A stretch of DNA of 64,000 nucleotides from Mycobacteroides chelonae CCUG 47445 (GTDB taxonomy: Bacteria; Actinomycetota; Actinomycetes; Mycobacteriales; Mycobacteriaceae): contig NZ_CP007220.1 in the NCBI RefSeq assembly GCF_001632805.1, forward strand, positions 2,046,001-2,110,000. The letters run 5' to 3'. The notes below the pieces were generated by a model. It was not told the origin of the DNA, searched no databases, and saw only the letters and a program-made list of their open reading frames with translations. Below are positions 1-64,000 of this stretch, one piece after another. The position numbers and the translations under genes were made by a program. Each line of letters opens with the position of its first letter. The first letter of the stretch is position 1.

Positions 1-127
1 TCATTTCGAGCTATTGGGTTGGGCGGAAACGACGGTCATCATCCGGTTCTGGCTGTTGACCGCGATTGCCTGTGGCCTGGGTCTGGCGTTGTTCTATGGC
101 GAGTGGCTCGCCACGATCGGTGACTAA
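1..127 (+). CDS. mraY: MraY/MurX C-terminus (partial, cut by window start)
   Basis: Reading from base 2 gives 41 codons ending at TAA 125-127. The peptide begins [17 protein letters not shown] and continues as one hydrophobic helix that ends WLATIGD. This matches the last transmembrane helix of phospho-N-acetylmuramoyl-pentapeptide transferase, the membrane enzyme that makes lipid I from UDP-MurNAc-pentapeptide and decaprenyl phosphate. The HFEL and RFW segments are typical of its C-terminus. It lies six bases before murD on the same strand, the usual mycobacterial order (murX-murD), which supports the call. The active-site part is outside the window. Confidence 0.88.
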
Positions 128-133
128 CCGGCC

Positions 134-1600
134 ATGACCGTTTCTCAGATGGCCGAACTGCCCAGCGGAGCAAGGGTTCTGGTTTGCGGTGCGCGTGTCA
201 CGGGCGATGCCGTGGTCGCGGCGTTGACGGGGCTGGCGGACCTCGACCTGCGGATTACCGTCTGTGACGACAACGAGGACGCCTTACGGCGTCATCGCGA
301 TGCGGGGCATGGGGCCCTCACCACCGCCGAGGCGCAGCACCATATGGCCGATCAGGATGTGGTGATCGTCAGTCCCGGCTTCGGTCCTTCCTCGCCGATC
401 GTGCTGGCCGCTATACATGCCGGGCTGCCCATCTGGGGTGATGTCGAATTGGCATGGCGTCTGGATGTTTCCGGCCGGTTTGGGCCGCCCAAGCGGTGGC
501 TGGTGGTGACCGGAACCAACGGAAAGACCACGACCACCGCCATGGTCCACGACATGCTGACGGCCGCGGGCCGCACCAGTGCGCTGTGCGGGAACATCGG
601 TGACCCGGTGCTCAATGTGCTGGATCGCGATGTCGAATTTCTGGCCGTCGAGCTCTCCAGCTTCCAGCTGCACTGGGCGCCTTCGGTGCGGCCGGCGGCC
701 GGCGTGGTGCTCAACGTGGCCGAGGACCACCTGGACTGGCACGGGGGAATGGACGCCTACACCCGGGACAAGGCGCGAGTGCTCGATGGGGAGGTCGCGG
801 TTGTCGGTCTTGATGACAGGGTGGCGGCCGGACTGCTCTCGGGCGCGGCGGCACCGATCACGGCCGGGTTCCGCACTGGTGAGCCCGTGGCCGGGGAGCT
901 CGGAGTGCGTGACGGCCTGCTGGTGGACCGGGCATTCGGACCGGATGTGCCGCTGATCGAGGTGGCCAAGCTTCCGGTAGCGGGTCCGATCGGTGTGCTC
1001 AACGCGCTGGCCGCCGCCGCGCTGGCGCGTGCGGTGGGTACGCCCGCGGAGGCTGTCGCGCGTGCGCTGGAGGCCTTTCAGGTGGGGCGGCACCGTGCCG
1101 AGCTGGTGACGCAGCGCCACGGTGTTTCTTACGTAGACGACTCGAAGGCCACCAATCCGCACGCGGCCGCGGCGTCCATCGCGGCCTATCGGCGCGTCAT
1201 CTGGATCGCCGGGGGGTTGCTCAAGGGCGCGGCGGTCGATGATCTGGTGCGCGAATGTGCCGACCGGCTCGGTGCGGTTGTGCTGATCGGCACCGATCGG
1301 GGTGTGATTGCTGAGGCTTTGGCGCGACACGCGCCGGATGTACCCGTTGTTGCGGTTGTGACGCGCGAGGATGCTGGGGTGCAAGAGGCAAATGTGGTCT
1401 ATGTGACTGATGAGGCGGATGGGGGTGGCGCTGATCTGGGTACCCGGGTCATGGCCGCGGCCGTCCGGCACGCCAGCGCTGTGGCCCGGCCTGGCGACAC
1501 CGTGCTGCTGGCTCCGGCCGGCGCATCCTTCGACCAATTCAGCGGGTACTCCGAGCGTGGCGATCGATTCGCCGCGGCGGTGCGCGCACTTACCGGTTAG
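134..1600 (+). CDS. murD: UDP-N-acetylmuramoyl-L-alanine--D-glutamate ligase MurD
   Basis: Cytoplasmic ATP-dependent ligase that adds D-glutamate to UDP-MurNAc-L-Ala in peptidoglycan precursor synthesis. The 488-residue protein has an N-terminal Rossmann-like domain ([13 protein letters not shown] near residue 15) and the Mur-ligase P-loop GTNGKTTTT near residue 126. The central motif ELSSFQLHW follows near residue 173, then HRAE and [11 protein letters not shown] near residues 320-345. The length is normal for actinobacterial MurD. The ATG is at 134, six bases after the mraY stop, and ftsW begins 11 bases after the end, so the genes are probably co-transcribed. Residues 420-450 are a glycine- and valine-rich loop of lower quality for the family, but the frame is intact. 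Confidence 0.96.
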
Positions 1601-1611
1601 GTAACAGCGCC

Positions 1612-3189
1612 GTGTCGACCCTGACCGCTCCGTTCACCAGGCTTTTCCGCTCCGAGAAGCGCGCCGCGGCGAAGACGGCGGCCAAACCCGCCAAGAAACC
1701 CTCTGACGCGAAGACCGCTGGGTTGGTGGCCCGGACTCGTTTGGGCGCCTGGCTGAACCGGCCGATGACGTCGTTTCACCTGATCATCGCGACAGCCGCG
1801 CTGTTGACCACACTGGGCCTCATCATGGTGTTGTCCGCATCGGGCGTTGAGTCCTATGACGTGGACGGATCTGCGTGGGCTGTGTTCGGCAAGCAGGTGC
1901 TCTGGGTCTGTGTGGGTCTGGTCGGTTTCTACATCGCGCTGCGCACGCCGATCCGGGTGATGCGCAAGTACTCGTTCCCGGCATTCGTCTTCACCATCGT
2001 CTTGATCACCTTGGTGCTGGTGCCCGGAATCGGCACGTACTCCAACGGTTCTCGCGGTTGGTTCGTCTACGGCGGTATGTCGATGCAGCCTTCGGAGCTC
2101 ACCAAGATCGCCTTCGCGATCTGGGGTGCGCACCTGTTGGCTTCGCGCCGCATGGAGAAGGCCTCGCTGCGCGAGATGCTGGTTCCGTTGGTGCCGGCCG
2201 CGCTCATCGCGCTCGTGCTCATCGTCATTCAGCCCGACCTTGGGCAGACGGTCTCCATGAGCATCATCTTGCTGGCGCTGCTTTGGTATGCCGGGCTGCC
2301 GTTGAAGGTGTTCCTCAGTTCGGTGATCGCCGCCGTACTGGCCGCGGCCATCCTCGCCGTCTCCGCCGGGTACCGCTCCGATCGGGTCAAGGCGTGGCTG
2401 GATCCGTCGGCGGACCCGCAGGCCACCGGTTATCAGTCGCGTCAGGCTCGATTCGCGCTGGCCCAGGGTGGCTTCTTCGGCCAGGGACTTGGGCAGGGGT
2501 CGGCGAAATGGCACTACCTGCCCAACGCCCACAACGACTTCATCTTCGCGATCATCGGCGAGGAGCTCGGATTTGTCGGCTGCATCGGGGTGCTGGCGCT
2601 GTTCGGCGTCTTTGCGTACACCGCCATGCGCATCGCCAAGCGCAGTGCCGATCCGTTCCTGCGGATGCTGACCGCCACTGCCGGTATGTGGGTCATCGGT
2701 CAGTCCTTCATCAACATCGGATACGTGATCGGCCTACTGCCGGTGACCGGCATCCAGCTGCCGCTGATTTCTTCTGGTGGTACCGCCACGGCCACAGCCC
2801 TTTTCATGATCGGTCTGATCGCCAACGCCGCGCGCCACGAACCCGAGGCCGTCGCCGCACTGCGGGCGGGTTCGGGTGACCGGATGAACAGGATTCTGCG
2901 GCTCCCGGCGCCGGAGCCGTATGTGGCGCCGCGCATCGACACCGCACGCGATCGCCTGCGCGCCAAGTCGGCCACGCGAGGCGCCGAGACGGCCGATCGG
3001 CAGCCCGAGCGCGCACGGCAGCAAGACTCCGCGCAGGGGGCCAAGCGCAAGCCACGTGCACGTACCGACAGCGACGCAGGGCATCATAGGCAGGTACAGC
3101 AGGTGCGGCGGGCCTCGGGCACGCGCGCGAGCGGCCGGTCCCGTGAGCAATCCCGGGCCGGGAGTTCACGGGCCCGAAGCCATCGATAG
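1612..3189 (+). CDS. ftsW: SEDS-family septal peptidoglycan glycosyltransferase FtsW
   Basis: Integral membrane enzyme of the SEDS family that polymerises lipid II at the division septum together with a class B PBP. The 525 residues comprise a basic cytoplasmic N-terminus of about 55 residues, then roughly ten hydrophobic helices (about 58-405), then a long Arg/Lys/Ser/Gln-rich tail of about 100 residues. Conserved SEDS segments are visible: [13 protein letters not shown] near 155, [15 protein letters not shown] near 306 and [14 protein letters not shown] near 379. The tail is much longer than in E. coli FtsW; long C-terminal tails that bind FtsZ or PBP3 are known in mycobacteria. The start is GTG 1612, 11 bases after murD. 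Confidence 0.95.
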
Positions 3190-3234
3190 CTGCTGAACAT
3201 GTGATTGCCGCCAGACCGAAAGGATGCTCCCGGA

Positions 3235-4395
3235 GTGAGTGACGAACTTCGGCCGCTTTCGGTGGTACTGGCCGGTGGCGGTACCGCGGGACACGTCGAA
3301 CCCGCCATGGCGGTCGCCGATGCACTGCGCGAGATCGACCCGTCGGTGCGGATCACCGCATTGGGTACCGAGCGTGGCCTGGAGACGCGGCTGGTGCCCG
3401 ACCGCGGGTACGACCTGGAACTGATCGTGCCGGTGCCGCTCCCGCGTCGCCTCACCGGCGATCTGGTGCGGCTGCCGTTGCGGGTGCGCCGGGCAGTGCG
3501 GCAGACCCGGGCGGTGTTCGACAATGTCGGAGCTGATGTCGTCATCGGTTTCGGCGGTTACGTGGCGTTGCCCGCCTATCTGGCGGCACGTCGAGGACCG
3601 CTGCGCCGTCCCCGTGTTCCGGTGGTCATTCATGAGGCGAACGCACGTGCCGGCCTTGCGAATAGGGTCGGGGCGCGCCGCGCGCAGCGCGTGTTATCGG
3701 CCGTCTCGGACTCGGGACTGCGCCGTGCAGAGGTGGTCGGGGTGCCGGTTCGTGGATCGATCACGGCGCTGGATCGCACCGCGTTGCGGCAGGAGGCGCG
3801 CGCTCACTACGGATTCGACGACGATGCTCTGGTGCTCTTGGTATTCGGCGGGTCCCAGGGTGCGGTGTCCCTGAACAATGCCGTCTCGGCTGCGGCCAAT
3901 GACCTTGCCGCTGCCGGGGTTTCGGTGCTGCATGCACACGGGCCGAAGAACACGATCGAGCTGCCAGAGGGCGGGTTGCGGGACGTTCCGGGCGCCCCCA
4001 AATACGTGGCCCTGCCATACCTGGACCGCATGGACCTGGCCTACGCCGCGGCCGATATCGCCGTGTGCCGATCCGGCGCGATGACCGTCGCCGAGGTCTC
4101 CGCGGTGGGGTTGCCCGCCATCTACGTGCCTCTTCCCATCGGCAACGGTGAACAGCGGCTCAACGCGCTGCCGGTCGTCGACGCTGGAGGTGGTGTGATC
4201 GTCGCGGACCGCGACCTCACTCCGGAGACATTGGCGCACATGGTGATCGAAATCGCCTCCGATTCCGGCAAGCTTGCCCAGATGACGTCGGCCGCCGCGC
4301 TGTCGGGACATCCGGACGCCGCACGGCAGGTGGCTCAGGTGGCGCTGGATGTCGCACGACAGCAGCGATCTCAGGGACGGAGTGCATCGCGATGA
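3235..4395 (+). CDS. murG: UDP-GlcNAc:lipid I N-acetylglucosaminyltransferase MurG
   Basis: Peripheral membrane GT28 glycosyltransferase that converts lipid I to lipid II. I chose GTG 3235 over the upstream in-frame TTG 3205 because GAAAGGA at 3218-3224 is properly spaced for it and the product then begins just before the first strand ([19 protein letters not shown]), as in the family. The glycine loop GGGTAGH is near residue 13, FGGSQGA near 205, and the nucleotide-sugar site with GNGEQRLNA near 303. Length is 386 residues, which is usual. Its last four bases overlap the murC start (ATGA), indicating translational coupling. Confidence 0.95.
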
Positions 4396-5864
4396 ACATC
4401 GGCCCACTCCCGGAGCATTTGCGCCGCGTGCACATGGTCGGCATCGGCGGTGCCGGAATGTCAGGTATCGCCAGGATCTTGCTGGACAGGGGAGCGCAGG
4501 TATCGGGCTCCGATGCCAAGGAATCTCGTGGCGTGCTCGCACTGCGTACCCGCGGTGCCCTGGTCAACATCGGCCACGATGGCGACGCCCTGGATCTGCT
4601 GCCCGGTGGTCCCACCGTGGTGGTTACCACCCATGCGGCCATTCCCAAGACGAATCCTGAACTGGTGGAAGCTCATCGGCGTGGAATACCCGTCCTGCTG
4701 CGCCCGGTTGTGCTTGCGGACCTGATGGCCGGATACCGCACCCTGATGGTGACTGGAACGCATGGCAAGACCAGCACCACATCCATGCTCATTGTGGCGC
4801 TGCAGCATTGCGGATACGACCCATCGTTCGCGGTCGGCGGTGAGCTCAACGAGGCGGGCACCAACGCCCACCACGGCAGTGGGGACGTGTTCGTGGCCGA
4901 GGCCGACGAAAGTGACGGCTCACTGCTGCAGTACCGGCCCGATCTCATCGTCGTGACCAATATCGAGGCCGACCATCTCGATCACTTCGGCAGTGTCGAG
5001 GCCTATACCGCGGTATTCGACGAATTCACCGAAACTTTGGGCCCCGAAGGGGTCTTGGTGGTGTGCCTGGATGATCCGGGGTCCGCGGCGTTGGCGCGCC
5101 GGGCCCACGAGCGCGGCCTACGAGTACGTGGCTACGGCAGTGTCGAACAGGCGGACGCCGCGGGTGTCCCGGTCGCCGGGTGGCTGCGTGATTGGCAGTT
5201 CAAGGACACCGGAGCGTTCGCACAGATCCAGTTGGCGGGCGAGAAGACCTCGCGCACCATGCGACTGTCGGTGCCGGGTCGGCACATGGCCCTGAACGCA
5301 CTGGCCGCGGTGGTGGCGGCCGCCGAGATCGGGGCCTCTGTCGAGGATGTGCTCGATGGGCTGGCCGGATTTGAAGGAGTGCGCCGCCGATTCGAATTGG
5401 TCGGTCAGGTCGAGAGTGTCCGGGTCTTCGATGACTACGCGCACCATCCCACCGAGGTCCGGACGGTGCTACAGGCGGTTTCCGGAATCGTCGAGCAACA
5501 GGGATTTGGCCGCTCTGTCGTCGTCTTTCAGCCCCACTTGTACTCCCGCACAGCATCTTTCGCAACGGAGTTCGCCGAGGCGCTCAGTGTGGCCGATCTG
5601 GTGTTCGTGCTCGATGTCTACGGCGCACGCGAAGCGCCGTTGCCGGGTGTCAGCGGTGCGTTGATCGTCGAGCAGATCTCCGGGGTGCCGGTGCATTACC
5701 TGCCTGATCTGTCGACGGTGGCTGCGCATGTCGCCGCGGCCACGGCGCCGGGGGATCTGGTGATCACGATGGGTGCGGGCGATGTCACGCTGCAGGGCAA
5801 GGAGATCGTGCGGGCGTTGCGCGCGCGTGCCAATGACTGGCCGCCCCCGAGGAACGGTCAATGA
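4392..5864 (+). CDS. murC: UDP-N-acetylmuramate--L-alanine ligase MurC
   Basis: Cytoplasmic Mur ligase that attaches the first amino acid of the peptidoglycan stem peptide. The 490-residue protein shows the UDP-binding glycine motif [12 protein letters not shown] near residue 15, the ATP P-loop GTHGKTSTT near 122, [10 protein letters not shown] near 175 and the C-terminal-domain motif [10 protein letters not shown] near 346. It overlaps murG upstream and ftsQ downstream by four bases each, so murG-murC-ftsQ reads as a tightly coupled operon. murB and ddl do not lie between murC and ftsQ, which is the mycobacterial arrangement and unlike that of E. coli. Confidence 0.96.
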
Positions 5865-6805
5865 GCGAGCCGGACAGGACTTCGGAGGAGGCAGCGGAGT
5901 CGGCCCCGGTGTCTGACGAGATCGAGGATTCCGCTCCCGAGGCGATCGACGAGGATGCCGGTGCCGAGCAGGCGGAGGCCGACGAGTCCGCCGAGGGGCC
6001 GCGGATGCGGGCCAGGCGCGAGCGGATGGAGCGCCGGGACGCACAGCGGCGCGCGATCGCTCTGGAGCAGGCGCGGCGTGAGGCGAAGGCGGCTGCCAAG
6101 GGCAAGCAGGTAGATCAGGGCAAGAGCGCGGGACGCGGGAAGGTTCAGGGTTTGCACACCCTGCTGCTCGCGGTGCTGCTCACGGTCATCGCGGTGGGAC
6201 TGGGGGCGATTCTGTACTTCACGCCCCTGATGTCCGTGCGCCAGACCGTGGTGACCGGCACCGGGGTGGTCACCCAAGAGGACGTTCTTCGGGAACTGAA
6301 CATCACCAAGGGAACGCGGCTGCTGCAGATCGATACCGCCGCCGCCGCGGACCGGGTGGCCAGCATCCGCCGGGTGGCCAGTGCGCGTGTGCAATGCGAG
6401 TACCCGTCCACCTTGCGCGTCACCATCGTCGAACGGGTCCCGGTCGCGGCATGGGCGGGCGGCGACGGGACGCATCTCATCGACCGCGACGGGGTGGACT
6501 TCGCCAACGAACCGCCGCCGCCGGGCATCCCGGTGCTGGACGTGGTGGCTCCAGGTCCGCAGGACCCGACGACCAAGGCGGCATTGCAGGTTCTCACCTC
6601 GCTGGCGCCCGACCTGGCGCGACAGGTCGCCAAGATCGCTGCGCCGTCGGTGTCGTCGATCACGCTCACCCTCGACGACGGTCGCACCATCGTCTGGGGG
6701 ACTACCGACCGCACCGCGGAGAAGGCGGAAAAGCTGGGGGCCCTGCTCACCCAGCCCGGTCGCATGTACGACGTGTCCAGCCCGGATCTGCCCACGGTCA
6801 AGTAG
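5861..6805 (+). CDS. ftsQ: Cell division protein FtsQ (POTRA domain)
   Basis: Bitopic divisome scaffold protein. The first 100 residues are a charged cytoplasmic region rich in Glu/Asp, then in Arg/Lys/Ala. One hydrophobic helix (about 102-121, [20 protein letters not shown]) is followed by the extracytoplasmic POTRA domain ([20 protein letters not shown]) and the FtsQ beta-domain, with VRCEYP-like and VERVPVAAW segments. Length is 314 residues, near the mycobacterial norm. The ATG overlaps the murC stop. The gene ends 209 bases before ftsZ, so ftsZ probably has additional promoters of its own. Confidence 0.93.
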
Positions 6806-6928
6806 GCGACCGGACTGCTCGCCGTTTCCAGAAATAGCCACGGGAAAATCCAGCGATCCATCGGCGCGCCTCCCGGGCGCGGCTAACCGCGCCCCCTACC
6901 GTTCTGTTTCAGCGGGACAACCTGACAT

Positions 6929-6959
6929 AACTCTAAGCCTGAGGTAGAGGTTGAGAGTT
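6929..6959. promoter_or_regulatory. Imperfect dyad upstream of ftsZ
   Basis: In the ftsQ-ftsZ spacer (6806-7014), AACTCTAAGCCT (6929-6940) and AGGTTGAGAGTT (6948-6959) form an inverted repeat with nine of twelve positions complementary. The outer six bases on each side are perfect and the spacer is seven bases. It lies 56 bases before the ftsZ ATG, where a promoter, operator or leader hairpin would be expected. I cannot assign a regulator. The rest of the spacer contains no open reading frame that I would call. Confidence 0.4.
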
Positions 6960-7014
6960 TGCAGAGACGCTCCAGCTACTCAGACCACGGCAGCAACCAG
7001 GGAGGAAGGCGACC

Positions 7015-8166
7015 ATGACGCCTCCACACAACTACCTCGCGGTGATCAAGGTCGTCGGCATCGGGGGCGGCGGCGTCAACGCCGTCAACCGCATGATCGA
7101 GCACGGCCTCAAGGGGGTCGAGTTCATCGCGATCAACACCGACGCGCAGGCGCTGCTGATGAGCGACGCGGACGTCAAGCTCGACGTCGGCCGCGATTCC
7201 ACGCGCGGCCTGGGCGCGGGTGCGGACCCCGACGTGGGCCGCAAGGCCGCCGAGGATGCCAAGGACGAGATCGAGGAGCTCCTCAAGGGCGCCGACATGG
7301 TCTTCGTCACCGCTGGTGAGGGTGGTGGCACCGGAACCGGTGGCGCGCCCGTGGTGGCCAGCATCGCCCGCAAGCTGGGTGCGCTGACCATCGGCGTGGT
7401 CACCCGGCCGTTCTCCTTCGAGGGCAAGCGCCGCAGCGGCCAGGCCGAGCTCGGTATCGGCTCGCTGCGGGAAAGCTGCGACACCCTGATCGTCATTCCC
7501 AACGACCGTCTGCTGCAGATGGGCGACGCCGCGGTATCGCTCATGGACGCGTTCCGCAGCGCTGACGAGGTGCTGCTCAACGGTGTTCAGGGCATCACCG
7601 ACCTCATCACCACGCCGGGTCTGATCAACGTCGACTTCGCCGACGTGAAGAGCGTCATGTCCGGCGCTGGTAGCGCCCTGATGGGTATCGGGTCTTCCCG
7701 TGGCGACGGCAGGGCGCTCAAAGCCGCCGAGACCGCCATCAATTCACCGCTTCTCGAGGCTTCGATGGAAGGTGCTCAGGGCGTGCTGATGTCGATCGCC
7801 GGTGGCAGCGACCTGGGTCTGTTCGAGATCAACGAGGCGGCCTCGCTGGTGCAGGAGTCGGCGCACCCCGAAGCCAACATCATCTTCGGAACCGTCATCG
7901 ACGACTCGCTCGGCGACGAGGTGCGCGTCACCGTCATCGCCGCAGGTTTCGACGCCGGTGGCCCCAGCCGTAAGCCGATCAGCGGCACGGCGGCACCGGG
8001 CACCGTAGCCCCCGGGAAGGCCGGTCAGGTCAACGGCTCCAACGGGGCCAGCATCTTCGACACCATCGACGCGCAGAGCCTGCCGCGGGATACCAACGGC
8101 TCTACGGTGACGCTCGGTGGCGGCGACGAGGACGATGTCGATGTGCCGCCCTTCATGCGGCGCTGA
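7015..8166 (+). CDS. ftsZ: Cell division GTPase FtsZ
   Basis: Tubulin-like GTPase that forms the Z-ring. The 383 residues include the T1 loop [13 protein letters not shown] near residue 14, the tubulin signature [12 protein letters not shown] near 101, and the T7 region [15 protein letters not shown] near 205. An unstructured linker (about 315-370) leads to the conserved C-terminal peptide [11 protein letters not shown], which docks SepF and FtsW in actinobacteria. GGGAGGAAGG, about six bases before ATG 7015, is a strong ribosome-binding site. There is no ftsA nearby, as usual for actinobacteria. SepF (9710) is its likely membrane tether. Confidence 0.98.
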
Positions 8167-8203
8167 CGGCTTGCTGTCTAACCGACGAACTACCCTCTGA
8201 CGT

Positions 8204-8911
8204 ATGGGTTTTCGAGTTCGACGTGTCACCACCACCCGGCGCGGTGGCGTGTCACGCGCGCCTTTTGACAGCTTCAACCTCGGCGATCACGTTGGTGACG
8301 ATCCCGATGCGGTGGCTGCCAACCGGTCACGCCTCGCGGGTGCGCTGGGCTTGCCGGACGATCATCTGATCTGGATGCAGCAGGTTCACGGCGACAACGT
8401 GCACCGCGTCGAGGGGCCCGGAACATCGGTTATCCCGGACACCGACGCGTTGTTGACCACCGAACCCGGTATCGCGCTCGCGGTCCTGACCGCGGACTGC
8501 GTCCCGGTGCTACTCGCCGATGCGAGCGCGGGAGTCATCGCGGGTGCCCACGCCGGTCGGGTGGGCGCCAAACTCGGCATCGTGCCGCGCACCGTCGAAG
8601 CCATGGTGGAAGCGGGTGCGGAGGTCGGGCGTATCTCGGCTTTCCTCGGGCCGGCGGTAAGCGGTCGGTATTACGAGGTGCCAGCCGATATGGCCGCGGA
8701 TGTCGAGGCGGCACTGCCGGGGAGCCGCACGACGACCGGGGCCGGCACGCCGGGTCTGGATCTGCGGGCCGGAATCGCCCGGCAGTTTTCCGGATTGGGT
8801 GTGCGGGCCATCGACATCGATCCGCGCTGCACGGTCGAGGACCCGGATTTGTTCAGTTATCGCCGCGAGCCGCGTACCGGCCGGCTGGCCTCGGTGATCT
8901 GGCTCAGTTGA
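8204..8911 (+). CDS. pgeF: PgeF/YfiH-family peptidoglycan editing factor (purine nucleoside phosphorylase-like)
   Basis: Member of the YfiH (COG1496) family, once annotated as multicopper polyphenol oxidase or laccase-domain protein. Family members are known to act on nucleosides and, in E. coli, to remove misincorporated residues from peptidoglycan precursors. The 235-residue protein shows the family metal/active-site segments MQQVHGDNVH near residue 65, LTADCVPVLLAD near 96 and AGAHAGRVGAKLG near 113. The usual HAGWRG is HAGRVG here. It follows ftsZ by 37 bases and ends within the start of yggS, so it belongs to the division operon. The exact substrate in this organism is not known. Confidence 0.88.
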   Translation: MGFRVRRVTTTRRGGVSRAPFDSFNLGDHVGDDPDAVAANRSRLAGALGLPDDHLIWMQQVHGDNVHRVEGPGTSVIPDTDALLTTEPGIALAVLTADCVPVLLADASAGVIAGAHAGRVGAKLGIVPRTVEAMVEAGAEVGRISAFLGPAVSGRYYEVPADMAADVEAALPGSRTTTGAGTPGLDLRAGIARQFSGLGVRAIDIDPRCTVEDPDLFSYRREPRTGRLASVIWLS

Positions 8912-9621
8912 TGACGCGCGCCGATGAGCTGAGCACCGCGCTGGATGCGGTGCGCGAGCGAGTCCGCGCTGCCGCCGAGGCCGTTGATCGCGACCCGCAA
9001 GAGATTGAACTGCTGCCCGTCACCAAGTTTTTCCCGGCGGCCGACGTCCAGGAGCTGTACTCGTTGGGCTGCCGTGCGTTCGGGGAATCGAGGGATCAAG
9101 AGGCTGCCGCCAAGGTGGCGGAGGTAGGCCATGCGGATATCCAATGGCACATGGTGGGCAATCTGCAGCGCAACAAGGCGAAATCAGTTGCCCATTGGGC
9201 CTATTCGGTGCATTCGGTGGACAATTCACGGCTGGTGGCCGCGCTGGACACAGCGCGCGCAACGGGGGACAGGAGCGAGCCGCTGCACGTGTACCTCCAG
9301 ATCAGCCTCGATGGCGATACCGCTCGTGGCGGAGTGGACATCGCTGACGTGGACGGAGTCGACGAGCTGTGCGCGCAGGTGGTCGCCAGCGAGCATCTCG
9401 AGCTTGCCGGGTTGATGGCTCTGCCTCCTCGTGAGGCCAATGCCGACCAGGCCTTTCGCCGACTCCAGCAAGAACACGAACGCGTTCGGCGGCGCTATCC
9501 GCAGGCGAATCGCTTATCGGCAGGAATGTCCAACGACCTGGAGACCGCCATTAAATATGGGTCCACTTGTGTGCGTGTCGGAACGGCGCTGATGGGGCAA
9601 CGACCGCTAACGTCACGGTAG
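8911..9621 (+). CDS. yggS: YggS/PLPBP-family pyridoxal-phosphate homeostasis protein
   Basis: Small fold-type III PLP-binding protein, not an enzyme of known reaction, that keeps pyridoxal phosphate and amino-acid pools balanced. The PLP lysine is in LLPVTKFFPAADV (Lys39 counted from ATG 8911). Other family blocks are GESRDQEAAAKV, WHMVGNLQRNKAK near residue 84 and the C-terminal phosphate-binding LSAGMSNDLETAI near 200. TTG 8908 is a possible start two codons earlier in the scheme TTG-ATG; ATG is preferred. Its position between pgeF and sepF is a conserved feature of Gram-positive division clusters. Confidence 0.93.
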   Translation: MTRADELSTALDAVRERVRAAAEAVDRDPQEIELLPVTKFFPAADVQELYSLGCRAFGESRDQEAAAKVAEVGHADIQWHMVGNLQRNKAKSVAHWAYSVHSVDNSRLVAALDTARATGDRSEPLHVYLQISLDGDTARGGVDIADVDGVDELCAQVVASEHLELAGLMALPPREANADQAFRRLQQEHERVRRRYPQANRLSAGMSNDLETAIKYGSTCVRVGTALMGQRPLTSR

Positions 9622-9709
9622 ATCGTCACTCCAGTCACATTTGCAACACAGCTGTAGAGACCGAGCGAACAACTGAACTCCATATAGCCCACGCACGGAA
9701 GGTCACGCG

Positions 9710-10351
9710 ATGAGCACGCTGCACAAGGTCAAGGCCTACTTCGGCATGGCTCCCATGGACGACTACGACGACGAGTACTACGACGACGTCGACGCGCATG
9801 CGCCCCGGCGCGCGGCCGTCGAGGATCGCCGGTACCCGCGTCGTGGCGAGCGGTTCGCCGACGATGCCGAGTACGGCTACGACGAGCCCGGCTACCGTTC
9901 TGGCGGTCCCGGTGGTTACGCCGAGGAGGATCGCTTTGCCGCCCGCCACCCGGCGCCTCGTGAGTTCGACCGTCCGGCACCGCGTTTGGGCTCATTGAGG
10001 GGTAGCGCTCCCACCCGTGGCGCGCTGGCCATGGATCCGCGCCGCGCCGCGATTTTCGAAGAGGGCAGCCCGTTGTCCAAGATCACCACGCTGCGCCCCA
10101 AGGACTACAGCGAGGCACGCACCATTGGCGAGCGGTTCCGCGACGGCACCCCGGTCATCATGGACCTGGTGTCGATGGACAACGCAGATGCCAAGCGTGT
10201 GGTGGATTTCGCGGCCGGACTCGCGTTCGCGTTGCGCGGTTCGTTCGACAAGGTGGCGACAAAGGTCTTCCTGCTGTCTCCGGCCGATATCGACGTCAGC
10301 GCCGAGGAGCGCCGTCGGATCGCCGAGAGCGGCTTCTACTCCTACCAGTAG
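9710..10351 (+). CDS. sepF: Cell division protein SepF
   Basis: FtsZ-binding membrane anchor that substitutes for FtsA in actinobacteria. The 213 residues begin with a short amphipathic membrane-targeting segment ([13 protein letters not shown]). A long Asp/Tyr/Arg-rich disordered linker follows (about 15-115), and then the globular SepF domain (about 118-210) with [20 protein letters not shown] and [17 protein letters not shown]. It starts 88 bases after yggS and ends the + strand run of the dcw cluster. A long hairpin follows immediately. Confidence 0.95.
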
Positions 10352-10359
10352 ACCTCTGA

Positions 10360-10406
10360 CGAATTCGGGCGAGAAGATGCAGTTCGCATCTTCTCGCCCG
10401 AATTCG
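10360..10406. terminator. 21-bp perfect hairpin between convergent sepF and DUF899 gene
   Basis: Bases 10360-10380 and 10386-10406 are exact reverse complements (21 bp), separated by the five-base loop AGTTC. The right arm is followed by CTTT. It occupies nearly the whole 57-base gap between the two convergent stop codons, so it is best read as a bidirectional intrinsic terminator. The stem is unusually long and perfect and carries no T-run of normal length. Confidence 0.8.
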
Positions 10407-10408
10407 CT

Positions 10409-11155
10409 TTAGTGGCAGGCCTTCACAGGCCGCGGATCATGCGGGTCGTCGGGGTCGGGGTCGCCGAACCAGCGCGAGGGTTCATGTGATCCGTACTGGT
10501 CATGCCAGTCCCACCACTCGTACGCGGGGGATTGGGGGTAGCCCGGCGGGGAGTCTTCCCATGTCTCCTGGCGGCCCAGCGCCGTCATGTCGAGGAAGGT
10601 CCAGGTGTTGTTGAACGCCTCGTCGCCTCGGTTGTTGATGAAGTAGGTGCGATACACCCGGTCACCGTCGCGGATGAACGCATTGTGTCCGTGCCAGTCG
10701 TGCACGCCCAGGTCCCGATCGAATGTGCTCTCGGGAACTATTGTGTACCAAGGGATTTGCCATCCCATCCGGTTCTTGATCCGCTCCAGGTCGGCCTGGG
10801 ACCCACGCGAGACGTAGACCAGCGTGGTGTCGCGTGCGTTCAGGTGCGCCAGGTTGCCTATGTGGTCGGCCATCAACGAGCAGCCGGTACATCCGTGTGT
10901 GGGCCAGTCTCCGGTACCGGGATCGATAAAGGCGCGGTACACGATGAGCTGACGGCGCCCCTGAAACAACTCGAGGAGGTTCACCGGCCCCTGCGGGCCC
11001 TCGAACCGATAGGAGACGTCCACCTCGGTCCAGGGCATGCGCCGTCGTTTGGCGGCCAACGCATCACGCGCCCGGGTGAATGCCTTCTCTTCGACGAGCA
11101 TCTGCCGGTATGCGATGTCCCATTCCGGTGCCGACACGATCGGGGGTGTCTTCAT
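10409..11155 (-). CDS. DUF899-family thioredoxin-like protein
   Basis: The 248-residue protein matches the DUF899 family, predicted thioredoxin-fold proteins of unknown reaction. Visible signs are the N-terminal PPIVSAPEWDIAYRQ block, RRRMPWTEVDVSYRF, a CxxC-type element in WPTHGCTGCSLMADHI near residue 91, and the C-terminal SPAYEWWDWHDQYG. I start it at the ATG at 11155, because the long open frame upstream of that codon lies over the ArsR gene in another frame. It overlaps the ArsR gene by four bases and is last in an operon SRPBCC-ArsR-DUF899, a combination common in actinobacteria. A redox or detoxification role is inference only. Confidence 0.82.
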   Translation of the reverse strand: MKTPPIVSAPEWDIAYRQMLVEEKAFTRARDALAAKRRRMPWTEVDVSYRFEGPQGPVNLLELFQGRRQLIVYRAFIDPGTGDWPTHGCTGCSLMADHIGNLAHLNARDTTLVYVSRGSQADLERIKNRMGWQIPWYTIVPESTFDRDLGVHDWHGHNAFIRDGDRVYRTYFINNRGDEAFNNTWTFLDMTALGRQETWEDSPPGYPQSPAYEWWDWHDQYGSHEPSRWFGDPDPDDPHDPRPVKACH

Positions 11156-11487
11156 GATGTTGCCTTCTCTATGGTCTCGGCGAGGTGCTTGATTCGCGCC
11201 AGTCGGCGATCCCAGGCCGCTCCTACGGCGCTGAGCTGTTCGGCGATGCGGGCGACCTGCTCGCCGTTGGCGCGATACTGCTTCTCCCGTCCCTGGGAGG
11301 TTGCGCGGACCAGGCCCGCCTTGTCGAGGACCGCGAGGTGTTTGGTCACGGCCTGGCGGGTGACCGGCAGGCGATCGCTCAATGTCGTGGCCGTCGCCAC
11401 GCCGTCGTTGAGGATGAGGTCGAAGACCCGCCGCCGGGTCGGATCGCCGACCGCTGCCCACAGCTCGTCGTCGACTACTGCTGTCAT
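11152..11487 (-). CDS. ArsR/SmtB-family winged-helix regulator
   Basis: 111-residue DNA-binding repressor of the ArsR type. The sequence starts DDELWAAVGDPTRRRVFDLI, followed by the recognition helix region LPVTRQAVTKHLAVLDKAG and the wing GLVRATSQGREKQYRA. I see no clear Cys-based metal site, which fits the subgroup that travels with SRPBCC (AHSA1) proteins and not the metal sensors. Its start overlaps the SRPBCC stop and its end overlaps the DUF899 start by four bases each. It probably represses its own operon through the paired palindromes at 11963-12022. Confidence 0.9.
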   Translation of the reverse strand: MTAVVDDELWAAVGDPTRRRVFDLILNDGVATATTLSDRLPVTRQAVTKHLAVLDKAGLVRATSQGREKQYRANGEQVARIAEQLSAVGAAWDRRLARIKHLAETIEKATS

Positions 11488-11948
11488 GACCGCCCTGCCA
11501 GCTCGCTCACACAGGGAGCCAGCCGGGGCAGGTGCTGCGCCCAGCCCTCCTCATGCGACTCGTATTGTTCGACGACCTCCGCCTCGCTGCGACCCTGGTC
11601 CCGGAAGCCGACTTCGGTCATGCGCACCCGCGTGCCCGCGCCCGAGGGCGTGAGCTCGAATGTCACCAACAGCGAATTCCCGTCGTTCGCCACGTGCCCT
11701 TCTGGATAACACCAACGGAATGAGAACAGCCGCGGCGGCTCCACGTCGACGAGCGTCAGGCCGTAGACATGGACCTCACCGGCTTCCTCGCCGTGAAAGG
11801 AGATCTGGCCCCGGGCGCCGGGAGCCGGGGCGAACTCGGCGTCGTCCGGCCACCATTGCTTCATATGTTCCGGGCGGCTGATGACGGAGAAGACGACCTC
11901 CGGTGGCGCGTCGATGTACAGCTCGCGCTCGATGCTTTCGTATGACAT
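11484..11948 (-). CDS. SRPBCC (AHSA1-like) ligand-binding protein
   Basis: 154-residue START/SRPBCC-fold protein of the activator-of-Hsp90 homology-1 type, a family that binds hydrophobic ligands. Family features are IERELYIDAPPEVVFSVIS, the PEHMKQWWPDD segment after the first helix, and the C-terminal helix EQYESHEEGWAQHL. The ATG at 11948 was chosen because the protein then begins at the first beta strand; six further codons upstream are open. First gene of the three-gene operon. The ligand is unknown. Confidence 0.85.
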   Translation of the reverse strand: MSYESIERELYIDAPPEVVFSVISRPEHMKQWWPDDAEFAPAPGARGQISFHGEEAGEVHVYGLTLVDVEPPRLFSFRWCYPEGHVANDGNSLLVTFELTPSGAGTRVRMTEVGFRDQGRSEAEVVEQYESHEEGWAQHLPRLAPCVSELAGRS

Positions 11949-11962
11949 GCTTCTCCCTACTT

Positions 11963-12022
11963 GCAACTATCGGTTGCGTTTCAGAATAGAGGCAGATCCG
12001 ATGATGCGCAACCATGGGTTGC
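11963..12022. promoter_or_regulatory. Twin ArsR-type operator GCAAC-N5-GTTGC
   Basis: Two copies of the same palindrome lie before the SRPBCC start: GCAAC TATCG GTTGC at 11963-11977 and GCAAC CATGG GTTGC at 12008-12022. Their centres are 45 bp apart, roughly four helical turns, so a regulator could sit on the same face of the DNA. The first copy is 15 bases from the start codon of the operon. The ArsR protein encoded in that operon is the obvious candidate to bind them. The remaining bases to the yggT start (12023-12156) hold no gene that I can support. Confidence 0.7.
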
Positions 12023-12156
12023 TAGTGGTGGTACCTGTGGCATCGCCCAGGGGTTTCGTTGTGTGACAGGCGGTCCAGTGGGGCCTGCCGGTAGGCTGCG
12101 ACTGTTGTTACGAGAAGCCCGCGCGTGGTTTTCACGCTTGGTTGGTGAGGGATCCC

Positions 12157-12450
12157 TTGGCACTGTTTTTTGAGATCATTGGCTATGCGCTTCTGCTTTT
12201 TTGTTTGCTGCTGTTCGCACGCATAGTGATCGAGACCATTCAGTCCATTAGCCGCGACTGGCACCCGCGAGGCGCCACGGTGGTGATTCTGGAGCTCATC
12301 TTCACGGTCACCGACCCTCCGGTGCGGTTATTGCGTCGCCTCATTCCACCCCTCTCCCTTGGCGCGGTGCGATTCGATTTGTCCATTACTTTGTTGCTTT
12401 TGGTCGGATTCTTTGGCATGCGGGTGGCGTTCCTGATGGCCGCTGGCTAA
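12157..12450 (+). CDS. YggT-family membrane protein
   Basis: 97-residue protein with two hydrophobic helices (about 5-25 and 70-95) around a loop with SRDWHPRGATVVILE and the family block TDPPVRLLRRLIPPL. It belongs to the YggT family (Pfam YGGT), which lies between sepF and divIVA in Gram-positive division clusters and may help membrane or division functions; no reaction is known. I start it at TTG 12157 because GAGGGAT lies at a suitable distance and the N-terminus then aligns with the short mycobacterial homologue as I remember it. GTG 12145 is the alternative. Confidence 0.85.
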   Translation: MALFFEIIGYALLLFCLLLFARIVIETIQSISRDWHPRGATVVILELIFTVTDPPVRLLRRLIPPLSLGAVRFDLSITLLLLVGFFGMRVAFLMAAG

Positions 12451-12679
12451 GCCTCCAGCGACGCTGAATTTCGGTATTCAACTCACATCGATCTGGATAC
12501 GAATGCGCGTCATATCCAAAGCCTCAGAGTATTTTTATGCACGTCAGAGGGATACTTAACAAGCTCTGCTGCGACCGGCGGGTCGGATGTGACAGGATGG
12601 ACGCCAGTTACAGTGAGACGCCACGTTCGCTTTACACTGCAATACGATTCCAGACGTCGAGACTTGATAGGGGCAGGCA

Positions 12680-13507
12680 ATGCCGCTTACACCAGCTGAT
12701 GTACATAACGTCGCGTTCAGTAAGCCACCCATCGGTAAGCGCGGATACAACGAGGATGAGGTTGACGCCTTCCTCGACCTGGTGGAGAACGAGCTGGCCC
12801 GCCTGATCGAGGAGAACTCGGATCTGCGTCAGCGGGTTCAGGAGCTGGACCAGGAGCTGGTCGAGGCCCGCAAGGGTGGCGGCGCCGCCCCCGTGTACGA
12901 GGCGCCCAAGCCCGAGAAGAAGCCGGAGCCCGCTAAGCCCGAGCCCACGCCGGCGCCGGTGGTGGCCGCCGCTCCGGTCGCGGCGTCGACCGAGGAACAC
13001 CATGTCCGTGCGGCCAAGATTTTGGGCCTGGCGCAGGACACCGCGGACCGTTTGACCGGGAACGCCAAGTCCGAGTCGGAAAAGTTGTTGTCCGATGCTC
13101 GCGCAAATGCGGACCAGATTGTCAGCGAGGCCCGTGCCACCGCCGATAAGACGGTCACCGAGGCACGGACCAAGGCCGAGGCGCTACTCTCGGATGCCCA
13201 GACCCGTTCCGAGACCCAGCTGCGCCAGGCGCAGGAGAAGGCCGATGCCCTGCAATCCGATGCCGAGCGCAAGCACTCGGAGATCATGGGCACCATCAAT
13301 CAGCAGCGCACGGTGCTGGAAGGTCGTCTGGAGCAGTTGCGTACATTCGAGCGCGAGTACCGCACCCGGCTCAAGACCTACCTGGAGTCTCAGCTCGAGG
13401 AGCTTGGCCAGCGCGGTTCGGCAGCACCCGTCGATGCGGGTGCCTCCAATGAAAACGCATCCAAGGAAGCCGGTTTCGGCCAGTTCAACCGTGGGAACAA
13501 CTACTGA
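12680..13507 (+). CDS. wag31: Polar growth protein Wag31/DivIVA
   Basis: Essential polar scaffold that recruits the cell-wall synthesis machinery to the poles of mycobacteria. The 275-residue protein has the N-terminal DivIVA membrane-binding domain ([20 protein letters not shown], residues 8-27, then [15 protein letters not shown]). A Pro/Ala/Lys-rich linker (about 70-110) precedes an extended coiled coil of Ala/Glu/Asp/Lys heptads (about 110-245). AGGGGCAGG precedes ATG 12680. A -10-like TACGAT is at 12643-12648 in the 229-base spacer 12451-12679, which otherwise shows no gene; I could not find a convincing -35. Confidence 0.95.
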
Positions 13508-13552
13508 TCTAGATCGGTCTATGCTCGCGGCACGTATGAGGAGTGATTCGCG

Positions 13553-14014
13553 ATGCTGATCGTCGCACTGGTGTTGGCTGCTGTCGGTCTGGCGGCCCTG
13601 GTGACTGCGGTAGTCACCAGCAATGAGGTTCTTGCCTTCGTCTGTATCGCCGCGGCCGCCGTCGGCGTGGTGCTCATGATCGTCGACGCGATCCGGGACC
13701 GGCATGCCGGTGCACTGGAATCCGACGAGGAGTCCGACCAGGACGCCGATGCGGACGAGAACGAGCCCGAAGGCGCAGATCCCGAGGATCATGCCGTCGA
13801 CTCTGCCGAGAGCGATGCGAAAGCCGATGCGGCGGAGGCTGATCCAAGCGAGACATCCGTGATCCCGCGGGTCTCGGAGGCGTCGTCCACTGTCGCCGCC
13901 GCGGTGAGTCTCAAGGAGGTCGCCACCGCGGCGCACCACCATCCCTCGGCCGAAGAGACCTACGAGCAATTCGACGTCGACGACGATGATGAGGACGAGC
14001 CACACCGCTCGTGA
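13553..14014 (+). CDS. Two-helix membrane protein with acidic cytoplasmic tail
   Basis: 153-residue protein with two adjacent transmembrane helices (about 2-22 and 26-47) followed by a strongly acidic, low-complexity region (about 55-110, many Asp/Glu/Ala) and an acidic end FDVDDDDEDEPHRS. It occupies the place of M. tuberculosis Rv2144c, also a small membrane protein after wag31. No catalytic motif is visible. Its position suggests a link to polar growth or division, which is inference. The stop overlaps the GTG of the next gene. Confidence 0.8.
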   Translation: MLIVALVLAAVGLAALVTAVVTSNEVLAFVCIAAAAVGVVLMIVDAIRDRHAGALESDEESDQDADADENEPEGADPEDHAVDSAESDAKADAAEADPSETSVIPRVSEASSTVAAAVSLKEVATAAHHHPSAEETYEQFDVDDDDEDEPHRS

Positions 14015-14631
14015 CCGGACCTTGCCAGATGTCGCGTAGCGCTGTCGTCGGCGTGGCCATCGCCGCGACCCTCACCCTGTCGGCATGCCACGCCGCTGAG
14101 CCGGCTGTGGGTAGCCACGAGGATGGCATGACCGGCATTGTCCTGGTGACGGCCCAGACGACTGTCCCGCCGCCTCCTTCATCCGGCACGCTTGGCGAGG
14201 AGCCGGACGGGGGAGCGTTGTCCGCTCCGGTCAGCCCATTCGACACCACGTCGCTAGCGGTCATCAGGCTGGACCCTCCGTTGCTGCGCGCGGTCCAGGA
14301 CGCCGCCAATAGCGCGGTGGCCGACGGTGTGACACTTGTGATCACGTCGGGCTGGCGGTCGCGGGCTTTCCAGCAGCAGCTACTCGATGACGCGGTACAG
14401 ACATATGGAAGCCTGGCGGTGGCACGGCAGTGGGTGGCCACTCCCGACGAATCGCATCATGTGCAGGGCAAGGCCGTTGACATCGGCCCCGCGTCGGCCT
14501 ACGGGTGGATGCTGGCCCACAGCACGCAATTCGGCCTGTGCCAGGTCTTCGCCAACGAGAAGTGGCACTACGAGCTCACCGCGGATGTCGAAGGGCAATG
14601 CCCGCCGCTGCGTACCAACGCGGCAGGCTGA
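14011..14631 (+). CDS. VanY-like D-alanyl-D-alanine carboxypeptidase lipoprotein
   Basis: Predicted exported zinc peptidase of the M15 (VanY/DdcY) family that trims D-Ala from peptidoglycan stem peptides. An N-terminal signal with lipobox LSAC is seen (AVVGVAIAATLTLSACHAAE). The catalytic domain has the SxHxxGxAxD metal motif in ESHHVQGKAVDIG near residue 150 and the second motif EKWHYEL near 187, so the zinc ligands are present. GTG 14011 overlaps the upstream stop (GTGA). ATG 14029 would give a cleaner signal peptide and is a real alternative. Length is 206 residues. Confidence 0.87.
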   Translation: MTGPCQMSRSAVVGVAIAATLTLSACHAAEPAVGSHEDGMTGIVLVTAQTTVPPPPSSGTLGEEPDGGALSAPVSPFDTTSLAVIRLDPPLLRAVQDAANSAVADGVTLVITSGWRSRAFQQQLLDDAVQTYGSLAVARQWVATPDESHHVQGKAVDIGPASAYGWMLAHSTQFGLCQVFANEKWHYELTADVEGQCPPLRTNAAG

Positions 14632-14645
14632 CCCCAGACTCGCTT

Positions 14646-15620
14646 CTACTTCGGACCGGCTGCGGCCTTGGTGAGCTGTCCTGAGATGGATTCCAGTGCC
14701 TGGGTGAGGCTTTGGAAAGGGATTTCGGGGTCGCGTTCGTGGTAGATCGCCGCGATGATGATCGGCAAGGTGACCGCCGCTTCGGGATATTTCGTGACAT
14801 CCATGCGGGCGGTCGCGTCCTCGACGGGGGTGCCCTGGTCGTAGAGACGGTTGGCTTGCTCGTGTAAGTCCGACCAGAACGCGATGCCGCGATCGATGGC
14901 CGCGTCGATCTCGGCACCGACCAGCACTGGACCATGACCGGGCACAACGGTTTTGGCGCCAAAGGTGCGGATACGCTCCAGCGCGGCGATCCAGTTGGGG
15001 ATCGAACCCGACCAGACGACTTTAACGATGGCGTGGGTCAGTAGGTCACCGGAGAAAAGCACCTTGTGTTCGGGGAGGAAGGCGATCGCGTCTCCGACGG
15101 TGTGGGCCGGACCGAGCTCGTGCAACTCGACGTCGAGCTTGCCCACCCGAAGCGCGCTCTCGCCCGAGAACGTGGTGTCCGCGGGCCGGACGCGTACTTC
15201 ATCGAAGCGGAAGGGCCTGGCCAGTGGGGCCAACACGTGCATATCTGATGACGGGTCGGCGCTGCCGCCCAGGAGCTCGGCGGTCAGATCAGCGTGCTCC
15301 TGCACCATGAGCGCACTGGCGGCTTCCGTGGCGATGATCTCGACATCGTTGGCGAATACCTGATTACCGAAGAAGTGGTCGCCGTCGGTGTGCGTGTTGA
15401 ACACATATCGCACCGGGGCGCTGGCGGTGTGCTGACCGAACACATCACGCATTTCCTGCGCGTGCTGCACATCGTAAAGGGTGTCCACGACCAGTGATTC
15501 GCCATCGCTGACCACCAGGCCCGCGTTGGCTAGCCCGAAACCCTCGTCGCCGGAGAGGAAAACGTGTGCGCCTCCGCCGAGTTGGACGAGTCCCTTGTGG
15601 AACGCGCAATCCCGTGTCAT
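14646..15620 (-). CDS. Metallo-beta-lactamase-fold hydrolase
   Basis: 324-residue member of the MBL superfamily. The metal motif is THTDGDHFFGNQVF near residue 77, where the usual HxHxDH reads H-T-D-G-D-H. A second ligand histidine is in ELGPAHTVGD, an Asp in FSGDLLTHAI, and a last His in VVPGHGPVL. No signal peptide is visible, so it is probably cytoplasmic. It begins one base after the carboxymuconolactone decarboxylase-like gene stop, so the two are co-transcribed under the divergent TetR gene. The substrate is not predictable; lactones or thioesters are common in the family. Confidence 0.87.
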   Translation of the reverse strand: MTRDCAFHKGLVQLGGGAHVFLSGDEGFGLANAGLVVSDGESLVVDTLYDVQHAQEMRDVFGQHTASAPVRYVFNTHTDGDHFFGNQVFANDVEIIATEAASALMVQEHADLTAELLGGSADPSSDMHVLAPLARPFRFDEVRVRPADTTFSGESALRVGKLDVELHELGPAHTVGDAIAFLPEHKVLFSGDLLTHAIVKVVWSGSIPNWIAALERIRTFGAKTVVPGHGPVLVGAEIDAAIDRGIAFWSDLHEQANRLYDQGTPVEDATARMDVTKYPEAAVTLPIIIAAIYHERDPEIPFQSLTQALESISGQLTKAAAGPK

Positions 15621-15621
15621 A

Positions 15622-16185
15622 TCAGTTCTGCCCTTCTTCAGAACGCAATGTGTTCGTGGCGGTCGTGAGGATGTCCTGCGTCGCGCCCTCGCCGTCGGCG
15701 GTGATGCCCAGTGTCTTGAGGAAGAGTGCTGTCATTACGTAATGCCCGGTGAGCAGCACGATTTCGGCGATTTCGTTGTCTGAGTAGAACTTCTGGACGG
15801 CGTCGGTAGTCGCCGGTGGGCCCGCGATCCCGGCAAGGAGTTCGTCGACGAAACCGATGAGCGCAGCGAGGCGCTCATCGCCGAACGAGTCCGCTCCGGA
15901 CACCACAGCGTCGATCACCCCGGTCGGCACTCCGACTCGCTGTGCCTCGGGAGCATGGTGGTGTATCTCGTACTGCGCGCGCGTGACCGCACCGACACGC
16001 AAGATGACCAATTCTCTGGTCTCGGGGGACAATCCGCCGTCCCTGAAGGAGAGGCCCAGCGTGAGATAGGGCTTGGCACTGTTTTTCGTCATCACCAGGC
16101 CGCGGGTCAGATTGGCGGGGAACAGCTCGAATGCTTCCCGTTGCGCGGGGCTCAAATCGGCCACCGTCGGCAGAACGACGCTCAT
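15622..16185 (-). CDS. Carboxymuconolactone decarboxylase (CMD/AhpD-like) family protein
   Basis: 187-residue all-alpha protein of the CMD family. It shows the typical repeat region FRDGGLSPETRELVILRVGA then QYEIHHHAPEAQRVGV, and later YSDNEIAEIVLLTGHYVMT. The AhpD-type CxxC is absent, so peroxidase activity is unlikely and a decarboxylase or hydrolase-like role is more plausible. ATG at 16185 was chosen because a GGAAAGGAAA ribosome-binding site lies just upstream; the longer open frame has no such support. Divergent from the TetR gene with the operator region between them. Confidence 0.85.
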   Translation of the reverse strand: MSVVLPTVADLSPAQREAFELFPANLTRGLVMTKNSAKPYLTLGLSFRDGGLSPETRELVILRVGAVTRAQYEIHHHAPEAQRVGVPTGVIDAVVSGADSFGDERLAALIGFVDELLAGIAGPPATTDAVQKFYSDNEIAEIVLLTGHYVMTALFLKTLGITADGEGATQDILTTATNTLRSEEGQN

Positions 16186-16238
16186 GGATTTCCTTTCCTC
16201 GGGCAGTCCTTGCGGCAAGGGCCCTACAATAAGAAACG

Positions 16239-16281
16239 GATCGTATCTTGTATGGGTTGATCGTATCACGCGTAAGATACG
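16239..16281. promoter_or_regulatory. Operator for the divergent TetR / CMD-MBL promoter region
   Basis: GATCGTATC occurs twice as a direct repeat (16239-16247 and 16259-16267, period 20). CGTATCTT (16242-16249) has its exact reverse complement AAGATACG at 16274-16281, and CGTATC (16262-16267) pairs with GATACG (16276-16281). The repeats fill the gap between the two divergent start codons (16185 and 16286), as is usual for autoregulated TetR repressors. Which pair is the true dimer site cannot be told by eye. Confidence 0.65.
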
Positions 16282-16285
16282 CAAC

Positions 16286-16912
16286 GTGTCTACTGGAGGC
16301 GTGAAGGAAAGCGCAGAAGCGTCGCCGGCCGATGGCGGCACACGGCGGCGGGACGAAGCGCTGATGTCGGCAATCCGCGACGCGACGTACGCGGAGCTGA
16401 AGGAGCACGGCTATTCCGGGGTCACTTTTGAGGGTGTGGCCCGTCGTGCCAAGACCAGCAAGCCGGTGCTGTACCGCCGTTACCGATCTCGCGCGCAGAT
16501 GGTCGCCGATGCGCTGCCGACACTGCGATACCCACCTGCCCGGCTCGCGTCGGCCAGCTCCCTGCGTGAAGACGTGTTGGCACTGTTGGGGGCCTTGCTC
16601 CGGGAGCTGCAGCGCATCGGGATTGGGAACTATCGCTGCCTATTGGCGGAGGCCGACGACGAGTTGGCCGAAGAAATGACCACAGCAATCGCCGGATGGG
16701 TCGACCAAACAGTGCTGCAGGCGTTGGCGGAGGCTCGCGAGCGCGGTGAGATCGGCGCGGAAGACATCCCATTGCCTGTTGCGACAAGCATTCTCGCGCT
16801 CATGCGCCATGAGTTGTTTTTCGCCCGCCAGCAGTTTGACGACGACAAGCTCGCGGAGCTGTTCGACACCGTCTATCTGCCGTTGATCAATCTCACGTCG
16901 CGCGGCGGCTAG
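16286..16912 (+). CDS. TetR-family transcriptional regulator
   Basis: 208-residue regulator. The N-terminal helix-turn-helix is clear: RRRDEALMSAIRDATYAELK, then YSGVTFEGVARRAKTSKPVL and YRRYRSRAQMVADAL. The C-terminal ligand domain resembles the TetR_C_16/AcrR type, with repeated helices and the end LFDTVYLPLINLTSR. I chose GTG 16286 because the reading frame upstream crosses the divergent promoter. GTG 16301 is possible, but GGAGG lies only one base before it. It presumably represses the divergent CMD-MBL operon and itself. Confidence 0.87.
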   Translation: MSTGGVKESAEASPADGGTRRRDEALMSAIRDATYAELKEHGYSGVTFEGVARRAKTSKPVLYRRYRSRAQMVADALPTLRYPPARLASASSLREDVLALLGALLRELQRIGIGNYRCLLAEADDELAEEMTTAIAGWVDQTVLQALAEARERGEIGAEDIPLPVATSILALMRHELFFARQQFDDDKLAELFDTVYLPLINLTSRGG

Positions 16913-16942
16913 AAAAGCGGCTTCGCTCGTTTCAGTCGTGTG

Positions 16943-17028
16943 TGTCCGAGGGGGGACTTGAACCCCCACGCCCGTTAATAGGGCACTAGCACCTCAAGCT
17001 AGCGCGTCTGCCATTCCGCCACTCGGAC
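16943..17028 (-). tRNA. leuX-like: tRNA-Leu (anticodon GAG)
   Basis: On the minus strand an 86-base cloverleaf begins GTCCGAG at 17028 and closes with CTCGGAC plus discriminator A at 16943. The anticodon arm is CTAGC-TTGAGGT-GCTAG, giving anticodon GAG (codon CUC). A long variable arm (class II, TGCCCTATTAACGGGCG region) and a T arm with GGTTCAAGTCCC are present. The CCA end is not encoded. The symbol is only a label. Confidence 0.95.
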
Positions 17029-17149
17029 CTCTTGCTGGGCCGATAACGGCCCGTGGTTGCCGTCATAGGCTAGCGGAAACCCTGCACAAGGCCCAAACCG
17101 GTTGCCCGAGCCCGGTGTGCAGCGTCCGACGATGGTAGGAAAGGTAGTT

Positions 17150-18487
17150 GTGACTTCTGCGAAACCGGCGCCCGAGGACGAGGTCGTCGAACTGGTCAGC
17201 ACGCTGATCCGTTTCGACACCTCTAACACCGGAGAGCTGGAGACCACCAAGGGCGAGGCCGAATGCGCCCGGTGGATCCAGCAGCAGCTGGAAGAGGTCG
17301 GATACACCTGTGAGTACGTCGAGGCGGGCGCGCCCGGCCGTGGAAACCTCTTCGCGCGGCTGGCCGGGGCCGACAGGGGGCGCGGCGCTCTGCTCATCCA
17401 CGGCCATCTGGACGTGGTTCCCGCTGAGGCTGCCGACTGGAGCGTGCACCCGTTCTCCGGCGCGGTGACCGACGGCTACGTGTGGGGACGTGGCGCCGTC
17501 GACATGAAGGACATGGTCGGCATGATGGTGGCCATCGCCCGGCACTTCAAACGATCGGGGACGGTCCCACCGCGCGATCTCGTCTGGGCATTCGTCTCTG
17601 ATGAGGAGAACGGCGGCAAGTGGGGCTCTCAGTGGCTCGTCGACAATCGCCCCGACCTGTTCGAGGGAGTCACCGAGGCCATCGGAGAGGTGGGCGGCTT
17701 CTCGCTCACCGTGCCACGCAAGGAAGGCGGTGAGCGGCGCCTGTACTTGCTGGAGACGGCGGAGAAGGGCATCGCGTGGATGCGGTTGACCGCCAAGGCG
17801 CGGGCCGGCCACGGCTCCATGGTGCATGAGGACAACGCCGTCACGGCGGTCGCCGAAGCCGTCGCCAAGCTTGGTCGGCATCGGTTCCCGTTGGTGCTGA
17901 CCGAAGCGGTCACTCAGTTCCTTGCCGCGGTCGCCGAGGAGACCGGTTACGACTTCGACCCGGACTCACCGGATCTGGAGGGCACTGTCGCCAAGTTGGG
18001 CTCGATCGGCAAGATCGTCGGCGCGACCCTGCGTGATACCGCCAACCCGACCATGCTCAAGGCCGGATACAAGGCGAATGTCATTCCGGCGACCGCCGAG
18101 GCCGTCATCGATTGCCGGGTGCTGCCCGGACGGCTGGAGGCCTTCGAGCGTGAGGTCGACGAGATCATCGGGCCCGACGTCGAACGCGAATGGGTGCAGT
18201 TACTCCCCGCCTACGAGACGACGTTCGACGGCGACCTTGTCGATGCGATGAATGCCGCGGTGCTCGAATTCGATCCCGAAGCCCGCACTGTGCCGTACAT
18301 GCTTTCCGGCGGTACTGATGCAAAGGCATTCGCCCGGTTGGGTATTCGATGCTTCGGTTTTGCGCCGTTGAAGCTGCCGCCCGAACTGGATTTCGCTTCG
18401 TTGTTCCATGGTGTCGACGAGCGCGTGCCGGTCGACGCATTGACTTTCGGTACCAAGGTTCTTCAGCACTTCCTGCTCAACCACTGA
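17150..18487 (+). CDS. M20-family metallopeptidase (ArgE/DapE-like)
   Basis: 445-residue zinc-dependent amidohydrolase of the M20/M25/M40 family (peptidase, deacetylase or desuccinylase). Metal and catalytic motifs are LIHGHLDVVPAE near residue 80, WGRGAVDMKDM near 112 and VSDEENGG near 148 (general base Glu pair). A dimerisation-domain segment AGHGSMVHEDNAV lies near 220, and the C-terminal LSGGTDAKAFARLGI holds the last ligand region. GTG 17150 was preferred over TTG 17102 and ATG 17132 because GGAAAGG ends six bases before it. It is the positional equivalent of M. tuberculosis Rv2141c. The true substrate is unknown. Confidence 0.9.
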   Translation: MTSAKPAPEDEVVELVSTLIRFDTSNTGELETTKGEAECARWIQQQLEEVGYTCEYVEAGAPGRGNLFARLAGADRGRGALLIHGHLDVVPAEAADWSVHPFSGAVTDGYVWGRGAVDMKDMVGMMVAIARHFKRSGTVPPRDLVWAFVSDEENGGKWGSQWLVDNRPDLFEGVTEAIGEVGGFSLTVPRKEGGERRLYLLETAEKGIAWMRLTAKARAGHGSMVHEDNAVTAVAEAVAKLGRHRFPLVLTEAVTQFLAAVAEETGYDFDPDSPDLEGTVAKLGSIGKIVGATLRDTANPTMLKAGYKANVIPATAEAVIDCRVLPGRLEAFEREVDEIIGPDVEREWVQLLPAYETTFDGDLVDAMNAAVLEFDPEARTVPYMLSGGTDAKAFARLGIRCFGFAPLKLPPELDFASLFHGVDERVPVDALTFGTKVLQHFLLNH

Positions 18488-18513
18488 TCACGACCGATTG
18501 AAAGGACGCCCAG

Positions 18514-19035
18514 ATGGCCTCTCCGTACGACTCCTTGCCGCAGCTGCCGACCTTCACCCTGACATCCGCCAGCGTCGCCGATGGACAGCCACTCGGCATC
18601 GAGCAGGTGAGCGGAATCATGGGCGCTGGGGGACAGGACGTCTCGCCCGAGCTGAGCTGGTCCGGATTCCCCGAGGAAACGCAGAGCTTCGCCATCACGG
18701 TGTACGACCCCGACGCCCCCACCGGTTCAGGTTTTTGGCACTGGGCGGTCGCGAACCTGCCCGCCACGACGACGCAGCTACCCGCCGGTGTGGGCAACGG
18801 AAGCGACTTGCCGGGGGATGCGATCACCTTGGCCAATGACGCGAGCCTCAAGCGGTACATCGGGGCCGCACCGCCCGCCGGTCATGGACCGCACCGGTAT
18901 TACATCGCCGTGCACGCCGTGGGTGTGCCGAAGCTGGAGCTGCCGGACAGTGCCACTCCGGCGTATCTGGGCTTCAACCTGTTTGGGCACGCGATCGCCC
19001 GCGCCGTCATCCACGGCACCTACGAGCAGCACTAG
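18514..19035 (+). CDS. YbhB/YbcL-family (PEBP/RKIP-like) protein
   Basis: 173-residue phosphatidylethanolamine-binding-protein fold. The core motifs [39 protein letters not shown] and [18 protein letters not shown] form the conserved anion-binding pocket (Asp, His and Pro residues). No signal peptide is seen. It is equivalent in position and size to M. tuberculosis Rv2140c, for which phospholipid or ligand binding has been reported. GAAAGGACG lies before ATG 18514, 26 bases after the peptidase stop, so co-transcription is likely. Confidence 0.92.
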
Positions 19036-19053
19036 CTGCCTCGCGGGGGTCGG

Positions 19054-20118
19054 CTAGGAGGCGGAGCCAACCGCCTCCTGCAGGCTGCCGAATCCGCCGT
19101 CGCGCAGGCGTTGGGCGATCCCGTCGTGAATCCGCTTGGCGTAGAAGCCACCCCCGTAGATGAAACCGGTGTAACCCTGCAGCAGTGAGGCCCCGGCGGT
19201 GATCCGTGCCCAGGCGTCGTCGGCATCCTCGATGCCGCCGACGCTGATCAGCACCAGGCGGTCTCCCACTCGTCGGTGTAGCCGTCGCAGCACTTCGAGG
19301 GACCGGGTGGCTACCGGTGGCCCGGAAACGCCGCCGGCACCCAGGCCGTCGACCCCCGGCGTCTTCAAGCCCGCACGGCTGATGGTGGTGTTGGTGGCGA
19401 CGATCCCGGCCAGGCCCAGTTCCGCTGCCAAATCTGCGATCTCGTCGATATCGGCATCGGATAGATCGGGGGCGATCTTCACGAGCACCGGGGTGGTGGT
19501 CTCCTCCAGCACCGCCGAAAGGATCTTGCGCAGCTCGCCGATGGCTTGAAGGTCGCGTAGCCCAGGGGTGTTGGGGGAGCTCACATTGACCACCAGGAAG
19601 TCGGCGGCGGGCCCCACCAATCGCGCGCTGACCCGGTAGTCCGAGGACGCGAAGGCGCCCTCCACGATCTTCGATTTGCCGATGTTGGCGCCGATGGGCA
19701 CCGAGGCCTTTCGCGTCGCCAACCGGGGCGCGAGTGCTGCCGCACCGTGGTTGTTGAAGCCCATCCGGTTGAGCAGGCCACGGTCGGCGGCGAGCCGGAA
19801 CAGCCGGGGCTTCGGATTGCCCGGTTGGGCGATCGCGGTCACCGTGCCGACCTCGGCATAGCCGAAGCCGAGCGGACCCCACACCTTGAGCCCCTCGCCG
19901 TCCTTGTCGAATCCCGCGGCCAAACCCAAGGGGGCGGGGAAGTACACCCCGAATACCTCGCTGGCCAGGATGGGATCGGACGGCGCGCACAGACGATTCA
20001 TCAGCCGGCGCGTCGGAGCGAAGGCCGCCGCGGCACGCAACGATGCGAACACCAGGGTATGTACACGTTCGGGCGGCACCACGAAAAACAGCCGCAATAG
20101 GATGGAGTACAGCATCAC
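19054..20118 (-). CDS. pyrD: Dihydroorotate dehydrogenase (quinone), class 2
   Basis: Membrane-associated FMN enzyme that oxidises dihydroorotate to orotate in pyrimidine synthesis, passing electrons to quinone. The 354 residues begin with the class 2 N-terminal membrane helix region ([16 protein letters not shown]). FMN-binding [10 protein letters not shown] is near residue 68, [10 protein letters not shown] near 112 and the catalytic-serine segment [15 protein letters not shown] near 177. VKIAPDLSD and the C-terminal YTGFIYGGG follow. It overlaps the upstream DUF5703 gene by four bases in a three-gene minus-strand operon with the beta-propeller lipoprotein. Confidence 0.96.
19057..19078. 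terminator. Candidate hairpin at convergent 3' ends (PEBP gene / pyrD)
   Basis: GGAGGCGG (19057-19064) and CCGCCTCC (19071-19078) form a perfect 8-bp stem around the loop AGCCAA. It overlaps the last codons of pyrD and lies 22 bases after the stop of the convergent PEBP-family gene, so it could end + strand transcription. There is no T-run, so this is weak. Confidence 0.35.
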
Positions 20119-20375
20119 ATCACCGGAGCCGTGAACGGTCCGCCGACCACATTTCCACGTATCTTCTTGCGGCGTAACAGGACTCGACGACTTCCATCGG
20201 TATAGAGTCGCACCCGGGTCAGCTCCCAGCCGCCGAACTCGGCCTGAATCGAGAGCCGGAGTGATGCGGTGATCCTGGTGATTTCCGGAGGTAGCCGCAG
20301 TGGGTAGTAGTCGTACTCGTCATCGGGTTCGCTCTCCCAGCCCGAGGGAAAGCTGCTGCGCGCGGCGCGGCTCAT
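20115..20375 (-). CDS. DUF5703-like small conserved protein
   Basis: 86-residue protein, mostly predicted beta, with [37 protein letters not shown] and [15 protein letters not shown]. It resembles the small actinobacterial DUF5703 family that lies next to pyrD; no function is known. Four-base overlaps with both the beta-propeller lipoprotein gene upstream and pyrD downstream show that it is a true coupled gene. No signal or membrane segment is seen. Confidence 0.78.
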
Positions 20376-21439
20376 GCCGCGTTCCTGATATCGATCGCCT
20401 GTAACCCGTCGCCCGCGCCGGATGCCACAAACAGCGTGGATCCGTCGCTGACCAGTGAATTAGGTTGCCGCACAGTCGCGAATCGGGCCCTTTCCTCGGG
20501 GATGCCAGTAGATAAATCGTAGCCAATAACCGTGTTGGACGCCGTCTGCGACACCCAGATGAGCTTGGGGGAGTACGCCAGCCCGTAGGGGGCGCCGGGA
20601 ACCGGGTAACGCTGGCGCAGGATGAGCGAATCGGCGAGCCCGAATACCAGCAGAGCGCCGCCGCGGGTATCGGCTACCAGCAGACGCCCCTTGTCGTCGG
20701 CGAGCATTGTTGTCGCCCCCTCGCCTGCCCGGAGGGCATGTGCGGTGCCGTCCCCGGCTTGGGTCAGGGTGGTTACCGAGCTCTGTGCGCGGTCCAGTAC
20801 GGCGACGGTGTTGCCTTGGTAGGCAAGGGAATCGATATGGGCGAAGCCCTTTGCGCGAGCGGCCACCCGGTTCTGGGCGTCGAGGGTGTAGACCGAGCCG
20901 TCGGTGCTGCCCAGCACGATCCGGCCGTCGGGGCGACGGGTGATGGCCGAGAACTCGGTCGTGCCGGCGCTCGGGATGTCGATCTTGTCCACGCGTCCCG
21001 AGGCGATGTTGACGGTGAAGTAGCCGCCCGCGGTGGCCAGGTAAAGCGTGCCGTGGTCATCGCCAACGGCCGCGGTCGCCGGCGAGGGGAGCGTGACCGT
21101 GTGACGGGGCGCATCGAGATTGTCTCGAGTGAACAGGGTCACTGTCCGGCCGTCTTCGGTCAGAACTGACACCGTGTTGCTCGACGTGTCGAACAACACG
21201 GTGCGGGATCGACCGGTGAATCGGTGCACCGTTCCGGCCGGTGCCGTCGCGACGGGGGGTGACTGCGCTGCAGAGGCCGGGGTGATGACGGCTGGATCGG
21301 CGGGACTGCCCGCATCATCGCCAGATGAGCAGCCCGATACGGCGCCCGTGACCACCGTGATGACTGCTGTTAGCGCGGCGACAGTGCCCCTTATACCGCG
21401 CATGGCGCGGCCCGGTAAACGATTCATTGCGTCCATCAT
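20372..21439 (-). CDS. Beta-propeller (YncE/SMP-30-like) lipoprotein
   Basis: 355-residue exported lipoprotein. An Arg-rich n-region and hydrophobic stretch (GTVAALTAVITVVTGAVSGC) end in the lipobox VSGC near residue 36. The mature part consists of repeated blades with patterns such as DDHGTLYLATAGGYF, DGRIVLGSTDGSVYTL and DDKGRLLVADTRGG, giving a six- or seven-bladed propeller. The position matches M. tuberculosis lppL (Rv2138), though I cannot compare the sequences. MNRL, four codons in, is an alternative start. The ligand is unknown; it is expressed with pyrD. Confidence 0.8.
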   Translation of the reverse strand: MMDAMNRLPGRAMRGIRGTVAALTAVITVVTGAVSGCSSGDDAGSPADPAVITPASAAQSPPVATAPAGTVHRFTGRSRTVLFDTSSNTVSVLTEDGRTVTLFTRDNLDAPRHTVTLPSPATAAVGDDHGTLYLATAGGYFTVNIASGRVDKIDIPSAGTTEFSAITRRPDGRIVLGSTDGSVYTLDAQNRVAARAKGFAHIDSLAYQGNTVAVLDRAQSSVTTLTQAGDGTAHALRAGEGATTMLADDKGRLLVADTRGGALLVFGLADSLILRQRYPVPGAPYGLAYSPKLIWVSQTASNTVIGYDLSTGIPEERARFATVRQPNSLVSDGSTLFVASGAGDGLQAIDIRNAA

Positions 21440-21519
21440 CGCAATCGACCTGGGGTTGCCGGGCAGGAGATGACTTTCTCGGCGCGTTCGGTGCTAGCAG
21501 TCGGTAGCTGAGGGCTATC

Positions 21520-21843
21520 GTGAGGGCTATGACGCTTGCCGACAGTCCGGTCTTCACCGTCGAGGTCCTCGTGACGGGCGTGCACGCGAATGGATTTGGT
21601 GAGGTGGGCGATGGTCGTAGCTTCGCTTTCCGCATCGAGGATTCGTTGCTGCGTGTCGAGATCTACCGAGCCTTCCTTACCGAGCTGGTTCCCGATGACA
21701 GCGATGTGGTGGCGGTGGGAACCCGTCCGATCACCGATATCGATGTCACCGATGAACGCAGCATCATTGCGGCGGTGCGTGATCTGGTCGCTGACGCGCA
21801 GCCGGTGAGCATCAGCCGCCTCGCCCGGCTGCTGGCCGGCTAG
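21520..21843 (+). CDS. Conserved hypothetical protein, 107 residues
   Basis: Small soluble protein, alternating strands then a helix: [40 protein letters not shown], and a terminal helix [21 protein letters not shown] do not recognise a functional family. GTG 21520 has GAGGG five bases upstream; ATG 21529 is a close alternative with a second GAGGG. It is divergent from the propeller lipoprotein and lies 56 bases before uppP in the same direction. Codon use and lack of internal stops support a real gene. Confidence 0.7.
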
Positions 21844-21899
21844 GGCGATTCGCCGGCGCGTCCAGTACGGTCGCTGTCGTGGATTCGGCAGTGGCGGCA

Positions 21900-22730
21900 A
21901 TGTCCTGGTTGCAAGTGATCGTGCTGGCGGTGGTCCAGGGACTCACCGAATTTCTGCCGATCTCGTCGTCGGGCCATCTGGCCATCGTGTCGCGAGTGTT
22001 TTTCAGTGACGATGCGGGTGCGTCTTTCACCGCGGTGACCCAGTTGGGTACCGAGGCGGCGGTTTTGCTCTACTTCGCCAAAGATATCTGGCGCATCCTT
22101 CGTGCCTGGTTTGATGGACTTTTCGTCAAGGCGCACAGAACTTTTGACTACTGGATGGGCTGGTACGTGATCGTCGGCACCATGCCCATCGGAGTGCTGG
22201 GCCTGTTGTTCAAGGACCAAATTCGTTCCGGTGCAAGAAATTTGTGGCTAATCTCGGCTTCGCTCATCGTCTTCGCACTGGTCATCGCCGCCGCCGAATA
22301 CTATGGCCGTCAGGTGCGCCACACCGAGCAATTGACCATGAAAGACGCCGTGATCGTGGGCAGTGCACAGGCATTGGCGCTCATACCCGGTGTCTCCCGG
22401 TCGGGCGCCACGATTAGTGCGGGATTGTTCCTCGGACTGGACAGGCCTGCCTCCGCTCGATTCGGATTCTTGCTGGCGATACCGGCGGTGCTGGCCTCCG
22501 GGCTGTTCTCGCTTCCGGACGCCTTCCATCCGGTGACCGAGGGCATGAGTGCGACGGGCCTGCAGTTATTGGTCGCCACCCTGATCGCTTTTGTCATCGG
22601 GTACGCGGCAGTCGCCTGGTTGCTGCGCTTCATCAGTAACCACAGCATGTACTGGTTCGTCGGATATCGCGTGGTGGTGGGCCTGACGGTGATGGGTCTG
22701 CTGGCCGCCGGGGTAGTGAGCGCATCGTGA
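21900..22730 (+). CDS. uppP: Undecaprenyl-diphosphatase UppP (BacA)
   Basis: Polytopic membrane enzyme that dephosphorylates the polyprenyl diphosphate carrier of cell-wall synthesis; loss or gain alters bacitracin susceptibility in other bacteria. The 276 residues have about eight hydrophobic helices. The two catalytic blocks are [17 protein letters not shown] near residue 15 and [15 protein letters not shown] near 164. ATG 21900 gives an N-terminus [14 protein letters not shown] typical of mycobacterial homologues; GTG 21879 is open upstream. It overlaps the next gene by four bases. Confidence 0.94.
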
Positions 22731-23419
22731 CGGTCATTCTCTTACGCCACGGGCGTTCCACTTCGAATGTCGCGCACACTCTCGCGGGCCGCAGCCCGGG
22801 TGTCGAGCTCGACGAGAAGGGTCGGGTCCAGGCGCGCGGCGTGGTCGACCGCCTGGGTGCGGTGACGATTGCGGCGATCATCACCTCGCCGCTGCTGCGG
22901 TGCGAGCAGACCGTGGCGCCGTTGGCGGCGGCGCTGAATCTGACGCCAACGGTCGAGGATCGGTTGGTGGAGGTGGATTACGGCGACTGGACCGGCCGTG
23001 AGATCAAGGAGCTGTTGTCCGAACCGCTGTGGAAGGTCGTCCAGCAGCAGCCCAGCGCCGCGCGATTCCCGGGCGGCGAGGGGCTGGCGCAGGTTCAGGC
23101 ACGGGCGGTGGCGGCTGTCCGTGAGCACGACCGGCGGCTATCCGAGGAGCACGGCGGTGACTGCATCTGGGTCGCGTGCACTCACGGAGATGTCATCAAG
23201 TCGGTACTGGCCGATGCGCTCGGCACCCACCTGGACGCGTTCCAGCGCATCGTGGCCGATCCCGCGTCGATGAGCGTCGTGCGTTACACCGAGCTGCGGC
23301 CTTTTGTTGTACACATGAACCACACCGGCCCTGACCTGTCCAGCGCCCTGAGTGCCGGGCCGCCCGCGAAGCCCGCCGGAGCGGCGTCCGATGCTCCGGT
23401 GGGTGGCACAACCGATTAG
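22727..23419 (+). CDS. Histidine phosphatase family protein (MSMEG_4193 type)
   Basis: 230-residue phosphoglycerate-mutase-like protein. The RHG motif is at the N-terminus ([16 protein letters not shown]), the acid residue lies in [16 protein letters not shown] near residue 85, and the second catalytic His is in [15 protein letters not shown] near 148. It matches the actinobacterial subgroup annotated as putative phosphomutase (TIGR03848 as I remember it), which is found beside DUF3090 and SCO1664-type genes, as here. The C-terminal 25 residues are Ala/Gly/Pro-rich and probably disordered. The substrate is unknown. Confidence 0.88.
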
Positions 23420-23465
23420 AACCCTTCGCACGAGGGGTTCATCGACCGGTAGTTTTGGAGACACC

Positions 23466-24053
23466 ATGCCCCGATCGATTCATGTATTCCGCAGCCCGGA
23501 CCGTTTCGTTGCCGGAACGGTCGGGGAACCCGGGAATCGCACGTTTTACCTACAGGCCGTCCACGAGAGCCGGATCGTCAGCGTGATGCTGGAGAAGCAG
23601 CAGGTGTCGGTGCTGGCCGAGCGCATCGGAACGCTGCTGTCGGAGGTTCATCGCCGGTTCGGGACGGAGATCCCGCCCGAGCCCGATGTGGTCGAGGATC
23701 TCAACCCGTTGGTGATGCCCGTGGACGCCGAGTTCCGGGTCGGCACGATGGGGTTGGGCTGGGATGCCGAGGCCAACTCGGTGGTTGTCGAACTGCTCGC
23801 GGTGAGCGAGCAGGAATTCGACGCCTCCGTGGTGCTCGACGATTCCGACGACGGTCCGGATGCTGTTCGGGTGTTCCTCTCGCTGGAAGCGGCGCGCCAA
23901 TTCGCGACACGCTCCACCAGAGTCGTTTCCGCAGGCCGGCCACCGTGTCCGCTGTGTGAGGAACCGCTTGACCCGGCCGGGCATATCTGCGTCCGCACCA
24001 ACGGCTATCGCCGGGGGACGGTGCCCGGGGCGGCAGATGACGCCGAGTCCTGA
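23466..24053 (+). CDS. DUF3090-family protein with C-terminal Cys cluster
   Basis: 195-residue protein of the actinobacterial DUF3090 family (TIGR03847 as I remember it). It begins MPRSIHVFRSPDRFVAGTVG and has FYLQAVHESRIVSVMLEKQQ and a C-terminal CPLCEEPLDP-x-GHIC pattern that could bind zinc. ATG 23466 was chosen for GGAGAC just upstream and for the family N-terminus. The longer open frame runs through the end of the phosphatase gene in another frame. Function is unknown. The next gene starts inside its last 17 bases. Confidence 0.87.
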   Translation: MPRSIHVFRSPDRFVAGTVGEPGNRTFYLQAVHESRIVSVMLEKQQVSVLAERIGTLLSEVHRRFGTEIPPEPDVVEDLNPLVMPVDAEFRVGTMGLGWDAEANSVVVELLAVSEQEFDASVVLDDSDDGPDAVRVFLSLEAARQFATRSTRVVSAGRPPCPLCEEPLDPAGHICVRTNGYRRGTVPGAADDAES

Positions 24054-24867
24054 CGATGTGGGGCCCGGCGCTAGTCCCGAGGATCACGCCGCGATCCGTG
24101 ATGGCGAACTCACCGTCATCGGCCGCATTCGCTCGGCGAGCAATGCCACTTTCCTATGCGAGGTGCCGGGCACGTCGGGGGACAGCGTGCACTGTGTGTA
24201 CAAGCCAGTGCGGGGCGAGCGGCCGCTCTGGGATTTCCCGGACGGCACTCTGGCTGGTCGCGAGGTGGCGACGTACCTGATATCGGCCGAGTTGGGCTGG
24301 AATGTGGTGCCGTATACGGTTTTTCGAGATGGTCCGGCGGGCGTTGGCATGGTGCAACGGTGGATCCACGAGCCGGAGCTGGGCGAGGGGGCACTCGATC
24401 TGGTCGATATCTGTCTGCCGCAGGCGGTGCCGCAGGACTACTTGCCGATCCTGCGTGCACTGGACGCGGATGGCGCCGAGATCGTGCTGGTGCACGCCGA
24501 TGACGCCTTGCTGCGTCGGATGGCGGTGTTCGACACCTTGGTGAACAACGCCGATCGCAAGGGCGGCCACATTCTGCGGGGTGCCGATGGTGGTGTCTAC
24601 GGGGTCGATCATGGGATCTGTCTGCACAGCGAGGACAAGCTGCGGACCGTTCTGTGGGGTTGGGCGGGTAAACCCGTGGAGCCGGAATTGCTCGACGATG
24701 TGACTCGCCTGGAGGAATCGCTGCGCGGCGATCTGGGCGCCGCGCTCGCGGCCCACATCACCACGGCCGAGGTGGCCGCGGTGCGCCAACGCGCGGTGAT
24801 GACGCTGAATGAACCGGTGATGCCGATGCCTGATCGCAATAGACCCATACCGTGGCCCGCCTTTTGA
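24037..24867 (+). CDS. SCO1664-family protein (kinase-like fold, TIGR03843 type)
   Basis: 276-residue protein of a conserved actinobacterial family that shares weak motifs with PI3/4-kinase- and HipA-like proteins. CVYKPVRGERPLWDFPDG near residue 50 resembles a nucleotide-binding lysine region, and VFDTLVNNADRKGGHIL near 165 followed by YGVDHGICLH resembles the catalytic and metal loops. ATG 24037 lies in the end of the DUF3090 gene (17-base overlap). Histidine phosphatase, DUF3090 and this gene form a block shared by many actinobacteria, often near mshC, as here. The biochemical activity is unknown. Confidence 0.83.
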   Translation: MTPSPDDVGPGASPEDHAAIRDGELTVIGRIRSASNATFLCEVPGTSGDSVHCVYKPVRGERPLWDFPDGTLAGREVATYLISAELGWNVVPYTVFRDGPAGVGMVQRWIHEPELGEGALDLVDICLPQAVPQDYLPILRALDADGAEIVLVHADDALLRRMAVFDTLVNNADRKGGHILRGADGGVYGVDHGICLHSEDKLRTVLWGWAGKPVEPELLDDVTRLEESLRGDLGAALAAHITTAEVAAVRQRAVMTLNEPVMPMPDRNRPIPWPAF

Positions 24868-24936
24868 TTGTCGATCGTCTAGCCTGGTCGGCAAGCATGA
24901 TGTTCCGGGAAGGGACGGGCAAAAGGGGGCGCTGAC

Positions 24937-25839
24937 GTGACGGGACCGCACGACCCGTATCAGCAGGGACAGGCCGGGCGGTGGGGTGCGCCGGAGGGTT
25001 CGGCTCAGGGGTACTGGCAGGCGCCGCAGCCGACGGCTCCGTACGGTTATGCGCCGGCGGATTACCCGGACGATTCGATCGGTCGCCTCTATGACGGGGT
25101 TCCGCAGGACTACGCGGTTCCCCCGATGTATCCGGGGCTCCCGGGGCAAGATCCCTTCGGATCGCAGAAACAGTCCAGACCGTGGATTCTGATCGCCTCG
25201 ATCGCGGGCGCGGTCGTCGTGGTGCTGGCGGTGGTGTTGGTCGTGATTCTCAACCGGGACAGCGCTCCGCGTCAGTCGGTCAGCGCGCCGACCACCACGG
25301 TGTCCTATGCGACTCCCGAATTACCCACGGCGGGTGGTGAACCCACCTATCAGACTCCGACTGCGCAGCCGCCCCGTACGCCGATGGCGCCACCCCAGAT
25401 GCCTGTGCCGCCCCCTGCGCCGACGGGCCCACCCAAGGCTCCGGGGCAGGTCGCGGTGGTCGGGGACTGCATCGCGTTGGCCGCGCCTTCGGACTACAAG
25501 GCGGTTGCCTGTACCGATCCCAAGGCCGCCTGGCGTGTCATTGAGGTCGTTCCCGGTGGCAAGTGCAGGCAGACATATACCGGATTCACAGCTGGCGATT
25601 TCTCGTATTGCATTGCGCCGCAACTGCGTATCGGCTCCTGCTATCAGACCGCGGTGGTGATGGGAAGCACCGTATTCGTCGCTGCGGATTCCTGCCAGGC
25701 GCCGAAGGCGTTCATGGTGTTGTTCGTGATTCCCGGAACGAAGGAGTCATCGCAATGCAAGGGCAAGCCCGGCGTCGTGCATTCCTTCGCGTTCCCTGAT
25801 CCGCCGATGGCGATCTGTACGGGTGAATTCGCCCCGTGA
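24937..25839 (+). CDS. Proline-rich single-pass membrane protein with Cys-containing extracellular domain
   Basis: 300 residues. The cytoplasmic N-terminus (about 1-80) is rich in Gln, Pro, Tyr and Gly. One transmembrane helix follows (about 85-106, ILIASIAGAVVVVLAVVLVV), then a Pro/Thr-rich stalk (about 115-168) and a C-terminal domain with eight cysteines (GDCIAL, VACTD, GKCRQT, SYCIAP, GSCYQT, DSCQAP, SQCKG, AICTG) that probably form disulfides. I do not recognise the domain; its pattern is like the exported ligand-binding or septum-type domains of mycobacteria. The gene stands alone, 69 bases after the SCO1664-type gene. Confidence 0.78.
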   Translation: MTGPHDPYQQGQAGRWGAPEGSAQGYWQAPQPTAPYGYAPADYPDDSIGRLYDGVPQDYAVPPMYPGLPGQDPFGSQKQSRPWILIASIAGAVVVVLAVVLVVILNRDSAPRQSVSAPTTTVSYATPELPTAGGEPTYQTPTAQPPRTPMAPPQMPVPPPAPTGPPKAPGQVAVVGDCIALAAPSDYKAVACTDPKAAWRVIEVVPGGKCRQTYTGFTAGDFSYCIAPQLRIGSCYQTAVVMGSTVFVAADSCQAPKAFMVLFVIPGTKESSQCKGKPGVVHSFAFPDPPMAICTGEFAP

Positions 25840-25931
25840 TCTTGAAATCTGGGATCGATCGACTTAAGGAAAAACGCATTCCACCAGCGCGAACGAGATA
25901 ATAAGATCGTCTTCTCATCAGAGGGGACCTC

Positions 25932-26264
25932 ATGATCACAAACTTTCGCCGGTTTTGGGCTGCCGGGATTCTTGCTGCTTCGCTTGTTGGGGCGGTCGGC
26001 TTTGCCGCGCCCGCACGTGCTGATGGCGAGGTCGAGTTTCTGCAGATGTTGAATGACACGACACCGGGCACTGCGATCTTTGGTGGTGCTTCCGCTCGAT
26101 ACCTTGCCAGCGGATATCGCGCCTGTGACGCGTTGAGAGCGGGGTCCTCGAAGGAGGATGCGATTGCCGCCGCCACAGTGTTTCCGGGCATCCAACCTCG
26201 GTGGGAAGTGGCGTCGATCGTCGATATCGCTCCGAAGACCTTGTGCCCTGACGTCAAGCACTGA
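25932..26264 (+). CDS. Small secreted DUF732-family protein
   Basis: 110 residues with a Sec signal peptide (FWAAGILAASLVGAVGFA, cleavage after ARA near residue 31). A mature part of about 79 residues follows, with FLQMLNDTT, SGYRACDALRAG and KTLCPDVKH. The paired cysteines and the helix pattern match DUF732, a family of secreted mycobacterial proteins of unknown role. GAGGGGACC precedes ATG 25932. It is convergent with the LLM oxidoreductase gene and four bases from its end. Confidence 0.83.
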   Translation: MITNFRRFWAAGILAASLVGAVGFAAPARADGEVEFLQMLNDTTPGTAIFGGASARYLASGYRACDALRAGSSKEDAIAAATVFPGIQPRWEVASIVDIAPKTLCPDVKH

Positions 26265-26267
26265 CGT

Positions 26268-27104
26268 CTAGCGCGGGGGCCCGTTCTCGACGCGTGCACG
26301 CAACGCGGCCAGCGGATCGTTGTGCTCGGTGTGCCAGTCCGAGTCCAGGTACCAGGTGTAGCCGCCGTTGCGCAGAGTCGCGATCTTCTCTCGGGTGGCG
26401 TCGAGATCCTTCCAATCGGTGGTGGTCTCGTGCACCACGTCATATGCGCCGGTGCACCCCAATTCGCCTCGTAGCGAGTGAATCTCACGCGCCGAATCCA
26501 GCCAGCCGGCCAACGGCGGATTGAGGTCGAACTGTCCATCGGCGGTGGTGATGTTCGGCAACAGCCCGTCACAGCGGGCGGCGCGGGACATGGACCTGAG
26601 AGCCCCGTTCAAACCCACGCACCAGGTCGTGATGCGGGGCACTTGTACCGGGGGATCGGGGACCATGTGCGTCGTCGGTGTCACCAGGTAGTGCTTGCCC
26701 TCATAACTGAACGGTTGGCCGGCCCATAGACCGAATAGGATGTCGAGGCCCTCGTCCAGCAGTTCGGCGCGGGTCTTGCGGCCCTGATCGCGCTCGAAGG
26801 CCAGCCAATTGTCATGCAGCGCACCCATTCCCACCGACAGGATGACACGGCCTCCGGATAACCGGTCCAGCGTCGCTGTGGTGGACGCCAGATCCCACGG
26901 CTTGCGGCGCGACAGCGGAGTGAGCATGGTGCCGAGTTTGATGCGGGTGGTGCGCATCGCCGCCGCGGTCAACGCCACCCACGCGTCGACACCCCACACC
27001 GGCTCCCAGCCGAAGATCGCGTCCCAGCCCGCTTCCTCTGCCAGCACGGCCAGCTCTGCGACATCGCCGGCGTCTCCCGTTGTCAGGACGATTCCATACT
27101 GCAT
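26268..27104 (-). CDS. LLM-class (luciferase-like) flavin/F420-dependent oxidoreductase
   Basis: 278-residue TIM-barrel protein of the luciferase-like superfamily, using FMN or F420. Signature segments are [74 protein letters not shown] and a C-terminal TWYLDSDWH. Mycobacteria carry many such paralogues and the substrate cannot be read. I start at ATG 27104; ATG 27116 is four codons earlier. The gene is divergent from cysQ with a gap of only 67 bases, which must hold both promoters. Confidence 0.87.
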
Positions 27105-27171
27105 GGCGACGGGCATGCGCGTGAGTATGCCGAGGAGGTCAGACAAATCCGGATCGGGTAATACTGACCGG

Positions 27172-27936
27172 GTGACTCTTTCCGATGCCGCGCTTGCCGC
27201 AGAACTTGCTCACGAAGCCGGACAGCTGCTCTTGCAGGTGCGTGCCGAGCTTGGGTTCGACGACCCGAAGGGGCTGGGGGCGGCCGGTGACAAGCGTGCC
27301 AACGCGCTGCTGCTGGAGCGGTTGGCGGCCGAACGGCCTGCGGACTCGGTGCTCTCCGAGGAGGCCGTCGACGACAAGACCCGCCTCGACGCACAGCGGG
27401 TCTGGATCATCGACCCGCTCGACGGGACCCGCGAGTTCGGGATCGAGGGCCGCGACGACTGGGCGGTGCACGTCGCGCTGTGGCAGGCCGACGATCACGG
27501 AGGGGCGATCACCGACGCAGCGGTGGCGCTGCCCGGCCTGGATACCGTGTTCCGCACCGACGAGACCCGGGTGACCCCTTCGGCGCGGGCTGACTCGGAT
27601 CCGATCCGGGTGGTCGTCAGTGCCAGCCGGGCGCCGAAGTTCCTCACCGATATGGCCGAGCGGCTCAACATGGAGCTCATTCCGATGGGGTCGGCCGGGG
27701 CCAAGGCCATGGCGGTGGTACGCGGTGAAGCCGATGCCTATCTTCACGGTGGTGGTCAATGGGAATGGGACTCCGCGGCCCCGGCCGGGGTGGTGCTGGC
27801 GGCCGGTCTGCACGCCTCCCGGCTCGACGGGTCCCCGCTGCGGTACAACGAGCCGCATCCGTATCTGCCGGATCTCGTCATGTGCAGGGCCGATTTGGCG
27901 CCGTTGCTGTTGGATGCGGTCGCCGGGCGCGCCTAA
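27172..27936 (+). CDS. cysQ: 3'(2'),5'-bisphosphate nucleotidase CysQ (inositol-monophosphatase fold)
   Basis: 254-residue Mg2+-dependent, Li+-sensitive phosphatase that dephosphorylates PAP in sulfate assimilation; mycobacterial homologues also act on inositol and fructose phosphates. The metal motifs are LSEEAVDD near residue 62, [13 protein letters not shown] near 78 and the C-terminal [16 protein letters not shown] near 195. GTG 27172 gives the normal N-terminus [20 protein letters not shown]; the upstream open frame is antisense to the LLM gene. It lies 20 bases before mshC, the order seen in M. tuberculosis (Rv2131c-Rv2130c). Confidence 0.93.
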
Positions 27937-27956
27937 CCGCCCAATAAGCTGTGCGC

Positions 27957-29207
27957 ATGCAGTCATGGGCGTCGCCGCCAGTTCCTGAGCTCGACGGTCG
28001 TGGTCCGCAGCTGCGGCTGTACGACACCGCCGATCGTCAGGTGCGGCCGGTGACGCCATCGTCCGGTCCGGGTTCCAGTGCGACCATGTACGTGTGTGGC
28101 ATCACGCCCTATGACGCCACTCATCTGGGTCACGCCGCAACGTATCTCACGTTCGACCTGATCTACCGGCAATGGCTCGACGCGGGCCTGGATGTGCATT
28201 ACGTACAAAACGTCACCGATATCGACGATCCGCTCTTCGAACGTGCCGACCGGGACGGCATCGATTGGCGCGAGCTGGGGGACCGGGAAACCGACTTGTT
28301 CCGGGGCGACATGACCGCGCTGCGGGTGCTGGCACCCCGGGAGTATGTGCGCGCCACCGAGTCGATTGCCTGCATCATCGAACTCGTCGAGAAGATGCTG
28401 GCTTCGGGCGCCGCATATGTCGCGGACGATCCCGAGTATCCGGACGTCTACTTCCGGGTCGACGCTACCGAGCAGTTCGGCTATGAGTCGGGATACGACA
28501 TCGAGACCATGTCGCGGTTGTTCGCCGAACGCGGCGGGGATCCGGACCGGCCCGGCAAGGCCAACGAACTTGACGCTCTGCTCTGGCGCGCGGCACGGCC
28601 GGGAGAGCCGAGCTGGGAGGCTTCGTTTGGATCGGGCCGTCCGGGCTGGCATGTCGAGTGCTCGGCGATCGTGCTGCGCGAGCTCGGTGCCGGTATCGAC
28701 ATCCAGGGCGGCGGCAGCGATCTGATTTTCCCGCACCACGAATACAGTGCCGCGCACGCTGAAGCCGTTACGGCGCAACGCCGTTTTGCGCGACACTATG
28801 TGCACGCCGGGATGATCGGCTGGGACGGACACAAGATGTCCAAGAGCCGGGGGAACCTGGTGAAGGTTTCTGTGCTGACCGCCGAGGGCGTGGATCCGGC
28901 GGCCATCAGGCTCGGGTTGTTGGCCGGCCACTATCGCGCCGACCGGTCCTGGAGTGATGCCGTGCTCTCCGACGCGCAGGCCCGGTTGGCCCGCTGGCGC
29001 CACGCGGTGGCACTGCCCGCCGCGCCGAGCGCCCGCGATGTGGTGTCTCGAGTGCGGCGTTATCTCGCCGATGATCTCGATACGCCGAAAGCAATTGCTG
29101 CACTGGACAACTGGGTGACCGACGCGTTGGCCTACGGTGGACATGATGCTGCGGCCGGCGCGCACGTGGGTCATGCGGTGGATGCCCTGCTGGGAGTGCA
29201 GCTGTAG
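27957..29207 (+). CDS. mshC: Cysteine:1-D-myo-inosityl 2-amino-2-deoxy-alpha-D-glucopyranoside ligase MshC
   Basis: ATP-dependent ligase that joins cysteine to GlcN-Ins in mycothiol synthesis, evolved from cysteinyl-tRNA synthetase. The 416 residues show the zinc and HIGH-like region [17 protein letters not shown] near residue 44, then [13 protein letters not shown] and [13 protein letters not shown] (zinc ligands). The adenylation loop [13 protein letters not shown] is near 285. The short C-terminal part (no anticodon-binding domain of normal size) separates it from CysRS. ATG 27957 gives [12 protein letters not shown], like other mycobacterial MshC. Confidence 0.96.
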
Positions 29208-29216
29208 CGTCGGGCC

Positions 29217-30098
29217 ATGGGTTCAACGCTGAACAATATCGCCGGCAAGACGGTCATGATCACCGGCGGCGCCGGCGGCATCGGGGTGGAAGTCGCACAC
29301 AGATTGCACGCCAAGGGTGCCAACCTTGTGCTCACCGATCTGGACGAGACCAAGCTTGCGGCAGTTGCCGACGATCTGGGCCGGGATCGAGTACTGGTGG
29401 CGGTGGCCGACGTGTGCGATCTGGCAGCGCTGGAAGGGGCCGTCGCCCAGGCGGTCGAGCGATTCGGCGGCATCGATGTGGTGCTGGCGAACGCGGGCCT
29501 GCTGACGTTCGGCTCGGTGCTGCAGGTGGACCCTGCGACCTTCAAGAAGCTGATCGATGTCAACGTGCTCGGGGTGTTTCACACGGTGCGCGCAGCCTTG
29601 CCCTCGGTGATCGAGCGGAAGGGGTATGTGCTCATCGTGTCGTCTCTGGCCGCCTATGCGGCGGCACCGGGGGTCACGGCATACAACGCCTCCAAGGCTG
29701 CGGTCGAACACTTCGCGAACGCGCTGCGTCTGGAGGTGGCGCATCGGGGCGTTGACGTGGGATCGGCACACATGTCGTGGATCGACACCTCGATGGTGAA
29801 CGACCAGAAGGCCAACCTGTCGGCGTTCTCGGAGATGCTGACCCGGCTGCCACCGCCATTGAGAACCGTTACGTCTGTCGAAGCGTGTGGCAAGGCCTTC
29901 GTCAAGGGCATCGAAAAACGGCGTCGACGGATTAACTGCCCCGGCTGGGTGGGGGTGACCCGCTGGCTCAAGCCGGTGTTGTCGACGTCGCTCGGCGAAT
30001 TGCCCATGCGGGGCATGATTCCGGAGATCCTGCCCCGTATGGACGCCGAGGTGGCCGCTGTGCAGCGTGCCGCCCGTGGTGAAACCGGCGAGGCCTGA
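29217..30098 (+). CDS. Short-chain dehydrogenase/reductase
   Basis: 293-residue classical SDR. The NAD(P)-binding TGGAGGIGVEVAHRL is near residue 18, NAG in VVLANAGLLTF near 92, the catalytic Ser in LIVSSLAAYAA near 140 and the YxxxK motif in YNASKAAVEHFANAL near 157. The C-terminus carries a basic stretch (EKRRRRINCPGWVGVTRWL) before a final helix. It starts nine bases after mshC and is probably co-transcribed. Its place matches Rv2129c. The substrate is unknown. Confidence 0.92.
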   Translation: MGSTLNNIAGKTVMITGGAGGIGVEVAHRLHAKGANLVLTDLDETKLAAVADDLGRDRVLVAVADVCDLAALEGAVAQAVERFGGIDVVLANAGLLTFGSVLQVDPATFKKLIDVNVLGVFHTVRAALPSVIERKGYVLIVSSLAAYAAAPGVTAYNASKAAVEHFANALRLEVAHRGVDVGSAHMSWIDTSMVNDQKANLSAFSEMLTRLPPPLRTVTSVEACGKAFVKGIEKRRRRINCPGWVGVTRWLKPVLSTSLGELPMRGMIPEILPRMDAEVAAVQRAARGETGEA

Positions 30099-30114
30099 CA
30101 CACGCACCCGGCTG

Positions 30115-30131
30115 ATACCCACTACGGGTAT
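30115..30131. promoter_or_regulatory. Copper-box palindrome (RicR/CsoR-type) upstream of the copper island
   Basis: ATACCC ACTAC GGGTAT is a perfect 17-base palindrome of six-base arms around five bases. It matches the TACCC-N5-GGTA motif described for the copper-responsive repressor RicR of M. tuberculosis. It lies 24 bases before the likely start of the first island gene. No ricR or csoR gene is in the window, so the regulator would act in trans. A second copy with the same arms stands in the ATPase promoter (32271-32287). Confidence 0.75.
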
Positions 30132-30155
30132 GGGGTGTGGGTGTACGGTGAAGTG

Positions 30156-30584
30156 ATGGCACCCGGCGGTGAACGCGCAGCGCTGCGCGCGGGCTTGGGC
30201 ATGGCATTGGTGATGTTGCGGGCCCTGCTGATCATCGCGGTCGTGCTGGTGCCGGTGCTGAAGTGTCCCGTGGCACGGGACACGGCCGCTGGAACCACGG
30301 GCGCGTCGGTCGCATCTGTTCACCTCGCTGAGGTGCCGTATGCACTCGCTTCTCTGCCCGGTGCCGAGGATCATCACGATTGCTACCCGCTGCCCGCGGT
30401 CATCGCGGCGGCGTCCGGCGTGTTCTCGGGGTGGGTCATCGCGCTCACGGTCGTGGCGTTCGTGGCACTCGCGGTGTACGCGATGTGGCGCCCAACGGCG
30501 CACGGTCCGCCGCGGGGGCAGCCCCATTTGTTGTTGCGTGACGGCATTGATCGTCTTATGCATTTTTGCGTGGCGCGGCGCTGA
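30156..30584 (+). CDS. Small two-helix membrane protein, copper-island paralogue 1
   Basis: 142 residues from ATG 30156 (GTG 30135, 30141 and 30153 are open alternatives). A transmembrane helix (about 18-38) ends in PVLKCPVARDT. An extracytoplasmic loop with EDHHDCYPLP follows, then a second helix (about 90-110) and a cytoplasmic tail HGPPRGQP leading to the end GIDRLMHFCVARR. The layout and the end are shared with the gene at 31400, so the two are paralogues. The Cys and His residues facing outward could bind copper; that is inference, resting also on the box at 30115. I do not recognise a named family, although LpqS-like proteins should be compared. Confidence 0.72.
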   Translation: MAPGGERAALRAGLGMALVMLRALLIIAVVLVPVLKCPVARDTAAGTTGASVASVHLAEVPYALASLPGAEDHHDCYPLPAVIAAASGVFSGWVIALTVVAFVALAVYAMWRPTAHGPPRGQPHLLLRDGIDRLMHFCVARR

Positions 30585-30717
30585 GCGCTTTCTGTATCCC
30601 CGCCGGCGACCACCGCTAGCGTCCGAAAGCACGCCCCATCGCCTCGTGGGGGCGACGTGCTGGCATTTCGCCAATCATGCATGACTCCAACACCTTTCAG
30701 ATAAGGACACGATTATC

Positions 30718-31062
30718 GTGGCTACATCATCTTTGGCTGCGCCGCGCGCAGTTGCCGGTCGCCTCGGTGGATCGGCATTGGCGGCCGGGTTCGCCGCCAT
30801 CGCATTGGCAGTGCCTGCTTCCGCGGGTCCGACGCAACCCGGGCCGCAGGCGCCGGGTAACGCCCAGGCCCTGATTGCCGCATTGAAGCTCCGTGGAGAT
30901 CAGGTCATCATCAACCGCAGTGGGCCGCTCATGCCGCTGTCGCAATGCACCGCAACCTCGGTACGGGTCGGTCGGCACATTTACGACCAGGTGCCGCAGC
31001 GCAAGGGTCCGACAAAGCGCCAGCTGGCCTCCCACGTCATGTACGTGACCGTGCAGTGCTAG
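30718..31062 (+). CDS. Small secreted protein, copper-island family member A
   Basis: 114 residues with an exported N-terminus (ALAAGFAAIALAVPASAGPT, cleavage after ASA near residue 36). The mature protein of about 78 residues carries NAQALIAALKLRGDQVIIN, then PLSQCTATSVRVGR and the C-terminal YVTVQC. Two cysteines, one internal and one as the last residue, probably form a disulfide. The same layout recurs at 31071 and 31936, giving a three-member family within 1.5 kb. AAGGAC precedes GTG 30718. Function is unknown. The 133-base spacer 30585-30717 shows no gene. Confidence 0.75.
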   Translation: MATSSLAAPRAVAGRLGGSALAAGFAAIALAVPASAGPTQPGPQAPGNAQALIAALKLRGDQVIINRSGPLMPLSQCTATSVRVGRHIYDQVPQRKGPTKRQLASHVMYVTVQC

Positions 31063-31070
31063 GGAACATC

Positions 31071-31406
31071 GTGTACCGCAACATTTTTCCTTGTCGGTCC
31101 ATCCTGGCGGCAACAATCCTTGTGGCGGGGCTGGCAGTCGCCACATCTGCGGCCGCCTCGGCCGGTCCGGCGTCATCCGATGCGCTGCAGGTCATCACGC
31201 AGTTGCAACGCCAAGGTGACAAGGTCGTCGTCCGGCGCACGGGCGACAAACCGCTGCAGATGTGCGCCGTGACATCGGTGCGCGAAGGAGAGTCCCAGTA
31301 CTGGTGGACTCAGCCTCGCATCGCCGACCCCAACCGCGCGAAACGTGCCAACGGGGTAGGGACACAGCTGATATACCGCACCGTGTACGTCGACGTTCAA
31401 TGTTGA
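31071..31406 (+). CDS. Small secreted protein, copper-island family member B
   Basis: 111 residues beginning at GTG 31071, just after AGGGAAC, with a signal peptide (SILAATILVAGLAVATSAAA). The mature part aligns with member A: DALQVITQLQRQGDKVVVRR, PLQMCAVTSVREGE, and the end VYVDVQC. The internal Cys and the last-residue Cys are kept. It starts nine bases after member A stops, and the second membrane paralogue overlaps its end, so the four genes read as one operon. The longer open frame upstream runs through member A in another frame and is not used. Confidence 0.73.
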   Translation: MYRNIFPCRSILAATILVAGLAVATSAAASAGPASSDALQVITQLQRQGDKVVVRRTGDKPLQMCAVTSVREGESQYWWTQPRIADPNRAKRANGVGTQLIYRTVYVDVQC

Positions 31407-31819
31407 TCAGTTCCCGGATGCTGCGCACTGCGGTGGGCGTCGTTATGGCGGCGGTCCTTGTCGTGCTTGTGTTGCCGTGTGCGGCGATGCACCGCGACGT
31501 GAAGGCTGCGGCCATTTCGCTTCACCATGCTGTCGCGGCTAGGTCCTCTCAGCAGCTCACCGATGTTGCGGCCCGGCGGCATGATCACATCGGGCAGGCT
31601 CAGGCCTTCTTATGCACCTTCGTCGGCGAGGTCGTTACCGCAATGGCCATGCCCGCCGCGGCGCGTCTGCTGTGGTTGGTCGCGGCCGTGATCGTCGTCT
31701 GCGTGTTGGCCTCTGTGATCTGTCCACCGGTGACTCGGGGTCCGCCGCCACATACCGAAGCCGCAACAACAGTCAGCGGTCGCACCCTCATCCATCGCCT
31801 CTGCGTATTGCGGCGCTGA
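31400..31819 (+). CDS. Small two-helix membrane protein, copper-island paralogue 2
   Basis: 139 residues from ATG 31400, which overlaps the stop of member B by seven bases (ATG 31418 is an alternative). The first helix ends in VLPCAAMHRDV, followed by an outward loop with SLHHAV and RRHDHIGQAQAFLC. A second helix (about 88-108) leads to RGPPPH and the end GRTLIHRLCVLRR. The Cys after helix 1 with RD two to four residues later, the His-rich loop, the GPP and the C-V-x-R-R end match the 30156 protein. A role in copper handling is inferred from context. Confidence 0.7.
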   Translation: MLISSRMLRTAVGVVMAAVLVVLVLPCAAMHRDVKAAAISLHHAVAARSSQQLTDVAARRHDHIGQAQAFLCTFVGEVVTAMAMPAAARLLWLVAAVIVVCVLASVICPPVTRGPPPHTEAATTVSGRTLIHRLCVLRR

Positions 31820-31935
31820 TCCCGGCCGAGCCGGGTTTTCGCATGCGTCTACGCATCCGAGCTCTGGCCTGCAGCCAGCCATCAGTCACCTCCGTGCCTA
31901 CTCGGTGCGGCCTTACACATAGAGGTTCTTGTGCC

Positions 31936-32259
31936 ATGAACACCACTTTTTGCGGGCGTCTGCCCAAATTGACACTGATCGCGGCCGCCTTTGCGGCGGC
32001 GTTACTGGCGGCTCCGGCCGCCCAAGCCGGTCCGGGTGCGCTCGGCGACGCCCAACAAGTCATCGATGCTCTCAAGGCTCAGGGCAACAAGGTCATCGTC
32101 ACCAAGACGGGCAACAAGCCACTGTCGCAATGTGTGGCCACGCGGGTACGCAAAGATCTCGACGTCTTCGGCAACCCGCGTATCTACCCGAACATCTCGT
32201 CCGGGCCCACCAGGCGGGTATGGCTGTACAGCGTGTACCACGTCGATATCCAGTGCTAA
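31936..32259 (+). CDS. Small secreted protein, copper-island family member C
   Basis: 107 residues with a signal peptide (LTLIAAAFAAALLAAPAAQA, cleavage after AQA near residue 32). The mature part DAQQVIDALKAQGNKVIVTK, PLSQCVATRVRKDL and the end VYHVDIQC is closest to member A. ATG 31936 is chosen over the far upstream open frame because it gives the signal peptide; there is no strong ribosome-binding site. It lies 116 bases after the second membrane paralogue and just before the copper-box promoter of the ATPase gene. Confidence 0.75.
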   Translation: MNTTFCGRLPKLTLIAAAFAAALLAAPAAQAGPGALGDAQQVIDALKAQGNKVIVTKTGNKPLSQCVATRVRKDLDVFGNPRIYPNISSGPTRRVWLYSVYHVDIQC

Positions 32260-32263
32260 TCCC

Positions 32264-32292
32264 TTGACCTATACCCCTGGGGGGTATTTAAT
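32264..32292 (+). promoter_or_regulatory. ATPase promoter with embedded copper box
   Basis: TTGACC (32264-32269) and TTTAAT (32287-32292) form -35 and -10 elements 17 bases apart. The palindrome ATACCC CTGGG GGGTAT (32271-32287) fills the spacer exactly, so a bound repressor would block RNA polymerase. The arms equal those of the box at 30115. The ATPase ATG at 32299 is seven bases after the -10, which suggests a leaderless transcript. Confidence 0.78.
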
Positions 32293-32298
32293 CGGGGT

Positions 32299-34461
32299 AT
32301 GAGTTCGCATAGGGATCACCCTCACCATCCGTCGTCTCACGCGCCGGCCGCAACATGCGAATCGGACGTGCATGCTGCGCATGGCAGCATGCACGAACAT
32401 CACGGGCATCATGGCCAACCCGGGGAGCATGCGGATCACACCGGCCATCAGCACCATGACCATGGCGGTCATGGTGATCATGTCAGGCAGTTCCGCAGGT
32501 TGTTCTGGATCATGTTGGGGCTCTCGGTGCCGGTGGTCGCGTTCAACGACATGTTTGCGATGGTCATCGGCTACCAACTGCCCACCACCGGCTGGATCCC
32601 GTGGATATCGCCGGTTCTTGGCACCGTCATTTACTTCTGGGGCGGCAAGCCCTTCCTGACCGGGGCGGTCGCCGAGGTGCGCGGACGCAGACCGGGAATG
32701 ATGCTGTTGATCGGCCTGGCGATCACGGTGGCCTTTGTCGCATCGTGGGGCGCCAGTCTCGGCCTGATCGATCACCAGCTCAATTTCTGGTGGGAGCTGG
32801 CGCTTCTGGTGGTGATCATGCTGCTGGGGCACTGGATCGAGATGCGGTCGCTGGCGCAGACCACGTCGGCGCTCGACTCGCTGGCGGCGCTGCTGCCCGA
32901 TAGCGCCGAACGCGTCGAGGGGGATGCGGTGGTGCCCGTCGCGCCGGCCGATCTTCGGGTCGGTGACATCGTGGTCGTGCGTCCGGGTGGCTCGGTGCCC
33001 GCCGACGGCCGAATCACCGAGGGCAGTGCCCATCTGGACGAATCGATGGTGACAGGGGAGTCCCATCCGGTGCGCCGACAGATCGGCGATCAGGTAGTTG
33101 CCGGAACCGTGGCCACCGATTCGGGCCTGCGTGTGGAAGTCACGGCAGTCGGTGATGACACCACGCTGGCCGGGATCCAGCGGCTGGTCGCCGATGCGCA
33201 GGCCTCCAGCTCGCGCGCGCAACGGATCGCCGACACCGCTGCGGGATGGCTGTTCTGGTTCGCTCTGGGTGCTGCCGCGCTGACGGCCGTGGCTTGGACG
33301 ATCCTGGGGGAGCCCGATACCGCGGTGGTCCGCGTCATCACGGTGCTGGTGATCGCCTGCCCGCATGCGTTGGGTCTGGCCATTCCTCTGGTCGTCTCCA
33401 TCGCCACCGAGCGTGCGGCCCGGGGCGGGGTATTGGTGAAAGACCGCCTGGCCCTGGAGCAGATGCGCACCGTGGACGTCGTGCTGTTCGACAAGACCGG
33501 AACGCTGACCAAGGGTGCCCCCACCGTGACGGGTGTCGAACCTGCCGACGGACGCGATGCCGACACCGTGTTGGGGCTGGCGGCCGCGGCCGAGACCGAC
33601 AGTGAGCATCCACTGGCTCGCGCCATCGTGCAGGCCGCTCGCGGACGGGGACTGCCGATCGTTGCCGCGAGCGGCTTTTCCTCCGAGCCTGCGCTGGGGG
33701 TCACCGCGGACGTCGCAGGCGTGCAGGTCGCCGTCGGTGGCCCTGCTTTACTGAAAAGGCATGGTGCGCAAGAGCTACCGATCGCCGACAGATGGCGTAC
33801 CGAAGGTGCGATCATTCTGCATGTGCTGACCGACGGGCAGGTCGCCGGCGCGCTGCGCTTGGCCGATGACATCCGGCCGGAGTCCCGGGACACCGTCGAG
33901 GCGCTACACAGGCTGGGTGTATCGGTGGTGATGATCACCGGTGACGCACATGCCGTGGCCAACACGGTGGCCGCTGAGCTCGGCGTGGATCGGGTGTTCG
34001 CCGAGGTGCGGCCGGAGGACAAGGCGGCAGCGGTGGCGCAGTTGCAATCCGAAGGACACACCGTGGCGATGGTCGGTGACGGTGTCAATGACGCCCCCGC
34101 GCTCGCGCAAGCCGATGTGGGCATCGCGATCGGAGCGGGCACCGATGTTGCGATCGCCTCGGCAGGTGTCATCCTGGGCAGCTCGGATCCGCGCTCGGTG
34201 CTCTCGGTCATCGAGTTGTCGCGAGCGGCCTACCGAAGGATGAAGCAGAACCTTTGGTGGGCAGCCGGATACAACCTGATCTCGGTTCCGTTGGCGGCGG
34301 GTGTGCTCGCGCCGATCGGATTCGTGCTTCCCATGAGCGTTGGGGCCATTCTGATGTCGGCATCCACCGTGGTCGTCGCGCTCAACGCACAGTTGCTGCG
34401 CCGCTTGGATCTTCGTCCGGAACAATCCGTGCGGCGCATCCTTACCGCACCTGGGCGGTGA
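32299..34461 (+). CDS. Histidine-rich CopB-type heavy-metal P1B-ATPase
   Basis: 720-residue ATP-driven metal exporter of the plasma membrane. There is no CxxC metal-binding domain at the N-terminus. Instead the first 61 residues hold 20 histidines (HEHHGHHGQ, GHQHHDHGGHGDH). The core has the actuator motif VTGESHPV near 252, the metal-site helix motif ACPHALGL near 353 (CPH, typical of CopB-like copper ATPases; CopA has CPC), the phosphorylation site FDKTGTLTKG near 396 and the hinge VGDGVNDAPAL near 592. About eight membrane helices are visible. The copper box in its promoter supports copper as substrate. Its last 20 bases overlap the convergent mbtD-like gene. Confidence 0.9.
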   Translation: MSSHRDHPHHPSSHAPAATCESDVHAAHGSMHEHHGHHGQPGEHADHTGHQHHDHGGHGDHVRQFRRLFWIMLGLSVPVVAFNDMFAMVIGYQLPTTGWIPWISPVLGTVIYFWGGKPFLTGAVAEVRGRRPGMMLLIGLAITVAFVASWGASLGLIDHQLNFWWELALLVVIMLLGHWIEMRSLAQTTSALDSLAALLPDSAERVEGDAVVPVAPADLRVGDIVVVRPGGSVPADGRITEGSAHLDESMVTGESHPVRRQIGDQVVAGTVATDSGLRVEVTAVGDDTTLAGIQRLVADAQASSSRAQRIADTAAGWLFWFALGAAALTAVAWTILGEPDTAVVRVITVLVIACPHALGLAIPLVVSIATERAARGGVLVKDRLALEQMRTVDVVLFDKTGTLTKGAPTVTGVEPADGRDADTVLGLAAAAETDSEHPLARAIVQAARGRGLPIVAASGFSSEPALGVTADVAGVQVAVGGPALLKRHGAQELPIADRWRTEGAIILHVLTDGQVAGALRLADDIRPESRDTVEALHRLGVSVVMITGDAHAVANTVAAELGVDRVFAEVRPEDKAAAVAQLQSEGHTVAMVGDGVNDAPALAQADVGIAIGAGTDVAIASAGVILGSSDPRSVLSVIELSRAAYRRMKQNLWWAAGYNLISVPLAAGVLAPIGFVLPMSVGAILMSASTVVVALNAQLLRRLDLRPEQSVRRILTAPGR

Positions 34462-37400
34462 GAGCCTCGATCACATGGTCCACGGAGGCGCCGCCGAGTA
34501 GATCTTGCACTGGCAGCTCGAAATTGAGCTCAGCCTGTACGCGTCGCCGAAATTCGAGCGCCTGCAACGAATCCAGGCCCATCGCCACCATGGGCATGGC
34601 GGTGTCGATGGAATCGGCCCGGTCGGCTCCGATGACCTCTGCGAGTAACTGCACAAGATGTCCGGGTCGGTTCTCGGGAGCCACCGCCGCGGGCCGGGTT
34701 ACCTCGGTGGACGCTACCGGCGCGCTGGTGTCGACGAGCTCGGAGAGCAGCGGACCGTATCCGAAGACTCCCAGTACTTCACGAGCCTGCGTGAGATCGA
34801 ACGCCCCGACAAGGGTGTTGCCAGTGTGTAGTCCCATCCCGACCGCGAGAGCATCGGCGGGTCTCATGGGATGGACTCCCGCCGCAGCCAGTTTCGCTAT
34901 GCCTGTGTCATCGAGGTCGAGGTGCGTGGTCCACTGGCCCCACTGCACGGACACGCAATCCAGTCCGGCAGCACGTTGTCGGGTCGCGAGCACGTCCAGC
35001 ATCCGGTTGCCCGCCGCGTACATCAGCTGGCCCTTGCCGCCGATCGTTGCCACCAGGGATGAGCACAAGACGACGCGGCAGAAATCGGTGCGGGGCAGTG
35101 CGTTGAGAACGTTCGTGATCCCTGCGACCTTCGCGTGCAGCGCCTGTTGGAACCGCTCGACCGTAATCTCGCTGAAGGGGAGATCCGAATAGTCCACCGC
35201 GGCATGGATGATGAGGTCCGCGGGGGCTTCACGTAGGTCCTCGGCCAGCGTGGCGATAGCAGAGGCATCGGTCACATCACACGACAGCGCACGGACCGTC
35301 GCGCCGGTGCTGCGGCGGATCGCGTCGAGCCGTCCGGTCACGGTGTCAGTCTCGCCGGAACGGCTGATCAGGGTGATTTGTCGGGTACCCAGCCGGGCAT
35401 AGTGCTCACAGAATTCCTGACCGAGTTTTCCTGTTCCGCCGGTTATCACGACGTGATCGGGTACTGCAGTTGCGGTTTCGTGGTCACTGTCCTGATCGGC
35501 ATCCAGAATGCGCTTGGCGTACATGCCGTCTGCCCGGAGCGCCAACTCCGATTCTCCGGCAGATTGCAGCGCGGCCAAGATGGTGCCGGCATTATCTGGG
35601 TGTGCCATATCGTGCGCGAGGTCCAGGTGTCGAAAGACAGTTCCTGGGTGTTCGGCACCCATGCAACGGAACCCGGCGGCGATCGCGGCGTGCACCGGAT
35701 GTGGCGATGCGTCTGTGGCGACAACCTCTTCGCCCCCGACCGTGACAATCCAGCAACCGGTGACAGAGTTCGACAGCTCTGGCCACCACGTGCGGTCGCC
35801 GAAGAACTGTGCCACCGCGTCGGCCGCCCCGAGATCATCGAGATATCCCGCAGCCGGCAGCACGATCACCACAGTGTCTGCGTCTCCGGGACCGGACACC
35901 TCTGAGTTGCCGATGATGTGCGCCGATGAACCGAAATCCGATGCGCAGTCCCGGATTGCCGCGGTGAGTGCCCCGGCCTCGCCGGTGGCGTCGATGAGTC
36001 CGTAGGCCCTTGGCGGCATCATCGAGCGCCTGGTCACCTTGGTCCAGGCCTCGCGTAACAATCGTGTGTGCGAGGGGGAGTCCGCATCGTGTTCCGGGCG
36101 ATCGGCGTCCGTGTTGTTGGGCTGCTTGGGTACTGACACCCCACCGCCCGCCCCGCGGTACGACAACCAGAGCGGAACATCGTTGTTCTGGACGTTCGGG
36201 AAGTCACGTAGTGGTAGCGAAACCGGTTCGGATGTCTCGGTGCGTAGCGCGTCCCAGTTGTAGTCGAGATCGTGCACGGCGAGGTTCGCGAGGTTGGCGG
36301 TGAAGTCGGCCAGATCCGTTGCGGCCCGGGTGGATGTGCCCACCACGCACGCGGTGCGTTCGGCGTCTAGAGCCGAGAGGTTTTCGCGGATCGCCAGCTG
36401 CAACGTGGGGTGCTCGCCCAACTCCACGAAGGTGTCAACCTGGGATCTCACCGCAGTCGCGATGGCACGGTCGAAGCGGACGATGTTGCGCAGGTTCCAG
36501 AACCAGTACTGTTCCAGGGGGGTATCACTTGTCATCGGTGTACCGAGTGTTGCTCCGATGCAATCGATTTCGGAAGGTTCGAACTCGCTGACGCTGAGGC
36601 GCTCGGCAAGTGTCCCGCGAATATCCGCGCCGATCGAGGCGATCATGCTGGTATGAGCCGGGTATCGCACCGCGATGGTCCGTGCGAAGACACCGGCTTG
36701 GGTGAGGTGTTCGACGATTTGGTGGACGGTCTCGTGGTGGCCGGAGATTCCCACCATCGACGGGGAGTTGATCACCGAGAGTTCGGCCCAACCTGATTGC
36801 CGTGCAAGAAGTTCCTCGCAAGTATCGCGGTCTGCGGCGATCACTGCCATGGTGTAGTCGTCCGCGGGGAACTCGTCGGCGATCTTGGCTCGGGTACCCA
36901 CCACGGTTACCGCATCGGCAAGGGACATCACGCCGGAGACATAAGCCGCAGCGATCTCACCTTGACTATGTCCGATGGTGGCGTGGGGGTGCACACCCAC
37001 CGCACGCCACAACGCGGCCAGGCCGGCCATTTGAGTGAACAGGGCCGGCTGAACCGTGCTCGCGCTGTCATCTGCGGGGAGATGTTCGTCGAGAAGGTAA
37101 TTCAGTGGTGAACGGCCGAACTGCGCATTGAATAATTCCGCGCATCGGTCGACCTCTGTCCGGAAATCGTGGAATCGATCGTAGAAGAGGTTCCCCATTC
37201 CCGGGCGTTGTCCGCCCTGCCCGGGGAACACGAATCCGCGTCGGCGTGAGGTCGCGGGCTCGGCATTTCGGATCACATGGGCGTGGTCAGTGCCAGCGAC
37301 CACGGCCCGCAGTGCCGCTTCCAGTTGGTCGCGGTCTTCGGCGATGATCAGCGCGCGGAAGCGGCGCGCAATGCGGGTCCGAAAGATCATGCCCGCAATA

Positions 37401-37531
37401 CGATCCGGGGTGATTTGCGGGTGGTCAAGCACATACACGAGGAGTGCGGAGGCCTCCCTGCGCAGCACCTCCGGAGTATCCCCAGAGAGCAGAACAGGGA
37501 TGGTCCCGTTGGGTAAGCGATGGCTAGACAT
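34442..37531 (-). CDS. mbtD: MbtD-like polyketide synthase (AT-KR-ACP)
   Basis: 1029-residue megasynthase. After a short N-terminal region comes an acyltransferase (FPGQGGQRPGMGN near residue 102, active-site GHSQGEIAAAYVSG near 184). A degenerate region and a ketoreductase follow (NADP loop GGTGKLGQE near 697, YAAGNRMLD near 840), and the protein ends in an acyl-carrier domain (MGLDSLQAL, phosphopantetheine Ser near 983). This is the AT-KR-ACP order of M. tuberculosis MbtD (about 1000 residues), which works with a separate ketosynthase to build the beta-hydroxy acyl unit of mycobactin. The start is ATG 37531, overlapping the ketosynthase stop by eight bases; the longer open frame lies in the ketosynthase gene. 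Confidence 0.87.
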   Translation of the reverse strand: MSSHRLPNGTIPVLLSGDTPEVLRREASALLVYVLDHPQITPDRIAGMIFRTRIARRFRALIIAEDRDQLEAALRAVVAGTDHAHVIRNAEPATSRRRGFVFPGQGGQRPGMGNLFYDRFHDFRTEVDRCAELFNAQFGRSPLNYLLDEHLPADDSASTVQPALFTQMAGLAALWRAVGVHPHATIGHSQGEIAAAYVSGVMSLADAVTVVGTRAKIADEFPADDYTMAVIAADRDTCEELLARQSGWAELSVINSPSMVGISGHHETVHQIVEHLTQAGVFARTIAVRYPAHTSMIASIGADIRGTLAERLSVSEFEPSEIDCIGATLGTPMTSDTPLEQYWFWNLRNIVRFDRAIATAVRSQVDTFVELGEHPTLQLAIRENLSALDAERTACVVGTSTRAATDLADFTANLANLAVHDLDYNWDALRTETSEPVSLPLRDFPNVQNNDVPLWLSYRGAGGGVSVPKQPNNTDADRPEHDADSPSHTRLLREAWTKVTRRSMMPPRAYGLIDATGEAGALTAAIRDCASDFGSSAHIIGNSEVSGPGDADTVVIVLPAAGYLDDLGAADAVAQFFGDRTWWPELSNSVTGCWIVTVGGEEVVATDASPHPVHAAIAAGFRCMGAEHPGTVFRHLDLAHDMAHPDNAGTILAALQSAGESELALRADGMYAKRILDADQDSDHETATAVPDHVVITGGTGKLGQEFCEHYARLGTRQITLISRSGETDTVTGRLDAIRRSTGATVRALSCDVTDASAIATLAEDLREAPADLIIHAAVDYSDLPFSEITVERFQQALHAKVAGITNVLNALPRTDFCRVVLCSSLVATIGGKGQLMYAAGNRMLDVLATRQRAAGLDCVSVQWGQWTTHLDLDDTGIAKLAAAGVHPMRPADALAVGMGLHTGNTLVGAFDLTQAREVLGVFGYGPLLSELVDTSAPVASTEVTRPAAVAPENRPGHLVQLLAEVIGADRADSIDTAMPMVAMGLDSLQALEFRRRVQAELNFELPVQDLLGGASVDHVIEALTAQVR

Positions 37532-38840
37532 CGTCGCCGTCCTCTCCCTCTGCGGGCATCGCGATGATGGCGTGCGCATTGGCGCCACCGGCTCCGAAGG
37601 ATGAGACCGCACCGTACCGGATGCCGTTCGTCGGTTCCCAAGAGTGCAGTTTTGTGGCCAGTCGGATCCCGGTCATCGACCAGTCGACCTTGGTGGTGGG
37701 GTTGTCCGCGAACAGCGTCGGTGGGATATGTCCCTGCTGACCGGATAACAGCAGTTTGATCAGGCCCATCATTCCTGCGGCGGATTGAGCGTGCCCGGCA
37801 TTGGATTTCGCCGATCCGAGAAGTGCGTTGGAGCCGCCGGCTCCGTACGTGCTTTGCAGCGCGAGGATCTCGAGCGGATCACCCGCACGGGTGCCGGTTC
37901 CGTGTCCTTCGAGCATCCCAATGTCGGCCGGATCGACACCGGAGGCGGCGATGGTCGCGGCGACCAACTTGGCCTGTGCGCGTCCTCGTGGCACCAGAAT
38001 GGGTTTTCCGCCGCCGTTGTGGTTGGTGCGGACGGCCATGATACGTCCGTACACCCGATGTCCCAGAGCGCGTGCGCGCGATTCACGTTCCAGCACAACC
38101 ATTCCAACGCACTCACCCCAGAGGGTGCCGTTCGCCTCGTCGGAGTATGAGCGGCAGTGCCCGTCCGGGTCTAGTGCGTGCATCCGTGAGAATTCATAGA
38201 ACCCCCCGGGTGACCCCATGACACAGACTCCACCCGCGATGGCCCATTCGCATTCGTCGGCTCGAACCGCGGATGTGGCGACATGCAGCGCCGCCAGCGA
38301 TGAGGCGCATGCGGAGTCGATGCACATGGATGGCCCGATAAGTCCAAGTTGGTGCGAGATGCGGCCGGCGGCGCCGAGTTGTCCACGACCCACCACACGC
38401 ATGCCGCTATGGGCGTTGACTTCGCCGACCGGAGGACCGTATTCGTTGGGGGAGATGCCAATGAATACACCGGCCTCTGAGCCGTCGAGTGCGCCGGGGT
38501 TGAGGCCGGTGTTTTCTAGAGCTTTCCATGCCGAGCGCATGGCCACCCGCTGCTGCGGGTCCATGGCGACGGCCTCCCGTTGTGTGATGCCATAGAAGGT
38601 GGGGTCGAAAGCGCCTGCATCGGTAAGGAATCCACCCGCATCTGACACACGGCCCCAGCCGTCGAGATTGGACAGTGACAACAGTTCGTCGATAGGCCAA
38701 TCGCGATCACGGGGGAATGGGCTGATGAGCTCGCGGCCGTCGGCCAGTGCGCGCCAGAACGCTGCAGGGGTGTCGATTCCTCCGGGCGCCTCGATCGCCA
38801 TCCCGGAGATGACAACGGGATCGGCGTCGGTGGCGCTCAT
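37524..38840 (-). CDS. mbtC: MbtC-like ketosynthase
   Basis: 438-residue stand-alone beta-ketoacyl synthase with the full catalytic triad: Cys in CIDSACASSLAALH near residue 176, His in EGHGTGTRAGDPLE near 312, and His in SAKSNAGHAQSAAGM near 350. The N-terminus VVISGMAIEAPGG and AMDPQQRVAMRSAW are normal for modular PKS ketosynthases. Size and position, directly before the AT-KR-ACP gene, match M. tuberculosis mbtC-mbtD. It overlaps the thioesterase gene by four bases. It would condense malonyl units held on the MbtD carrier. Confidence 0.88.
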   Translation of the reverse strand: MSATDADPVVISGMAIEAPGGIDTPAAFWRALADGRELISPFPRDRDWPIDELLSLSNLDGWGRVSDAGGFLTDAGAFDPTFYGITQREAVAMDPQQRVAMRSAWKALENTGLNPGALDGSEAGVFIGISPNEYGPPVGEVNAHSGMRVVGRGQLGAAGRISHQLGLIGPSMCIDSACASSLAALHVATSAVRADECEWAIAGGVCVMGSPGGFYEFSRMHALDPDGHCRSYSDEANGTLWGECVGMVVLERESRARALGHRVYGRIMAVRTNHNGGGKPILVPRGRAQAKLVAATIAASGVDPADIGMLEGHGTGTRAGDPLEILALQSTYGAGGSNALLGSAKSNAGHAQSAAGMMGLIKLLLSGQQGHIPPTLFADNPTTKVDWSMTGIRLATKLHSWEPTNGIRYGAVSSFGAGGANAHAIIAMPAEGEDGDDV

Positions 38841-39601
38841 CGTTGCGGAGAGATTGTGCGGGCTGCGTTCCCGGCCAGTAGCTCGGCCAGGGCTTCGGTC
38901 TGGGAGTTCAGGAAGAAATGCCCGCCATCGAACAACGTTACTTCGAGTTCATCAGTGTGCTTACTCCAACTGTAGAGGTCGGCCATGGTAATCATGGGGT
39001 CCTGGTCCCCGCCGATCGAGTGGATACGCGCGGCAACCCTAACTCCGTCGGCGCACTCGTATGCGTTGAAGGCCCGGTAGTCGCCCTTCATGACCGGTAG
39101 CGCCATTCGCATGACATCGAGACTGCCCATGACCGCGGAATTCGTGCCATCGAGGGCGCCCATATGAGCCAGCACCGCGTCATCGTCGGTCGGCAGGGCA
39201 GGCTTGCCGGCGATATTGGCTGGCGCCACCGCCGAGGAGACGGTGAGTTGACGCACGTCCAGTCCGGCGGCCTCCGCCAGCCGGACGAACTCGAAGGAGA
39301 CGACCGCGCCCATGCTGTGGCCAAAGGTGTGGATCGAAAGGCCACGATTGTGCTCGGACGATTGGAACTCGGCGAACGCCCCCGAAGCAATATCGGTAAG
39401 TGTCGGCAGCGCGGGCTCACCCGCGCGATCTTGTCGCCCGGGATATTGGAATATCACGACATTGAAATTTGCTGAAGCAGCCTTTGAGAGCATGCGATAT
39501 GCTGAAGCGCCGGCGCCTGCATGGGGGAAGAGCAGTAGCAACGGGGCGTCGGGTGACTCTGGCTTGTGGAACTGCCTGATCCATCCGAGTTTGCGATCCA
39601 C
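38837..39601 (-). CDS. Type II thioesterase (MbtT-like)
   Basis: 254-residue alpha/beta-hydrolase of the type II thioesterase family (GrsT-like), which clears stalled acyl groups from carrier domains or releases the product. The oxyanion region LLLLFPHAGAGASAYRML, nucleophile TFGHSMGAVVSFEF near residue 92, acid in GDQDPMITMADL near 199 and His in DGGHFFLNSQ near 227 are all present. GTG 39601 is 29 bases downstream of an IdeR-type box. The MbtB-like NRPS here lacks its own thioesterase domain, so this protein may carry the release or priming function. Confidence 0.87.
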   Translation of the reverse strand: MDRKLGWIRQFHKPESPDAPLLLLFPHAGAGASAYRMLSKAASANFNVVIFQYPGRQDRAGEPALPTLTDIASGAFAEFQSSEHNRGLSIHTFGHSMGAVVSFEFVRLAEAAGLDVRQLTVSSAVAPANIAGKPALPTDDDAVLAHMGALDGTNSAVMGSLDVMRMALPVMKGDYRAFNAYECADGVRVAARIHSIGGDQDPMITMADLYSWSKHTDELEVTLFDGGHFFLNSQTEALAELLAGNAARTISPQR

Positions 39602-39629
39602 GTCGAGCTTCCTTCCAACTTGCAGATAG

Positions 39630-39648
39630 TTAGATTAGCCTAACGTAA
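39630..39648. promoter_or_regulatory. IdeR-type iron box, thioesterase/mbtC/mbtD side
   Basis: TTAGATTAGCCTAACGTAA matches 16 of 19 positions of the IdeR/DtxR consensus TTAGGTTAGGCTAACCTAA. It lies 29 bases before the thioesterase start, where it would cover the promoter. Iron-loaded IdeR is expected to repress siderophore genes from such a site. Base count made by eye. Confidence 0.8.
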
Positions 39649-39731
39649 CCCGTCGTTGGGTACGCAGCTCGCATTCCGACCGTGGTGATTGACGGCACCC
39701 ATGGGCCGTCACTCGCTGCCGCCGACAGACA

Positions 39732-39750
39732 TTAAGGTAAGGCTAGGCAT
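39732..39750. promoter_or_regulatory. IdeR-type iron box, NRPS side (weaker)
   Basis: TAAGGTAAGGCTAGGCATA matches about 13 of 19 positions of the IdeR consensus, with the central AAGGCTAG well kept. It is 81 bases before the first NRPS start, so each divergent operon would have its own iron box within the 229-base gap 39602-39830. No other gene is seen in that gap. Confidence 0.6.
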
Positions 39751-39830
39751 AGTTCTTAGATTGAGGTGGTTCGTTTCATGCGCGCGGAGTCGTTCGGATT
39801 CCAGGCTTTCGTCCTTGGCGGTGACGCCCG

Positions 39831-42800
39831 ATGACTGGCGAGCAGTTGTCCGCACTGGACCGCCGACGGGAGCTGCTGCGCAAACGGCTCGCCGAAAGCG
39901 GCGTTGCGGCGCAATCCGCCACCGACGCGGCACCGCGGGTCCAAGCGGGCGAGCGGCGCGAACTCGCGCCCGGACAGAGACGCATGTGGTTCCTGCAGGT
40001 CAAGGATGAGGCTGACACAACGCTGAATGTCGGTGTTGCGCATCGGATGCGCGGTTCTCTCGATGAGACTCGGTTGCGCGGCGCCTTCGCGGCGGTTATC
40101 CGGCGCCACGACATTCTGCGCACTACGTATGGTGTTGACGCTGCCGGAGAGCCGTATCAGGTCTTCGCTGAAGATGTCGAACTTCCTTGGAGCACTATAG
40201 ATTTAGGAAATCTTGAGGAGAGTGCCCGGGAGCGGGAGGTTCGGGCGCTGGCCGAGCGCGAGCTTGGCCGCCCGTTCGAACTGACCGTCGACCCACCGCT
40301 ACGGATCACGCTGCTCCGCATGGATGCACAGGAGTTCGTGCTGCTGTTGGTCGTGCACCACATCGGGTTCGACGAGGATTCCTGGGAGGTGTTCTTCACC
40401 GAGCTGAGCGACTACTACAACTCCCGTCCGGTTCAGGGCGATGCTCCTCAATTCATGGTCGTGGGTGCGGTCGAGTCCCAGACGTCGGATGTCGGCATCG
40501 ACTATTGGCGTCAGTCGCTGACGCCCCTTCCAGAGTCTCTGGACCTTCCGGGCTCCTCGTCGTCAAACCTGACCTCCCGAACGGCGCGGCGGCGAGCAGT
40601 CCCGCTGTCCTCCGACACCACCGGGCGGATGGAGGAGTTCGCCCGTGCGCACTCGGCGACGCCGTTCATGGTCCTTTTGGCGGCCTTCGGAACGCTTGTT
40701 CATCGGTACACCGGGGCGACTGACTTCTTGGTCGCCATCCCCGTGGTGGAGCGCAAGGCCAACGCGGAAAAGGCAATTGGTTATTTTGGCAACACCGTGC
40801 TGCTGCGGGCCGCCGTGGATCCGAGTATGGGTTTCGCCGCGTACGTAGCCACAGTGCGTGAGGCGTGCCTGGGAGCATTTGGCCACCAGAACATTGGGAT
40901 CGATGAGGTGGTGCGCGCGGTCAATCCGAGCCGCTCCACCGGCCGTGACGGGCTGGATGATCTGGTGCGGCTCGGTTTCAGTATGCGTAAAGATCCCAAC
41001 GGATACCTATTGGCCGGCGTAGAGACCAGCAGAATCGATCTCGACGGGGGTGCCGCGCAAGTGCCGCTCGCGCTGGCGATCGCGACGGATTCGTCGGGCA
41101 CCATGGTGGAGATCGAGTATCAGACCGATGCGCTGCCTCAATGGCTTGTGGATCAGCTCCTCGAACACTACCGACGGCTGCTTGAGGATGGTCTGGCCCG
41201 CCCCGGGGAGCCACTCGCACGACTGGACCCCTTTGGCGACGAAGAACGTTCGGCGGTGCTGGCGCAGTCACACGGAGCGCTGTCCGATGTCCCGCGCACG
41301 ACGCTCGTCAACGTTCTTCAAGACGCGGCTCGGACAACACCGGATGCCTTAGCTGTGGTGTCTGATGAAGTGGAACTCACCTACGAGGCGCTACATCGTC
41401 GCGCGAATCGCGTTGCGCGATGGCTTATCGGCCAAGGGGTTGGTACGGAGGATGTGGTTGCCCTCCAGATGTCGACATCGGTCGAGTTCATCGTCGCGAT
41501 GTTCGCGGTCCTCAAGTCGGGCGCGGCGTACATGCCCATCGATCCTGCGCTTCCCGAGGACCGAATCGAGTACCTGACCACCGATGCGAATCCCCGGATT
41601 ATTTGGGGTACAAGCGAGTTCCGGGTCGCGGAGGAAAAGGCCGCGAACCTTTCCGACACCGAAGTCGCCGACACGGACCGGCTGCGCCCGTTGCTGCCTG
41701 AGAGCCTGGCCTATGTGATCTACACGTCCGGGTCCACCGGGCGGCCCAAAGGGGTTGCCGTCGCGCATGAGGCGATCGCCGAGCATGTGGTGTCCTTCAT
41801 GGTCGACTGGAGTATGACGGCTGAGGATCGGATGCTGCAGTCGACCTCGGTCAGTTTCGATGCCTCGTTGGCCGACATCTTGTGCCCCTTGTCCCTGGGG
41901 GCACAGCTTGTCCTTCCTAAGCCGAACCCATTCTCCGACATCGCGTATGTGATCGACCTGGTCCGTCGTCGGGGTGTGACGGTGCTACATATGGTGCCGT
42001 CTCTGCTCAATTCCGTGATGTTGTTGCCGGAGGCTCGTGAGCTGCGTGGGCTGAGGCACATTCCGGTTGGTGGTGAAGCGCTTCCGGGTGAGGTGGCGGA
42101 CAAGTTCGCCGTCATGTTCGACGCTGAGCTGAGGAATCATTACGGGCCGACTGAGGCGGTGGTGTGTTCGACATACATGCCTGTTGAAGGCCCCCAAGGT
42201 AATTCGATCGTGCCGATAGGCCGTCCCAATCGCAATGTGTACGCATACGTGTTGGATGAGGCGCTCCAGCTGGTGCCCGCAGGCGTTGTCGGTGAGTTGT
42301 ATCTCGGAGGTGTGCAGCTGGCACGGGGTTATCGTGGCAGGCCCGTGCTCACTGCGGAAAGGTTCGTGGCCGACCCGTTCAGTTCCGGGGGTCGGCTGTA
42401 CCGCACCGGTGACCTGGTGCGGCGCAACGTATCTGGTGAGCTTGAGTTCGTGGGCCGCGCTGACGAGCAAGTCAAGGTGCGGGGATTCCGCATTGAGCTC
42501 GGCGAGGTGGAGGGTGTCATCGGCGCTGATCCGCGGGTCGGTCGCTGTGTGGTGACGGTGGTGGAGGATGCGCAGGTGGGGCCGATGCTGGCCGCCTATG
42601 TCGTGCCCGCGTCCGATGGTACCGCCGGGGAAATCGACCTGGAGGAATTGCGCGCCCGGGCTCAGGAAACGTTGCCGGCTTACATGGTGCCGAGCGCATT
42701 CGCAGTCATTCCCGAGATTCCCCTGACCACCAGCGGCAAGCTTGATAAGCGGGCGCTACCCGCCCCAGAAACGATGGCGGAGAGGGTTTTTCTGGCTCCT

Positions 42801-44870
42801 GCCACGCCTACTGAACGCCGGATGTGTGCGATCTTCTCGCATCTGTTCGGGCGGGAGCAGATCAGCGCCGATGACTCGTTCTTCGAGCTGGGCGGTCACT
42901 CGCTGTTGGCTGCGCGCCTCGTCGCGCAGATCCGTGCTCAGTTCGGCATCGACCTGACCGTGCGCACGGTCTTCGACAGCCCTACTCCGGCGGGGCTCGC
43001 TGGCGAGCTCGTTACGTACTTCCGCGAGGAGTTCGAGATCGAGCTCGACGAGCTGGATCTCGATGACTCCGACGAGATGGAGGTCGCTCCCCAGGACGGT
43101 CGTCCGGATCTCGTCCAAGCTGTCCGCCCGGAACGTCTCCCGCTGTCCTCGTCCCAGCTGTCGATGTGGTTCGAGTGTCAGATGGAGGGTGTTACCGATA
43201 TCGGCAACATGTGGCTGGCATTGCGCTTCGACGGTCCCTTGCAGACACCGGCCCTGACCGCCGCCCTCAACGACGTGGTTGCCCGGCACGAGATGCTACG
43301 CACCAATTTTGCGATTCATGAGGGTGGGCCGTATCAGGTCGTGCATCCGTCGCGAGAGCTGTCGGTTCCGATCCTCCGGACGGATCCGGACAACCTTACG
43401 GACACCCTGGACGAGCTGCGACACCATATTTTCGGGCTGGAATCCGAGCCGCTGTTTCGTTCTTCGATTGTGGAGCTGAGTGCCGAGCAGCACGTGCTTG
43501 CCCTGGCGGTGCATCACCTGGTGGTGGACCATGTCTCATTCACCGTGATCGTCGATGATCTTGTGGCCGCATACCGTGCCCGAGCGGCGGGCCAGGCACC
43601 ACAGTGGGATCCGCAACCGGTGCAATACGCGGACTATGTCCTGTGGCAGCGCGACGCGTTCGGCGTCGAGAGCGAGTTCGGTCAGGCCGAGGTCACTTAT
43701 TGGCGCGAGCTGCTGGCTGGGATACCCGTCGAGATCGCGGTGGCACATGATCGTGCGCGGCCGCAGATTCTCGGAAAACGTGGTGAGGTTGAAAAGTTCA
43801 CCGTCGCGCCCGAGCGTAGGCAGGCACTGACTCGGATGGCCGAGCTGCATGGTGTCACCGAGTTCATGGTCTACCAGGCGGCATTGGCCGCCACCCTGCA
43901 TCGCCTCGGTGGTGGTACGGACATCGTGATCGGTAGCCCGGTTGCGGCCCGGGTGCACCCCGATGTCGCGAATCTTGTGGGCTTGTTCGCCAATATGGTG
44001 GCGCTGCGAAACGATTTGTCCGAGGACCCGACACTGGGCGAGGTATTGCAGCGAAGCCGTGATGCCACCCTCAACGCGCATGCACACCAGGAACTGCCCA
44101 TCGAGAAACTGGTAGAGGCCATCAATCCACCGCGTTCCCTGTCTTGGAATCCCTTGTTCCAGACCATGGTGAATTTCCGTGGTGCGGATTGGGGTACGGA
44201 GGCGCGAGATCTGACAGGTTCTGGCGAGACCTCATTGGTACCACTGCCCATGGAGGTGGACGTCTCCTATCTGGATCTGAACTTCGCGCTGAACGTCACC
44301 CCGTCGGGCGGGCTCGACGTTTCGGTGGTGGCCAACGCAGATCTGTACGACCCCGAGACGACGAGACTGATCGCGCGGGCGCTGGACGCGGCGTTCGATG
44401 CGTTCGCCACGGATCAGGACGTACGTGTTTCTGAGGTTGTGCTGCTGCCTGCCGATGTGCTGGAACGACTGCTAGCGGCGCCTGCCGCCGCGCACGAACG
44501 TGCCGCGGCACCGGTGAGTGAGGGGTCCGAGGAGACCAAACTCGCGCTTATCGGCATCCTGGAAGAGCTGCTGGAGATTAGTGATATCGACCCGGAGGAC
44601 AACTTCTTCGCCCTTGGTGGAGACAGTGTCATCTCCATCCAATGGTCGACGCGTGCCGCTGAACGTGGGTTGGCGATGACTCCGCAAATGGTGTTCGAAT
44701 GTGCGACCATCTCTCAACTCGCGGGTGCCGTCGACGCTGCTGACAATGTTGCGGCAGAAACGAATTCGAATTCCGAAACCGAAGTGGAGCACAGTGCTCC
44801 GATGAGTGCCTCTGGTCTGAGCGCCGAAGCGCTCGCCGAGCTCACCGCATCCTGGCAGGCGCAGTCGTGA
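39831..44870 (+). CDS. mbtE: MbtE-like nonribosomal peptide synthetase (C-A-T-C-T)
   Basis: 1679 residues. Domains in order: condensation (about 40-470, active-site HHIGFDEDSW); adenylation (about 500-990, YTSGSTGRPKGVAV, NHYGPTEAVVC, YRTGDLVR); carrier (LGGHSLLAARL, Ser near 1019); second condensation (about 1100-1530, HHLVVDHVSF); and a second carrier (LGGDSVISIQW, Ser near 1594). Only one adenylation domain serves two carriers. Length is close to that of M. tuberculosis MbtE. In mycobactin this enzyme adds the first N6-hydroxylysine; that substrate is inferred from family and context. It ends in a four-base overlap with the next NRPS. Confidence 0.86.
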   Translation: MTGEQLSALDRRRELLRKRLAESGVAAQSATDAAPRVQAGERRELAPGQRRMWFLQVKDEADTTLNVGVAHRMRGSLDETRLRGAFAAVIRRHDILRTTYGVDAAGEPYQVFAEDVELPWSTIDLGNLEESAREREVRALAERELGRPFELTVDPPLRITLLRMDAQEFVLLLVVHHIGFDEDSWEVFFTELSDYYNSRPVQGDAPQFMVVGAVESQTSDVGIDYWRQSLTPLPESLDLPGSSSSNLTSRTARRRAVPLSSDTTGRMEEFARAHSATPFMVLLAAFGTLVHRYTGATDFLVAIPVVERKANAEKAIGYFGNTVLLRAAVDPSMGFAAYVATVREACLGAFGHQNIGIDEVVRAVNPSRSTGRDGLDDLVRLGFSMRKDPNGYLLAGVETSRIDLDGGAAQVPLALAIATDSSGTMVEIEYQTDALPQWLVDQLLEHYRRLLEDGLARPGEPLARLDPFGDEERSAVLAQSHGALSDVPRTTLVNVLQDAARTTPDALAVVSDEVELTYEALHRRANRVARWLIGQGVGTEDVVALQMSTSVEFIVAMFAVLKSGAAYMPIDPALPEDRIEYLTTDANPRIIWGTSEFRVAEEKAANLSDTEVADTDRLRPLLPESLAYVIYTSGSTGRPKGVAVAHEAIAEHVVSFMVDWSMTAEDRMLQSTSVSFDASLADILCPLSLGAQLVLPKPNPFSDIAYVIDLVRRRGVTVLHMVPSLLNSVMLLPEARELRGLRHIPVGGEALPGEVADKFAVMFDAELRNHYGPTEAVVCSTYMPVEGPQGNSIVPIGRPNRNVYAYVLDEALQLVPAGVVGELYLGGVQLARGYRGRPVLTAERFVADPFSSGGRLYRTGDLVRRNVSGELEFVGRADEQVKVRGFRIELGEVEGVIGADPRVGRCVVTVVEDAQVGPMLAAYVVPASDGTAGEIDLEELRARAQETLPAYMVPSAFAVIPEIPLTTSGKLDKRALPAPETMAERVFLAPATPTERRMCAIFSHLFGREQISADDSFFELGGHSLLAARLVAQIRAQFGIDLTVRTVFDSPTPAGLAGELVTYFREEFEIELDELDLDDSDEMEVAPQDGRPDLVQAVRPERLPLSSSQLSMWFECQMEGVTDIGNMWLALRFDGPLQTPALTAALNDVVARHEMLRTNFAIHEGGPYQVVHPSRELSVPILRTDPDNLTDTLDELRHHIFGLESEPLFRSSIVELSAEQHVLALAVHHLVVDHVSFTVIVDDLVAAYRARAAGQAPQWDPQPVQYADYVLWQRDAFGVESEFGQAEVTYWRELLAGIPVEIAVAHDRARPQILGKRGEVEKFTVAPERRQALTRMAELHGVTEFMVYQAALAATLHRLGGGTDIVIGSPVAARVHPDVANLVGLFANMVALRNDLSEDPTLGEVLQRSRDATLNAHAHQELPIEKLVEAINPPRSLSWNPLFQTMVNFRGADWGTEARDLTGSGETSLVPLPMEVDVSYLDLNFALNVTPSGGLDVSVVANADLYDPETTRLIARALDAAFDAFATDQDVRVSEVVLLPADVLERLLAAPAAAHERAAAPVSEGSEETKLALIGILEELLEISDIDPEDNFFALGGDSVISIQWSTRAAERGLAMTPQMVFECATISQLAGAVDAADNVAAETNSNSETEVEHSAPMSASGLSAEALAELTASWQAQS

Positions 44871-47800
44871 CCGGTACCGACCAGCAACCGCAGATCGAGG
44901 ACGTGCTGGCGCTAAGTCCCTTGCAGGAGGGCTTCTTTGCGCTTTCCCAGCTGGCCGATGAGAGCGTCGACCTGTACAGCATGCAGTTCGTTGCAGATAT
45001 CGAGGGAGAGCTCGACGTCGATCTGCTGCACCGCAGCGCGCAGGCGCTCCTGACACGGCATCCCAATCTGCGCGCCGCATTCTGGGATCGCGGGTTGCCC
45101 AAGCCTGTGCAGATCGTGCCTTCGCACGCGGACATCCCGTGGGAGGAGCGTGAGGCACGGGCGACGGATTTCGACGATATCGCGTTGGCGGAACGCCGCC
45201 GTCCGTTTGATCTGGGCAAGGGTCCGGCGATACGCATCCTGCTTCTCACGGTGCCCGGTGGCGTACATCGCCGGATGATCGTCACCACCCATCACATACT
45301 CATGGATGGTTGGGCGATCGCCATCTTCTTCTCCGAGCTGCTCGCTGCGTATCAGGCGGCCGGATCTGTCGACGGATTGCCGACGGTTCGCCCGTACCGT
45401 GATTACATCGCGTGGCTCAACGCGCAGGACACCACCGCTGCGACCGAGCGGTGGACGCGCTATCTCGGAACCGTGTCCGGACCACTCATGCTGGCCGATG
45501 GTGTTGTCGCCGCACATGAGAGTGTGCCTGAGAAATCGCAATTCCTTTTGACCCCAGCGGAAACCGCGCGTCTTCGTCAGTGGTCGGCCGCTAACGGGCT
45601 CACCCTGAACACCGTGACGGCCTTCGCCTGGGCCCTGGTGCTCGGCAGGCTGACGGATCGCACCGATGTGGTGTTCGGCACCATCGTGTCTGGGCGGCCC
45701 AAGGAACTTCCCGATGTCGAACGGATGGTCGGGCTTTTCATCAACTCGGTGCCGATGGTGCACCACATCGAATACTCGATGTCGGTCATCGAACAGTGTG
45801 CGCAGTTGCAGCGCGAAGCGGCGGCGATGCGTGATATCGGATATCTGAGCCTTTCTGCGCTGCAACGGGCCGAGGGTAGTGCCGCGTTGTTCGACACCCT
45901 GTTCGTCTTCGAGAACGCCCCGATCGGCGACGCGGTGCAAGAGGTCGAGATGGCCGACGGTGCCCGCTTCCGCCCGGTGGAGATGGAAAGTTTGGCGCAC
46001 TATCCGCTAACGGTGGTTTCGCATATGCTTGGCGAATCGCTGTTGGTGATGATCGAGGCGATTCCCGAAGCACTGCAGTACTTTTCGGGAGCGAGTGTCG
46101 GCGAGCGGCTGGTTTCTGTGTTACGTCAATTGCCGGATATCGGCGATGCGAGCCCAGGAGCCATTGATGTCCTGACCTCGGGCGAGCGGGTGGAGATTGC
46201 CGTCACGGCATCCGCGGCAGATGCGTCAGTGGATTCGGTGTGGAAGCTCTTCGAGCGGCAGGTGATGAGTCAGCCCGATGCCGTCGCCCTGACGACGGGG
46301 GCCAAAGAAAGCTACACCTACGCACAGTTGCATGCCGCCGCGTGCAGGTTGGCGAATGAACTCGTCGAACATGGCGTGGGGTCTGAAATGACGGTGGCGC
46401 TGGCACTTCCGCGCTCCGTCGAGTCGATTATTGCCATCCTTGGGGTACTGGCCGCCGGTGCGGCATACGTTCCCATCGACATGGGACTACCTGCGGCACG
46501 TATCGAATCGATTCTGCGCCAATCTGATCCGAAACTTGTCATCACCATTACCGAGCACGGCGACCTCGTAGGGGCGCAGCACCGGACGGTAGTGCTTGGC
46601 GATCCTGCGACCGCGGAGCGGATCTCACATCAGCCTGCGGAGGCTCCTGCTATCTCCAGGCACCCTGACCAGAGCGCCTATCTCATCTTTACCTCCGGAT
46701 CCACGGGTGAGCCCAAGGGCGTCATCGGCACACACGGTGCGCTGATGAATTACGCTGCCGACCATCGTGATCGGGTCTACCGGCCGGCCACCGCCCGATT
46801 GGGGCGCAAGCTTCGGATCGCCCACGCCTGGTCACTGAGCTTCGATGCCTCATGGCAGCCGATGATCGGTCTATTGGACGGGCACTCCGTGCACCTGTTC
46901 GATGCCGAGGCCATGCGGGACGCGCACCGACTGGTGCAGGGCATAGTCGAGCACGGCATCGACATGATCGATACCACGCCGTCGATGCTGGCGCAGTTGT
47001 CCGCCGCGGGGCTGCTGGATCGGGAGCTTCCCGTGCTGGCGCTGGGTGGCGAGGCCATTGAGGCCGCCTTGTGGAACCGTCTGAGCGCGTTGACCGAGAC
47101 CGCCGTCTACAACTGCTATGGCCCAACGGAAACCACAGTCGAAGCGGTTGTCGCAGGGGTGAAGGACTATCCGGCGCCCACCATCGGTACGCCGAATCAG
47201 GGCATGACCGGCTATGTGCTGGATTCACGGCTGAGGCCGGTGCCGGATGGAGCCGTGGGCGAGCTGTACCTTGCCGGGGCCCAGCTGGCTCGCGGCTATG
47301 CAGGAAAACCGGCGGTGACGGCTAGTGCCTTTGTTGCCGACCCCCAGCTACCTGGGCAACGCATGTACCGGACGGGTGATCTGGTGCGCCGCTTACCTCA
47401 TGGCGGTTTCGCATATCTGGGCCGGGCCGATTCCCAGGTGAAGATCCGCGGTTACCGGGTCGAGGTCGGCGAGATTGAATCGGCGCTGCGTCTGCAGCCG
47501 GGTGTGCAGACTGCCGCAGTGGCCGTGGTGCGCCGCGCCGGCGGCGCGAGCCTCGTGGGGTTCATTGTGCCCCAACAGGAACTGGCCCAATTCGATACCA
47601 CTCGGACTGCGATGAGGCTCGCCGATCGACTGCCGTCGTACATGATGCCATCGCGTTTGGTCGTGCTTGAGCGGCTGCCCGTCACGGTGAATGGCAAGTT
47701 GGACGGTGACGTGCTTGAGCGGCTTGCGCTGGATGCACTGTCGGGAGGCGGCTCCGGGGGCGACGGGGCACAACCTGCCACCACCACCGAATGCGCGCTG

Positions 47801-49426
47801 TGTGACTGCTGCGCCGAACTGTTTGACGGAACGGCGCCGGGTATCGATGAAGACTTCTTCTCGCTCGGGGTTGACAGCATCGTGGCGATCTCGTTGGTCA
47901 ACAAGGCGCGTAAGCGCGACCTGATGATTACCCCGCGGATGGTGTTGGCCGCGCCAACAATTCGACAGCTTGCGGCCCTCATTGACGAACGAGCCGATCG
48001 GTCCAACCGTTCTGAAGGCATTGATTCGCTTGCGGGAGAACCCGATTATGGCGAAGTTCCGCCGTTGCCGGTGGTGTCCTGGATGTACGAGAGTGAAACA
48101 TACCGTCGGCTCTCGCTGTCAGTGCTTGTCCGGCTGCCCGAGGGCATCGACAGTCGGCAGATAGAGCAGATGCTCCAACTGCTTCTTGATGGATTCGCCA
48201 TGTTGCGGTCGACCCTGGTGGACACCCCCGACGGCCCGCGCGTGGTCACCCGTGAAGCCGGGACGGTGCGTGCCGAGAGCGTGCTCAGCCGCGTGGAACT
48301 GCCCGTAGGCGAAGCTGCTCACGCCGCGATCACCGCGGCCGCGCGGGACGCTTTCGATGCGCTGGATCCGCGGTCGGGTTCCATGGTTCGGGCAACCTGG
48401 CTCGCGGATGCAGAATCGGGTGACGCCTTGCTGTTGACCGTCCATCATCTGGCGATGGACGTCGTGTCCTGGCACATTGTGTTGGGTTACCTCGCCGACG
48501 CGTGGCATGCGGTGGCATCCGGTGGTGTGCCCAAGGCGCCCATGGAATTCACCTCGTATCGTCGGTGGAGTCAGCTGATGCAGCAGCGGGCGCCCAGCGA
48601 GGACGTCTCACGGCAACGTGACTACTGGATCACACAAATATCCGGTGCGGATCCGGAACTCGGATCACGGCATGCAGATCCAGCGCGCGACACCTGGGGG
48701 ACCCTGCAAACCACTTCAGTACCGACACCTGTGGACACCACCGCGCGCCTGTTGGCCTCGCTGAACAAGCCCGAAGGTGTCTATGGATTTCTCTTGGCGG
48801 CGCTGGCGGTCACGGTGGCAAGTTGGCGTGCACAGCGTGGGCAGGACTCGGCCGCAGGCACTTTGGTCTCATTGGAGGGACACGGCAGGGCCGACTCCGA
48901 GTTGGACACCGACACCAGCGGCACCGTGGGCTGGTTCACTACCATCTACCCGGTTCGTGTCGGCGCGGGCGAGTCGGCGATAGACATCGACCGGGCGGAG
49001 AACGACCGCGACGCGGCCGGACGGCTCTTGGCTGCGGTCGCCGCGCGTCTCGGCGAGATCCCGAATCAGGGACTGGACTATGGCTTGCTCCGCTATGCGG
49101 AGCGCAATGCTGAGCTGGTCGCGGCACGGGATCCGCAGATCCAGTTCAATTACGTGGGCCGGATGGATATCAGCGGGATCGATGACCAGCCGTGGTCCCT
49201 CATCACGGATGTGCGAAGCCTCGCTGTGCCTCCGGACTCCGAGCCGGATCTACCCCTGCGATTCGGCATCAACATCGGCGCTGCGGTGATGACGACCGCC
49301 GAGGGGCCTCAGTTGGTCACCAACTGGCAGTGGAGCTCCAACCTTTTCACCTCGGAAGATGCCGACCAGCTGGCGCGGCTGTGGCAACGAAGCGTTGCCG
49401 CGCTGGCTCAGGCACTCGACGGATAG
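44867..49426 (+). CDS. mbtF: MbtF-like nonribosomal peptide synthetase (C-A-T-E)
   Basis: 1519 residues. A starter condensation domain (about 10-440) has a perfect HHILMDG. The adenylation domain (about 465-960) shows FTSGSTGEPKGVIG, NCYGPTETT and YRTGDLVRR. The carrier LGVDSIVAISL has its Ser near 1003. The C-terminal epimerization-type domain (about 1060-1500) has HHLAMDVVSW, EGHGRAD, TVGWFTTIYPV and QFNYVGRMD, all E-domain signatures. MbtF is known to add the terminal hydroxylysine that cyclises to the lactam; the match rests on order, size and terminal domain. The GTG start overlaps the upstream stop. Confidence 0.85.
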   Translation: MTGTDQQPQIEDVLALSPLQEGFFALSQLADESVDLYSMQFVADIEGELDVDLLHRSAQALLTRHPNLRAAFWDRGLPKPVQIVPSHADIPWEEREARATDFDDIALAERRRPFDLGKGPAIRILLLTVPGGVHRRMIVTTHHILMDGWAIAIFFSELLAAYQAAGSVDGLPTVRPYRDYIAWLNAQDTTAATERWTRYLGTVSGPLMLADGVVAAHESVPEKSQFLLTPAETARLRQWSAANGLTLNTVTAFAWALVLGRLTDRTDVVFGTIVSGRPKELPDVERMVGLFINSVPMVHHIEYSMSVIEQCAQLQREAAAMRDIGYLSLSALQRAEGSAALFDTLFVFENAPIGDAVQEVEMADGARFRPVEMESLAHYPLTVVSHMLGESLLVMIEAIPEALQYFSGASVGERLVSVLRQLPDIGDASPGAIDVLTSGERVEIAVTASAADASVDSVWKLFERQVMSQPDAVALTTGAKESYTYAQLHAAACRLANELVEHGVGSEMTVALALPRSVESIIAILGVLAAGAAYVPIDMGLPAARIESILRQSDPKLVITITEHGDLVGAQHRTVVLGDPATAERISHQPAEAPAISRHPDQSAYLIFTSGSTGEPKGVIGTHGALMNYAADHRDRVYRPATARLGRKLRIAHAWSLSFDASWQPMIGLLDGHSVHLFDAEAMRDAHRLVQGIVEHGIDMIDTTPSMLAQLSAAGLLDRELPVLALGGEAIEAALWNRLSALTETAVYNCYGPTETTVEAVVAGVKDYPAPTIGTPNQGMTGYVLDSRLRPVPDGAVGELYLAGAQLARGYAGKPAVTASAFVADPQLPGQRMYRTGDLVRRLPHGGFAYLGRADSQVKIRGYRVEVGEIESALRLQPGVQTAAVAVVRRAGGASLVGFIVPQQELAQFDTTRTAMRLADRLPSYMMPSRLVVLERLPVTVNGKLDGDVLERLALDALSGGGSGGDGAQPATTTECALCDCCAELFDGTAPGIDEDFFSLGVDSIVAISLVNKARKRDLMITPRMVLAAPTIRQLAALIDERADRSNRSEGIDSLAGEPDYGEVPPLPVVSWMYESETYRRLSLSVLVRLPEGIDSRQIEQMLQLLLDGFAMLRSTLVDTPDGPRVVTREAGTVRAESVLSRVELPVGEAAHAAITAAARDAFDALDPRSGSMVRATWLADAESGDALLLTVHHLAMDVVSWHIVLGYLADAWHAVASGGVPKAPMEFTSYRRWSQLMQQRAPSEDVSRQRDYWITQISGADPELGSRHADPARDTWGTLQTTSVPTPVDTTARLLASLNKPEGVYGFLLAALAVTVASWRAQRGQDSAAGTLVSLEGHGRADSELDTDTSGTVGWFTTIYPVRVGAGESAIDIDRAENDRDAAGRLLAAVAARLGEIPNQGLDYGLLRYAERNAELVAARDPQIQFNYVGRMDISGIDDQPWSLITDVRSLAVPPDSEPDLPLRFGINIGAAVMTTAEGPQLVTNWQWSSNLFTSEDADQLARLWQRSVAALAQALDG

Positions 49427-49445
49427 CGACAGGAAGACAGCACGG

Positions 49446-52400
49446 ATGGAATCAATCGGCAGGGACGAGATCAAGGCGACCGTCGCGGACCTCATCGGGG
49501 TTGCCCCCCAAGAGATCTCGGACGTTGATGACCTCATCACGCTCGGACTGGACTCGATTCGCATGATGACTCTGGCCGGTGGATGGCGTAAGCGCGGCAG
49601 CCGCATCACCTTTGCGCAGCTCGCTGCCGAGCCGTCGGTCCAGTCCTGGCATGCGCTGTTGGGAGAGGGCGTGGCACCGGCCGCAGAGGTTGGCGACGGC
49701 GTCACGTCCACCGACACCCCGGAGGGCGCGGCGGAGGATGAGCCCTTCCCGTTGGCCACCATGCAGCACGCCTACTGGATTGGCCGCTCGGAGGATCAGG
49801 AGCTCGGTGGCGTGGCCGCGCACCTGTACGTCGAATTCGACGGTGGAGCAATCGATCCCGAGCGGCTTCGGCGGGCAGTTGAGCAGCTCGTCGCGGCACA
49901 TCCGATGTTGCGCACCAGGTTTTTGCCCGACGGTACCCAGCAGACTCTGACCGTCCCCGAGCGTGACGTCTTCAGTGTGGTGGACCTACGTGGACGTACG
50001 GATGAGGAAATCGAGGCGGCACTGACCGAGCTCCGTGAACGCAAGACGCATCAGCGTTTGGCGATCGAGGACGCTCAGGTGCTCGACGTCACCCTGACCC
50101 TGCGCGACGAGGAGAACAGTCGGCTACATCTGGATGTGGACATGCTGGCCGGTGACGCGATGAGCTACCGGGTACTGGTGTCCGATCTGGCCGCGCTGTA
50201 TCACGGTGCGGCACAACCGGAGTTGGGATACACCTACCGGCGGTATCGCACCGAGCAGCGCGGCGACGAGTCGGCGCGCGAGCGTGACCGTCAATGGTGG
50301 AGCGAGCGGCTGGACGACCTGCCGGGTGCGCCGGAGCTGCCCACCGTGCCGGTGATTGAACGGGCCGAACCGCACCGCACCGTGCGCTACGACTACTGGC
50401 TGGAACCGCACGCCAAGCAGCAGCTACTGGCGGCCGCACATCAGCGCGGCATCACCCCCGCGATGGCGATGGCCGCGGTGTTCGCCGAAACCGTCGGTGG
50501 GTGGTCGGCGCAAAGCCGGTTCCTGCTGAATGTCCCGCTGTTCCATCGCGAATCGGTACACCCCGATATCGACAGGGTGATTGGCGATTTCACCTCTTCG
50601 ATCATGCTCGACGTCGATCTCACCGACCAGATGTCGGTGGCCGACCGCGCTCGCGCGTTGCAGCGCAATATGTACGAGAGCGGAGCGCATTCGGCCTACC
50701 CGGGGCTCAATGTGCTCCGGGACCTGGGCAGGCATCGCGGTGAGCCGGTGTTGGCCCCCGTGGTGTACACCAGCGCGCTGAACCTGGGAGAGCTGTTCGC
50801 CAAGTCGGTCATGGACACCTTTGGCGAACCGGTCTGGATCATTTCCCAAGGACCGCAGGTGCTGCTGGATGCGCAGGTCACCGAGGTACGTGGCGGACTG
50901 CTGCTCAACTGGGATGTGCGCGAATCGGCCTTCCCGGCCGGCATGGTCGACACCATGTTCACGCGCTACACCGATGCGGTGGCCGCGCTCTGTGCCGGTG
51001 ATGACGGCTGGAATGCCGATGCGGCCGTGCGGCTTCCGGCCTCACAGGCCGAGGTCAGACGCGCCGTCAATGCGACCGACGGCCCGGTGAGCGGACGATG
51101 CCTGCACGAAGGATTCTTCGATTTCGCGAAGACCCAACCCGGCGCATCCGCGGTGGTGTGGGGCTTCGGCGACGAGGACGGGGTCTGGACCTACGGCGAC
51201 CTGGCCGCGCAGGCCCTGGCCGTGGCCGGCGCGCTGCAGGCTCGTGGCGTTCGGCCCGGCGACGCGGTGGCGGTGCAGTTGCCCAAGGGGCGCGATCAGA
51301 TTCTCGCCGTGCTCGGTGTACTTGCCGCCGGGGCGACGTACATCCCGATCGGATTCGACCAGCCCGCCCGCCGCCGTGCCAGCATCCTCGAGACCGGTGG
51401 TGTCGCGATGGCGATAACCGTTCCGGGCGCTGATATTCCGGTGCCGTCGCTGTCCATCGATGAGGCCCGGAATCACGGTGAGCCGCTGGCCGCCCCGGTC
51501 ATTCCCGCGACTGATGCGATCGCATATGTCATCTTCACCTCGGGCTCGACCGGCACTCCCAAGGGCGTGGACGTACTGCACCGCGGGGCGATGAACACCA
51601 TCGACGCCGTCAACGAGTGGTTCGATGTCGGCCCCACTGACAGGGTGCTGGCGCTCTCGGCGCTGGAGTTCGACGCATCCGTGTACGACATCTTCGGCAT
51701 GTTCTCGGTCGGCGGATCACTGGTGGCGGTCGACGTCGCACAGCGTGCCGAGGCCACTACGTGGGTGGATCTGCTCCGGCGCCACAAGGTTTCGATCCTC
51801 AACTGTGTGCCGAGCATGCTCGACATGATCCTGGAGATCGGCGGTAACGGCCTGGGTGACTCGCTGCGGGCTGTCACACTCGGCGGTGACTGGGTGGGCG
51901 CTGACCTGGCGACGCGTCTGGCCCAACAGGTGCCGGGCTGCAGGTTCTCCGGCCTCGGCGGAGCCACCGAGACGTCGATCCACAACACCATCTGCGAAGT
52001 GGTGGGAGACCCGCCCGCACACTGGGCGACAGTGCCTTTCGGTGTGCCGCTTCGTAACGTCCGGTGCCGGGTGGTCTCACCCGCGGGTCGTGACTGCCCG
52101 GACTGGGTCCCCGGTGAGTTCTGGGTGGGCGGCGCCAATGTCGCGGCCGGATACCGTAAGGACCCCGAACGCACCGCGGAGCGATTCGTCGAGTACGACG
52201 GACTGCGCTGGTACCGGACGGGAGACATGGCCAGGTACTGGCCGGACGGAACCATCGAGTTTCTGGGCCGTGCGGACCATCAGGTGCAGATCCGCGGATA
52301 CCGCGTGGAGCTGGGCGAGGTGGAAAGCGCCTTGCGTATGGTCCCCGGAGTACGCCATGCCGTTGCGGCCATCGTCGGCGGTGATGCGCCGATTCTTGTT

Positions 52401-52919
52401 GCCGCGGTGTCGGGTACCCCGGACCGGTCGGCGGATTACGCGACGCTGCTCGGTGACCTGGTCCCCGGATACATGGTTCCGGCCCGCGTCGAGCTCCTCG
52501 ATCAGATGCCGTTGACGCCGAACGGGAAGATCGATCGGGGAGCGGTGACCGCTCTGCTCGACGAGGCGGCGACCACCGCCACCGACTCGGCTCCCCGGGA
52601 TGATCTCGACACAGCCCTCGCCGACCTGATGGCAGGCGTACTGGGCCTGGAATCCATTGGAGTGTACGACGACTTCTTCGCTCAGGGTGGTGACTCGGTG
52701 CTCGCCACGACAGTCATTGCGCGAGTGCGTGACTGGTTGTCGGTCGAGCACGCGCTAGTCGGAGACCTCTTTGCCACCCGCACCGTCGCCGGGCTTGCCG
52801 ACAGGCTTAAGCAGCGTGAGATCGAACTGGGCACTCCGGATCGCCTGGCCGTAGTCGCCGGGCATTACCTGGAGATCGCGGCGATGACCGACGAGGAGAT
52901 CCTGGCCGGCACCACCTGA
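49446..52919 (+). CDS. mbtB: MbtB-like synthetase (ArCP-Cy-A-T), no thioesterase domain
   Basis: 1157 residues from ATG 49446, preceded by AGGAAG. It opens with an aryl-carrier domain (LGLDSIRMM, Ser near residue 36), followed by a cyclization domain (about 100-530) with the Cy motif DMLAGDAMS (D-x4-D-x2-S). The adenylation domain (about 550-1040) has FTSGSTGTPKGVDV, GLGGATETSIHNTI and YRTGDMARYW. The final carrier is QGGDSVLATTV, Ser near 1081. The enzyme would join an aryl acid (salicylate) to Ser, Thr or Cys and close the azoline ring. M. tuberculosis MbtB is about 250 residues longer and carries a thioesterase; here a separate gene (38837) may supply it. Confidence 0.87.
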   Translation: MESIGRDEIKATVADLIGVAPQEISDVDDLITLGLDSIRMMTLAGGWRKRGSRITFAQLAAEPSVQSWHALLGEGVAPAAEVGDGVTSTDTPEGAAEDEPFPLATMQHAYWIGRSEDQELGGVAAHLYVEFDGGAIDPERLRRAVEQLVAAHPMLRTRFLPDGTQQTLTVPERDVFSVVDLRGRTDEEIEAALTELRERKTHQRLAIEDAQVLDVTLTLRDEENSRLHLDVDMLAGDAMSYRVLVSDLAALYHGAAQPELGYTYRRYRTEQRGDESARERDRQWWSERLDDLPGAPELPTVPVIERAEPHRTVRYDYWLEPHAKQQLLAAAHQRGITPAMAMAAVFAETVGGWSAQSRFLLNVPLFHRESVHPDIDRVIGDFTSSIMLDVDLTDQMSVADRARALQRNMYESGAHSAYPGLNVLRDLGRHRGEPVLAPVVYTSALNLGELFAKSVMDTFGEPVWIISQGPQVLLDAQVTEVRGGLLLNWDVRESAFPAGMVDTMFTRYTDAVAALCAGDDGWNADAAVRLPASQAEVRRAVNATDGPVSGRCLHEGFFDFAKTQPGASAVVWGFGDEDGVWTYGDLAAQALAVAGALQARGVRPGDAVAVQLPKGRDQILAVLGVLAAGATYIPIGFDQPARRRASILETGGVAMAITVPGADIPVPSLSIDEARNHGEPLAAPVIPATDAIAYVIFTSGSTGTPKGVDVLHRGAMNTIDAVNEWFDVGPTDRVLALSALEFDASVYDIFGMFSVGGSLVAVDVAQRAEATTWVDLLRRHKVSILNCVPSMLDMILEIGGNGLGDSLRAVTLGGDWVGADLATRLAQQVPGCRFSGLGGATETSIHNTICEVVGDPPAHWATVPFGVPLRNVRCRVVSPAGRDCPDWVPGEFWVGGANVAAGYRKDPERTAERFVEYDGLRWYRTGDMARYWPDGTIEFLGRADHQVQIRGYRVELGEVESALRMVPGVRHAVAAIVGGDAPILVAAVSGTPDRSADYATLLGDLVPGYMVPARVELLDQMPLTPNGKIDRGAVTALLDEAATTATDSAPRDDLDTALADLMAGVLGLESIGVYDDFFAQGGDSVLATTVIARVRDWLSVEHALVGDLFATRTVAGLADRLKQREIELGTPDRLAVVAGHYLEIAAMTDEEILAGTT

Positions 52920-52923
52920 CCGA

Positions 52924-54303
52924 TCAGGACGCTGCGGGGGTGCCTAGCACCATGCTGCCCACGCTGCACTCCTGCAGCTCCGGAACGGCGACGGCCGCGG
53001 TGAATGCCACGGTATCGCCGAAGCCCTGGGCGCATGCACCCAGGCCCATGGCCGTGGCGGCCAGATAGATGGTCTGCATGAGAACACCGACGTGCTTGAG
53101 GATGGCCGAGTAGGCGACCTGTTCGTAGGTCCACATCACTCGGCCGGCACGCGCGCCCATCACCAGCAGCACCTGTGGTTCGGCGCCCCCCTCAAGGGTT
53201 GCGGAGGTCGATTTCAGCAGCTGCTTGACGGCGGTGGAGCCGGCGTCGGCCACCGGTCGCAGAACGTGCTCGAAGGAGTCGTAGTGGTACATGCCGGGTG
53301 CCAGTCCGGCGACGTTGCGCACCACCGGGTACAGCTCCAGCTCGTACACACTGCCGCCAGAGGGATAGGGGCGCGACAGCAGTTCTTCGCCTTCGTTTTC
53401 CGAGCGGGCACCACGGGTACGGGCCGTGCGATACAGGAGCTCGGAAAGCTGTTCGAGGGTAATGGGGTTGGCGTCATCGAAGGCCCGCACCGAGATCCGG
53501 TCTTCGATGACGGCGGTGAGGCTGGGGTCTTGCGTGCGTAGGGTCGCCAGATCCGGGGCGGGCAGCGCGACCGGGCTTCCCGGATAGTTGGGTTTGCGCG
53601 CCGCCGGCTGCGGGAACTTGCCCTTCGCCCATTTCGTGGGACCGAAGTGATCCCAGGTGACGGTGCGCTCGCCCAGGGTGCTGCGTCGGTGGAACCACAG
53701 ATCCGCTGCGCTCCAACTGATCGAGGTGAACTCGTGGTTCTCTTCGTCACTGTTGGAGACGAGGAATCCACCCCAGCGCAAATCCGCCAGGAACCGCGCG
53801 ATGAGATCCTCGCCCAGGTCGGAGGGAGGACCTGCGGGGCCGTCGAGCAAGGGAAGCAGACGTAGATCATGGATGCGGATATCACACCAACCGCGCGGAT
53901 TTTCGAGTACGTATCCGCGTGAATCACGATGCAGCACCGAGAATTTCGACAGATGAACGGCCGATGGTGTGGCATCTTCGGGCTGCGGCCCGGGGAACCC
54001 GAAACACTGGATGGCATAGAGGTCGTGCGCGTCGTCACGGACCGTCAGCGAAAGCCAGCCGCCTTCGAGTAGCCGCCCGATGAGTGCCTCGATGGCGTCG
54101 CTATCGGAATCGGTTACCAGTTCCGATAGAGTCGCCTGCCCGCTGTTGAGAGTCTTCAGCACGCGCCGCTGTTGCTGCGACAGCCCGGTGAGTTTTTCGT
54201 TGCGCGGCGGGTTCAGGAGTATCCCGCCCGCGGCTGTGACGAGGCACGTTGCGCCGTCGCGTAGCGCGAACCGGGTCCCAGCGGGGTAGGTGAGAGCGGA
54301 CAA
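52924..54303 (-). CDS. SagB/McbC-type FMN-dependent azoline dehydrogenase
   Basis: 459 residues. The N-terminal half (about 1-230) resembles the accessory winged-helix and SagB-N regions (LTGLSQQQRRVLKTLNSG). The C-terminal half (about 255-459) is a nitroreductase fold: IEDRISVRAFDDANPITLEQ, LSELLYRTARTRG, YPSGGSVYELELYPVV, QVAYSAILKHVGVLMQ and AATAMGLGACAQGFGD. The SagB family is known to oxidise thiazoline or oxazoline rings to thiazole or oxazole with FMN. The stop is four bases from the convergent MbtB-like gene, whose Cy domain makes an azoline. An action on that ring is inference from context. A nitroreductase of other function is possible. Confidence 0.82.
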   Translation of the reverse strand: MSALTYPAGTRFALRDGATCLVTAAGGILLNPPRNEKLTGLSQQQRRVLKTLNSGQATLSELVTDSDSDAIEALIGRLLEGGWLSLTVRDDAHDLYAIQCFGFPGPQPEDATPSAVHLSKFSVLHRDSRGYVLENPRGWCDIRIHDLRLLPLLDGPAGPPSDLGEDLIARFLADLRWGGFLVSNSDEENHEFTSISWSAADLWFHRRSTLGERTVTWDHFGPTKWAKGKFPQPAARKPNYPGSPVALPAPDLATLRTQDPSLTAVIEDRISVRAFDDANPITLEQLSELLYRTARTRGARSENEGEELLSRPYPSGGSVYELELYPVVRNVAGLAPGMYHYDSFEHVLRPVADAGSTAVKQLLKSTSATLEGGAEPQVLLVMGARAGRVMWTYEQVAYSAILKHVGVLMQTIYLAATAMGLGACAQGFGDTVAFTAAVAVPELQECSVGSMVLGTPAAS

Positions 54304-54578
54304 CGGAAGCCTTCCAGGAACGTAAGCCCACGCCGAATGCGTATGCGTTTCACGACGATCATAAGGAACCCCGGTAAGGTATCCCTAACTCGGGCTCCCT
54401 TTGCTGGGAGGGAGGGTAGCTGTCGGGGGCTTGGATGCGTGAGTTACTTGCACCGCGGACTTAATGTGCGACCTGACAGACAAGCATGCTCAGCCATCCG
54501 GCCGATGGTGCTAGATGAAGCCGAAAGTGCCCAGTACGCTGAGCATCCAGCGAATGTTCGAACGATGAGGAGTGCTCG
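54304..54578. other. Divergent intergenic region, SagB-type / lactate-monooxygenase-like genes
   Basis: This 275-base gap must hold two divergent promoters. I see TAAGGTATCCCTAAC near 54375-54389, which resembles half of an iron box but matches too few positions to call, and a G-rich stretch GGGAGGGAGGG near 54404-54414. Short open frames here lack ribosome-binding sites and family signs. No tRNA or repeat is visible. Confidence 0.4.
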
Positions 54579-55733
54579 ATGAATTTCGGCGATTTCCAGC
54601 TCCAGTTCTATGCCGCGGGTGCGCTCGGAAAGGTGTCAACCCTTCCCTTCACCTTTGCCGAACTGGAGAGCCGCGCGGAGCAAACGCTAGGCGAGGGAAT
54701 CTTCGGCTACGTGCGTGGTGGCGCCGGTGATGAGCACACCCAAGACGCCAATGCCGCTGCACTGCGCCGGTACGGGCTGGTGCCCCGGATGTTGCGAGAT
54801 CGCACGGCCAGAGACATGTCGACCTCGTTTCTGGGGCGCGAACTCACCAGTCCACTGTTCATCTGCCCGGTGGGTGTGTTGGGTGCGGTCCGCGACCGCG
54901 GCGATCTGCTCACGGCGGCCGCGGCCCGGGACCTCGATGTACCCGCCATGTACTCGACGCTTTCGTCGGCCACCCTGGAAGAGGTCGCGGCCGAGCGCGG
55001 CGATTCATACGGAATCTTCCAGCTGTACCCGTCATCGGATGCCGAGCTGACCGACAACTTCGTCCGGCGTGCCGAGGCGGCGGGGTACGACGCTCTGGCG
55101 GTGACCCTGGATACCGGCACGCTGGGATGGCGTCCCCGTGATCTCAAACACGGTTATCTGCCGATGCTGCACGGACATTGCCTGGCCAACTACACCTCCG
55201 ATCCCCGATTTCTCGAGATCGCGGGCGTGCGTTCCGCAGGGGAACTGACGCCGATGCACGCGGGCCTGGTGTGGGCGTCGCTGTTCAGCCATCCCGGGCT
55301 CACCTGGGCGGATATCGATCACTATCGAGAACTGACCAAACTGCCGATCATCCTGAAGGGCATCTGCGATGTCGACGACGTTCGGCAGGCGGTAGATCGC
55401 GGCATCGATGCCATTGCCTACTCCAATCATGGTGGGAGGCAGGCGAATGGGGGAGTGCCGGCCATCGATGGTCTGGCCGCGGCCGTCGAAGCGGCCGGCC
55501 CGGTTCCGGTGACCTTTGACTCCGGCGTCCGTGACGGTATCGATGTCTTGCGCGCTGTCGCCCTCGGTGCCAGCCTGGTGGGCGTGGCCCGGCCGTACGT
55601 GTACGGGCTGGCGCTGGATGGAACCAACGGCGTCAAACACGTGATCCAGTCGCTACTGGCAGAAGCCGACCTCACCATGGCGGTGAACTGCTATCTTTCG
55701 CTCAACGAGTTGGCGGTGCAGCGTCTTCCTTGA
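54579..55733 (+). CDS. FMN-dependent alpha-hydroxy-acid oxidase, lactate 2-monooxygenase-like
   Basis: 384-residue TIM-barrel flavoprotein. Its blocks closely follow M. smegmatis lactate 2-monooxygenase: GYVRGGAGDEHTQDANAAAL near residue 47, GIFQLYPSSDAEL, LDTGTLGWRPRDLKHGYLP near 186, LPIILKGICDVDDVRQAV, the catalytic YSNHGGRQANGGVPAIDGL near 286 and FDSGVRDGIDVLRAVALG. The active His and Arg of SNHGGRQ are kept. It would oxidise an L-alpha-hydroxy acid (lactate or longer). GAGGAG precedes ATG 54579. It stands next to the siderophore locus but nothing shows that it belongs to it. Confidence 0.87.
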   Translation: MNFGDFQLQFYAAGALGKVSTLPFTFAELESRAEQTLGEGIFGYVRGGAGDEHTQDANAAALRRYGLVPRMLRDRTARDMSTSFLGRELTSPLFICPVGVLGAVRDRGDLLTAAAARDLDVPAMYSTLSSATLEEVAAERGDSYGIFQLYPSSDAELTDNFVRRAEAAGYDALAVTLDTGTLGWRPRDLKHGYLPMLHGHCLANYTSDPRFLEIAGVRSAGELTPMHAGLVWASLFSHPGLTWADIDHYRELTKLPIILKGICDVDDVRQAVDRGIDAIAYSNHGGRQANGGVPAIDGLAAAVEAAGPVPVTFDSGVRDGIDVLRAVALGASLVGVARPYVYGLALDGTNGVKHVIQSLLAEADLTMAVNCYLSLNELAVQRLP

Positions 55734-55758
55734 TGCACGGTAGCTGAGTGGGGGGTTA

Positions 55759-56328
55759 GTGATTCAGGAGTGGCCTCAGGAGCCCATCCCGTATCCGGGA
55801 TACCCGGTGCCTGCCCCCACACCGAGTCGGTGGGCGACAGTCACGATCATCGTGGCCGGCGTGATCGCCTTGCTTGCCCTGGGCGGGTGCGGATTCCTGG
55901 GCTGGAAACTGGCGGGCGATCGACGCGAAATGCCTTCCGAATCGGCGGAAGTGCATACCGCCGGTAGCCAAGCACTCGAGGCGGCTCGGGCGTTCGCGAC
56001 GTTGTTGACGAACGTCGACTACCGGGAACTGGATCGAAGCACAGCCCAGGTACTCGAGAATTCCACCGGAGACTTCAAGAACGCCTACGCCAAATCCAGT
56101 GCCGATCTGCGTCAAACGATGGTTCAGAACAAGGCGAAGGCCACCGGCTTGGTGGTCGAATCGGCGATCCAGTCCGGATCTGCCACACAGGTCACCGTGT
56201 TGCTGTTTATCGACCAGTCGGTGACGAACGTCGCATTGTCGGAGCCTCGTCTAGACCGGAGCCGGGTGCGGATGACGATGGAGAAGGTCGACGGTCGCTG
56301 GTTGACAAGCAAGATCGACCTGCTGTGA
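55759..56328 (+). CDS. Mce-associated-like membrane protein 1
   Basis: 189 residues. A Pro-rich cytoplasmic start (EPIPYPGYPVPAPTPS) and one transmembrane helix (about 27-49, VTIIVAGVIALLALGGCGFL) are followed by an extracytoplasmic domain. That domain has the pattern of Mas/Mce-associated proteins: ARAFATLLTNVDYRELDRS, STGDFKNAYAKSSADLRQT, then VTVLLFIDQSVTN and the end VDGRWLTSKIDLL. It overlaps the next gene, a paralogue, by four bases. No mce operon is in the window, so the pair is orphan. Such proteins stabilise Mce lipid importers elsewhere. Confidence 0.8.
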   Translation: MIQEWPQEPIPYPGYPVPAPTPSRWATVTIIVAGVIALLALGGCGFLGWKLAGDRREMPSESAEVHTAGSQALEAARAFATLLTNVDYRELDRSTAQVLENSTGDFKNAYAKSSADLRQTMVQNKAKATGLVVESAIQSGSATQVTVLLFIDQSVTNVALSEPRLDRSRVRMTMEKVDGRWLTSKIDLL

Positions 56329-56876
56329 ACGAATATCCGGCGCCCTATGCCGTGCCGCCCGGTGGCCAGCTGCGGATCGCATTCGCCAGTGTGATGGTTG
56401 GCGTGGCGGTGGTCGCGTTGTGCGCGTGTGGCCTATTGGGCTGGAAGTTGTTCCACGACGGACCCATCGTGGCGAGTCAGCACCGTGTTCACGAGCTGCG
56501 TGAGCAGGGCCGGACGGCAGCCGAGCTGGTGACCGTGACGGTGACGTCGATCGATTCGGGCAACGTCGACGAGAGCTTCGCGAAAATCCTTGAACTCAGC
56601 ACGGGTGAGCTCAGGGACCAGTTCGCGAAGGGCTCCGTGCAGTTGCGTCAGCTGCTGATTGACAATCACGCCACCGCGACCGGCACGGTGCTCGCGTCCG
56701 CGGTGCAATCCGACACCCTCGACACGCCCGAGAAGAAGGTGGTCGTTTTGTTGATGGTGGATCAGGCGATCACCAACAGCCAACTTCCCGATCCGCGCAT
56801 CGACAAGTCCCGAATGAAAGTGACCATGGAGCTGATTGACGGTCGCTGGCTCGCGAGCAGACTCGAATACGTTTAG
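56325..56876 (+). CDS. Mce-associated-like membrane protein 2
   Basis: 183 residues, paralogue of the preceding gene. The transmembrane helix is at about 18-40 (FASVMVGVAVVALCACGLLG). The outer domain repeats the pattern VTVTSIDSGNVDESFAKILE, STGELRDQFAKGSVQLRQLL, VVVLLMVDQAITN, DPRIDKSRMKVTMELIDGRW. Both share a GC(or AC)G-x-LGWKL junction after the helix and a DGRWL end, so a tandem duplication is clear. GTG 56325 overlaps the stop of the first copy. It is convergent with the amidohydrolase, 18 bases away. Confidence 0.8.
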   Translation: MNEYPAPYAVPPGGQLRIAFASVMVGVAVVALCACGLLGWKLFHDGPIVASQHRVHELREQGRTAAELVTVTVTSIDSGNVDESFAKILELSTGELRDQFAKGSVQLRQLLIDNHATATGTVLASAVQSDTLDTPEKKVVVLLMVDQAITNSQLPDPRIDKSRMKVTMELIDGRWLASRLEYV

Positions 56877-56894
56877 CTGCCAACGAATAGCGAG

Positions 56895-58604
56895 TTAGCA
56901 ACAGTGCTTGATCGGGGCCACCGGGGCGGAGCTGTGGTCAGTGTCGGTGGCATCGAGGAAAGCACCGAGAAACGTATCGAGGTCCACCCGTCGGCCACCG
57001 ACCCAGGTGCCCTTGATGCTGATTTCCTCGGTGAGTCGTGCGGGATCAATTCCGTACGGATCGTGGGACAGTTCGACGAAATCGGCGAGCTTGCCGACAG
57101 CGATGGAACCGATGAGGCGGTCTCGTTGCAGTGTGCGAGCCGCGTTGATGGTCTGCGCACGCAGCGCTTCATCGAGGGTGATGGCCTGTTCGGCGCCATG
57201 GACGTTGCCGGCACGTGTGCGCCGGGCCGTCACCGTCTGGATGTTTGTCAACGGAGAGGGCGGTGAGACGGATCCGTCGTTGTGCAGCGACACGCACGCC
57301 CCTGAGGCGACCGCATCGGCGAAGGGCTGCCACTGGCTGCCGTGCTCGTGGTCGAAGATGTGGCCGTCCAACAGATCTCCCCAGAAGTAGTACTGGAAGG
57401 GCGACATGGAGACGTGTACACCCAGCCGGGCGGCACGGTCCAGCTGGGCGCGGGTGGCACCTCCGACGTGTTCGAGCCGCCACCGGTGATCGGTGCCGAG
57501 CAAGCCGTGTCGCTGTAGTGCTGCCTCATAGGCATCGAGTGCCAGCTCCACGGCAAGGTCACCGTTGGAATGGAATGCCATCTGCCAACCCAGGGGCGCG
57601 GCCTTGTCCAGGATGACATCGAGCTGCTGGCGGGAGTAGTTCAACGAACGTGTTCCGCCTGCGGTAGTCGGGTCGATGGCTGCCCTTCGGGTCGCATCCG
57701 AGTCGACGTAGGGGAACGACGTCGCGCCCGTCCCGACCCACACCGCGCCGTCGGTCCACAGCTTGACGCCGGTCTTACGTAGCATATCCTCGTCGACCGT
57801 GAATTCCTCTGATTCGGTATAAGTTTCGGTGGTAGACATCTCCCACAGACTGACCCGAAGTGGGCATGAAGGAGCTGCGGCGAGTGCCTCGTAGGCGGGC
57901 TTGAGCTGCCGGTCGTAGGACATGTCCGAGGCTGATGTGTATCCCGCGCGGGCCATCGCCGAGAAGAACAGTGCGGCCGAACGCAGGGGATTGCCCATTC
58001 CGGCAATCAGCGGTGCCAGTACCTCGGTGAGTACGGGAACCTCGAATCCACGTCCGTTGAGACTGCCGTCGGTGTTGCGCTGGTAATGCCCGCCCACCGG
58101 GTCTGCCGGCGGGGCTCCGTCCCAGCCGTGCAGCTTCATCAGTGCTGTGCCGAAATAGATTCCATGTCCGGAGTTATCGGTGATGGCGGCGACGCGATCA
58201 TCGAAGATCTGGTCCAGCTCACGGGCATCCGGTGCGGGGTGTTCGTGTAGGAGTGCGTCGAATCCGCTGAAAATCAATGGTTCTGATGGGTCGGTCTCGG
58301 CGAGCGCCGCGTGAAACGCGGCGACGACGTCATCCCAGCTCTGGGCCTTCCAAGGGGCGATGGAGCGCACGGGAGCTTCGGTGATGACACCGCTCATGAA
58401 CGGATGTCCGTGTGGCTCAACGAAACCAGGTAGAAGGGCGCCTGCCCCGGTGCTGATCACCCGGGCACCGGGGAGCGCCGAGGTGCATTCCGCGAGCGAT
58501 CCCACCGCGACGATGCGGTTTCCCGATACCGCGATGGCCTCGGCGCGGGGCCGCTCATCGTCCATCGTGATCACGGTGGCGGCCGTCAGGATGATGTCAG
58601 ACAT
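56895..58604 (-). CDS. Amidohydrolase family 3 (YtcJ-like) protein
   Basis: 569-residue metal-dependent hydrolase. Metal motif: FVEPHGHPFMSG near residue 60 (H-x-H). Also seen are GHGIYFGTALM, the possible metal/carboxylate region LWTDGAVWVG near 262, FHSNGDLAVELALDAYE near 330, HVGGATRAQLDRAARLGVHV and the C-terminal SLHNDGSVSPPSPLTNI and GSIAVGKLADFVEL (second part of the beta-sandwich). ATG 58604 has GAGGGAAC just before it; the longer frame upstream lacks support. No signal peptide. The substrate is unknown; exoenzyme regulatory protein AepA and amide hydrolases are relatives. Confidence 0.87.
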   Translation of the reverse strand: MSDIILTAATVITMDDERPRAEAIAVSGNRIVAVGSLAECTSALPGARVISTGAGALLPGFVEPHGHPFMSGVITEAPVRSIAPWKAQSWDDVVAAFHAALAETDPSEPLIFSGFDALLHEHPAPDARELDQIFDDRVAAITDNSGHGIYFGTALMKLHGWDGAPPADPVGGHYQRNTDGSLNGRGFEVPVLTEVLAPLIAGMGNPLRSAALFFSAMARAGYTSASDMSYDRQLKPAYEALAAAPSCPLRVSLWEMSTTETYTESEEFTVDEDMLRKTGVKLWTDGAVWVGTGATSFPYVDSDATRRAAIDPTTAGGTRSLNYSRQQLDVILDKAAPLGWQMAFHSNGDLAVELALDAYEAALQRHGLLGTDHRWRLEHVGGATRAQLDRAARLGVHVSMSPFQYYFWGDLLDGHIFDHEHGSQWQPFADAVASGACVSLHNDGSVSPPSPLTNIQTVTARRTRAGNVHGAEQAITLDEALRAQTINAARTLQRDRLIGSIAVGKLADFVELSHDPYGIDPARLTEEISIKGTWVGGRRVDLDTFLGAFLDATDTDHSSAPVAPIKHCC

Positions 58605-58655
58605 GTTGTTCCCTCGTTCCTTATCTTCCTCGCGGTCTTCGTTGTGCGGCATGGG

Positions 58656-59303
58656 TTATCGCCTCCGGGCCTGCGGTGCGTGCCAATGGAATCGGAGCGC
58701 AACTATGCGCAGCCCGAATGCGCCTAACGCCGCAGCCATTCCGGTGAGATCGGAGTAGATGCCGAAATGGATCAGGAATGCGGTGATGCTGGAGCCGAGC
58801 ATGGCGGGGATGGCATAGAGCTCGCTGTCCGGCCGCAGCAGGATCGGTGTCTCGCCGGAGAGCAGGTCGCGGATGACTCCGCCTCCGATGGCGGTGAGCG
58901 CACCCAGGAGTGCGGCCGAAGGTGCGGAAAGCCCGCTATGGGCCGCGATGGCGGTGCCTGTCACGCAGAAGACCGCGAGTCCCAAGGCGTCGGTGATGTG
59001 CAGGGGCCAGCCGGTAAGCCGGGCCGGAGGCTGCCACAGGAAAACCAATCCCGCTGCGGCAAGCGCGATCCCGATATGGGAAAAACTCGTGAATGCCGCC
59101 GGCGGGTGTTGTCCGATGATCAGGTCACGGATTACCCCGCCGCCGATCGCCGTCACCATGGCAAGCACCGCGAGCCCGACGATGTCGAACTTCTTCTCGA
59201 CGGCGACCAGAGCCGCTGACATCGCAAAGGCCAAGGTGCCCAGGTAATCAAGGACCACATGGCTGATCGACACCAACGAATGCAGTTCGGCCGAGTTCGT
59301 CAT
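58656..59303 (-). CDS. TRIC/UPF0126-family membrane protein (YicG-like)
   Basis: 215 residues with seven hydrophobic helices built as two repeats. Each repeat contains the family motif TAIGGGVIRDLI or TAIGGGVIRDLLSG (near residues 52 and 138). Prokaryotic TRIC channels of this family conduct K+ in trimers; glycine (YicG) has also been proposed as a substrate. I start at ATG 59303, with TTG 59321 and GTG 59312 open upstream. It lies 51 bases before the amidohydrolase on the same strand and may be co-transcribed. 59304-59396 shows nothing else. Confidence 0.85.
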   Translation of the reverse strand: MTNSAELHSLVSISHVVLDYLGTLAFAMSAALVAVEKKFDIVGLAVLAMVTAIGGGVIRDLIIGQHPPAAFTSFSHIGIALAAAGLVFLWQPPARLTGWPLHITDALGLAVFCVTGTAIAAHSGLSAPSAALLGALTAIGGGVIRDLLSGETPILLRPDSELYAIPAMLGSSITAFLIHFGIYSDLTGMAAALGAFGLRIVALRFHWHAPQARRR

Positions 59304-59396
59304 CAGCGCCACGGCCGTCAACTCGGATTCCTTCCACCAGGCGAAGCCGGATCAGAATCCTATTCGGTGCGGAGGCGTTCCGGTGCGTGTCTGGAA

Positions 59397-60278
59397 CTAG
59401 CCCCCGAACCGTGGTCCGCGCCGTCGCAGGTATCGCTCGAACTCGGCAGCCAGGGCGTCGCCGTCGATCTTGCTGAGAATCTCGGTGGTATCGACCTCGG
59501 CGTCGCCACGTTCCTCGAGCGACTGGACGTACTCGGCAATCTCTTCGTCCTCGGTCGTCATCTCGGAGACGGCCTGCTCCCACTCCTCGGCCTGTTCGGG
59601 CAGATCTCCGAGCGGCACCTCGACATCCAGCACGTCTTCGACGCGCTGGAGCAGCGCGACGGTCGCCTTTGGATTGGGGGGTTGCGATACGTAGTGCGGT
59701 ACCGCGGCCCAGAAGGCTACGGCCGGTATGCCGGCGTTCACACAGGCGTCCTGGAACACCCCGGCGATACCGGTGGGCCCCTCATATCGGGTCTCCTCCA
59801 GGCCGAAGAATTTCGCGGCATCGGGGGAGTAGGCGGTACCGCTCACGGGCACCGGCCGGGTGTGTGGAGTGTCGGCCAATAGTGCACCCAGGATCACCAC
59901 GGTCGAGACGTTAAGACGGTCTGCGATGGCCAGTAGGCGGTTACAGAAGGTGCGCCAGCGCATGTTCGGTTCGGCACCGTGCATCAGCACCACGTCGCGC
60001 TGCGAGCCGGGTGGCGAACAGTAGGAGATATGCATGCCCGGCCACTCCAACTCGCGGGTGACACCCTTGACCAGCCGTACGACGGGACGATTGACCTGGT
60101 AGTCGTAGTAATCCTCATCGTCGATGGTCATCAACGGAGTGGCTTGCCAGGTGGTGTCCAGGTGCTCCAACGCAGCGCTGGCGGCATCTCCGGCGTCGTT
60201 CCAGCCCTCGAATGCCGCAACCACCACCGGGTCGCGCAGCACGGGTAGGCCGTTCTGGGCGGTCTCCGACTGGGTCAC
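59397..60278 (-). CDS. PAC2-family protein (proteasome-assembly-chaperone-like)
   Basis: 293 residues from GTG 60278. PAC2 family signs are LRDPVVVAAFEGWNDAGDAA near residue 14, ALEHLDTTWQA, DDEDYYDYQVNRPVV, VLMHGAEPNMRWRTF and ILGALLADTPHTRP. A Glu/Asp-rich helical C-terminus (EEWEQAVSEMTTEDEEIAEY) leads to the end RYLRRRGPRFGG. Mycobacteria have a proteasome and PAC2 homologues such as Rv2125, which lies next to metH as here. A role in proteasome assembly is not shown in bacteria. The open frame upstream of GTG 60278 runs into the metH leader and is not used. Confidence 0.85.
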   Translation of the reverse strand: MTQSETAQNGLPVLRDPVVVAAFEGWNDAGDAASAALEHLDTTWQATPLMTIDDEDYYDYQVNRPVVRLVKGVTRELEWPGMHISYCSPPGSQRDVVLMHGAEPNMRWRTFCNRLLAIADRLNVSTVVILGALLADTPHTRPVPVSGTAYSPDAAKFFGLEETRYEGPTGIAGVFQDACVNAGIPAVAFWAAVPHYVSQPPNPKATVALLQRVEDVLDVEVPLGDLPEQAEEWEQAVSEMTTEDEEIAEYVQSLEERGDAEVDTTEILSKIDGDALAAEFERYLRRRGPRFGG

Positions 60279-60445
60279 GGTGCCAGCGTAAGCCCTGCGT
60301 GACGGGGACGAGCTGCGGCTGGCGGAGAATGGATTGGATAGCCGGATCACATTGTTGATATGACCGCCGCTAATAAAACCCGCACGACACCGCAGACAAA
60401 CTAGGCGTTCGCACGACCGTCGAGTGACGACGTAGACTCGATCCG

Positions 60446-60515
60446 GTCGAGAGGCGTTGCAACGGTTCCGGATCACAGCCCGTGACCGCCACGCTCGGCA
60501 GAGTTAAGGACGCCT
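60446..60515 (+). ncRNA. Candidate SAH (S-adenosylhomocysteine) riboswitch in the metH leader
   Basis: The leader folds as expected for the SAH riboswitch (known before ahcY and metH). P1: GTCGAG (60446-60451) pairs with CTCGGC (60494-60499). A pseudoknot helix pairs AGGCGT (60452-60457) exactly with ACGCCT (60510-60515). Between them are the conserved TGCAA (60458-60462), a P2 hairpin with TCAC-AGCCC-GTGA (60473-60485), and CGCCACGCTCG, which parallels the family CCCAGGCUCG. The ribosome-binding site GGAAGGA (60523-60529) follows by eight bases, so SAH binding could open translation (family members are ON switches). Read by eye, no covariance model run. Confidence 0.78.
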
Positions 60516-60536
60516 TCCGCTCTGGAAGGAATGCAC

Positions 60537-63500
60537 GTGACCAATCTGCAGCCGAATGTCCGACCCGACTGCACGGACGCGCTGACCACTGCTCTCGAAC
60601 AGCGGATCTTGGTAATCGACGGCGCGATGGGTACGGCGATCCAGCGCGACAGGCCCGACGAGGCCGGATACCGCGGCGCTCGGTTCGCCGACTGGCCGAG
60701 TGACCTCATCGGCAATAACGATCTGCTCACTCTGACGCAGCCGCACATCATCGAGGGCATCCACCGTGAGTATCTCGAGGCAGGTGCAGACATCCTCGAG
60801 ACCAATACCTTCAACGCGAACGCGGTATCGCTGTCCGACTACGGCATGGAAGAGCTGAGCTACGAGCTGAACTATGCGGGTGCCGCGCTGGCCCGGGCGG
60901 CCGCCGACGACTACAGCACCCCTGCGAAGCCGCGCTACGTCGCCGGAGCGCTGGGGCCGACCACGCGGACCGCGTCGATTTCACCGGACGTCAACGATCC
61001 CGGAGCCCGCAACGTCTCGTACGACCAGCTGGTCGCCGCCTATCTTGAAGCAGCCAACGGGCTGGTTGACGGCGGTGCCGACATCATCCTCGTGGAGACC
61101 ATCTTCGACTCGCTGAACGCCAAGGCAGCGGTGTTCGCCGTGGAGACGTTATTTGAGCAGCGTGGGCGTCGCTGGCCGATCATCATTTCGGGCACCATCA
61201 CCGACGCGTCCGGACGGACGTTGTCCGGCCAGGTCACCGAGGCATTCTGGAACGCGATCCGGCACGCCAGGCCCATCGCGGTGGGCCTCAACTGCGCCCT
61301 GGGCGCCCCGGAGATGCGGCCCTACATCGCCGAGATGTCGCGCATTGCTGACACGTTCGTCTCCTGCTATCCGAACGCGGGTCTGCCCAACGCCTTCGGC
61401 GAGTACGACGAGTCTCCCGAGCGCCAGGCCGGCTACCTTGCCGAGTTCGCCGAGGACGGCCTGGTCAACCTGGTCGGTGGGTGCTGCGGGACGGCGCCCG
61501 CGCATATCGCTGAGATCGCCAAGGTTGTCGAGGGCATGACGCCGAGGCAGCTGCCGCACGTGCCGGTGGCCACCCGGCTGTCGGGCCTGGAGCCGCTCAA
61601 CATCACCGACGACTCTCTGTTCGTAAACATCGGCGAGCGCACCAACATCACCGGTTCCGCCCGGTTCCGCAACCTGATCAAGGCCGAGGACTACGACACG
61701 GCGCTGTCGGTCGCCCTGCAGCAGGTCGAGGTCGGTGCGCAGGTCATCGACATCAACATGGACGAGGGCATGATCGACGGCGTTGCCGCGATGGATCGGT
61801 TCACCAAGCTGATCGCGGCCGAACCCGACATCAGCCGCGTCCCGGTGATGATCGACTCCTCCAAGTGGGAGGTCATCGAGGCGGGTCTGAAGAACGTGCA
61901 AGGCAAGCCGATCGTCAACTCGATCTCCATGAAGGAGGGCGAGGAGAAGTTCGTCCGCGAAGCGCAGCTGTGCCGCAAGTACGGCGCCGCCGTCGTGGTG
62001 ATGGCCTTCGATGAAACAGGTCAGGCTGACAACTTGGAGCGTCGTAAGGAGATCTGCGGGCGCGCCTACCGGATCCTGACCGAAGAGGTCGGTTTCCCGG
62101 CCGAGGACATCATCTTCGATCCGAACTGCTTCGCGCTGGCGACGGGTATCGAGGAGCACGCGACGTATGGGATCGACTTCATCGAGGCCTGCGCCTGGAT
62201 CAAGGAGAACCTGCCCGGGGTGCACATCTCTGGCGGTATCTCGAACGTGTCGTTCTCGTTCCGCGGCAACAATCCCGTCCGCGAGGCCATCCACGCGGTG
62301 TTCCTGTTCCACGCCATCAAGGCCGGTCTGGACATGGGCATCGTCAATGCCGGCGCACTGGTGCCCTACGACTCGATCGACTCCGAGCTGCGCGAGCGCA
62401 TCGAGGACGTCGTCCTGAACAGACGCGCGGACGCGGCAGAACGGCTCCTGGAGATCGCCGAGCGGTTCAACAGCACGGAGAACTCGGGCGGAGGAGACGA
62501 TCGAGCCGTTCAAGAGTGGCGCAGTCTTCCTGTGCGCGAACGGATTACGCACGCTCTGGTCAAGGGAATCGACGCCCATGTCGATGACGACACCGAGGAG
62601 TTGCGCGCCGAGATCGCCGACGCGGGCGGTCGCCCCATCGAGGTGATCGAGGGTCCACTGATGGACGGCATGAACGTCGTCGGCGACCTCTTCGGTGCGG
62701 GAAAGATGTTTCTGCCGCAGGTGGTGAAGTCGGCCCGGGTGATGAAGAAGGCCGTCGCGTATCTGCTGCCCTTCATCGAGAAGGAAAAAGAAGAGTCCGG
62801 CGCTGCAAAATCCAAGGACACCAACGGCACCATCATCATGGCGACCGTGAAGGGCGACGTCCACGACATCGGCAAGAATATCGTCGGAGTCGTCTTGCAG
62901 TGCAACAACTTCGAAGTGATCGACCTCGGTGTGATGGTGCCCGCCCAGAAGATCCTGGACGCGGCGAAGGAGCACGACGCCGACATCATCGGGTTGTCCG
63001 GCTTGATCACCCCGTCGCTGGACGAGATGGCCAACTTCGCCGTCGAAATGGAACGCGAAGGGCTCCAGATCCCGCTGCTGATCGGTGGCGCGACCACCTC
63101 GCGCGCACACACCGCGGTAAAGATCTCACCACGGCGCAAGGGCCCGGTGGTCTGGGTCAAAGATGCCTCGCGTTCCGTTCCCGTCGCCGCCGCGCTCCTC
63201 GATGACAAGCAGCGGCCAGGACTGCTGGAGGCCACCGAGAAGGACTACGCGTCGCTTCGCGAACGGCATGCACAGAAGAACGAGCGGCCGACGCTGACGC
63301 TGGAGAAGGCCCGCGCCAACCGGACGCCGATCGAGTGGGACGGATACACGCCGCCCGCGCCCGTCATAGGGATTGGGGTTCGGGAGTTTCTGGACTACGA
63401 CATCGCCGAGCTGCGCGAGTACATCGACTGGCAGCCGTTCTTCAACGCCTGGGAGATGAAGGGCCGGTTCCCCGACATCCTCAACAACCCGGCGACTGGC

Positions 63501-64000
63501 GAGGCCGCGCGCAAGCTATACGACGACGCCCAGCAGATGCTGGACACCCTGATCAAGGAGAAGTGGCTGACCGCCAATGGGGTGATCGGCTTCTTCCCCG
63601 CGAATGCGGTGGGTGATGACATCGAGGTCTACACCGACGACACTCGCACTGAGGTGCTGACCACGCTGCATAACCTGCGTCAGCAGGGTGAGCACCGCGA
63701 CGGCATCCCGAACCGGTCGCTGGGCGACTACATCGCGCCCAAGGACACGGGCCTGGCCGACTACGTCGGCGCCTTCGCGGTCACCTCGGGGCTCGGCAGC
63801 CAGGACAAGATCATGGAGTTCAAGGCGGATCTGGACGACTACAGCGCGATCCTGCTGGAGTCGGTCGCCGACCGGCTGGCCGAGGCTTTCGCCGAGCGGA
63901 TGCACCAGCGGGTCCGCAAGGAGTTCTGGGGCTTCCAGCCTGATGAGCAGCTGGACAACGAGGCACTCATCGGCGAGAAGTACCGGGGAATCCGCCCGGC
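60537..64000 (+). CDS. metH: Cobalamin-dependent methionine synthase MetH (3' end outside window)
   Basis: Transfers the methyl group of 5-methyl-THF to homocysteine through cobalamin. 1154 codons are present and the frame is open at the window end. Domains: homocysteine-binding with zinc cysteines ([13 protein letters not shown] near residue 250, [13 protein letters not shown] near 310); pterin-binding ([11 protein letters not shown] near 363); B12 cap; B12-binding with the axial His776 in [14 protein letters not shown]; and most of the AdoMet-activation domain ([14 protein letters not shown]). Only the last few dozen residues are missing by comparison with mycobacterial MetH of about 1190. 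GTG 60537 is chosen because GGAAGGA is well spaced; ATG 60531 is too close to it. Confidence 0.95.

What the first reader, a model, noticed from the sequence alone, without database searches (positions are those of the whole stretch)
30115..34461. A compact copper-controlled island with two families of uncharacterised small proteins and a CopB ATPase
Seen: six same-strand genes between two perfect ATACCC-N5-GGGTAT palindromes. They are membrane protein 1, secreted A, secreted B, membrane protein 2, secreted C, and a His-rich CPH-type P-ATPase. Known: TACCC-N5-GGTA is the RicR copper-repressor motif in M. tuberculosis, and CPH ATPases are CopB-like copper exporters. Inference: the five small genes are periplasmic or membrane copper-handling factors working with the ATPase. 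This is the best candidate in the window for an undescribed system, since none of the small proteins is a copper factor I can name.
Basis: partly seen in the sequence, partly recalled or inferred. Interest (0 to 1): 0.86.

Follow-up and report, generated by a model that had tools for sequence, protein, structure and literature searches.

The report
Copper-operon leader ORFs with structured RNA
A copper-controlled gene cluster in a rapidly growing mycobacterium carries two copies of LpqS, a supposed lipoprotein that now looks like a regulatory leader: it carries a known ribosome-stalling motif, and in most of its relatives its stop codon is followed by a conserved folded RNA just before the next gene.

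Summary
The island is real and fits RicR copper control: the exact box occurs 15 times in this genome against 4 for the reversed pattern, ricR is encoded, and boxes lie at other copper genes. Five small genes lie between the boxes; the second box heads an ordinary CopB-type ATPase.

What appears undescribed is what LpqS does. A model of only the non-coding stretch after LpqS, run over 148 genomes, gave 114 strong listed hits; all 114 directly follow an LpqS-type C-terminus. The RNA shows compensatory changes. The stop is UGA in 117 of 117, and the last Arg codon CGC in 81 of 83 (background 31%). LpqS carries an RAPP-like ribosome-arrest motif in 126 of 137, 18-24 residues before its end.

Best reading: LpqS is a leader ORF that senses copper during its own translation and gates the next gene, like CruR and CutF but unrelated in sequence. 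Arrest, copper sensing and gating are inferred. In the window itself the RNA has diverged: supported for the secC unit, weak for the secA unit; pairing with the Shine-Dalgarno is supported only outside Mycobacterium. The secreted proteins weakly resemble PASTA domains and are mostly not LpqS-linked elsewhere.

The parts
30115..30131 (.). RicR-type palindrome ATACCC-ACTAC-GGGTAT, 24 bp before the first LpqS ATG
   Evidence: an exact box also precedes the equivalent gene in three relatives
30156..30584 (+). lpqS1 (142 aa, two hydrophobic segments, HGPP motif 23 aa before the C-terminus, ends CVARR-UGA)
   Evidence: (NF052429 25.4 bits, below cut-off 35)
30585..30717 (+). 133-nt leader between lpqS1 and secA; RNA element only weakly supported here
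   Evidence: R1 match 30537-30684, 14.8 bits, E 0.0026, part of which is LpqS coding; no R2 or R3 match here; fold z -0.86
30718..31062 (+). secA, secreted single-domain protein (GTG start)
31071..31406 (+). secB, same family (GTG start)
31403..31819 (+). lpqS2 (138 aa, TTG start, RGPP motif 22 aa before the C-terminus, ends CVLRR-UGA; start overlaps the secB stop)
   Evidence: (41.8 bits, above cut-off 35)
31784..31940 (+). structured RNA element: lpqS2 C-terminal codons, leader, Shine-Dalgarno and start of secC
   Evidence: R1 31772-31943 23.0 bits E 6.8e-6; R3 31784-31940 20.1 bits E 0.0024, the only window match with E up to 1; no R2 match here; fold z -1.67
31936..32259 (+). secC, same secreted family (ATG start)
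32271..32287 (.). RicR-type palindrome ATACCC-CTGGG-GGGTAT, 11 bp before the ATPase ATG
32299..34461 (+). CopB-type P-type ATPase, 720 aa, His-rich N-terminus, CPH motif
   Evidence: (TIGR01511 570.4 bits, cut-off 397)

Best explanation
The island is a RicR-repressed copper locus. One transcript from box 1 probably carries lpqS1-secA-secB-lpqS2-secC; box 2 drives the CopB-type exporter. LpqS is most likely not chiefly an effector but a cis-acting leader ORF. Its nascent chain (signal/anchor, short extracytoplasmic part with two nearly invariant His, second hydrophobic segment, RGPP-like motif, conserved C-terminus at the stop codon) is expected to arrest the ribosome at the RGPP-like motif. 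An RNA element starting at the UGA stop folds into a long stem (P1) and a second stem (P2), and in other genera a third helix (P0) pairs the Phe/Leu-Cys-Ile codons with the sequence just before the next gene's start, hiding its Shine-Dalgarno. Copper binding or co-translational insertion of the chain would release the arrest, letting the ribosome reach the stop codon, open the pairing and start the next gene. Transcription (RicR) and translation (LpqS) would then both have to report copper. Shown by computation: boxes, RicR gene, LpqS identity, the RNA element and its linkage to LpqS, RNA-level constraint at the stop codon, the RAPP-like motif. Inferred: RicR binding, arrest, copper sensing by the chain, gating of the downstream gene.
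For: Boxes and RicR. LpqS. Non-coding model R2 over 148 genomes: 114 listed hits with E <= 8.2e-6; 112 lie directly 3' of a listed LpqS match (99 at the same offset, right after the stop), and the other two also follow an LpqS-type C-terminus. 116 of 150 listed LpqS matches carry it. Base pairing: 85.8% of cells paired, 44 cells changed on both sides against 18.6 in shuffles (0 of 500), slid controls at most 47.9% paired; cross-genus alignment 80.7%, 72 cells against 34.0 (0 of 500), P0 with both-sided changes at 4 of 9 pairs. UGA in 117 of 117; last Arg codon CGC in 81 of 83 representatives, background 31%, while the invariant penultimate Arg uses CGC in 25 of 94. RAPP-like motif in 126 of 137 LpqS; control 1 of 486 longer, partly homologous ORFs of the same loci; RAPP/RGPP motifs stall ribosomes in tested leader ORFs (PMC10987492, passages). 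The next start lies 85-125 nt after the stop in 95 of 121 loci, and the next gene varies: 72 cysK2-like, 13 secreted family, 8 PPE, 27 other or unclear, 1 none. Six more elements on four named mycobacterial plasmids, E <= 1.1e-13.
Against: R2 has no match in the window's own genome (E <= 0.01); in the window the element is seen only with R1 and, for one unit, R3, and the two leaders do not fold unusually well. Within Mycobacterium the P0 pairing is not supported: synonymous-codon test mean z 0.06, p 0.34 (70 loci), and own-versus-swapped strands 1098 of 2000 (81 loci) and 1643 of 2000 (68 with an AGAAG-like site). In the cross-genus count two of the five measures were matched by some shuffles (18 and 33 of 500). 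32 of the 36 weaker listed R2 hits are not next to LpqS. 60 of 118 LpqS ORFs have no box within 2 mismatches in the stretch searched, so RicR control is not universal by this motif. The conserved GxxLLTR part of the C-terminus is not explained by RNA pairing, and the two nearly invariant His would also suit a metal-binding effector. No expression, binding or arrest data were available. DUF2946 homology, which would tie LpqS to the CruR/CutF mechanism, was not found.
Confidence: 0.58

Rival explanations
1. LpqS is a genuine envelope copper-handling protein, and the structured RNA only couples its translation to that of the next gene or tunes mRNA stability, without sensing copper.
For: Two hydrophobic segments and two nearly invariant His among 16 aligned LpqS; NCBIfam calls it a putative copper homeostasis (lipo)protein; an LpqS-deficient mutant is reported attenuated (title of a cited reference seen in PMC8525567).
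Against: All six invariant columns of the 16-row alignment lie in the last ~25 residues, where a known arrest motif sits; in 116 of 150 listed LpqS a conserved RNA starts at the stop codon, before different genes.
Confidence: 0.27
2. The RNA is a riboswitch that binds a metabolite (for instance a cysteine-pathway compound, since a cysK2-like gene is its commonest neighbour) and LpqS is incidental.
For: Compact stems with conserved unpaired nucleotides; 72 of 121 next genes are cysK2-like.
Against: 114 of 114 strong R2 hits sit at LpqS-type stop codons; the LpqS leader also precedes PPE, secreted and other genes.
Confidence: 0.08
3. One reading: all five small proteins are periplasmic or membrane copper-binding factors working with the ATPase.
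For: RicR-type boxes and the same families beside exact boxes in three relatives.
Against: No His/Met-rich pattern in the secreted family; weak resemblance to PASTA domains; outside the clade only 8 of 113 listed members lie within 6 kb downstream of a listed LpqS; LpqS looks regulatory.
Confidence: 0.07

Closest known systems
CruR (Bordetella pertussis bp2923, DUF2946)
   Same: Small exported protein heading a copper operon, RAPP motif near the C-terminus, long intergenic region, proposed arrest relieved by copper (PMC9426467, abstract and passages)
   Different: No DUF2946 match above chance; no CXXC in the window's LpqS; motif ~21 residues before the end instead of 3; CruR switches its operon off through Rho, whereas lpqS and cysK2 are reported as copper-induced or copper-responsive (PMC10961391 and PMC9048740, passages); conserved RNA at the LpqS stop codon
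CutF (Rhodobacter capsulatus cutFOG, DUF2946)
   Same: Exported nascent chain, stem-loop between it and the next gene that hides the Shine-Dalgarno, copper-dependent (PMC9973294, passages)
   Different: No sequence relation found; the LpqS element starts at the stop codon, has several helices and recurs in many species
RAPP/RGPP arrest peptides (ApdA, ApdP, RQH family, SecM)
   Same: Signal-bearing leader ORF with an R-[AG]-P-P-like motif near the C-terminus (PMC10987492, passages)
   Different: Those were sought upstream of secA, secDF or yidC; LpqS sits upstream of other genes. The term LpqS does not occur in that paper's main text
RicR regulon of Mycobacterium tuberculosis
   Same: RicR gene, palindrome, lpqS, multicopper oxidase (PMC10961391, passages)
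   Different: Here lpqS units precede secreted-family genes, and boxes also lie before MspA-type porins
CopB-type (P1B-3) copper ATPases
   Same: CPH motif, His-rich N-terminus, TIGR01511 match
   Different: Nothing notable; the P1B-3 label and its signature residues are recalled, not from a call

Membership tests
LpqS (NCBIfam NF052429) | score above the curated cut-off of 35 bits, lpqS2 | tested here: met
   lpqS2 41.8 bits; the two L018 paralogues 57.5 and 38.0
LpqS (NCBIfam NF052429) | same cut-off, lpqS1 | tested here: not met
   25.4 bits over residues 22-142; it shares the C-terminal signature, so LpqS-like
DUF2946 (CruR/CutF) | Pfam PF11162 match | tested here: not met
   1 of 16 LpqS members, at E 5
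DUF2946 (CruR/CutF) | CXXC or CxxxC copper motif | tested here: not met
   absent from the two window LpqS (Cys positions); among 16 aligned LpqS only the C-terminal Cys is invariant
DUF2946 (CruR/CutF) | RAPP-like motif near the C-terminus | tested here: met
   126 of 137, but about 21 residues before the end
RAPP-type arrest peptide | N-terminal localisation signal in an upstream ORF | tested here: met
   hydrophobic N-terminal segment in the three LpqS examined, by hydropathy only; directly upstream of a gene
RAPP-type arrest peptide | located upstream of secA, secDF or yidC | tested here: not met
   next genes are cysK2-like, secreted family, PPE or other
RAPP-type arrest peptide | ribosome arrest in vitro or in vivo | not testable with these tools
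   needs toeprinting or ribosome profiling
RicR regulon | RicR palindrome at the promoter and RicR in the genome | tested here: met
RicR regulon | RicR binding and copper induction | not testable with these tools
   no expression or binding data
Copper-translocating P-type ATPase (TIGR01511) | above the cut-off of 397 bits | tested here: met
   570.4 bits
PASTA domain (secreted proteins) | alpha-beta3 fold matching solved PASTA domains | tested here: inconclusive
Rfam families | covariance-model match at the leader | tested here: not met
   none in window 29500-35000 at E <= 5; in six loci only two microRNA models at E <= 1, outside the leaders

The most novel reading that the evidence does not exclude
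LpqS, catalogued as a mycobacterial lipoprotein and linked to virulence, is a portable copper-sensing leader: an RAPP-type arrest peptide fused at its stop codon to a new class of structured RNA, present in Mycobacterium, in other genera of the family (loci of nine read here) and on plasmids, gating whichever gene follows; deletion phenotypes of lpqS would then partly be effects on that neighbour.
Probability: 0.5. Interest if true: 0.88.

Novelty: new variant of a known kind. Interest (0 to 1): 0.74.

Why it matters
Copper defence is a known point of contact between mycobacteria and host phagocytes, and its described control there is transcriptional (RicR, CsoR). A conserved RNA plus an arrest-type leader at LpqS would add a translational layer, give a function to a protein of unknown role, show that copper-sensing nascent chains exist outside the DUF2946 family, and warn that lpqS knock-outs may act through the downstream gene. 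It is directly testable with a reporter in a laboratory strain.

Tried and rejected
DUF2946 homology of LpqS: rejected as membership (1 of 16 at E 5). Rfam: nothing. PADLOC: nothing. P0 pairing within Mycobacterium: tested by synonymous codon draws (mean z 0.06, p 0.34; the same test against a stretch inside the next gene gave mean z 0.44, weaker pairing) and by swapping strands between loci, without support; kept only across genera (other genera 2 of 2000). An earlier test of complementarity against mononucleotide shuffles was weak (mean z 0.89, 27 of 114 with at most 5 of 50 shuffles as good). RNAalifold on the first 94-row alignment returned no structure; on 40 chosen rows it returned part of it. 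Intrinsic terminators: no excess over shuffles (3 against 2.4). The genome-contig scan for named LpqS loci gave one locus only (M. simulans), apparently the genome already drawn as G023, so it is not counted as independent. PDB by sequence for the secreted family: four hits at E 0.52-0.89, not meaningful. Foldseek against the PDB was not obtained. Papers: RicR+LpqS+copper, 8 papers; LpqS+mycobacteri, 33; cysK2, 14; no title or abstract start in these listings describes LpqS as a leader or an RNA element at cysK2. Two large bacterial RNA-discovery papers were searched: neither main text holds lpqS, cysK or mycobacteri. Most of the 33 LpqS papers were seen only as search listings; passages were seen of PMC10961391, PMC8131098, PMC9973294, PMC9426467, PMC9048740, PMC8525567 and PMC10987492; none was read whole.

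Rows dropped before counts: of 123 LpqS ORFs, five were dropped by hand for (two spurious, two duplicates, one very weak), one more (a frame-shifted end) before and after; one of the five and three weak LpqS-like ORFs were used (121 loci). The 40 rows of A3 and 38 of A4 were picked by eye from 94 representatives for a visible stem, so pair counts on them lean towards the structure. The 20 other-genus loci were the better-scoring listed LpqS matches; two of them, without a clear fold, were left out of A8, which holds 18 of them and 22 Mycobacterium rows. The lists compared are the rows printed, whose ends were not listed; one search used 64 of the LpqS rows (plus a dummy entry) and missed several LpqS found later (for example in L156, L176, L177, L179), so its counts are lower bounds. 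The 486 control ORFs are redundant (many loci share the same genes). The RAPP-like search excluded variants such as RAPA, RAPS and RAPG, which several of the 11 misses show.
Full report
What is in the window. The window is part of a single-contig 5,029,817-base genome. Named relatives of its secreted proteins are mostly Mycobacteroides; a chelonae-like species is my recall, not a tool result. The six genes and two perfect palindromes are there. The second palindrome heads the ATPase, so five genes, not six, lie between them. The second LpqS has no box of its own in the stretch searched (4 mismatches at best) and overlaps the secB stop, so lpqS1 to secC is probably one transcript.

Copper control. 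The exact box occurs 15 times in this genome against 4 for the reversed pattern, and 16, 15 and 15 times against 5, 4 and 6 in three relatives. Reading the genes beside the 15 own sites by eye: ricR with an upstream lipoprotein gene (two sites), a multicopper oxidase facing an LpqS gene, another LpqS before a cysK2-like gene, a CopA-type ATPase, copZ-copA (two sites), the two sites of this island, three porin pairs, one mmpS/mmpL-like pair, and two others. RicR is above its curated cut-off (182.2 against 175); the multicopper oxidase and the cysteine-synthase-like protein match their families strongly but below the curated cut-offs. Copper induction itself was not tested. Over 118 LpqS ORFs from many genomes, 41 have an exact box in the stretch 330-800 nt before the stop, 17 more one with 1 or 2 mismatches, 60 none; control stretches downstream have 7 exact and 3 with 1 or 2.

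The membrane proteins are LpqS. NCBIfam LpqS matches lpqS2 above and lpqS1 below its cut-off. LpqS is found in 78 of 148 genomes of the genus, 67 over the cut-off, up to 11 copies per genome, and in 50 of 251 genomes of the family, 43 over the cut-off, 15 of 31 genera. A review lists lpqS in the RicR regulon (PMC10961391, passages).

LpqS ends in a fixed signature. In 117 LpqS ORFs the end reads roughly G-x-x-L-L-T-R-[FL]-C-[ILV]-x-R-R-stop: Cys in 115 and the penultimate Arg in 117 of 117. About 21 residues earlier lies R-[GAS]-P-P: a RAPP-like motif in 126 of 137 (117 plus 20 from other genera), 88 of them exactly 21 residues from the end, against 1 of 486 other, partly redundant, ORFs of at least 200 aa in the same loci. 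RAPP and RGPP are tested ribosome-arrest motifs of leader ORFs upstream of sec and yidC genes; the same paper notes that most RAPP-like sequences of E. coli and B. subtilis that it tested did not arrest efficiently (PMC10987492, passages).

A conserved RNA starts at the LpqS stop codon. By my start-codon rule the next gene starts 85-125 nt after the stop in 95 of 121 loci; 72 next genes are cysK2-like, 13 secreted family, 8 PPE, 27 other or unclear, 1 none. Folding and alignment show a stem with an inner part (P1), a second stem (P2) and pairing of the stop-codon region with UCAG (Pa). On 40 chosen rows 85.8% of cells pair, 10 pairs have changes on both sides, 44 cells against 18.6 in shuffles, 0 of 500 as high, and slid controls pair at most 47.9%. 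A model of the non-coding stretch alone (R2) was run over 148 whole genomes: 114 listed hits with E <= 8.2e-6; 112 lie directly after a listed LpqS match, 99 at the same offset; the other two also follow an LpqS-type C-terminus, one of them in an interrupted frame. Of the 114, at most 38 are the training loci. Of 36 weaker listed hits, 4 follow a listed LpqS; three of the others were read and show no LpqS-type end. Of 150 listed LpqS matches 116 have the element. Six more elements lie on four named plasmids: three on Mycobacterium avium pS2a, one each on M. intracellulare pFLAC0181, M. intracellulare subsp. chimaera pDHQP20152271_3 and a Mycolicibacterium vanbaalenii plasmid, E <= 1.1e-13. In the (incomplete) gene tables three of the six lie between a hypothetical CDS and a cysteine-synthase CDS, two precede a cysteine-synthase CDS with no listed CDS directly before, and one precedes a PE gene.

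Constraint at the nucleotide level. The stop is UGA in 117 of 117. The last Arg codon is CGC in 81 of 83 Arg-ending representatives (of 94), against 31% CGC among Arg codons earlier in the same ORFs, while the neighbouring invariant Arg uses CGC in 25 of 94. Where the last residue is not Arg (14 of 117) the codon is UGC in 9. So the nucleotides GCUGA tend to be held, as expected if they pair (with UCAGC in Pa, or with AGCG before the next start).

Pairing with the Shine-Dalgarno. In 18 aligned loci of other genera the Phe/Leu-Cys-Ile codons (UCUGUAUC) face GAUACAGA just before the next start; the six central pairs are formed in 16 to 18 of 18 rows. Across genera this helix shows both-sided changes at 4 of 9 pairs and own strands pair better than swapped ones (other genera 2 of 2000, all 13 of 2000). 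Within Mycobacterium the same tests fail (1098 of 2000, and 1643 of 2000 for those with an AGAAG-like site; synonymous draws mean z 0.06, p 0.34). I therefore hold it probable that the next gene's start is gated by this RNA, and leave the exact helix open for Mycobacterium.

The element in the window. It has diverged. R2 finds nothing in this genome at E <= 0.01. R1, which includes LpqS codons, ranks the two window units first and second in the window (23.0 bits, E 6.8e-6; 14.8 bits, E 0.0026; next 11.6 bits). R3 finds only the secC unit (20.1 bits, E 0.0024). In the same genome R3 also finds the lpqS-cysK2-like unit (43.0 bits), the divergent LpqS-like unit before a secreted-family gene at about 1,227,527-1,227,962 (29.1 bits) and, weakly, the third LpqS unit (13.6 bits, E 0.14). 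Folding energies of the two window leaders are unremarkable (z -1.67 and -0.86).

The secreted proteins. They have 84 homologues at E <= 0.001 in the large protein database (7994 candidates scored); the NCBI and JGI names shown are all hypothetical protein, while UniRef names vary (DUF732, Ig-like, SH3, PASTA). The mature part has two invariant Cys and no evident metal-binding pattern. The model (mean pLDDT 72.8, 48 of 107 residues at 90 or more) is alpha-beta-beta-beta, and the best solved matches are PASTA-bearing proteins at low Z (4.1 and 3.6). The family is broad: 88 of 148 genomes, 16 members here. In the four-genome clade 10 of 37 listed members, and elsewhere 8 of 113, lie within 6 kb downstream of a listed LpqS, the latter at 2.8-3.6 kb; these are lower bounds. 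So only a subset is in LpqS operons; a role in envelope maintenance under copper stress is my guess.

Mechanism. Copper frees RicR from both boxes. Ribosomes translating LpqS are expected to pause at R-G-P-P, about 70 nt before the stop, too far upstream to open the RNA. If copper (or insertion of the second hydrophobic segment, which leaves the tunnel at about that moment) pulls the chain free, the ribosome runs to the UGA, melts Pa and P0 and lets the next gene start. CruR is proposed to work by copper-relieved arrest as well, with the opposite output through Rho (PMC9426467); CutF by a stem-loop over the Shine-Dalgarno (PMC9973294). LpqS would combine features of both without detectable relation to either. 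All of this paragraph about LpqS is inference.

Novelty. No Rfam match, and none of the ten paper searches listed a paper whose title or abstract start describes an LpqS leader or RNA; most papers were seen as listings only, and subscription papers are not held. I call it a new variant of a known kind (copper-sensing leader ORF), with a new RNA class as the novel part.

Noticed in passing
L016 (box G000:C1:141171), L017 (982598), L019 (2776677): RicR-type boxes lie upstream of MspA-type porin gene pairs at 3 of 15 sites here, and at 2 of 16, 2 of 15 and 2 of 15 sites in three relatives. Copper-responsive porins would be new to me; one paper search listed two papers, not opened.
   Followed up: partly
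L188 5528-5963 (G000:C1:1227527-1227962): A very divergent LpqS-like ORF with no exact or near-exact box in that stretch precedes a secreted-family gene and keeps the leader architecture, including an 8-bp P1 stem. It may sense something other than copper.
   Followed up: partly
window 31820-31839: The lpqS2 stop codon is followed at once by a GC-rich stem and four T (not reported by the terminator scan), which would compete with the P1-like stem; it could be an attenuator terminator.
   Followed up: no
L232 (M. avium plasmid pS2a): A plasmid copper island with csoR, a copper ATPase, a multicopper oxidase, two metal-sensitive regulators, PE/PPE genes and three LpqS-type RNA elements.
   Followed up: partly
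genomes G030, G119, G091, G074: 7 to 11 LpqS matches per genome; in the loci read, LpqS leaders directly precede PPE genes in 8 of 121: copper control of some PPE genes through LpqS leaders is suggested.
   Followed up: no
window 27951-30098 and 34442-37612: A cysS-like gene (possibly mshC, recalled) and a short-chain-dehydrogenase-like gene lie directly upstream of the island, and a large polyketide-synthase-like gene on the other strand downstream (named by eye).
   Followed up: no
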